DNA from: a virus
Strand: one strand, 5' to 3'
Length of the DNA stretch: 26,681 nucleotides
IMG/VR virus record: IMGVR_UViG_3300030098_002874
Location: 1 to 26,681 of that record
In this document: piece by piece, positions 1 to 26,681 of the stretch
Position numbering within the stretch: the stretch's first letter is position 1
Layout of the letters: every line of letters starts with the position of its first letter
Program-made: the position numbers and the translations under genes
Notes under the pieces: model-generated
Databases searched by the model: none
Told to the model about the DNA's origin: nothing
What the model saw: the letters and a program-made list of their open reading frames with translations, nothing else

Positions 1-516
1 ATTGGAACTGGGGCTGTACCTTCACACGCAGTAAATATAGATGACTCAATCGTTATAAGTGCGGGAACAGACGCTCTTCAAGGAGGCGTAACTGAGTCAA
101 TAAGAATAGGTGTCGATTCTGATTATATTGAAAATGTTTTCGGAACAAATGCTTCTTGGGCTCATTCATCAGATGAACGTATTAAAAAAGACATAAAAGA
201 CAACACATTAGGTCTTGACTTTATCAACGATTTACGGACTGTCACATTTAAGAAAAAAGCACCGAGTGAATATCCAAAAGAATTTAATACCCATAATGAA
301 ACAAAAACAAAAAGAAAAAATCCAGATAAAGTTAGCTACGGTTTTATTGCTCAAGAAGTGAAAGAAGCTATGGATAAAGCTGGGCATTCAGATTTTACAG
401 CATGGAGTGAGGGTGGAGATACAATGCAGATGTTGGCAGAATCAGAATTAATTACTCCATTAGTGAAAGCAATACAAGAATTAACCGCAAGGGTAAAAGA
501 ATTAGAAAGTAACTAA
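1..516 (+). CDS. Tail fibre/spike C-terminus with S74 intramolecular chaperone domain (partial, N-terminus outside window)
   Basis: The reading frame is open from the first base and ends at TAA 514-516, giving 171 residues of a longer protein. Residues 55-64 read HSSDERIKKD, the signature at the start of the intramolecular chaperone (peptidase S74) domain found at the C-terminus of phage fibres and endosialidases. In that family a Ser-Lys dyad five residues apart cuts the chaperone off after the trimer folds; here Ser57 and Lys62 fit. Further family features are the GFIAQEV segment and a C-terminal helix ending in an ELTARVKELE coiled coil. The preceding 50 residues look like the end of a beta-rich fibre shaft. 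Likely role: receptor-binding tip of the tail. The first 180 bases are about 41 percent GC by hand count (74/180), richer than later genes, which may reflect exchange of the tip. Domain call is strong; the receptor is unknown. Confidence 0.85.
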   Translation: MGTGAVPSHAVNIDDSIVISAGTDALQGGVTESIRIGVDSDYIENVFGTNASWAHSSDERIKKDIKDNTLGLDFINDLRTVTFKKKAPSEYPKEFNTHNETKTKRKNPDKVSYGFIAQEVKEAMDKAGHSDFTAWSEGGDTMQMLAESELITPLVKAIQELTARVKELESN

Positions 517-521
517 CAAAC

Positions 522-527
522 AAGGAG
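522..527 (+). promoter_or_regulatory. Shine-Dalgarno site AAGGAG
   Basis: AAGGAG lies 6 bases before the ATG at 534. It fixes that start and shows the host recognises classical Shine-Dalgarno signals. Other clear examples are on the - strand at 26127-26132, 24526-24530 and 24051-24055. Confidence 0.75.
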
Positions 528-533
528 TCAATA

Positions 534-761
534 ATGGCTAAAGAAAAAAAAGAAAAGCCAGTTATTAATCTTGATGGTGTAGAGTATATCATTGAGGATT
601 TAACTGATGAACAGAAAATAATGGTACATCATATAAACGACATACAAAACAAACAAGCATCTAATAGGTTTATTGCAGACCAACTTAAAGTAGGTCACGA
701 TGCTTTTGTTAATATGTTAAAACAGTCATTAGAATCTGAAAAAGAAGTTAAAGAAGACTAA
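534..761 (+). CDS. Small DUF6447-like phage protein
   Basis: 75 residues. After a Lys/Glu-rich start comes INLDGVEYIIEDLTDEQ, then a long amphipathic helix with little hydrophobic core. This resembles the short DUF6447 proteins common in marine phages, which begin with an 'I-DG-EY-IEDLS-E' strand-turn followed by a helix. Function of that family is unknown. It starts 17 bases after the fibre gene with a good Shine-Dalgarno site and ends TAATG, so its stop overlaps the next start by one base. No signal peptide or membrane segment is visible. Family assignment is from memory of the motif. Confidence 0.7.
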   Translation: MAKEKKEKPVINLDGVEYIIEDLTDEQKIMVHHINDIQNKQASNRFIADQLKVGHDAFVNMLKQSLESEKEVKED

Positions 762-1051
762 TGCTTATAAGGAAAAGTTCACAGGGTCACGATTTGAAGT
801 TGTATAGAAATACAACTCCAGGCGCAACTAGAACAAAAAAATATCCAGATGGTACAACAGAGACCCTGGCTTATCCTACAAGTAAAACATACTTTCTTGT
901 TTTTAATGGTGAAGTAATACAACGTAGCGACAATTGGAATACAATTGAACAAGCATATGTTGATAAATGTAAAGATGAGCATGGTGGAGGCAAAGGAAGA
1001 ATGATAATTGGAAAACATAAATTAGTTAATGGAATGATAACAGAATTATGA
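761..1051 (+). CDS. Hypothetical small protein
   Basis: 96 residues, not recognised. It is basic in its first half, with predicted beta strands (KTYFLVFNGEVIQRSD) and a short Gly-rich turn (EHGGGKGR) before a C-terminal strand. There is no membrane segment, Cys pair or catalytic motif. Its ATG lies inside the previous gene's TAATG, indicating translational coupling, and its TGA (1049-1051) overlaps a further ATG at 1048. Confidence 0.6.
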   Translation: MLIRKSSQGHDLKLYRNTTPGATRTKKYPDGTTETLAYPTSKTYFLVFNGEVIQRSDNWNTIEQAYVDKCKDEHGGGKGRMIIGKHKLVNGMITEL

Positions 1052-1075
1052 ATAAAAAAATTAAAAAATATAAAA

Positions 1076-1246
1076 ATGGAGATTTTAAAGTTGTTTACAC
1101 GAAACCAAATACATCTTATAATATTCCTATTCGCTACATTTATATTAATTAATGTTGTAGGATGTGAAGGTTGGTCTGTTATGGGGTATTCTCTTGATAA
1201 ATCACAAGATAGCACGCAAGTAATAATTGAAGAGATAAATGAATGA
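1076..1246 (+). CDS. Small lipoprotein, candidate outer-membrane spanin (Rz1-like)
   Basis: 56 residues. The N-terminus has Lys5 and Arg9, a hydrophobic core LIIFLFATFILINVV (14-28) and the lipobox VVGC, so signal peptidase II would cleave before Cys30 and leave a 27-residue lipidated peptide. The residue after Cys is Glu, not Asp, so outer-membrane sorting is plausible in a Gram-negative host. Short lipoproteins of this size in phages are usually outer-membrane spanins (Rz1 type) acting in the last step of lysis; that role is inference. The TGA at 1244-1246 lies 8 bases into the next gene, which encodes a membrane-anchored coiled coil, a possible inner-membrane spanin. No Shine-Dalgarno is seen before ATG 1076. 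A competing 34-codon ORF starts at ATG 1048 in another frame, so the exact start is uncertain. Confidence 0.55.
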   Translation: MEILKLFTRNQIHLIIFLFATFILINVVGCEGWSVMGYSLDKSQDSTQVIIEEINE

Positions 1247-1559
1247 AAAACCAAATACCGCTAGAAGTTATAGGACTACTATTCTTGATGATAACGCCAT
1301 TGTTTCTATTAACCTTAAATGGCTTGGTCAAATTGCAGTTCTTATTGGAATGTTGGTATATGGTTATTGGCAAATTGAAACACGAATACGAAAATTGGAA
1401 GACAAAATGGTTGATGCAAATCAACAAATTGGAAACTTACTTGACAAACATATCGTGGAAGAAAAAATTGAAAGAGAAGAATTAGCAGAAAAAGTGGCTT
1501 TTTATGAAAAAGAATTTAATATCAATCCTTTAAGTTGGGGTAAAAGGAAAAAGAAATAA
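1239..1559 (+). CDS. Membrane-anchored coiled-coil protein, candidate inner-membrane spanin or holin-like
   Basis: 106 residues. A polar N-terminus of about 27 residues precedes one transmembrane helix (about 28-46, WLGQIAVLIGMLVYGYWQI), then a heptad-like charged helix to about residue 92 and a basic tail ending KRKKK. One N-terminal helix plus a long coiled coil is the architecture of Rz-type inner-membrane spanins, and the gene overlaps the small lipoprotein gene by 8 bases. Similar small proteins are common in marine phages without assigned function. GAAGAG at 1229-1234, four bases before the ATG, supports this start. An out-of-frame 80-codon ORF (1243-1485) is probably a shadow. The spanin role is inferred from topology and neighbour only. 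Confidence 0.65.
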   Translation: MNEKPNTARSYRTTILDDNAIVSINLKWLGQIAVLIGMLVYGYWQIETRIRKLEDKMVDANQQIGNLLDKHIVEEKIEREELAEKVAFYEKEFNINPLSWGKRKKK

Positions 1560-1876
1560 TGGATTTTTTAGCAGTTTATGGCGAAGCGGGAATGATTGGA
1601 GTTGTTGGAGCAATGTTTGTATATTTGGTAGTGCAAATGTCGAATAAAGCGGCTAAGCAACAAGAAACTTTAGAAAATTTAAAAGTTGAAAATAAAGGTC
1701 AAAGTGAAACTTTAGAAAACATGGAAGGCATGATTATAAAATTAATTGGTAGGTGGAATCAATCTGATGACAAATTAGATAGAAAATTTGATGCTTTAAC
1801 TAAAGAAGTAAACGATTTAGACAATCAAATATCAGAAGTAAAAGGTTCTTTAAGTAGAATAAATGGAAGGCATTAA
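1559..1876 (+). CDS. BhlA/UviB-like holin candidate
   Basis: 105 residues. A short N-terminus leads into a hydrophobic segment (about 9-27, containing GVVGAMFVYLVVQM), followed by lysines and a long coiled coil (KQQETLENLKVENK, then DKLDRKFDALTKEVNDLD). The order 'G...FVYL..., basic turn, ET-NL helix' resembles BhlA/UviB holin-like proteins, which are one-helix membrane proteins with a charged tail. The coiled coil is longer than is usual in that family, so an inner-membrane spanin or another membrane-anchored structural protein is also possible. It starts in the TAATG of the preceding gene and ends in TTAATG. Confidence 0.55.
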   Translation: MDFLAVYGEAGMIGVVGAMFVYLVVQMSNKAAKQQETLENLKVENKGQSETLENMEGMIIKLIGRWNQSDDKLDRKFDALTKEVNDLDNQISEVKGSLSRINGRH

Positions 1877-2115
1877 TGAACAGTTTAGCAGATATATATA
1901 ATAATCAATATAAACAAAAACCTGTTGAAAAAAAAGAAGAACCTAAGCAATCTCAAATTAATTTAGTTCTTCATATGCCAGAAGTGGGAATGTTGGTAAG
2001 GCATTTAGATTTATTATATTCTAAAATGATGATTAATCAACAACAAGAATCTCAAACAATTAGTTATTTTAACCCAGGCCAAGGAGCCGTAAAACAATCA
2101 CAGAGTGTAAATTAA
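1876..2115 (+). CDS. Hypothetical small protein
   Basis: 79 residues, not recognised. The N-terminus is Lys/Glu/Gln-rich and probably flexible (KPVEKKEEPKQSQ). The middle HMPEVGMLVRHLDLLYSKMM looks like one amphipathic helix, and the C-terminus is polar (PGQGAVKQSQS). There is no membrane segment or Cys pair. It is coupled by one-base stop/start overlaps to the genes on both sides, so it probably belongs to the same late transcript. Confidence 0.55.
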   Translation: MNSLADIYNNQYKQKPVEKKEEPKQSQINLVLHMPEVGMLVRHLDLLYSKMMINQQQESQTISYFNPGQGAVKQSQSVN

Positions 2116-2261
2116 TGGATAGTTTAAAAGTAACAGGATTAAGTACAAGTCTAGGATTTGTCTATTGGACAGATTTATTATCTGGTATTCTTATGTGTGT
2201 AATGTTTGCAATACAGATTTATTATTTATATTTAAAAACAAAAAAGATAAAGGAAAGTTAA
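2115..2261 (+). CDS. Very small one-helix membrane protein, holin-like
   Basis: 48 residues: ATG 2115, stop TAA 2259-2261. Residues about 17-43 (from YWTDLLSGILMCVMFAIQI) form one transmembrane helix, followed by a basic tail LKTKKIKES, which predicts a cytoplasmic C-terminus. The size and topology suit a pinholin, antiholin or other small membrane effector, but nothing in the sequence proves it. It begins in the TAATG of the preceding gene and its stop directly precedes the next ATG, so it tiles exactly between its neighbours, which supports it as a real gene. Confidence 0.6.
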   Translation: MDSLKVTGLSTSLGFVYWTDLLSGILMCVMFAIQIYYLYLKTKKIKES

Positions 2262-2489
2262 ATGGATATAAAATCAATGCTTGTAAAATTAGCTGAAGAG
2301 CAAGCTGAAAAAATGCAAGAAGAGGCAATCAATCATTTAGGTTCAGATGAAATGGCTGAAAAAATAGCGACTGCTATTAATCAAAGAATTGACATTCCAT
2401 TTGTTAGTGAAGACAAAGAACAAATATTTTTTGAGAAAGTTGTTGATGTTGTAACAGACATCTTAGAAGGCGTATTTAAAGGTAAGTAA
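2262..2489 (+). CDS. Hypothetical small acidic helical protein
   Basis: 75 residues, not recognised. Nearly all helix by composition: MLVKLAEEQAEKMQEEAINH, then a middle section with AINQRIDIPF and a C-terminal amphipathic helix (EKVVDVVTDILEGVF). No transmembrane segment or cysteine. AAAGGAAAG about 5 bases before the ATG is a fair Shine-Dalgarno. Its stop overlaps the following ATG by one base (TAATG). Confidence 0.6.
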   Translation: MDIKSMLVKLAEEQAEKMQEEAINHLGSDEMAEKIATAINQRIDIPFVSEDKEQIFFEKVVDVVTDILEGVFKGK

Positions 2490-2638
2490 TGCCAGAATCT
2501 AAAAAAAAAGTAACTAAAGCATCTCCTAAGGTTTCTAAGGAGGTAAAAGAATGTCAAGAAGCTGTTGTTTATTTATTAGAAGAAATGGATATTGTTAAAG
2601 GGAAATTAGATAAACTAATGAGTAGAATGGGATTATAA
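2489..2638 (+). CDS. Very small Lys-rich helical protein
   Basis: 49 residues: ATG 2489, stop TAA 2636-2638. The first 20 residues are basic and Ser/Thr/Pro-rich (SKKKVTKASPKVSKEVK); the rest is one amphipathic helix (CQEAVVYLLEEMDIVKGKLDKLMSRM). Not recognised. The one-base TAATG overlaps at both ends fit the pattern of the cluster and support it as a gene. A basic tail plus dimerising helix could bind nucleic acid or a virion partner, but that is only a possibility. Confidence 0.5.
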   Translation: MPESKKKVTKASPKVSKEVKECQEAVVYLLEEMDIVKGKLDKLMSRMGL

Positions 2639-2970
2639 TGGCTGACGTAATAGGAATGTCAGATGTATCTTCTCCAGACACAGGAAAAGGAAGTGTTCTT
2701 AAAACTGGAGGAGGAAGAAGAAAATATAATGTTAAAAAAAGGAAAAGTAAAATGCCAAGTAAAGCAAAGTGTAAAACAGGGTGGAAAAAAATGGGATACA
2801 AAAGCGCAAGTGATTGTATGAGTTATGGTAAAAAGAAAATGGGTAAAACTCAAAAAGCTGGAACATCTGCAAAAGCAGAACAAGACATGGTTGGAACTGC
2901 TATGGCTAAATCTAAAAATGTTAGAATGAAAAATCGTATTAAAAAGAACTTAAGCAAAAGTGGTTATTAG
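2638..2970 (+). CDS. Strongly basic small protein with two cysteines
   Basis: 110 residues, very rich in Lys, Gly and Ser. After a Gly-rich region (TGGGRRKYNVKKRKSK) comes CKTGWKKMGYKSASDC (Cys45-Cys60), a compact Cys/aromatic motif I have seen in small proteins of marine phages. The rest is lysine-rich repeats such as YGKKKMGKTQKAG and KKNLSKSGY. The charge suggests binding to DNA or to the particle, but no known fold is recognised. It starts at the TAATG of the preceding gene and ends with TAG overlapping a GTG start. Confidence 0.6.
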   Translation: MADVIGMSDVSSPDTGKGSVLKTGGGRRKYNVKKRKSKMPSKAKCKTGWKKMGYKSASDCMSYGKKKMGKTQKAGTSAKAEQDMVGTAMAKSKNVRMKNRIKKNLSKSGY

Positions 2971-3152
2971 TGGGTAAGAAAATAAATGTAGATTTATTTA
3001 GTAATGATATTGGTTTTGGAGACACTATTAGTCGTACAATTAAAACAATTACTAGAGGTAAAGTAAAGGAGTGTGGGGGATGCAAAAAGCGAAGAGATAT
3101 ATTAAACAGGATGATTCCGTACAGGAGCCCGATTACCAAGAAATACGAGTAA
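2970..3152 (+). CDS. Small CxxC protein, GTG start
   Basis: 60 residues. It begins with GTG at 2970, overlapping the previous TAG by one base. The signature is ECGGCKKRRDILNRMIPYR, with Cys35 and Cys38 followed by a basic amphipathic segment; the same CGGCKKR-x-LN-x-PY signature recurs in small proteins of marine phages. One CxxC pair could hold zinc only as a dimer or with other ligands. The last 73 bases overlap the next gene in a different frame, unusually long for this compact cluster. Function unknown. Confidence 0.55.
   Translation: MGKKINVDLFSNDIGFGDTISRTIKTITRGKVKECGGCKKRRDILNRMIPYRSPITKKYE
3065..3071 (+). promoter_or_regulatory. Shine-Dalgarno site AAAGGAG inside the preceding gene
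   Basis: AAAGGAG ends 8 bases before ATG 3080 and decides that start over the upstream GTG at 3071, which overlaps the site itself. It lies within the codons of the CxxC gene. Confidence 0.6.
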
Positions 3153-3322
3153 AAAACGGTGGCAGAGTTGAAGGGGCTGAAGGTGGATTACGTTTAGACG
3201 TATTTGACCACGATGCTAATTCTGAATATGATTTTTCAGATAGCGATTGTTCTTTATGCGAACTTCCAGAGCATTCTCAAAATCTTATTATAGAAGATAT
3301 GGAATACGAAGAAAATGCCTAA
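3080..3322 (+). CDS. Small acidic protein with CxxC, overlapping start
   Basis: 80 residues from ATG 3080 (a GTG at 3071 in the same frame would add three residues). The start is basic, then the protein is very acidic: VFDHDANSEYDFSDSDCSLC (Cys57, Cys60) and IIEDMEYEENA. Not recognised. The first 73 bases are shared out of frame with the CxxC gene upstream, so two proteins with CxxC pairs are encoded partly on the same DNA. The 3' end overlaps the large structural gene by 8 bases, indicating coupling. Confidence 0.55.
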   Translation: MQKAKRYIKQDDSVQEPDYQEIRVKNGGRVEGAEGGLRLDVFDHDANSEYDFSDSDCSLCELPEHSQNLIIEDMEYEENA

Positions 3323-6300
3323 ATCCACCTATAAAATAAAACAATTTCATGGTGGTATGAACACAGGTTCAGACCCTAGAGATATAGAAGATAATGAATG
3401 TGTATCTATAGAAAATTTATCTATTACTAACATAGGAAGAATAACAACTTTAGGACAATTTGATAGAGATGCTGAAAGCAATATATTAGAACTTCTTCCT
3501 AATCGTGGTTTATTTTCATTTAAATCTGATAAAAAATTAGACGGCACTGATTCTAATGAAACATTTATAGCTGCGTATGATGATGGAACTAGCGCTATAG
3601 ATATATTAGATAGCGATGGTTGGGATAGCGGGGTAATAACTCTTTTTGATAGCGATTTACCTGTTTTTTATGTAGGGGATGGTAATTTAAGAATAGGAGA
3701 TGGAGAATTTGATAATGCTATTAATAACAAGTGGTTTGGATATATTAGTGAAAATAGATTTAATGGTTTAAATGCAAGTTTAGAAAGATTTGAAAAAATA
3801 ACTGTTGCTTGTGTAGCTGATAGTTCAGATAGTTTAGATGGAAAATATTTTGATATATATGGAGCTGATAATCATAAAACTCAAGTATGGATAGATGTAG
3901 ATAATAGTGGAACTTCTCAACCCACTGGAAGTGGAAGCTATATTCACAATATAGAAGTGACTGGTATCGCTACAAATGATAACGCAAATACAGTCGCAAC
4001 TCAAGTAGCTGGAGCTATTAATGCTAATTCAGAATTTAGTGCAAGTGCTGACACGAACACAGTAACTATAACATTAATTGATAGCGGTGAAAAAACTGAT
4101 GCGCACGCTGGTAATTCTGGATTTACAGTTTCTGTAGTTACAACTGGAAACCCTCTTGGGTGGCATCAATCTAATCAATCTATATTAAAACCAACATTAG
4201 GACATTGTTTAATATCCACACCGACTGCTGGCTCTGATAGTGATGGCGTTAATTCTAGTGATTCTGAATATATAGGAAATGTTGCGGATGGGTCTGGTGG
4301 GGATGTTCTTGATTTATCATCTGTTAATTTGCGAGTAGGTTTGCAATATAATAGTTATAGAGGTGGTAACGCAGCTTATTATAATAGTGCTGTTAATATT
4401 ACAAAAACTGATGATGATGGTTCTGGTGGTATATCAATATACCCTTTATTTGGCGATTATAATATTTTTCTAGACGGAGGAAGCGATACAGCTACAGCTT
4501 CTTTAACTGAATCCAGTTCTATAACATTAACAGAAGAAAAAAGCATATTATTTGGAATATGGATAGACTCTTCTAATCATTCTAATTTTGAAAAAATACA
4601 ATTTATAGCAACAGAAACCACATCTTCTACTAATTTACAATGGGAGTTTCAACCAGATGAAGTAAAGCCAAATACTTGGAATGTTTTTGTTTGTAATTTA
4701 TCAAATGTTATAGAGGGAGATGCAACTGGCGTAGGATTAGATAGTTGGCAGTTATTAGTTCCTAGAAAGGGAACAACTACTTTAGATTTTTATTTTTCTG
4801 GTATAGTTGTAGCAACTAATCCCGCTTTAACTGGATTTCAACCAGGTGAATATACATTTTATTATTCTTATTTATATGATGAACAAAAGCAAGAATCGAT
4901 ACCATTTAAATTTATTGATGTAAATTCAAATTACGATTTTAATAAAATTAACATAATTGGAGGTTCTGTACTATTTAATTTTGATGCCTATATACATCCA
5001 TACAATAATGGTGGAAGTTCTTATAATATATCAGAAAGAATAACAGGCTCTAGGTTATATTATAAAATGCAAGAAAACGATAATTATTATTTAATAGGTG
5101 AATTAGATTATGTAAATAATGGATTTAAATGGTTACCAGAAGGTGATGAAATGGCATATTCTATGGCAAATACATCAAGCACTGCATCTCCTCTTTTAAA
5201 TAAAGCTGCTATTGTAAAAGGAATTTCTCCAAATACAGCTAATGTAATAGACACTTTTAGAACTATTAATGGATATGGAGGAACAACTGGGTATATAGAT
5301 GCCAAATTTAAAACAGCTGTTGTTCATGGTAGGAGAACTTATATAGGAAATATAAGACAACCTTCTGGTTCTGATGGAAAAAATTATCCAGATAGAATGT
5401 TAAAAAGTGCAGTAAATAAATTTGATGTTTTTCCAGATACAATTGGAAGTGTTGATGTTGCAATTAATGATGGTGAAAGTATAATTAAATTGGAAGGTTA
5501 TGCAGATAGAATATTACAATTTAAGGAAAAAACTTTATACATTATTAACATATCTGAAAATGTAGATTTTTTAGAAGATGTTTACACAGGAAAAGGATGT
5601 CTTTATGATTACCATGTTACTAAAACAGATTATGGTATTGCATGGTTTAATAAATTTGGTGTGTATTTTTATGACGGTCAAAGAGTTTCTAATCTTTTAG
5701 AAAAAGATGCTAGAAGAATAATAAATGAACAATATTGGGATTCTTTTATAACGGATGCTGAAAATCTTGGTACTTATTCTTCAAACACTGTAGAGTTTTC
5801 AAATACTCATCCAGCTAATACGTCTACTCTTACTTTTCGAGTTGGAAGTGAACAAGTAAAAACTATACAATTTTTAGATGGAGCCGGTACAAATCAATTA
5901 GCTTTTGAAGGAGACCACATAGCTGATACTTATGTTGATAATTTTCTTGATGCAAATTTTGCTGAATCCTTATGTGAGCATGTGACTGGAATAGTAAACT
6001 CTATGTCTAATTTATCAGCTTCTAATAATGGAGCAACTATGACTGTTACAGCTGATACTGCAAATAGTAGTAATAATATAACTATAGGAAATAGCGGTTC
6101 TCATAATACGACTATTGGGACATTTATAGCTGGTTCAACTGGAGATGGTTCAGCTAATGATTCAAATACTGCTAATGCTCATATTGGATATATTCCAAAT
6201 AGAAGGCAAATATTAATTAGAAATTTTAATGGCGATGTTTTAATATATGATTTTATATTAAGAGCTTGGATAAAAGGAATTGATTTAGCTTTATATATGG

Positions 6301-6776
6301 GTAGTAATCCAGCTGATAGAAGTAATTTTACATTAGATGGCAATCAAGATTTAATATATTTAACAGGTGGAGATGGAAGTGGAGACCAGACTCCAGATAT
6401 ATACAGATGGGATTCAACTCCAGCGAATGGAAATCCTTGTAAATATACAACAAAAGATATTGATTTTGGTCATCCATCAGTTAGAAAAAAAATATATAAA
6501 GTATATATAACATATACATCTGGTTCTTCTGGTGTACTTACTGTTAAATATGGATTAAATGGAGATACGACTCCAACTGAATCTGCAACTGCAATAACAC
6601 CTTTAGCAAATAATAATCCAAAATGGACTAGGGCTGAATATAGATTTTCTTCATATGGGGATAATGATATTAATAATTGTTATTCTTTCCAATTGCAATT
6701 AGGCCCTTCAAGCGGAGATGCTGGATTTGAATTAAACGATATAACAATAGTTTATAGATTAAAGAATGTAAAATAA
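3315..6776 (+). CDS. Large tail nozzle / stabilisation-like structural protein
   Basis: 1153 residues. The start, KIKQFHGGMNTGSDPRDIED followed by SIENLSITNIGRITTLG, is the 'F-GG-NT-DPRDI-D-E--N--I---G-I' opening of podovirus nozzle/tail-tubular/stabilisation proteins, which join the portal to the tail. A later block (about 728-795: DRILQFKEKTLYIINI, then GKGCLYDYHVTKTDYGIAWFN and GVYFYDGQRV) matches the blade repeats of that family. Two extra domains seem inserted: about 160-278 (DGKYFDIYGAD...VWIDVDNSGT...ANTVATQVAGAINA...SASADTNTVTIT) and about 822-948 (EFSNTHPANTSTLTFRVG...LSASNNGATMTVTADT), both beta-rich with similar closing motifs. Rich in Asn, Ser, Thr and Gly, with no signal peptide, as expected for a virion protein. 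Exact family (T7 gp12-like or P22 gp10-like) is not settled by eye. Confidence 0.65.
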   Translation: MPKSTYKIKQFHGGMNTGSDPRDIEDNECVSIENLSITNIGRITTLGQFDRDAESNILELLPNRGLFSFKSDKKLDGTDSNETFIAAYDDGTSAIDILDSDGWDSGVITLFDSDLPVFYVGDGNLRIGDGEFDNAINNKWFGYISENRFNGLNASLERFEKITVACVADSSDSLDGKYFDIYGADNHKTQVWIDVDNSGTSQPTGSGSYIHNIEVTGIATNDNANTVATQVAGAINANSEFSASADTNTVTITLIDSGEKTDAHAGNSGFTVSVVTTGNPLGWHQSNQSILKPTLGHCLISTPTAGSDSDGVNSSDSEYIGNVADGSGGDVLDLSSVNLRVGLQYNSYRGGNAAYYNSAVNITKTDDDGSGGISIYPLFGDYNIFLDGGSDTATASLTESSSITLTEEKSILFGIWIDSSNHSNFEKIQFIATETTSSTNLQWEFQPDEVKPNTWNVFVCNLSNVIEGDATGVGLDSWQLLVPRKGTTTLDFYFSGIVVATNPALTGFQPGEYTFYYSYLYDEQKQESIPFKFIDVNSNYDFNKINIIGGSVLFNFDAYIHPYNNGGSSYNISERITGSRLYYKMQENDNYYLIGELDYVNNGFKWLPEGDEMAYSMANTSSTASPLLNKAAIVKGISPNTANVIDTFRTINGYGGTTGYIDAKFKTAVVHGRRTYIGNIRQPSGSDGKNYPDRMLKSAVNKFDVFPDTIGSVDVAINDGESIIKLEGYADRILQFKEKTLYIINISENVDFLEDVYTGKGCLYDYHVTKTDYGIAWFNKFGVYFYDGQRVSNLLEKDARRIINEQYWDSFITDAENLGTYSSNTVEFSNTHPANTSTLTFRVGSEQVKTIQFLDGAGTNQLAFEGDHIADTYVDNFLDANFAESLCEHVTGIVNSMSNLSASNNGATMTVTADTANSSNNITIGNSGSHNTTIGTFIAGSTGDGSANDSNTANAHIGYIPNRRQILIRNFNGDVLIYDFILRAWIKGIDLALYMGSNPADRSNFTLDGNQDLIYLTGGDGSGDQTPDIYRWDSTPANGNPCKYTTKDIDFGHPSVRKKIYKVYITYTSGSSGVLTVKYGLNGDTTPTESATAITPLANNNPKWTRAEYRFSSYGDNDINNCYSFQLQLGPSSGDAGFELNDITIVYRLKNVK

Positions 6777-8014
6777 TGGCATTAACAAGAGAAGAAAGAA
6801 AATTATTACATCAAAAATCAAAACAGCCTACATTTGGAATAAATAAACCAGATTCTAGAGAAGGCCATGATGGAGATATAGCGTTTAGACAAGTATCTGG
6901 TTCTGGAACTGTTCAATATGTAAAAGAAAATGGTGATTGGACAGCTATATCTTCTTCTGGAACAATGCCGCAATCTAGAAACACCGTTAATCCTTCCTCT
7001 TCAGGTTCAGGTTCTATTTCAATTCATAGTGGTTTATCTGGTTTAAGTATTGATGACCATCCTCAATATTTACTTATTGACGGAACTAGAGCAATGACTG
7101 GAGATTTAAGTTTAAGTGGAGGAGATGGAGCATTAACATTTACTGTAGCAGGTGAAAACTCAATAAAAATTCCAGATAATCAAGCAAGCGCTTTAATAAT
7201 AGAAGAAGCTAATACGGCTTATTTAACATTCACCACTACTAATAGCGGTGAAAAAATGCAATTCCATAAAGAATTAGATATAGATGCAGTTTCTGATTTT
7301 GGTTCTAATGCTATGACAAATGTTAATATTGATTCAGGTGCTATTGATGGTACAACTATAGGTGCAAATAGTCAAGCTGCTGGTGATTTTACTGCAATAG
7401 GAGCTGTTTCTGCTGGTACTATAGTAGGAACAACAATAGATGCAACTACTGATTTTACTATTGGAACATTAATTATTACAGATGACCAAATTCAAATGAC
7501 TCCATCTGATTCAGATACAATTACTATCGCAGGTGCTTCTAATGGAGTATTAAATATTACAACAGTAGACAACGCAGCCGCAGCTGCTAATATAAATATA
7601 ACTGCTGATGGTAATATTGCTATAACTTCAGCTAATAGTATAACATTAGATACGGCTGGGTCAGATAACGAGGTTGTATTTAGTAATGGAGGAACAGAAA
7701 GATTTGCATTTAAAAATGATGGTTCTCCAGAAATAGATGTAACAGGAAATTTTACAATAGATGGAAGTGCTGATATAACTATTGATTCTGTAGGAGATAC
7801 ATATATAAAAACAAATAGTAATTTTGTTGTCCATGTGGGAACAACTGGTTTTATAAAATTACATAATTATGATGTTACATTATATCAAAATTATGGTATA
7901 ATGAATAAAAAAGATAAATATCATTTCACAACTGGGCAAGCTGATTTAAAACAAAATTATTCAATATTAAGTTATTTTGAAGAATCTACTACTTTTGAAA
8001 CATATCCGAGTTAA
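6776..8014 (+). CDS. Tail fibre-like protein
   Basis: 412 residues. The N-terminus (KQPTFGINKPDSREGHDGDI, then GSGTVQYVKENGDWTAISSSG) is a module I know from fibres of marine phages and probably attaches the fibre to the tail. Residues about 86-113 contain SGLSIDDHPQYLLIDGTRAM and TGDLSL, a common phage-fibre collar motif. The rest is a repetitive Thr/Ala/Ile/Asp-rich shaft (DGTTIGANSQAAGDFTAIGA and similar) typical of trimeric beta structure. It lacks the S74 chaperone seen at 1-516; its C-terminus (LHNYDVTLYQNYGIMNKKDK onward) is unlike known self-cleaving tips. Starts in the TAATG of the preceding gene. Confidence 0.75.
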   Translation: MALTREERKLLHQKSKQPTFGINKPDSREGHDGDIAFRQVSGSGTVQYVKENGDWTAISSSGTMPQSRNTVNPSSSGSGSISIHSGLSGLSIDDHPQYLLIDGTRAMTGDLSLSGGDGALTFTVAGENSIKIPDNQASALIIEEANTAYLTFTTTNSGEKMQFHKELDIDAVSDFGSNAMTNVNIDSGAIDGTTIGANSQAAGDFTAIGAVSAGTIVGTTIDATTDFTIGTLIITDDQIQMTPSDSDTITIAGASNGVLNITTVDNAAAAANINITADGNIAITSANSITLDTAGSDNEVVFSNGGTERFAFKNDGSPEIDVTGNFTIDGSADITIDSVGDTYIKTNSNFVVHVGTTGFIKLHNYDVTLYQNYGIMNKKDKYHFTTGQADLKQNYSILSYFEESTTFETYPS

Positions 8015-8016
8015 TT

Positions 8017-9186
8017 ATGGGGGCAAGTACAAATAATAAACGAACATTTCAAGAATTTAGATATATTAAAATTCCAGACAGGAGACTTATATCTGGATTG
8101 CTATATGTTAATGTTGTCAATCATGAAGCGAATGATGCTCAAGACGATTTAATACAACAATGTAATGACCATACTGTTGGAAATGGGATTAAACATTCTA
8201 ATTCTTTTTCATCAGATGGTTCATCAGCTGGAACGTTTCAAGATAGAGGTAGAGAAGGAATGAAGCATACATTTGCAGATTACGATTGTTTTGTTTTTCA
8301 TGTAGCTGGTGGTATGAGTTTATCTGGAGGAATTGCAGCTCCTACAACAGCACACACAACTTACAACAATTTATCTAGTTTAGTTTCTAATGGATTTGTA
8401 GATAATAGTGGGCCTTCACCAACTTGGGTAGATGGTGGTGGGGCTGTTCCATCAGGTGACCAAACTAGAAATTGGACAACTTTAAATGATAATAGTGGTG
8501 AAAATCCTTTTGGAGATTATTGTTCTCATTTTATAAAATACCATTTATTGTCTAGAATTAATAATGCTTCTGGACATGGATTAAATCAATCATCTAGACC
8601 TAATTTTTATAAAAGTAGACCTATGCACGTTCAAACTTATACATCTCCCGCTGGAGTAGTTAATTTAGCTGACCCAGCTACTGTTACGAATGAATATGTT
8701 TTATCTCATGGTATATATGATGATAAAGATACTCAAGGAGAAGACTTAGGAATGGCTTCTTATTCTAAACCAGGTCATGGAGTTACTGGTTTTACAAGAA
8801 TAGAATCAAGTGTAAGAACAGCAGGTGAAAGTCAAGCAGCTGATGGAACAATAAGCAATAACGATGGTAATACATATTATTCTCCTGTAGATACAATTAA
8901 AATTTATGGAAATCATAATTTAATATTTGAATCTCATTCAACAACTGGAACACCAGGTAGCGGTTCTTTTAGAAGAGTGTATTCATATGATAGTAGCCGA
9001 AGTTCTCATATTACAAGTTTTTGGAATTTAGTTATTGATATTGGTCTTAGAGGAAACAATCCACAAGGAGCTGCTACACAAACTGGAAATCCCGATAAAG
9101 CAATTTTAAGACCTCAAATAAATGTTTCATTTCAACCATTTGGAGAAACTGCAAATTTTGATATTTCTGAAACTCAACACACATAA
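8017..9186 (+). CDS. Uncharacterised structural-type protein
   Basis: 389 residues, not recognised. Composition (Ser, Thr, Asn, Gly and His rich; few Lys/Glu runs; no membrane segment) and the many short strand-turn patterns suggest a beta-rich virion protein. Notable pieces are an early KIPDRRLISGLLYVNVVNHE, a segment SHFIKYHLLSRINNASGHG and the late HITSFWNLVIDIGLRGNN. It starts two bases after the fibre gene, so a role as fibre partner, tail tip or receptor-binding protein is a reasonable inference from position. No catalytic motif is evident. Confidence 0.6.
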   Translation: MGASTNNKRTFQEFRYIKIPDRRLISGLLYVNVVNHEANDAQDDLIQQCNDHTVGNGIKHSNSFSSDGSSAGTFQDRGREGMKHTFADYDCFVFHVAGGMSLSGGIAAPTTAHTTYNNLSSLVSNGFVDNSGPSPTWVDGGGAVPSGDQTRNWTTLNDNSGENPFGDYCSHFIKYHLLSRINNASGHGLNQSSRPNFYKSRPMHVQTYTSPAGVVNLADPATVTNEYVLSHGIYDDKDTQGEDLGMASYSKPGHGVTGFTRIESSVRTAGESQAADGTISNNDGNTYYSPVDTIKIYGNHNLIFESHSTTGTPGSGSFRRVYSYDSSRSSHITSFWNLVIDIGLRGNNPQGAATQTGNPDKAILRPQINVSFQPFGETANFDISETQHT

Positions 9187-9188
9187 TA

Positions 9189-9245
9189 ATGTTGTTGGAT
9201 AAAAAACATATGTTAATTAAATTAAATAGTAAAGGTATATATTAA
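9189..9245 (+). CDS. Possible 18-residue micro-ORF filling the only sizeable gap
   Basis: ATG 9189 to TAA 9243-9245 encodes MLLDKKHMLIKLNSKGIY. It begins two bases after the preceding stop and ends one base before the next ATG, tiling the 60-base gap exactly, as the other junctions do. No clear Shine-Dalgarno lies before it; AAAGG at 9231-9235, inside it, probably serves the next gene. It could be chance in AT-rich DNA, a coupling leader, or the remains of a gene. Confidence 0.25.
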   Translation: MLLDKKHMLIKLNSKGIY

Positions 9246-9246
9246 T

Positions 9247-10092
9247 ATGGCAAATAATTTATATTCAATTGCTTCTTCAGCTGCAAGTTCTATTGGCGAT
9301 TATGAATCTAAAAAAATTGGAATACAAGAATCTTTAAGAAATATAGATTTTGAAAAAAAGAATTTAGACCTTAATTTGCAAAAAATATCAGCTGTTACAG
9401 ATACATTATCAAAAGGATTGGAATTAGCTGGAACAGTTGCTGTTGGAATGGAAGATACAGCTTCCTTTAAAAAATCCATGCCATACGCTGAAAAAAAATT
9501 ACAAGAAATACATGGTTCTCCAGATACTAAGTTAGAACAAATTGAAAGAGGTAGGTTTAGAAAAGCTATAGATTATTTAAGTGGCACTCCAGCGGAATAT
9601 AAATTTGGCGATATAAAATTTTCTGGAAAAGATGATATAGCTGATTTAAAAGCTTTGGGCAAATTTGGTAAATATGATAATATGTATAATCAAATGTTTC
9701 CAGAAGCTTCTAGTATTGAAAATAAAAATATACCAAAATCTGAATCAGAAAATATACAAACAAATAAACCTGATTCTTCTGTATTTGAAAATGTTAACGT
9801 TATTCCTAAAAAGGATATTCAAAAAACGGATGAATATGGTTTTTCAATTGATTCTAGTTCAAGCAAAGTAAATTCTTATGATGAATATGTTAAGAAGCAT
9901 GGAGAACCTTCAAATGCTATAAAAGCTATGTTTGGTATAATTACTCCTCCTGCTAGCAAAGATGTTCTTGATTTAGATTCAATGTGGGATGATGCAATTT
10001 GGAATGAAATTGAAGATGTTCAAGATTTTAATTTATCTCAACCTGGAGGTGGTTATTATATACAACAAACAGGTCTTGGTAAAAAGGGATAA
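9247..10092 (+). CDS. Putative internal virion protein, first of three
   Basis: 281 residues, not matched to a named family. The N-terminal 75 residues are helical and Ser/Ala-rich (YSIASSAASSIGDYE, then coiled coil ESLRNIDFEKKNLDLNLQKI and GLELAGTVAVG). The middle is Lys/Glu/Ser-rich and probably disordered (about 155-215), and the C-terminus is acidic, ending GGGYYIQQTGLGKKG. Its place between tail/fibre genes and the giant polymerase-like gene, in a block of helical proteins, is where podoviruses encode internal proteins ejected into the cell. That role is inferred from order and composition. Confidence 0.5.
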   Translation: MANNLYSIASSAASSIGDYESKKIGIQESLRNIDFEKKNLDLNLQKISAVTDTLSKGLELAGTVAVGMEDTASFKKSMPYAEKKLQEIHGSPDTKLEQIERGRFRKAIDYLSGTPAEYKFGDIKFSGKDDIADLKALGKFGKYDNMYNQMFPEASSIENKNIPKSESENIQTNKPDSSVFENVNVIPKKDIQKTDEYGFSIDSSSSKVNSYDEYVKKHGEPSNAIKAMFGIITPPASKDVLDLDSMWDDAIWNEIEDVQDFNLSQPGGGYYIQQTGLGKKG

Positions 10093-10094
10093 TT

Positions 10095-10814
10095 ATGACT
10101 ATAGCTGAAAAATATTTATCTAAACATGGAAGATATGGAGATACAGAAATAGTAGAAACTTCAGATGGAAGCCTTTGGCATGTTAGTAATGATGAAAAAA
10201 GATTAATAGAATTATATGGAAAACATGGTGAAGAATTAGTAAATAATGTTGGTTCTGGTACTATTAATCCAACAACAGGTTTAGAAGAAAAATGGGCATG
10301 GTTAATACCAGCTGCTGCTGTTGCACTTAGTTCAATTAGTGGTGCCGCTGCTGGAAAAGCTCAAGAAGATTCTGCTAGAACGCAAGCTGGTTATGCGCAA
10401 AAAGGAATAGATATAGTTGGTGATTCTCTTTCAGCTTTGTCTGAATCTACAAGAAAAGCTAGGGAAGGCATTACAGCTTCATTTGAAAAAAAATTATCTG
10501 ATTTTTCAGATACATTTGGATATAAAAAACAAGGATTAAGAAAGTCTATTGAAAAAGCAAAAAGTGGAACTGGCTTTGCAAATGTTCAAATAGGAGATGA
10601 GGATTTAGAAATGTTAAATAAATCTATAGAATCTGGAATGGGAGATTTGCAATTTGCATATGGTTCTGAAATGGGAAAAGAAAGTGCTAGAGAAAAAATA
10701 GAACGTTCTAAATTGGAAAGTGAAAAACTTAGATTTGAACAAGAAAAAGAACTTCTTAATAAACAAGCAAATTCTTGGTATCTTGGTAAAAATATAATGA
10801 ATCTTTTTAGTTAA
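10095..10814 (+). CDS. Putative internal virion protein with hydrophobic segment (T7 gp14-like position)
   Basis: 239 residues. The first 65 residues include the segment DGSLWHVSNDEKRLIELYGKHGEE. A hydrophobic stretch follows (about 69-87, WAWLIPAAAVALSSISGAA), then long helices to the end, with charged coiled coil ERSKLESEKLRFEQEKELLNK. A membrane-active Ala-rich segment plus coiled coil is the design of small internal virion proteins that form the channel for DNA ejection (T7 gp14 type); no clear sequence match is claimed. It follows the previous gene by two bases. Confidence 0.5.
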   Translation: MTIAEKYLSKHGRYGDTEIVETSDGSLWHVSNDEKRLIELYGKHGEELVNNVGSGTINPTTGLEEKWAWLIPAAAVALSSISGAAAGKAQEDSARTQAGYAQKGIDIVGDSLSALSESTRKAREGITASFEKKLSDFSDTFGYKKQGLRKSIEKAKSGTGFANVQIGDEDLEMLNKSIESGMGDLQFAYGSEMGKESAREKIERSKLESEKLRFEQEKELLNKQANSWYLGKNIMNLFS

Positions 10815-10818
10815 AGTT

Positions 10819-12012
10819 ATGGCAAATTATTACGGAGCTGATGTATTAGCATCACTAAATAGAATATTACAATACAGGCAACAGCGTGAACAAACAAAAG
10901 TGTCTGAATCTTTATCTATGTTAAAAATGGCTCAAGACCAAAGAAATTTAGATAGGTCTTTTCAATTAGAAGAACAAAAATTGGGAATAGGTGATAGCGA
11001 ATTAGCTAAGTCAGTAAGGGAAAATAGAGCATTAAATAAAAGAGTTTTAGAATCTCAAGTTTTAACTAGTGAATTTGCAGCTGAACCAGAACAACTTGAT
11101 TTACAAAGAAAAGCAACTTTAGCTGAAATAGACAAAATTACAGCTCAAACAGAAGAAGCTAGAAGAAAAACATTTGATGCTAGGTTGGATGAATTAGATA
11201 CAATTGCTGAAAGAAATCATGCAGAAATTATGGAAAATGTTATTGGAGCTTTTGGAGTACAAGAATCTATTATAAAGGCTCAAGAAGGAAGTGGTATAAC
11301 GGGTACTTTTGAAAAAAGTTCTTTGTATAAAAATTTAAAAAATAATACATCAAGAAAAGAAAGAATGGAATTTAGTAAAGAAATACAAAATAGTATTTTT
11401 GGAATGGTTCAAACTGAAGGAAAAACTGATGATTTTGAAAATATGTTAATTAATTATGTTAGTGCTAGTATGAAATTAGGCAGTCCCAGATTTGGAAAAA
11501 ATTTAAATGAAAGAATGAAATTTCTTACATCTGAAGAAAAAAAATATAATAAAATATTTAGAGCTGGTTTCGATGAACCTACACTAACAAGATTTCAATC
11601 TTTAGGTGTAGAATTATTAAGAGCAAAAGAAATAGAAAAAAATATACAAAATGAAAGAATTGAAGCTGGAACTGGAGATTATAAATTTGATATAAATAAA
11701 GTTTCTAATATAAAAATATCACCTCAAGATACTCAATTACTAGATGCAGTTATTAGGGGAGGTGAAGATGTTGATAATATTCCACCTTCTTATATGGGGG
11801 CTCAAGGAATGAAAACTATTCAACAAAGTATTTTAAATAGTGAAAAATCTCTCGACCAATTAGCTGTTTTGTATAATAAAGCTATGCAATCTAAAAATCC
11901 AACAGATAAACAAAAAGAATTAATTGATGAGTATGACGATAGAAAAGATGATATTGTTTCTCAAATAAGGATTCAAAAAAGAGTTCTTAATAGAATACGT
12001 TCTGGTATTTAA
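10819..12012 (+). CDS. Putative internal virion protein, mostly coiled coil
   Basis: 397 residues, almost entirely helical. The N-terminus (YYGADVLASLNRILQYRQQR) leads into a long Gln/Glu/Arg-rich coiled coil (about 20-140). A central globular helical part follows, then a second coiled coil near the C-terminus (DEYDDRKDDIVSQIRIQKRV). No membrane helix or enzyme motif. By order and style it would be the middle-sized ejection protein (T7 gp15 position), directly before the giant protein; its stop overlaps that gene's ATG (TAATG). Function inferred only from context. Confidence 0.5.
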   Translation: MANYYGADVLASLNRILQYRQQREQTKVSESLSMLKMAQDQRNLDRSFQLEEQKLGIGDSELAKSVRENRALNKRVLESQVLTSEFAAEPEQLDLQRKATLAEIDKITAQTEEARRKTFDARLDELDTIAERNHAEIMENVIGAFGVQESIIKAQEGSGITGTFEKSSLYKNLKNNTSRKERMEFSKEIQNSIFGMVQTEGKTDDFENMLINYVSASMKLGSPRFGKNLNERMKFLTSEEKKYNKIFRAGFDEPTLTRFQSLGVELLRAKEIEKNIQNERIEAGTGDYKFDINKVSNIKISPQDTQLLDAVIRGGEDVDNIPPSYMGAQGMKTIQQSILNSEKSLDQLAVLYNKAMQSKNPTDKQKELIDEYDDRKDDIVSQIRIQKRVLNRIRSGI

Positions 12013-15000
12013 TGCCTTTAAATCCTCAAAAATCGCTATATAATTCATTGTTTGACGATGAAGATAAGACTATAACTCCTTCTTGGACTCCAGAAGAAAT
12101 AATAAACTATTATAGTGAAATAGATACATCTAGAGCTAAAAAAGCAATAGGTGGAAATTCAAGAAGCTTAGCAAATCCAACTGGAGTTACTTATTCAAAT
12201 CCAAATCAACCAAATCAAGAAAAACCACCTTTACCTAATGATTTGAATCCACAAACAATGCTTGACATTATGGAACAAGCTGATATTCTTCAAGAAGAAG
12301 ATTCTCCAATTCAAGAAGAAAAATCTTTACTTTATAAAACTGGAGAAAATCTTGATGCGATTATTTTTGCAGGTTTAGATGCTTTTGTAGATACTGCAAC
12401 ATTTGGAACAAAAGATTTTCTATTAGAACAAACTTTGGGAAGAATAGACCCCGAAGAATTAGAAGAATATAGAGAAAGAACTGAATCTAGAAAAGAATTA
12501 GCTGCTGGTAAAGTTAGTTCAGCTATAGGTTCATTTGCAGGTTTTGTTAAAGGCCTTCCTTTTAAAGTAGCTGGAAATATTGTTACAAAAGCAACTCTTC
12601 CAGTTGCTAAAAAAATGTTTAAGAAAAAAATAGGAGATAAAGCTTCTACTGAATCAACAAAGCAAATAACTAAAGCTGGTGAGCAATGGGCAGCTAAAGA
12701 AGGTTTATCTAAAAATGCTATAAAATTAGGAACTTCAAAATATACTCAAGTCGCTTCTAAAAGTAGAATGCACCCTATTCTAAAGCAAAAAACATTTAAT
12801 AAAGCGTTAAAAGAAGAATCTGAAGTATTAATACAATCTCAAATGGCTTTAGGTAAAATAACTCAAGCTGAAGCTTCTATAATGAGAGGTATGTTTGACA
12901 CAATGATGAAAAAAGGAGTTCCAATACAAAACATGCTTCAATTAGGTCAAGTAATGTATGGAACTGGGAGAAGAGGTAGATTTGTAGGTCAATTATTAAA
13001 TGATGCTTTTGTATATAGTTTTATTGATGGAGCATTTTCTCTCTCTAATCAATGGAACTATGCAAGAGAGCAAGGTCAGTCTTTTTCTGATGTTTTTTCC
13101 AGTCAACAACTTTTAGAAGATACTTTATTTGGAATGTTAACTGGTGTTGGATTATCTGGTGGAGCTGCTATATTTAAACCATTAGGTAAAATGGCAAATT
13201 CAAGAGTTGATTTTGCATCAGCTATAAATACTTGGAGACAATCAAATCCGTATAAAGGAAAATCAAGACAACAATTAGCTAAAGATTTATTTTATTTCGG
13301 AAATCACGCTTGGAGAAACGGAAAGCCAAGTCAGGTTGAATTTGGTAAAGGAAAGTTTAAAAAAGAAATAGATTTAACTCAAGGTAAAACTCCTTATGAA
13401 AATGCTGAAGATGGAATTAAATCTTTACATAAAGAATTAACACAAGTTCTTGGTGGTAATTATAAAAAAGAAGTTACAGATTATCTTTTAAAAGAAAAAA
13501 ATCAATACGCTAAAGATTTATTAAGTGAATCTTTAAAAGAACCATTTAGAAGTTTTGCGCAGGAATGGCCTAGAATGTTATATGGAGGTATGGTTTTTAA
13601 CGCAGGTATGATAGCCCAAGACGCTTGGAGCACTGGTGAATTATTAGGAGGATATGGCGAAGATTATGACGGGTGGGATGTATTTACAAATTTAATGATA
13701 GGTGCATATACTCAAAGAAAAGACAACACTTCTACATGGGACATGAATACGGATATAAATAGGATTCGTGAAGGTATTAAAATATTAGGTGGAGACCCAG
13801 AATGGAAAAATTCTAATTTTTATATAGATGAAAATTTTCCAATTGCTAGGTCTAGATTTGACAAAGCTTCAAGAAAAAAAGAATATCAAGATTGGTTAGT
13901 TGAAAATGGATTGGCTACAAACGATGAAGCTGAAGGTAGAGAAATGGATGCTTTTGCAGTCCCTGCTGGTGAAAAAAGTGTAAAAATTTCTATGGAAATA
14001 GAAGGTCAAGATTACGGAATATTGCAAGAACTTGTTACTGCGATGAACTCAGACTTCCATACTTCTAAAACATTAGATGCAATAACAGTTAAAGAAGCAA
14101 ATGCAATGCTTAAAAAGTATGAAGAAGTTCATGGTATAAAGAAAGATGACATGAAAGGACTTCGTGATTTGCAAGAAGAATCAACAATAAAAGCAACTGA
14201 AAATTTTGAAAATGAAATGCTTGGTATTATTAAAAAAATTGTTGATGTAGCTGATAAAGAAAGTGAATTTGATGACTTAGCTGGGTTCTTTACAACAACT
14301 ACTGGTGATAAGATTATTACTCCACAAACAATAATAATAGACAAAAAATTAAAAGATAAAATTAGAAAAGGTGATTTTGAATTTCTTGGTTCTGGAGATG
14401 ACGCTGTAAATGAAGTTGAAAAAATGAAAATGAGTCTTCAATCTATTATTAAATCTTTATCAAGTGGATTAGAGGCTATTCAAACAAGTTCTAATGCAAA
14501 TGTAATGGAACTAAAAAACGAAGCATCTTTAAGAAAAATATATGAAATAGTTAGAAATTCAGAACAATCTGTAAATAAAACATTTGAAATGAAAGACCTT
14601 GTCTCTAGGGAATTTAGATATTCTGATTACATGGATTATTTACCGAGTATGGTAAAAAACAAAGCAATTTCAGTTTCTAAAAGTATTCAAGAAATATTTA
14701 GTCCAGAATTTAATGGAAGACAAAAATTGTTAGGAGCTTTGCAAGGAGCTGGCCTTATAGATAAAGATGGGAATATTATAAAAAGTGTAAAACAAATAGA
14801 ATTTTCTAAAGATGTCAAAGATGATGTTTCAAAAGAAGAACAAGCTTCTATGAAAAGAGTATTAGGTCAAATATTGACAATGCAATCTTCTATAAATATT
14901 CCAGACAAATTAACATCTAGCAATACAATTGTAAATAAAGATGGATTTGTTAGATTAAAGAAAACTTTGCAAGGTTTTGGATTAGATGTAAAGAAATTAG

Positions 15001-18000
15001 ATAGTTTTTATTACGAATACCTTATCAATATACTTAACACTAAAAGATTTAAAGATTCAAGATTATCTGGAGGTCAAACAGATTTTGTTTTACAAGCTGT
15101 TTCTTCTGGATTTGGAGAAAATAATTTAAAGCCAGAAGGTACTTCAAATAATTTTATTTTAAAAAGAATTGAAATTGTTGGTAATGATGATTTTTCAACG
15201 AAATACAATAATTTTATATCTGAAATTTCAAATAAGTCTGGTGGATTAGTGGAAATATCAAAAGAAACTATTGATGTCGGAGTTATGGAAATCCCTATTT
15301 TACAAGCTGAAATGAAGAAATCTGCATTAGGTAGAAACACTTATGATTCAAATGTTGCACTTGGGACTGTTCTTGAAAAACTTACTCAAAATGGTTTGGG
15401 ATTTTATTCAGATAGAATTAAAAATTATATTGCACTTGCCCCAGAAATTAATCAAGCAAAAATTCAAAATATGCTTTTTGATTTAGGTGTATTAAAAATA
15501 AATGAAGATAGTGGAAGAATTGAGGTAGAAGAAAAAGAAATACTTACTGAAGATTATTGGAAAAAAGTTGATAAATCATTAAGACAATTTGGATACACAG
15601 AAGGCTTTATTAATCAAAAAATTTCTGAACAAAAACAAATATCGAAACCAAGATTTTTAAATGATTCTAGTGACCATGTTGCAAATCCATCAATGAGCGT
15701 TGGTGAATTTTTTAGAAAATATAAAGTAATAATTAATGATTCAGATGGAAATTTTAAAGAATACAGAGATTATTCTTTAATGAGTCAAGAAAATCAAATA
15801 AAGAAATTTGATGAATTAACAGAAAACTTTCCAGAAATAGAAAATCCAAATGCTATTCTTAAAGGAAATGCTATATCTAATTTAATTAATAATTTAGTTG
15901 CGACAAGAATTATTACAGATGCGGATGGTAATAAAAAACAAGAAACTATACTATATGAAAGTATGGGGAGAAGATTAAGAAATCAAATATTAGAAGATGC
16001 TACTCAAGTATTTTTTGGAAGAAGAAAGCAAGTAGAAGTTCCAGTTGTTGAAGTAGCTGGTACTGGTATAAAATTTACAGACAAGCCTGAATTTCATCAA
16101 ACTAATCCAATATATGAATTATTTAGAGATTTAAAAATTAAACATTATTTATTTGATAATAATGTATTAATAAAACCTTTTAATCCAGAAAATTCAAGAA
16201 TGGAACCTAGGATTGTTAATCTTACTTCTAAAGCTGAGAATTTCCCAGAATGGATGCGAAATGAAGTAAAGATAGTAGAAAATCAAATAATAAATGATTT
16301 GCTAAATCATTCAATAGTAGATGGTATATTAAAAGACAATAGAATAAAAGATAAAGAAGATGAAGTTTTTGAATCTTTAGGAGTTCAAGATGATGTTGTT
16401 TCTATTGGAAAAGACCCCTTAATTAGATTAAATCTTGTTCCAGAGTTTGATAGTATAATTATAACAGGGCAAGATAGAAAAATTCTAGCAGAAGAGTTTA
16501 ATAATTTTTACGAAAGAAATAAAGATTTATATGAAGATACAACAAATATAGAAGCTTTATTAGAAAGAATAAAAGACACAGACCAAGATAGGTATTCCGC
16601 AGATTATGATTATGAATCAATAGCAAGATTGTTAGTAGTCGAAAGAATGTTAAGAAGTGATTCTAATATAAAACTTAAAGAAATTCTAAATAATAATGAC
16701 GCTGATGAAATTGATAAAGTTATTAGTAGGGTAAAACTTGTAAATACAAAGAATTTTATACGAGGTGATTCTGATTATTATTTATCATTAGCAGAGGCAA
16801 GGTTATTAATTAATGATGGTGATGAAGCTGGCAATCTTTTAAAAGATAGAATATATAATAAGAAAGGTAAGTATTCTATTGCTATTTGGGATGATGATAA
16901 TAATGCAAATATAAGAAATGAAGTTGAGCAAATTATAGAAAAATATAAAGATATTTACGATTTAGAAAATTGGTCTTTTGAAAACATAGGAACGGCTCAC
17001 GAAGATGCTAGTGCATTTGATAGTATATCTTTCTTAACAGAAGATGCTATGATGGAATACCATACATTAATGGGACATAATCCTTATTCTAAAAATGCAA
17101 TAAAACCAGTTATTTCATCTATGGGTGAAGGTAAAGCATTATTACTTGGTAAAACTTTGTTTATACATGATTCAAGATTAGAAAATTTTCTTACAGCAAA
17201 TAATTTAGATATTTTACTTACAAAATCTGGGGCTAAAGTATATGATGAAAAATATATTGATGGAAATTCAAACAAAGATGATGAATCTATATTAAATATA
17301 TCTCTTGATAAATTAAAAACAACTAGTAAAAATATTTTAAAACCAAATCAAATTAGATTTGTAGATATAGATGCAATAGGATTAAAACCAGAAAAAGATG
17401 CTTCTATTACATCTGCTAAAGATTCACCAGCTGATGCTAATTATCATAATGCTGAAGAAGGATATTTAAAAATACAAGAAATGCAAAAAGATATATCTTT
17501 TGCGATACAATCAATAGAAGATATTGTTGGAAGTTCTGTCGCTATGAGAGAATTTATGATGGATGAATTGTTACCAAATGGACAAATGCAAAATGATGAT
17601 GGTATTTCTTCTTTACAAACAATTAACAATATGTATCTTTTCTTAGAGCATCATGCTAATGCTAATCCTATGAGCTTTAGTGACAATCAAACAAAAAATA
17701 AAATTTTTAATACATTTATAGATAGATTAATAAATAACACTAGGTCTATTACAAATAGAAGTTCTGGAAGGCATGGTGAATTAAGTAATGTAACAAGTAA
17801 TAGATATGGTGGTCAATCTTATATAATACAAAATGCTCAGAGATTTTTAGATAGAAATGGAAACATGAGAAATCATAGATTATTGCCTACATTGGTAGAT
17901 AAACAAGGCAATATGTTAATGAGAGGTGAGTTAGCTCTTCCATTTCACGAACAAGATACAAAACTTGGAGACCTTGAAGGAAGAACTATAAGAATAGTTG

Positions 18001-20966
18001 ATAATGAAAAAATTATGACTGTTGATGAATTTCTTGCTGATTATAAAGAAAGAGTTGATGAATCAGATAAAAAGAACGAGCTATCTTTATCTGTTCAAAA
18101 TTCCACACTTGGAAGTGTACACAACTTTTTAAAAGATGCTAACAAAGCAACTGGTAGAAAATATCAAATTGGTATTATTTCAAGAAGAAATCCAAGAACA
18201 AGACCTAATGATATTACATTGCTTGGATTAGCTGGATTTTTAGATAAGGGATATGGTAATTCTACAATGGTTAATAGTCTTGATATAGTAAACATATATG
18301 AAGGTGATTATGATGCTGATAAGGTAGATTATTTCTTTGCTCATAATGATTATATGTTTGACCATATTGAGAGAACTAATAAATATTGGGTTCAAGGAAT
18401 AGACCCAAAGAAATGGAAAACCCCAGCTTCGTTTACGTTTTTACAAGATACAGAAACTCAAAGTGAAAAGATTATAGAATCTATGGGCAATGCAGATGCT
18501 TATAAAAAAATGATAGGCATTGTTCAAAAAACTCCAAGACAAATAAATTATTTAGATATGCTTTCTAATAAAAATTGGACAGCTAGCCCAGAAGAATCAG
18601 AAGCTTGGTCAAATTATAGAAGGGAAAATAAAGATGGGACTGTTGATGGGCCTGGAATTTTATTTAGAACAACAGATAGTAAAAATGGTGATGAAAGAGT
18701 AATTACCATTGATAGTAAAAACATAGATTTTTTTATACGAAGTGCTTTAGAAATGCAATATGTTGTGGATGGTAAAAATAATTTAAATCCAAATATTGCA
18801 AATGATATATTTAATTGGAAAGATAATTTCTTATTTCCATTAATAAAACAATCAGAAAGACCAGATAATTTATCATTTAATCAAAGAAAAGACATCCAAG
18901 AAAAAGGAACTTCTAATAATAAAAGAATAAGAATATTTTCAAGAATGGTTAAAAAAGATGGTAAGTGGACAGAAGATGTAAACATTGAATTAACTAAAGC
19001 TGAAAAAGAAATTATTAAATCCTTAATGGATAATTACAACAAAACAATACTACAAGCAACTGGTAAAGATGTTTATGATGGGGCTGATGTTAGAAGAATG
19101 TCTTATGATGATTTTATGCAAGCTGGTCAGGGATTTATAGATTTTCATAAAGATATTCAAAATAAAGTGTATAGAAAATTAACTAAACAAAGAAAATTAA
19201 GCGGTAATGATTTTAAAGAATTAAAAAGAATATTTGGAGCTGTTACTGAAAAAAAACCACAAAAAGGGAAATGGTATAGAAGAACATTCTTAAACAAAGA
19301 CCCTTTTGAATATGTTCGTAATAATGCAGAAAGATTTATTAGTGAAGAAACAACAAATCCAAATGGAACATATATAGACCAATTAATTGTTCAATTAGCT
19401 AGAAAAAATCATTTTGAAGAAAAACAAGATTTTAGATTACTAGGAGAAGATAAAATACAGCTTGATGATTGGTATAATGATATGATAATGGAATCGTATA
19501 AAGAATCAGCTGACAAACATAATGAAAAATTAACTAATGCAGTTTTAAGCCATAATAAAAAAGTTGGAAGTGTTGTTTATTTAAGTAGAAAAATAAACGA
19601 AATTGCTAGGTCTAAATACAAACAAGAATGGAAAAATAAAAAAATTAAATCTTTAAAATATGTTATAAATAAACTTCAATCAGAAATAAATACTGAATAT
19701 GGAAAAAGAGTAAATATAAAAGACCCTCAAAAATATGAATTTTTAGATTTAATTGCAGAAGGAAAAGAACTAACAGAATCAACAATATATTATCATTCTA
19801 TACATTCTTTATTAAAATCTGAATTAATAGGTGGTTATAAATTTGATAATTTTTATCAAATGCTTGAAGGTAATGCTAAAGATGATTTGGCAATGTTTAA
19901 AGATTTGAGAAGAAAAATTTATGGAGACCATGGAAGTATAAAAGATATACTTGAATTTGGAGCTAAAACAGTAATTAAAGATAAAGAATTAAAAAAGCAA
20001 TTAGAAAGATATGATACTGATGATTTTTATAAATGGCAAGTGGAATTTTTAAAAGAAAAAACTGAACAACATGGATTAGAATTTATGTTAGCTTTTATGT
20101 CTCCTTCGTTAAATAGAAAAAAGATTGGAGTTTTTAATAATAGAGTAGTTCCTATTCCATATGTTGATTCAAAAAGATTTAGAATGGGAATAAGAGTTCT
20201 TACTGAAATTGCTTTTAAAGATTTTTCATCTGAAGATAATCCTATAAGAGTAGCTAGAAAACTTGCTGGTGAAGCAGAGGACAAAACAATACCTTCTCAA
20301 ATATTATTAACAAAATTAATTGAATCAGAAAATCATTATAGAGGCTATTTTGATAGAAATCACAATCTTTTTACTTCAAGAGAAAATGATGTAAGACAAT
20401 ACGGATTAGGTAAATTTGATTCTTATTTAGAAAGAAAGCTAAGTTCTTATACTGATATAAATTGGACAAGGAATATGTTTCCAAGACATACATTAAACAT
20501 AATGAATAATTCAGTTCTTGATTTTTATCAAGAAACAGCAAATTTAGCTGGTGATGAATTTTCTATTGGATTTCAAAAATTTCTTGATGAAATAGATTTA
20601 TTAAATAGAGACTTAGCTACAAATGTTTACTTAGACCCTTATGATTTTATAGAGAGAAGGCTTAAATTAGACAATATGTATATAAAAATGGTTCAAACTG
20701 AAATAAATGCAGTATCGGAATCAAAATCTGTTGTACCAATACAACAACATGATTCTTTTAAATTATCAAAAGGATTTAAATATTTACAAAGAGCAGCTGC
20801 TGATAAAGGTCTTAAATTAGAAGTAAATGAATCTAGTTTAATTTCAAAATATAATAAATTGCAACAACTTGAAAGAGAACTCAACACAGCTCATGACGGA
20901 AGATTACTTGACCATACAAATAAAGATGCTGAAGATTGGGCTGAAATGAGTGGGTGTATTAAATAA
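12012..20966 (+). CDS. Giant single-chain double-psi beta-barrel RNA polymerase, probable virion RNA polymerase
   Basis: 2984 residues. Two blocks resemble the catalytic barrels of multisubunit-type RNA polymerases in single-chain form (YonO and crAss-like phage enzymes). The beta'-like block has a basic RxP motif (Arg2059-Asn-Pro2061, within SRRNPRTRPND) and, 38 residues after that proline, YEGDYDADKVDYFF, whose Asp2099, Asp2101 and Asp2103 form the DxDxD metal site. In E. coli beta' the same RxP-to-NADFDGD gap is 33 residues. The beta-like block upstream (about 1660-1745) has EDASAFDSISFLTEDAMMEY, KPV (Lys1698), LLGKTLF (Lys1714) and a closing LLTKSGAKV (Lys1742), resembling the paired-lysine barrel. 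Residues 1-600 are helical with hydrophobic patches (about 373-393, 522-545), like ejected virion proteins. The last 870 residues are unassigned. Position beside internal virion proteins suggests packaging and early transcription in the host; catalysis is inferred from motifs. Confidence 0.75.
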   Translation: MPLNPQKSLYNSLFDDEDKTITPSWTPEEIINYYSEIDTSRAKKAIGGNSRSLANPTGVTYSNPNQPNQEKPPLPNDLNPQTMLDIMEQADILQEEDSPIQEEKSLLYKTGENLDAIIFAGLDAFVDTATFGTKDFLLEQTLGRIDPEELEEYRERTESRKELAAGKVSSAIGSFAGFVKGLPFKVAGNIVTKATLPVAKKMFKKKIGDKASTESTKQITKAGEQWAAKEGLSKNAIKLGTSKYTQVASKSRMHPILKQKTFNKALKEESEVLIQSQMALGKITQAEASIMRGMFDTMMKKGVPIQNMLQLGQVMYGTGRRGRFVGQLLNDAFVYSFIDGAFSLSNQWNYAREQGQSFSDVFSSQQLLEDTLFGMLTGVGLSGGAAIFKPLGKMANSRVDFASAINTWRQSNPYKGKSRQQLAKDLFYFGNHAWRNGKPSQVEFGKGKFKKEIDLTQGKTPYENAEDGIKSLHKELTQVLGGNYKKEVTDYLLKEKNQYAKDLLSESLKEPFRSFAQEWPRMLYGGMVFNAGMIAQDAWSTGELLGGYGEDYDGWDVFTNLMIGAYTQRKDNTSTWDMNTDINRIREGIKILGGDPEWKNSNFYIDENFPIARSRFDKASRKKEYQDWLVENGLATNDEAEGREMDAFAVPAGEKSVKISMEIEGQDYGILQELVTAMNSDFHTSKTLDAITVKEANAMLKKYEEVHGIKKDDMKGLRDLQEESTIKATENFENEMLGIIKKIVDVADKESEFDDLAGFFTTTTGDKIITPQTIIIDKKLKDKIRKGDFEFLGSGDDAVNEVEKMKMSLQSIIKSLSSGLEAIQTSSNANVMELKNEASLRKIYEIVRNSEQSVNKTFEMKDLVSREFRYSDYMDYLPSMVKNKAISVSKSIQEIFSPEFNGRQKLLGALQGAGLIDKDGNIIKSVKQIEFSKDVKDDVSKEEQASMKRVLGQILTMQSSINIPDKLTSSNTIVNKDGFVRLKKTLQGFGLDVKKLDSFYYEYLINILNTKRFKDSRLSGGQTDFVLQAVSSGFGENNLKPEGTSNNFILKRIEIVGNDDFSTKYNNFISEISNKSGGLVEISKETIDVGVMEIPILQAEMKKSALGRNTYDSNVALGTVLEKLTQNGLGFYSDRIKNYIALAPEINQAKIQNMLFDLGVLKINEDSGRIEVEEKEILTEDYWKKVDKSLRQFGYTEGFINQKISEQKQISKPRFLNDSSDHVANPSMSVGEFFRKYKVIINDSDGNFKEYRDYSLMSQENQIKKFDELTENFPEIENPNAILKGNAISNLINNLVATRIITDADGNKKQETILYESMGRRLRNQILEDATQVFFGRRKQVEVPVVEVAGTGIKFTDKPEFHQTNPIYELFRDLKIKHYLFDNNVLIKPFNPENSRMEPRIVNLTSKAENFPEWMRNEVKIVENQIINDLLNHSIVDGILKDNRIKDKEDEVFESLGVQDDVVSIGKDPLIRLNLVPEFDSIIITGQDRKILAEEFNNFYERNKDLYEDTTNIEALLERIKDTDQDRYSADYDYESIARLLVVERMLRSDSNIKLKEILNNNDADEIDKVISRVKLVNTKNFIRGDSDYYLSLAEARLLINDGDEAGNLLKDRIYNKKGKYSIAIWDDDNNANIRNEVEQIIEKYKDIYDLENWSFENIGTAHEDASAFDSISFLTEDAMMEYHTLMGHNPYSKNAIKPVISSMGEGKALLLGKTLFIHDSRLENFLTANNLDILLTKSGAKVYDEKYIDGNSNKDDESILNISLDKLKTTSKNILKPNQIRFVDIDAIGLKPEKDASITSAKDSPADANYHNAEEGYLKIQEMQKDISFAIQSIEDIVGSSVAMREFMMDELLPNGQMQNDDGISSLQTINNMYLFLEHHANANPMSFSDNQTKNKIFNTFIDRLINNTRSITNRSSGRHGELSNVTSNRYGGQSYIIQNAQRFLDRNGNMRNHRLLPTLVDKQGNMLMRGELALPFHEQDTKLGDLEGRTIRIVDNEKIMTVDEFLADYKERVDESDKKNELSLSVQNSTLGSVHNFLKDANKATGRKYQIGIISRRNPRTRPNDITLLGLAGFLDKGYGNSTMVNSLDIVNIYEGDYDADKVDYFFAHNDYMFDHIERTNKYWVQGIDPKKWKTPASFTFLQDTETQSEKIIESMGNADAYKKMIGIVQKTPRQINYLDMLSNKNWTASPEESEAWSNYRRENKDGTVDGPGILFRTTDSKNGDERVITIDSKNIDFFIRSALEMQYVVDGKNNLNPNIANDIFNWKDNFLFPLIKQSERPDNLSFNQRKDIQEKGTSNNKRIRIFSRMVKKDGKWTEDVNIELTKAEKEIIKSLMDNYNKTILQATGKDVYDGADVRRMSYDDFMQAGQGFIDFHKDIQNKVYRKLTKQRKLSGNDFKELKRIFGAVTEKKPQKGKWYRRTFLNKDPFEYVRNNAERFISEETTNPNGTYIDQLIVQLARKNHFEEKQDFRLLGEDKIQLDDWYNDMIMESYKESADKHNEKLTNAVLSHNKKVGSVVYLSRKINEIARSKYKQEWKNKKIKSLKYVINKLQSEINTEYGKRVNIKDPQKYEFLDLIAEGKELTESTIYYHSIHSLLKSELIGGYKFDNFYQMLEGNAKDDLAMFKDLRRKIYGDHGSIKDILEFGAKTVIKDKELKKQLERYDTDDFYKWQVEFLKEKTEQHGLEFMLAFMSPSLNRKKIGVFNNRVVPIPYVDSKRFRMGIRVLTEIAFKDFSSEDNPIRVARKLAGEAEDKTIPSQILLTKLIESENHYRGYFDRNHNLFTSRENDVRQYGLGKFDSYLERKLSSYTDINWTRNMFPRHTLNIMNNSVLDFYQETANLAGDEFSIGFQKFLDEIDLLNRDLATNVYLDPYDFIERRLKLDNMYIKMVQTEINAVSESKSVVPIQQHDSFKLSKGFKYLQRAAADKGLKLEVNESSLISKYNKLQQLERELNTAHDGRLLDHTNKDAEDWAEMSGCIK
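17004..17246 (+). other. Beta-like catalytic barrel segment of the giant protein
   Basis: Codons about 1665-1745. Order of marks: acidic DA-x-x-F motif (Asp1665), LTEDAMMEYHTLMG, Lys1698-Pro, a Gly/Lys stretch with Lys1714, then LDILLTKSGAKVY with Lys1742. This spacing resembles the first barrel of crAss-like phage polymerases, where two lysines contact the RNA 3' end region. Which lysines are the catalytic pair needs a structure comparison. Confidence 0.6.
18171..18350 (+). other. Beta'-like catalytic barrel segment with DxDxD metal site
   Basis: Codons 2054-2113. RRNPR at 2058-2062 is followed by TLLGLAGFLDKGYGN, SLDIVNIYEG and the triad Asp2099/Asp2101/Asp2103, coded at 18306-18320. The middle position carries Ala and the following residue is Lys2104, as in the DFDxDK form seen in phage enzymes rather than DFDGDQ of cellular beta'. 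Confidence 0.75.
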
Positions 20967-23800
20967 TGGATTGTAATAAAGCAACAAAAAAATCTCAATT
21001 AATAAATGCAGTAAATACATGGCTTGGGGATAAAGAAACTTTAAGTAATTTTAAAAATCCTCATGCAGCTATGTTTAAAATGTGGGAATCTGAATTTTAT
21101 GTTCCATTAAAATGGGCTATATTAGATGAAGGTGAAAAACTTTTAACACCTGGAAAAATAAAACAATTTACTGAAAGTTTATATAGATTAAATAAAAGAG
21201 TAAAGCAAGGCGACATTGCAAGTAATGATTTTGCAAAGTTGTTTTGGACTGGTACTACTTTTGGTAAAAGAGACCCAGCAATAGGTTCAATGCTTTCAAG
21301 ATTGCAAGATGTATCTGGTCAAGATAAAGTTAGAACAATGAAATCAGCTGAAGACTTTAAAGAAATAACAGATATGATTAAAGTTATATCTAAAGTAACC
21401 GGGCCTATTGATAAAGCTATTTTTAATAGGGATGTAAAAAAATTAAGAAAATTAGATTTAAATCTTATTAAAGCTATTGACAAACAAAACAATAGAGAAA
21501 TTTCAACTGCTAGAAAAGAATTATCAGAATTTATAGATAGCAATAAAAAATTAAAAGCATTTGATGATTTTATTGTATTAATTGAAACTGGTATGCCAGA
21601 TATATTAATGAAATATAGGGAAAAAATTGAAAGCGGTGAATTTAGACCTATGAGAATTAAAGATTCTAAAAAATTCCTTGAAAAAGTTGATAACGGTGAA
21701 GCCTTATTAAAAATAAATGAAGTTAAATTTTTAGAAAAAATTATGTCTGAATTAGGCATGGATATAAAATATGCAGACCCTTTAATGAAATATAATAACA
21801 TGATGGATAATCAGTATGATAATTTAAAAAAGGGAATAAATTCCGTTATTAATAGTAAAATAAAAAGATTAAAATTTAACAGAGGAATAGAAAGTGAAAA
21901 TGTTAAATTATTAAAAGAAACAAGAGAAAGATTAAATAAAGAATTAATGCCTAGATATGAACAAGGGTTTTTTCCTCATTATGTAAGGGATTTAAATGCT
22001 ACTTTTATGGAAGGATTGTTGCCAAGATTAAAAAAATTAGATTCTTCTGGTGAAGATTTATTATTAAGAAAAACATCTACTCTTAAAGAAGATATACAAT
22101 CAATAAATGAATGGGTTACTAATCACGCAAAAAGTAGAAAACAAGAATATGCTCCAGAATATTCAAGAAACTTTTTTGATGTTGTTAAAGGATATATAGA
22201 CGATATAAATCATTTTAATACTTCTGCTTTTCTAGAAGAAGCTTTTATGGATGCAAGACTTGATGTATTAAAAATGTATAGAGATGGCGATAAAGGCCCA
22301 ACTCAATATATGACTAATGTTTCAGATTTTATTGCAGATATGCATAAATCAGCTAATGGTGATACTAAAATGTCAGAATCAGCTCAATTAGCAATGAAAA
22401 CATTACTTGCTTTTGAATTTACATCTAAACTTGGATGGAATGTTCGTGGAGCAGCTAGAAACACAACTCAAAGAGCTTTGGATTACATAAGATTTGGATT
22501 TACTAAAAGTATTGCAGCGGTTAATTACTTTGATAGTATTAAAGGTGAAGGTGGAGTAAGGGAAGCTGATAAAATATTAGATGAAGCTGGATTTTTATTT
22601 AAAGAAATAACACCAGAACTTTTAGAAAGTGGCATTAAAGAAAAACCTAGTATGTTTAAATCTAGGTATATGGATGAAGATGGTAACATACAATATAAAG
22701 AAGAACATTTTGGTCATAAAATAGCAGAAGGTATGAGTTGGGTTTCAAAAAAATCATCTGTATTGCACAGAGCTGCTGAAAATTGGAATAGAAAACATAC
22801 TTTTAAAGTTGCTTATGGAAGTTTACATAAAATATTAATGGAAAGTTCTGAATTTAGGTCTCAAGTAGCAAATAAAAAGCAATATTTAGAAACTAGAGCT
22901 AATGAAATAGCTACTAATTATGCAAAAAATATGGTTTTGGCAAATCATTTTGATTATGCTGATTATGCTAAATCCAAACTTATGAGAGGCGATATTAAAT
23001 CATTAGGGAAATATGGAAACATAACAAGATTTATGTTTCAATTTCAACATTATGGAATGGAATTTTTAGAAAGAAATACTTCTATTTATAAAGAAGCTTC
23101 TGCTGATGTTAGGTCTGGTGCAAGTTTTGGTGAAATGCAAGGAGTCCACCAAGCAATGAAAATGGGAATGGCTTATGGGCTAGCTCCTTTAATTGCTTAT
23201 ATTGTTATGGGATTAGATGTTGATAATTTAGTAGAGCATGATACAGCAAAAAGAATTTCACAATGGGGTACTTTATTTTCTAATGACCCAGAAAAAATTA
23301 ATGAAGCTTTTTATGGCAAAGGGCCAATTATTAGTACATTTGGAGGCCCTCTTCTTGGGGACATGATTGACCTAGGAATGTCTATAGGCATGATTAATGA
23401 AACGGAACCTGAAGCTTGGCATGAGTATTTATATGCTGTTCAAGGATATAAGTATGACCATGACTTGACACACACAGGAAGCAGAACTAAAATGCTTAAT
23501 AATCTTATTTCTATGAGTTCATTTGGCAAAAGAGCTTACAATAGACATATTCCAATGTTATTTGAAAACGATAGAAGCCCAATATTAAATTCTTTTAGAG
23601 TTGGACTTAATGAACTATCATTTTATCCTACTTCTAAAATTAATTTACCATTTAACCTTTATGAAGGAAAACCTGTTTTTGATATAGCTGGTGAAAAATG
23701 GCTAGATGTAACGGGGACAAGAAGAAAAAAGAAGTCTGGTGCAAAGCCTGTTAATTATAGAATGTTAAAGTACATGAGGGAATTGGATAAAAAGAAGTAA
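20966..23800 (+). CDS. Large helical protein following the polymerase, probable ejected virion protein
   Basis: 944 residues, mostly helical and Lys-rich. The N-terminal half (about 100-330) is coiled and highly charged. Around 485-510 is SKLGWNVRGAARNTTQRALD, resembling the 'N-R-A-N-TQ' segment of domains found near the C-terminus of large polyvalent phage proteins (LPD38-like; from memory). A hydrophobic helix (about 733-749, GMAYGLAPLIAYIVMGL) and a Gly-rich stretch (STFGGPLLGDMIDLGMSIGM) could insert in or line a membrane. Basic C-terminus (GTRRKKKSGAKP). No nuclease, lysozyme or methylase motif was found. It starts in the giant gene's TAATG and is the last gene before the terminator-like hairpin, so it is probably made and packaged with the polymerase. 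It may be a partner subunit or a DNA-ejection protein. Confidence 0.55.
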   Translation: MDCNKATKKSQLINAVNTWLGDKETLSNFKNPHAAMFKMWESEFYVPLKWAILDEGEKLLTPGKIKQFTESLYRLNKRVKQGDIASNDFAKLFWTGTTFGKRDPAIGSMLSRLQDVSGQDKVRTMKSAEDFKEITDMIKVISKVTGPIDKAIFNRDVKKLRKLDLNLIKAIDKQNNREISTARKELSEFIDSNKKLKAFDDFIVLIETGMPDILMKYREKIESGEFRPMRIKDSKKFLEKVDNGEALLKINEVKFLEKIMSELGMDIKYADPLMKYNNMMDNQYDNLKKGINSVINSKIKRLKFNRGIESENVKLLKETRERLNKELMPRYEQGFFPHYVRDLNATFMEGLLPRLKKLDSSGEDLLLRKTSTLKEDIQSINEWVTNHAKSRKQEYAPEYSRNFFDVVKGYIDDINHFNTSAFLEEAFMDARLDVLKMYRDGDKGPTQYMTNVSDFIADMHKSANGDTKMSESAQLAMKTLLAFEFTSKLGWNVRGAARNTTQRALDYIRFGFTKSIAAVNYFDSIKGEGGVREADKILDEAGFLFKEITPELLESGIKEKPSMFKSRYMDEDGNIQYKEEHFGHKIAEGMSWVSKKSSVLHRAAENWNRKHTFKVAYGSLHKILMESSEFRSQVANKKQYLETRANEIATNYAKNMVLANHFDYADYAKSKLMRGDIKSLGKYGNITRFMFQFQHYGMEFLERNTSIYKEASADVRSGASFGEMQGVHQAMKMGMAYGLAPLIAYIVMGLDVDNLVEHDTAKRISQWGTLFSNDPEKINEAFYGKGPIISTFGGPLLGDMIDLGMSIGMINETEPEAWHEYLYAVQGYKYDHDLTHTGSRTKMLNNLISMSSFGKRAYNRHIPMLFENDRSPILNSFRVGLNELSFYPTSKINLPFNLYEGKPVFDIAGEKWLDVTGTRRKKKSGAKPVNYRMLKYMRELDKKK

Positions 23801-23835
23801 GAAGGGCTAGTTAAATACCAACCCTTCCTACTTTT
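23796..23835 (+). terminator. Bidirectional intrinsic terminator between converging operons
   Basis: AGTAAGAAGGG (23796-23806) pairs with CCCTTCCTACT (23822-23832) at 10 of 11 positions around a 15-base loop. TTTT follows on the + strand (with the T of the stem). Read on the - strand, the stem is followed by a T-rich run (from 23795 down to about 23790). It sits exactly between the last + gene, whose stop it partly includes, and the last - gene. A weaker second hairpin (TAGCAT 23835-23840 with ATGCTA 23854-23859) covers the stop of the - strand gene. Confidence 0.7.
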
Positions 23836-23851
23836 AGCATTAATAAGGAGG

Positions 23852-24043
23852 TTATGCTAAAGCTTTTGGTTCTGTTTTTTCTTTATGCTCTAATAATTTA
23901 ATTAAAGCACTTGTTGAATCAAGTAAACCTTTTAATAATTTTATTTTTTGTTTATCTATTTTTTCTGATTTATAACTATCTATATCTTTTAACAAAGCAC
24001 TTATTTTATATAAATAATTTGCATATTGTTCTGTATTTTTCAT
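23852..24043 (-). CDS. Small helical hypothetical protein
   Basis: 63 residues, almost all helix and rich in Lys, Leu, Ser and Glu (YANYLYKISALLKDIDSYKS, LLKGLLDSTSALIKLLEHKE). No cysteine, membrane segment or motif. GGAGG (24051-24055 on the + strand numbering, read on -) lies 7 bases before its ATG, and its ATG overlaps the stop of the resolvase gene by 4 bases (ATGA). Last gene of the - strand operon. Function unknown. Confidence 0.6.
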   Translation of the reverse strand: MKNTEQYANYLYKISALLKDIDSYKSEKIDKQKIKLLKGLLDSTSALIKLLEHKEKTEPKALA

Positions 24044-24519
24044 TTTGATTCCTCCATTTCTGTGTACATTCCGTACATTGTTATTAATACTGCATCAGCA
24101 TTCCATAGCGTTGCAGGTTTTTCTGTATAAATTGATGCTATTTCTTTTAGTTTATTTTTTCTATCTTTTTTTATTTTAGGTAATTTAAATTCCATTTTAT
24201 CTTGCCAAAATTTCATCCATTTTTGTGGTGATACTTCTACTATTTTATTTATTCCTTTTATTGAATTAAGTATTCCTAACCATGCTCCGTAATTAACTCC
24301 AAACTTAAACAATGAACTTCTTCCATCGTGAGGCATTGCATGAACTTTTTCTATATATACTATTGCTTCTTTAGATTTATATGCATTTAAAGCCATAGAA
24401 ACAGTTAGCCTTCTACCACTTATTAGATTGTGGCATTTATGCGTATGTATATCTTTTTGTTCTGAATTAGTAAAGCATAATGCTCCACTAGCACCAGGGT
24501 CTATTCCTATTATTGTCAT
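24040..24519 (-). CDS. RuvC-like Holliday junction resolvase
   Basis: 159 residues. RNase H-fold resolvase motifs are present in order: IIGIDPGASGAL with Asp7, VYIEKVHAMPHDGRSSLFKF with Glu57, the VEVSPQKWMKFW block near 94-105, and NADAVLI with Asp142. Asp-Glu-Asp are the usual metal ligands of RuvC-type enzymes, and the 'EKVHAMP-x-S-F-FG-x-YG' segment is typical of phage versions. It would cut branched DNA made during replication or before packaging. AAGGA lies 6 bases before the ATG. It overlaps the upstream gene by 4 bases, with the helicase one gene further upstream, consistent with a replication/recombination operon. Confidence 0.88.
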   Translation of the reverse strand: MTIIGIDPGASGALCFTNSEQKDIHTHKCHNLISGRRLTVSMALNAYKSKEAIVYIEKVHAMPHDGRSSLFKFGVNYGAWLGILNSIKGINKIVEVSPQKWMKFWQDKMEFKLPKIKKDRKNKLKEIASIYTEKPATLWNADAVLITMYGMYTEMEESK

Positions 24520-24815
24520 TGTGCATCCTTTCTATGTGAATATTTATGTGGACTTTTAACATATTTCTTTTTATATGTTCTTGTTGGTTTAACTGGTGGT
24601 TCATACTTGTCTCCTAATATTTCTCCATCGAAAACTTTTATTACTTGGTGAAGTAGTTCCGATTCCGACTTTATCATATTATTGTTTTTGTATTGACTAC
24701 AACCTTTACTCATTATTTCTTGAGGTATAGGTTTTGGGTGCCCCTTTTTTGCTAAAGAAAACCAATAGCATTTGGAGGAGACTTCAAAGAAGCACCCATA
24801 ACAACTTTTATACAA
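24516..24815 (-). CDS. Small Cys-rich protein with TTG start, possible zinc binder
   Basis: 99 residues. It starts with TTG (24815-24813) and shares 8 bases with the helicase end; no in-frame ATG or GTG lies close upstream, and the next internal Met would remove the cysteines. The N-terminus carries Cys5, Cys8, Cys16 and Cys39 (CYGC, KCYWF, KGCSQY) around a PKPIPQEI segment, a four-cysteine layout that could hold one zinc ion. The C-terminus is basic (TRTYKKKYVKSPHKYSHRK), suited to DNA or RNA contact. Its position between helicase and resolvase suggests a replication accessory role, but no family is assigned. Confidence 0.6.
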   Translation of the reverse strand: MYKSCYGCFFEVSSKCYWFSLAKKGHPKPIPQEIMSKGCSQYKNNNMIKSESELLHQVIKVFDGEILGDKYEPPVKPTRTYKKKYVKSPHKYSHRKDAQ

Positions 24816-26121
24816 CGTTATCTTTTTCCGCCATGTTTGAGTTCATATAGAATTTACACCTACCTCCATTAAATCCTACTGCATGAGTCCCTATTTTTCC
24901 GTACCTACTTTTAGAAACTATGATTTCACTCTTATATGGATTAAACTTTTCACTATCAAAATTATGTCCATAGAATACAAACATAGCTGATTCAGCAGTT
25001 TGTTCGATTACACCTGACTCTGCATAATCACTCATACGAGGTCTAGGGTCAAATCGTTTTTCTATTTCTCTATTTAATTGCGATACAAGTATTGATGAAC
25101 AATCTTCTTGTTTACATATCCATTTATATTCTTGCATTATTTTTTCTATCTCGAACCTTCTTCCTTCTTTAACACCTTGAACATCTATTAACTGTATGTA
25201 ATCATCTATAACAACATCAGGTTTATGCTTTGCTATTTCTCTCAAGCAATCATCTAATGTTCTTACATTGTCATACATTAAAAAGTTTTCATAGTTATGT
25301 TTCATCTTTTCAGATACTAATTCAAACTCTTCTTTACTAGTTTCAGATAGGTCGTTTCGTCTTATATCTCCGTATTTTAATCCATTTGATTCCATTACCA
25401 CCATCTTCTTCAGCATTTCCGTATTACTCATTTCTCGATTAAATAACATTACTCTATATCCTTGTTCAATCAACCCTCTAATAATATTTATTACAAGAGT
25501 TGTTTTACCATGGCCGGGCCTACCGCCTAGTACAGTTATTTCTTTACGAGTCATTCCACCTGCAAATGTATCAAGATGTCCAAGATTAAATGGTATAAGA
25601 TTAGAATCTTCTTCAACTGTTGCTCTCATTTCATCAACTAATACATTTATATCTCTTTGTTTAGATGGTTGTATTTGTCTTAATTCATCAATCAATTTGC
25701 TATGCTTTTCTAATATACTCCCTACGTTTTTATAATCTTCATAACTTGCATTTAACAAAGCTTCTGCTGATTTAGCTGTTTCTCTTTGTATATATTTTTC
25801 CCATACTATTCTTGCATATTGTTCTATATTTTGTTTACTAGCTACACTTTCAGTTAATCCTGTTATGTAGTATGCTTTACTATCTCCATGTATATCTTTT
25901 ACTTTGTTACATAAAGTTACAAAATCTATATCTACTTTATCTTTATATAACTCTGACATTGATTCCCATATTATTCTATTGTCTGTATTGTAAAATGCAT
26001 CATTATCTCTTATCCAAGCCATTGCTACTTCTTGTTCTCTTTCGCCTCCTTCTATAATGCACCCAAGTAAAGCTTCTTCAGCCTCTTGAGCGGAAGGGGC
26101 TAATTTTATTTCTTTAGCCAT
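24808..26121 (-). CDS. dnaB: Replicative DNA helicase, DnaB family
   Basis: 437 residues, normal length for a phage DnaB. The N-terminal domain (about 1-110) has APSAQEAEEALLGCII, the usual opening of DnaB. A linker follows, and then the RecA-like domain: Walker A GGRPGHGKTT (199-208, Lys206), glutamate-bearing FNREMS (228-232), Walker B PDVVIDDYIQL (301-311), SSILVSQLNRE (342-352) and the RPRMSDYAESGVIEQ motif (360-374), with SKSRYG (403-408) near the usual arginine-finger position. It unwinds DNA at the replication fork as a hexamer. AAGGAG lies 5-6 bases before the ATG. No separate primase or helicase loader is seen in the window. Confidence 0.93.
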   Translation of the reverse strand: MAKEIKLAPSAQEAEEALLGCIIEGGEREQEVAMAWIRDNDAFYNTDNRIIWESMSELYKDKVDIDFVTLCNKVKDIHGDSKAYYITGLTESVASKQNIEQYARIVWEKYIQRETAKSAEALLNASYEDYKNVGSILEKHSKLIDELRQIQPSKQRDINVLVDEMRATVEEDSNLIPFNLGHLDTFAGGMTRKEITVLGGRPGHGKTTLVINIIRGLIEQGYRVMLFNREMSNTEMLKKMVVMESNGLKYGDIRRNDLSETSKEEFELVSEKMKHNYENFLMYDNVRTLDDCLREIAKHKPDVVIDDYIQLIDVQGVKEGRRFEIEKIMQEYKWICKQEDCSSILVSQLNREIEKRFDPRPRMSDYAESGVIEQTAESAMFVFYGHNFDSEKFNPYKSEIIVSKSRYGKIGTHAVGFNGGRCKFYMNSNMAEKDNVV

Positions 26122-26132
26122 TTTGTCTCCTT

Positions 26133-26681
26133 TTAAAATAAACTTGCTTGATTAGCAGGTTCGTAATTAATTATTAAATATTCTTTTCTTTCTTTTTTCT
26201 TAGCTTCGTCTGTTGCTCCAGCGTATTTTAAATCTATGGTTCTAACATCGTAATCTTTATAGAGTTCTGCAACTCTTTCATCAGCGTCATAACTTATCAT
26301 AAATTTTCCACCTTGCTTATGTATCTTATCCACTTTTTCTTTTAATCTTAAATGGTCATCAGCATTAAAATTATGTTGATAATACTTATTACCTTTTTCA
26401 TGGGCAACAAAGTATGGTGGGTCTAAATACCAGAAGTCTCTTTTTCTTGGTTCATACTTGTCTATTAATTCAGCAAAGTCTAAGTTTTCTATTGTTGCTC
26501 CACCTATCTTTTCTCTCGAATATTTAAATTCTTCTTCCCAGTTTTTATTCCAATCTTTTATCATAGACATTGGTGTGTGAATTAATTTATTAAAGCTGTG
26601 TCTTATGCAATAGAAATACTGAGCAGCTCTCATTGGGTCTGGTATCTCTATTTCTCGTTTTTCTTGAACCTCAACCTTGTA
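26133..26681 (-). CDS. dam: DNA adenine methylase, D12/Dam class (partial, N-terminus beyond the window)
   Basis: The frame runs open to the window edge, so only the C-terminal 182 residues are here; the internal Met at 26633 is not a convincing start because the frame continues upstream with 16 more codons. The catalytic motif IV is DPPYF (WYLDPPYFVAHEKGNKYYQ), followed by HLRLKEKVDKIHKQGGKFMISYD, the usual strand order of Dam-like enzymes, and a C-terminal KEYLIINYE strand. It would methylate adenine N6 using S-adenosylmethionine. No partner restriction gene is visible. A role in protecting phage DNA from host nucleases or marking replication is possible. The gene ends 11 bases before the helicase ATG; the helicase Shine-Dalgarno lies in that gap. 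Confidence 0.87.
   Translation of the reverse strand, partial: YKVEVQEKREIEIPDPMRAAQYFYCIRHSFNKLIHTPMSMIKDWNKNWEEEFKYSREKIGGATIENLDFAELIDKYEPRKRDFWYLDPPYFVAHEKGNKYYQHNFNADDHLRLKEKVDKIHKQGGKFMISYDADERVAELYKDYDVRTIDLKYAGATDEAKKKERKEYLIINYEPANQASLF

Follow-up and report, generated by a model that had tools for sequence, protein, structure and literature searches.

A predicted crAss-type two-barrel virion RNA polymerase in small DNA phages outside Crassvirales by the markers tested, and a candidate hairpin promoter in their relatives

We analysed a 26,681-nt stretch of viral DNA (IMG/VR record IMGVR_UViG_3300030098_002874, positions 1 to 26,681, one strand; hereafter the window) that carries on its + strand a gene (12012..20966) for a 2984-aa protein. 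This protein is well supported as a single-chain two-barrel RNA polymerase of the crAss type, with catalysis predicted from its conserved residues. It is likewise well supported that the phages carrying it, a little-known and diverse group of small DNA phages, fall outside Crassvirales by the markers tested. The case that such a polymerase occurs in a phage that is not crAss-like is strong because it draws on the fold, the invariance of the catalytic residues, the synteny and the marker genes together. We consider it quite probable that the protein is a DNA-dependent RNA polymerase that would be made late in infection, packed into the virion with a 944-aa partner and smaller cargo proteins, and delivered to the cell together with the DNA or in advance of it. 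There it would transcribe the early (replication) operon at a time when no phage protein has yet been made. The signal at which it would probably start is, in relatives of this phage, a single GC hairpin that has a TATC-type loop and stands 51-110 bp upstream of the first early ORF.

Pfam and PHROGs searches with the 2984-aa protein found no known family, including no T7-like polymerase domain (Pfam) and no tape-measure family (Pfam and PHROGs), and the same searches of the window proteins gave no useful match for 9247-23800. No match to the polymerase or the partner was obtained by tblastn in 50,697 phage records, and a cellular genome collection contained no relative of either, so that these searches give no clue to the host. 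Searches of open-licence PMC papers listed none that by its title concerned this phage lineage. PDB sequence searches with queries A1, A2 and A7 returned chance matches only, such as caspases, while the crAss alignment A4 used as a query recovered 6vr4, as expected. At the sequence level the apparent homology to crAss polymerases is detectable by profile comparison only, and is weaker with untrimmed alignments. Against the crAss polymerase profile hhalign gave a score of 57.9 and a probability of 78.9, compared with a mean of 18.1 and a maximum of 26.5 for 60 column-shuffled controls; the probability drops to 25.4 with a less trimmed alignment and to 1.2 with the first 19 sequences.

The core of the protein (aa 1440-2560; 16329..19691, +) was modelled with AlphaFold2 (pLDDT 72.7, pTM 0.69) and has a two-barrel fold. 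Its best PDB match in Foldseek is 6vr4_A, the phi14:2 virion polymerase (E 7.8e-9), followed by QDE-1 (E 2.3e-5). VIA also aligned the core to 6vr4_A (Z 11.6, 697 residues aligned, model residues 26-1036), with plant RDR2 as runner-up (Z 9.8). The phage polymerase structures P74 gp62 (Z 9.3) and P32 gp64 (Z 7.8), which we take to be close to the P23-45 enzymes, rank under 6VR4. QDE-1 and RDR2, cellular eukaryotic RNA-silencing polymerases that copy RNA, share the single-chain two-barrel fold but match less well than 6VR4.

The presence of a polymerase motif is confirmed. The DxDxD signature at aa 2099-2103 occurs in all 53 non-redundant cores drawn from the 99 found in relatives; in the window it reads DYDAD (D2099, D2101, D2103; 18306..18320, +) and lies in the second, DPBB-A-like barrel. 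K1698 and K1714 are also each invariant (53/53). They bound a KP...GKT stretch (17103..17153, +) that we tentatively assign to the first, DPBB-B-like barrel, and a KP...K counterpart is conserved in A4. Ahead of the catalytic motif lies the conserved RNPRTRPND stretch (R2059-D2067; 18186..18212, +), in which P2061, T2063, N2066 and D2067 are invariant in 53/53 cores; in profile alignments it pairs with crAss YRIPTE, and DYDAD pairs with crAss DFDID. A long helix in the model (helix 708-745, aa 2147-2184; 18450..18563, +) occupies the bridge-helix position and may be the bridge helix. The protein resembles phi14:2 gp66 (PDB 6VR4) and its Crassvirales relatives in its single-chain two-barrel fold, its DxDxD followed by K and its upstream R-x-P stretch. 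It differs from gp66 in sequence, with ∼9-10% identity in structure alignments and no match by ordinary sequence search, and in chain length (2984 versus 2180 aa).

The part of the chain ahead of the core (aa 1-1440, about half of it) has no enzyme domain recognisable in Pfam or PHROGs, as would be expected if the protein were a structural or ejection protein whose polymerase domain had degenerated and lost catalysis. We regard this as very improbable, given that the three aspartates and both lysines are invariant in 53/53 cores and that the polymerase is under purifying selection. The dN/dS values, about 0.15 for the polymerase (against two 97%-identical relatives) and 0.08-0.09 for the partner, indicate such selection on both genes. 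The first 600 residues had been described as resembling an ejected protein; this was not borne out, as they match no family and the window protein has no transmembrane-like segment under a strict rule, by which 1 of 58 relatives has one. Comparing polymerase segments 1-620, 600-1460 and 2400-2984 with the partner, gp65 and crAss profiles gave nothing convincing, in runs made with no shuffled controls.

The ORFs of 281, 239, 397, 2984 and 944 aa are all on the + strand at the places given in the original prediction, and the replication genes are, as it also held, on the minus strand and convergent to the polymerase operon. These encode a RuvC-like Holliday junction resolvase (24040..24519, -; phrog_1770, E 2.2e-22) and a DnaB-like helicase (24808..26121, -; Pfam DnaB_C 7.7e-45, phrog_19). 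Between the convergent operons lies a terminator-like hairpin with a 17-pair stem (23795..23833, -; 1 found versus 0.1 expected). The 944-aa gene (20966..23800, +) is a fixed companion of the polymerase, directly following it in all 61 loci (of 77) that held enough sequence, in keeping with its having been named a partner. The pair closes the late operon at every locus examined, and the next sizeable gene is convergent in 47/47 loci, again of 77. The phi14:2 order gp67-gp66-gp65 matches this placement, all three proteins being annotated as in virions by MS: there too the polymerase sits at the late operon's end, flanked by a group of virion proteins on one side and by gp65, a large associated protein, on the other, and it is convergent with the early genes. 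The phi14:2 polymerase is reported to be present in virions, with early transcription that is rifampicin-resistant (PMC10136315).

Some phage two-barrel polymerases are not virion proteins, as described for gp64 of P23-45 (PMC10770324). The 2984-aa protein could similarly be made late and act only inside the infected cell, for example on late genes, its adjacency to tail genes being a coincidence. We think this unlikely, since the gene ends the late operon at every locus together with a fixed large helical partner, like the packaged phi14:2 set, and the scanned genes of related records, which are part of their gene sets, include no other polymerase family. A packaged and injected polymerase remains our preferred reading.

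The partner model is all-helical (pLDDT 71.1), and the protein is shorter than phi14:2 gp65 (944 versus 1421 aa). Foldseek found no match to it under E 0.001, and Pfam gave weak scattered matches only on 18 partner sequences. Among helical proteins, VIA listed the T7 gp16-type core proteins 9jyy_I (Z 5.2), phiM1 8vb2_A (Z 4.6) and E1004 9vvp_O (Z 4.6); because these scores are all under the trust level, kinship to ejection proteins is a lead only. Comparison with the gp65 family gave an hhalign score of 25.3, which 2 of 60 shuffled controls reached. The three genes upstream of the polymerase encode proteins of 281 aa (9247..10092, +), 239 aa (10095..10814, +) and 397 aa (10819..12012, +), with homologues in 11, 40 and 15 of 77 loci, respectively. 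Their proposed likeness to internal virion proteins comes down to position, by which they may be cargo or ejection proteins: none has a transmembrane-like segment, the 281-aa and 239-aa proteins match no family in Pfam or PHROGs, and the 397-aa protein has nothing over the curated cut-off in these searches.

The window itself is without TerL or portal genes, and these markers were read in a relative (G004). Its TerL and portal belong to phrog_38 and phrog_156, and no MCP family was found; in phi14:2 the TerL, portal and major head protein are phrog_6681, phrog_6547 and phrog_11589, and BLASTP of the two TerL proteins gave no match. TerL and portal taxonomy, proposed earlier as a check, thus departs from the Crassvirales markers and places these phages in another lineage than phi14:2. 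The genome of a second relative measures 56,030 bp and carries a direct terminal repeat of 123 bp, and other long relatives are 47-56 kb, apart from one 104-kb record of unestablished completeness. The lineage genome size is therefore about 50-56 kb, around half that of phi14:2 and outside the 90-105 kb near which Crassvirales genomes lie.

The control region between early and late genes lies outside the window, is also missing from the record of a near relative (G001), and is known, with its hairpin, from the records of other relatives. Of these, 18 contain the small terminase gene adjacent to this region, and all 18 have a GC hairpin of the CCCCCC-TATC-GGGGGG type in the divergent region, 51-110 bp ahead of the first early ORF; hairpin patterns were absent from 5/5 records lacking that gene. 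There is one such hairpin per control region. Read along the early strand, its C-rich arm comes first, and its loop, mostly of 4-5 bases, is TATC or the variants TATAT and TATAA, with one ATA. Compensatory changes occur in 4 of the 6 stem pairs, and the covariation score of 0.406 (versus 0.127) was reached by 0 of 500 shuffles.

By analogy with N4, this hairpin may be a promoter of the polymerase. N4-type early promoters require a hairpin, with transcription starting about 11 bases from its centre. A GC-rich, short-loop hairpin before early genes, with its stem kept by compensation, is found in all 18 control regions. The chances are about even, in our estimate, that the hairpin is no promoter and serves instead as a terminator or attenuator, a replication-origin element or the binding site of another protein. 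It is followed by 3-6 T within 8 bases after the stem, one relative's hairpin (G010) was listed as terminator-like in a scan, and it is placed where the replication operon begins. However, in the divergent region ahead of the first early gene there is little left for it to terminate; its orientation is the same in all records with a TAT-type loop; and the conservation of its loop sequence is not something that an intrinsic terminator requires. We tentatively propose, at somewhat less than even confidence, that in this uncharacterised, diverse lineage a crAss-type virion polymerase starts early transcription at this hairpin, extruded by supercoiling. If so, hairpin promoters had two separate origins, one in N4, where the enzyme is T7-like, and one in this lineage, where the enzyme is related to cellular polymerases. 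The candidate is concrete, and how two-barrel virion polymerases find start sites could be tested with 40-base DNA and purified core.

The likeness to N4 (Schitoviridae; PMC4496689) lies in the giant chain, the virion location proposed here and the short-loop GC hairpin at early genes. Judged by the modelled core, the enzymes are unrelated in fold: that of N4 is T7-like, its active site overlaying the one in T7 polymerase (PMC4496689), whereas the core here is two-barrel. The early promoters of N4 number three and have a loop of 3 bases, against a single hairpin in each control region here, whose loop is mostly of 4-5 bases. The protein further resembles P23-45 gp96, in which a virion polymerase of the two-barrel type and the tail tape measure protein form one chain (PMC10770324), in that a two-barrel polymerase is joined to a long non-enzymatic region. 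In gp96 the polymerase is N-terminal and without a clamp, while here the barrels are central. These data would add a lineage that, by the markers tested, is not part of Crassvirales to the phages with packaged two-barrel polymerases, and they supply more than 50 non-redundant sequences in which the catalytic core is tied to its fixed partner.

A sigma-70 scan of the G010 relative gave 24 hits versus 29.2 in shuffles, under the shuffled level. Word counts ahead of early genes recovered Shine-Dalgarno words and no promoter motif; AAAAGGAGAG is enriched there. The earlier claim of Shine-Dalgarno use is unclear in the window itself (5 of 17 genes versus 2.7 expected) and holds in five related records, with 22/40, 14/33, 20/38, 24/40 and 9/23 genes versus 6.0, 5.1, 5.1, 7.0 and 3.7 expected. 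The window's late operon consists mostly of coupled genes.

The five genes of the original prediction were found in their predicted places, all on the + strand of the window, and encode proteins of 281 aa (9247..10092), 239 aa (10095..10814), 397 aa (10819..12012), 2984 aa (12012..20966) and 944 aa (20966..23800). Window 1-26,681 is the entire virus record (26,681 bp). The predicted convergence of the replication genes with the polymerase block also held, with RuvC-like, DnaB-like and methyltransferase genes lying after the five. A partial ORF at the left record edge (1-516) ends in what we take by eye to be a tail-fibre/spike C-terminal chaperone domain. In G004, a related virus record, the corresponding gene block is preceded by a gene for an 869-aa protein with matches to tail fibre PHROGs.

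The 2984-aa protein matched no Pfam or PHROGs family, and tblastn against 50,697 phage records returned no match. An initial search of viral contigs recovered just two copies at 98% identity, while using the neighbouring 944-aa partner as query gave 25 loci and a core profile gave 77 (from the best 80 of 96 matched stretches). We modelled aa 1440-2560 with AlphaFold2 on 19 sequences (mean pLDDT 72.7, pTM 0.69). In the PDB this core matched best to 6vr4_A, the virion polymerase of phi14:2, a crAss-like phage (E 7.8e-9), with QDE-1 second (E 2.3e-5). In VIA, 6vr4_A also led (Z 11.6), ahead of a plant RDR2 in second place (9.8); QDE-1 scored 9.5 and P74 gp62 9.3. In BFVD, two unnamed viral proteins (20 and 17% identity) ranked ahead of proteins from uncultured crAss-like phages. 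The three aspartates of DxDxD together with K1698 and K1714 are kept in all 53 non-redundant cores (99 found), and dN/dS against two 97% relatives is ~0.15. The protein is almost certainly a polymerase.

When gap-trimmed alignments were compared as profiles with 11 crAss polymerases, the score was 57.9 and the probability 78.9, against a maximum score of 26.5 in 60 column-shuffled controls; the probability falls to 25.4 with untrimmed alignments and was 1.2 with 19 sequences. In the profile alignments R-x-P...DYDADK falls on the crAss R-x-P...DFDIDK. The polymerase loci L098 and L095 lie nearest the crAss profile (hmmsearch E 1.7e-4 and 1.5e-3, filters off, 53-sequence set) and could serve as bridges in a polymerase phylogeny.

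The polymerase is complete in 58 of 77 loci, at 2511-3002 aa (median 2874.5), the shortest being a frame-broken copy (L069). The partner lies downstream on the same strand in all 61 loci with at least 1.5 kb after the polymerase; the spacing is -41 to 16 bases, apart from L105, where 666 bp containing a 218-aa ORF intervene. Six of eight additional loci contain the partner ORF, each time adjoining the polymerase. Partner dN/dS against the same two relatives is 0.08-0.09. In all 47 loci that extend 1.5 kb or more beyond the partner, the first ORF of at least 150 aa is convergent; 40 of these loci carry DnaB homologues and 41 carry RuvC homologues. Homologues of the upstream proteins are less constant than the partner (239-aa in 40, 397-aa in 15 and 281-aa in 11 of 77 loci). 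One of the six additional loci with the partner, L187, keeps the polymerase-partner order on a 104,488-bp record (G017) twice the usual size.

The same order occurs in phi14:2, where gp67, the polymerase gp66 and the associated protein gp65 precede early genes on the opposite strand, and its record annotation lists all three as detected by MS/MS. In crAss001, polymerase-associated proteins are reported in virions by mass spectrometry (PMC10172136), and the phi14:2 enzyme is described as active in vitro and accounting for rifampicin-resistant early transcription (PMC10136315). Modelled fold and synteny mark the window's genes as the putative equivalent, in a different phage lineage, of the virion polymerase set of crAss phages, and this polymerase is probably packaged and used for early transcription. 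G004 (54 kb) carries TerL phrog_38, portal phrog_156 and small terminase phrog_51, and phi14:2 carries TerL phrog_6681, portal phrog_6547 and major head protein phrog_11589; because these markers differ, the lineage is placed by them outside Crassvirales. The G004 TerL matched 523 phage records, all below 60% identity (~23-25% among the 20 matches listed). The cellular genome collection yielded no relative. Another related record, G014 (56 kb), is likely complete since it has a 123-bp direct terminal repeat.

A search for promoters in relatives drew attention to a short GC hairpin in the stretch from which their early and late operons diverge. Hairpins with five or more G-C pairs in the stem and 3-6 bases in the loop were then sought in 23 records, picked by length rather than randomly from the loci found. 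There were 16, versus 1.1 in total in Markov sequences: 11 lie in the control region, four (in G003, G005, G006 and G014) are a second hairpin close to where the late operon begins, and one falls in G004 tail genes. In ten of the 11, read on the early strand, the C-rich arm precedes a TATC or TATAT loop, and the hairpin lies 51-110 bp 5' of the first early ORF; the other one, in G008, has the loop ATA and an ambiguous gene context. The loop type of those ten recurs at the corresponding place, on weaker stems, in G004, G015, G016 and G025. Hairpin patterns, written after these weaker stems had been seen, matched once each in 15 of the 18 records holding the small terminase gene, 323-624 bp from its start, and in none of the five records without it. 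The remaining three terminase-bearing records, G013, G017 and G019, show under a laxer rule (1.5 kb) a hairpin with a TATC loop, ATTTTC after it and different stem sequences; it is the sole hairpin listed in G013 and one of two places in each of the others.

Covariation was scored on 11 distinct TATC sequences, with TATAT, TATAA and ATA forms not counted and G006 omitted as identical to G003 over the stretch. In these stems 95.4% of cells pair and four of six pairs show both-side changes. The score was 0.406 versus 0.127, with none of 500 shuffles as high (the 11 sequences are related, so the shuffles do not give independent support to every one of them), and slid controls reached at most 0.067. 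One pair varies from C-G to G-C, A-U and U-A, changes not easily accounted for unless the structure is paired.

In phage N4 the injected polymerase, an unrelated T7-like enzyme, recognises GC hairpins that are extruded upstream of the early genes and have a 3-base loop (PMC4496689). The 3-6 T after the stem would suit a terminator or attenuator, which the TATC hairpin could also be; its position, orientation and conserved loop make it the best promoter candidate for the polymerase. Recognition of this candidate promoter by the polymerase is proposed tentatively, and because the control region is absent from the window, the hairpin is only predicted for the window's own phage. The second GC hairpin of G003, G005, G006 and G014 lies ~150 bp upstream of the gene for the small terminase (in G014 at record position 41195-41210, within L119), followed by TCGTTAAT; viewed on the late strand it is of the GGCCGC-TGGC-GCGGCC type, with GGCCCC arms in G003, and is possibly a late-side control element.

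Follow-up and report, generated by a model that had tools for sequence, protein, structure and literature searches.

What is the function of a single protein of 2984 residues, encoded by an uncultured phage and resembling nothing in the common sequence libraries? The gene lies in IMG/VR virus record IMGVR_UViG_3300030098_002874, of which the 26,681 nucleotides analysed here are called the window, and occupies positions 12012-20966 on the plus strand. It is a real gene: all 2984 codons are open from ATG to stop, the ATG overlaps the stop of the preceding gene, the end overlaps the start of the next, and each related contig that was mapped has a full-length homolog, of 2813-2989 aa. We propose that its product is, with high probability, an RNA polymerase of the two-barrel superfamily that works as a single chain on a DNA template and is packaged in the virion.

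An earlier note on this DNA had read the protein as carrying both catalytic barrels of a multisubunit-type RNA polymerase on one chain, and the motifs it listed are where it placed them. RRNPR (R2058-R-N-P2061-R) is followed by GDYDADK (G-D2099-Y-D2101-A-D2103-K) with 38 residues from Pro2061 to Asp2099, and upstream there are KP at 1698-1699 and SGAKV, which contains Lys1742. One of the listed motifs, the acidic DA-x-x-F (D1665-A1666), is not the feature that is conserved; the family consensus at that site is A-H-x-x-V-S-G-F-D-S-I. On its own the RxP...DxDxD arrangement is weak evidence, because RxP-x(30-45)-DxDxD is present in 54 of 2000 shuffles of the protein (2.7%); its conservation across relatives makes it more than chance. 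Sequence libraries are silent. Neither the single sequence nor the family finds a match in Pfam, PHROGs or the PDB sequences, and tblastn of the whole protein against 50,697 phage records, phi14:2 included, returned no match.

Relatives are nonetheless plentiful among uncultured phages. Scanning IMG/VR for the codons of GDYDADK gave 82 stretches, and 58 of the ORFs from the fetched loci are members of the giant protein's family, which aligns over most of its length at 25-44% identity, two near-identical contigs excepted. In all, the family occurs in about 60 other uncultured phage contigs. A profile scan in which the pattern LLxGKTLF was also used gave 69 loci, and D-Y-D-x-D is retained in 68 of them, with A, F or Y as x. 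Conservation was assessed in 27 diverse relatives (31-88% mutual identity in the core). P2061, R2062, K1698, K1714 and K1742 are invariant in this set, as are D2099, D2101 and D2103, although the invariance of this triad is biased because the relatives were collected through GDYDADK codons; R2059 is kept in 26 of 27, while position 1795 is lysine in 23 and arginine in two. Conservation peaks in two blocks, residues 1655-1750 (AH...S..DSI, KP.ISS.G, LL.GKTLF, SG.K) and residues 2054-2130 (R.PRTRPND ... EGDYDADK.DY). In one family member (L068) 111 extra residues, specific to that lineage, stand directly ahead of the second block's barrel, after query residue 2020. A contig scan of 84,980 bacterial and archaeal genomes found no relative, so the family looks viral, and searches of the open literature turned up no description of it.

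We modelled residues 1540-2400 (16629..19211, plus strand) with AlphaFold using the 27 relatives, and obtained a pLDDT of 79.9 and a pTM of 0.82. In Foldseek searches all ten PDB matches at E < 0.001 are two-barrel RNA polymerases, namely phi14:2 gp66 (6vr4, E 4.9e-8) and nine chains of QDE-1 (E 2.8e-5); behind these rank maize RDR2, PhiKZ nvRNAP, and polymerases of cells and of ASFV. This is the fold comparison that the earlier note had proposed for residues 1600-2200, and its outcome supports the note's reading. TM-scores to the solved structures are low (0.23-0.28), presumably because the accessory domains and their arrangement differ. In a library of viral structures the two best matches are much closer (E 2.7e-48 and 1.1e-32, TM 0.78 and 0.69, 20-23% identical); both are the second pieces of long proteins that are nameless in the tables, and behind them come many crAss-like phage proteins among others. 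A model of the N-terminal residues 60-1160, of low confidence (pLDDT 70, pTM 0.47), had no significant structure match in the PDB, which argues that the polymerase matches of the core are not a generic effect. The model thus supports the view that the middle third of the protein folds like a single-chain RNA polymerase of the crAss-like/RNA-interference kind.

Profile comparison in windows places both barrels within this core. A whole-core hhalign fails against the single gp66 sequence and against a 52-member crAss profile; plain sequence routes fail altogether, and only structure and the comparison of that crAss profile with 100-residue windows of the family profile linked the core to known polymerases. 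The DPBB-B of gp66 scores best (25.6) on the window holding the segment that ends in SGAKV, against at most 18.3 for windows without it, and this marks a lysine-bearing, beta-like double-psi barrel at about residues 1655-1800 (16974..17411, plus strand), which contains the first conserved block. The gp66 DPBB-A matches, at 23.6-23.9, only where a window includes residues 2071-2086, and scores at most 17.6 elsewhere; together with the strands of the model this marks an aspartate-bearing, beta'-like double-psi barrel at about residues 2052-2110 (18165..18341, plus strand). Both alignments to gp66 are in the correct register, LGLAGFLDKGYG with LQIVGILPEAMG and ...LDILLTKSGAKV with ...IGESIVLDGVKV, and therefore Lys1742 (17235..17237) corresponds to gp66 Lys1065. 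Lys1795 (17394..17396) is the leading candidate for a second active-site lysine, matched by inspection to gp66 Lys1106. In the second barrel the RxP motif R-N-P (residues 2059-2061, 18186..18194) precedes the predicted catalytic triad D2099-Y-D2101-A-D2103 (18306..18320) by 38 residues, as compared with 37 in gp66. One chain thus carries two double-psi barrels with the lysine barrel first and an RxP before the DxDxD of the second, the order seen in gp66, which supports the idea of a single-polypeptide polymerase. Further downstream, a 38-residue helix of the model (H608-645; residues 2147-2184, 18450..18563) with the sequence YKxxIGIVQK may be the bridge helix, though its profile match to GKSGVGI of gp66 is weak.

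These results bear on two other ways to read the motifs. The first, that DYDAD is an EF-hand-like loop or a chance motif in an unrelated virion protein, could draw on the frequency of the motif among shuffles and on stray EF-hand matches in one or two of the 27 relatives (E 0.005-0.06). We reject it on fold and conservation: it is contradicted by the match in fold and by the two barrels, each of which aligns in register on its own, the N-terminal control has no significant match, and the model has already refuted it unless the model itself is wrong. We give it almost no weight. The second is that the polymerase fold has been kept while its activity was lost, leaving an internal structural or ejection protein. 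Such a history would suit a huge protein that is virion-associated by position and has drifted in sequence from all known polymerases. However, few residues of the chain are as well conserved as those of the triad, RxP and the barrel lysines, while the rest varies at 25-40% identity, and we regard the loss of activity as very improbable. Points against our own proposal are the missing sequence-level family match, the whole-core hhalign failure, the weak bridge-helix match, the low TM-scores and the failure to find early promoters.

The surroundings of the gene suggest when and where such an enzyme would act. Relatives of 50-54 kb are collinear. Their genes run from terminase, a P22-type portal (PF16510, 7.9e-45), major head protein, tail fibre and spanin through a 780-1153-aa protein and several smaller proteins to the giant gene and then a 900-960-aa partner, which is convergent with genes for a Holliday junction resolvase, DnaB, a methyltransferase and a Cas4-like exonuclease. 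In the window the resolvase, DnaB helicase and DNA methyltransferase genes lie at 24040-26681 on the minus strand. The giant gene always ends the virion block of portal, head, tail and spanin genes, and the replication genes are on the opposite strand. The 944-aa partner (20966..23800, plus strand), whose start overlaps the stop of the polymerase gene, adjoins the giant gene in all eight contigs compared. It has two hydrophobic segments toward its C-terminus, near residues 730 and 788, and no family or database match; we consider it a candidate ejection protein that is likely co-ejected with the polymerase. The two genes directly upstream (239 aa and 397 aa; 10095..12012, plus strand) are, by position and sequence, candidate internal virion proteins, and the 239-aa product (10095-10814) has one hydrophobic helix, WAWLIPAAAVALSSISGAAAG. 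Small lysis-type genes lie within the tail gene block at 1239-1876 (plus strand), and one of them matches an Rz-like spanin (phrog_739, E 1e-4).

Because the phage has a P22-type portal and no evident tape measure protein, its tail is probably short. The two ends of a contig of 50,339 bases (G004; L162, L164) share an overlap of 588 bp with 94% identity. This overlap, which would fit a closed or terminally redundant genome in two variants, suggests a genome size near 50 kb. By TerL and portal searches the phage does not belong to Crassvirales: the best TerL matches listed are about 25% identical and come from non-crAss phages, the portal matches are two non-crAss phages, and the contigs, at about 50 kb, have a different gene set. 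A k-mer search of intergenic DNA for shared promoters gave nothing specific, and no early promoters were found. Searching 19 related records for a T7-like polymerase (PF00940) was likewise empty, but the positive control of that search was silent too.

Among the genes scanned in a 54-kb relative (G003; L159-L161) no DNA polymerase or primase was recognised, and the host DNA polymerase is therefore probably used. The same result makes it conceivable that the giant protein stands in as a primase or PolD-like DNA polymerase that starts replication of the injected genome, the more so as two-barrel folds include PolD. However, the significant PDB matches of the core are RNA polymerases with no PolD among them, the gene sits in the virion block away from DnaB, and borrowing the host enzyme is simpler; we rate a replicative role a shade below the loss of activity considered above.

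We return to an RNA polymerase carried in the virion. Around the core, the chain is arranged in the manner of the coliphage N4 vRNAP, whose central polymerase lies between an injection part, N-terminal and helical, and a packaging part at the C-terminus (PMC5512222). The N-terminal region (residues 1-1539, 12012..16628, plus strand), a proposed injection part, is mostly alpha-helical up to about residue 720, and hydropathy shows moderately hydrophobic segments near residues 117, 171, 324 and 372, with segments at like positions in relatives. The C-terminal region (residues 2401-2984, 19212..20966, plus strand) is conserved along the family and, by the N4 layout, would be the packaging part. 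By analogy with that plan we infer packaging, injection and early-gene transcription. In this scheme the C-terminus would hold the polymerase in the capsid, and the helical N-terminus would help the chain to pass out of the head via the portal and to enter the cytoplasm along with the first DNA. There Asp2099, Asp2101 and Asp2103 would hold the catalytic magnesium, and Lys1742, probably together with Lys1795, would contact the incoming nucleotide or the RNA end. Once injected, the polymerase would transcribe the early genes on the replication side until host or late transcription takes its place.

An active enzyme need not be packaged. It might be made late and transcribe late genes inside the cell like a non-virion polymerase, of which P23-45 gp64 is an existing two-barrel example, and the case for packaging is one of gene position and layout. 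However, a late-operon protein of 2.8-3.0 kaa that carries a large helical extension and is accompanied by a partner gene follows the pattern of the N4 and crAss virion polymerases, and among single-chain enzymes a known non-virion one (8f72 chain) is short, with 593 aa. We consider this alternative unlikely, if less so than any of the others, and prefer the virion-packaged polymerase.

It is somewhat more likely than not that these proteins form a widespread family, not described before, of single-chain two-barrel RNA polymerases that are injected from the virion and are distinct from the crAss and P23-45 families. With them, compact phages of about 50 kb with short tails would begin transcription independently of the host RNA polymerase. 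This would be another independent N4-style assembly, built around a two-barrel core. What is new is a sequence-orphan family; the kind of enzyme, a single-chain two-barrel RNA polymerase, is known, and unannotated relatives are already in structure libraries. Single-chain two-barrel polymerases link cellular RNA polymerases with those of RNA interference, and few phage families of them are known. The present family escapes sequence libraries and occurs across diverse uncultured phages, and it contributes a lineage of its own from which to study the minimal two-barrel enzyme and how virion polymerases arose. If the protein is active, crAss-like, jumbo and long-tailed Thermus phages would not be the only ones with injected two-barrel polymerases. 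Its core of about 860 residues is of an expressible, testable size.

How, then, does the protein compare with known systems? Among polyvalent injected proteins with LPD domains, that of Desulfofustis phage LS06-2018-MD01 (1577 aa) is likewise giant, and its gene comes last in the virion block and converges on the replication genes, but no DxDxD and no polymerase domain were found in it. In that phage (OP947158; L258:15927-20660) a similar gene slot at the same genomic position shows a sub-threshold LPD38 and holds the polyvalent protein instead of a polymerase. Coliphage N4 gp50, a virion protein, shares the large size and the tripartite layout, and its phage is short-tailed, as is presumed here; its catalytic core, however, is a T7-like right hand unrelated to the two-barrel fold, whereas the present protein has no Pfam match and a two-barrel fold. 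In Thermus phage P23-45 a vRNAP is fused to the tape measure protein (PMC10770324). This gp96 is also a two-barrel polymerase with a DxDxD triad within a giant virion protein, but there the polymerase forms the N-terminal part of a tape measure protein of 5002 aa and the phage is long-tailed, and the nvRNAP gp64 of the same phage shares the triad but is structurally a poor match to the core (E 0.7). QDE-1 and the RDR polymerases of RNA interference share the single-chain two-barrel fold and give the second-best PDB matches, but are cellular RNA/DNA-templated enzymes without giant virion extensions.

The closest known counterpart is phi14:2 gp66 (6vr4; GenBank AGO48955), a giant virion protein (PMC7886860) that is encoded among the giant virion proteins of its phage. 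It is a giant single chain with the lysine barrel before the aspartate barrel, its barrel profiles align in register, and it is the top PDB fold match. However, no sequence is alignable beyond about 40 barrel residues, the triad is DYDAD here and DFDID in gp66, the barrels lie near residues 1655-2110 of 2984 as against about 1060-1370 of 2180, and the phage genome is about 50 kb as against about 100 kb for phi14:2. With similarity to the crAss-like (Crassvirales) RNAP family failing across the core and a genome that TerL and portal searches place outside Crassvirales, neither the crAss RNAP nor the N4-like definition describes the protein, and we therefore file it as a new family of single-chain two-barrel RNA polymerases.
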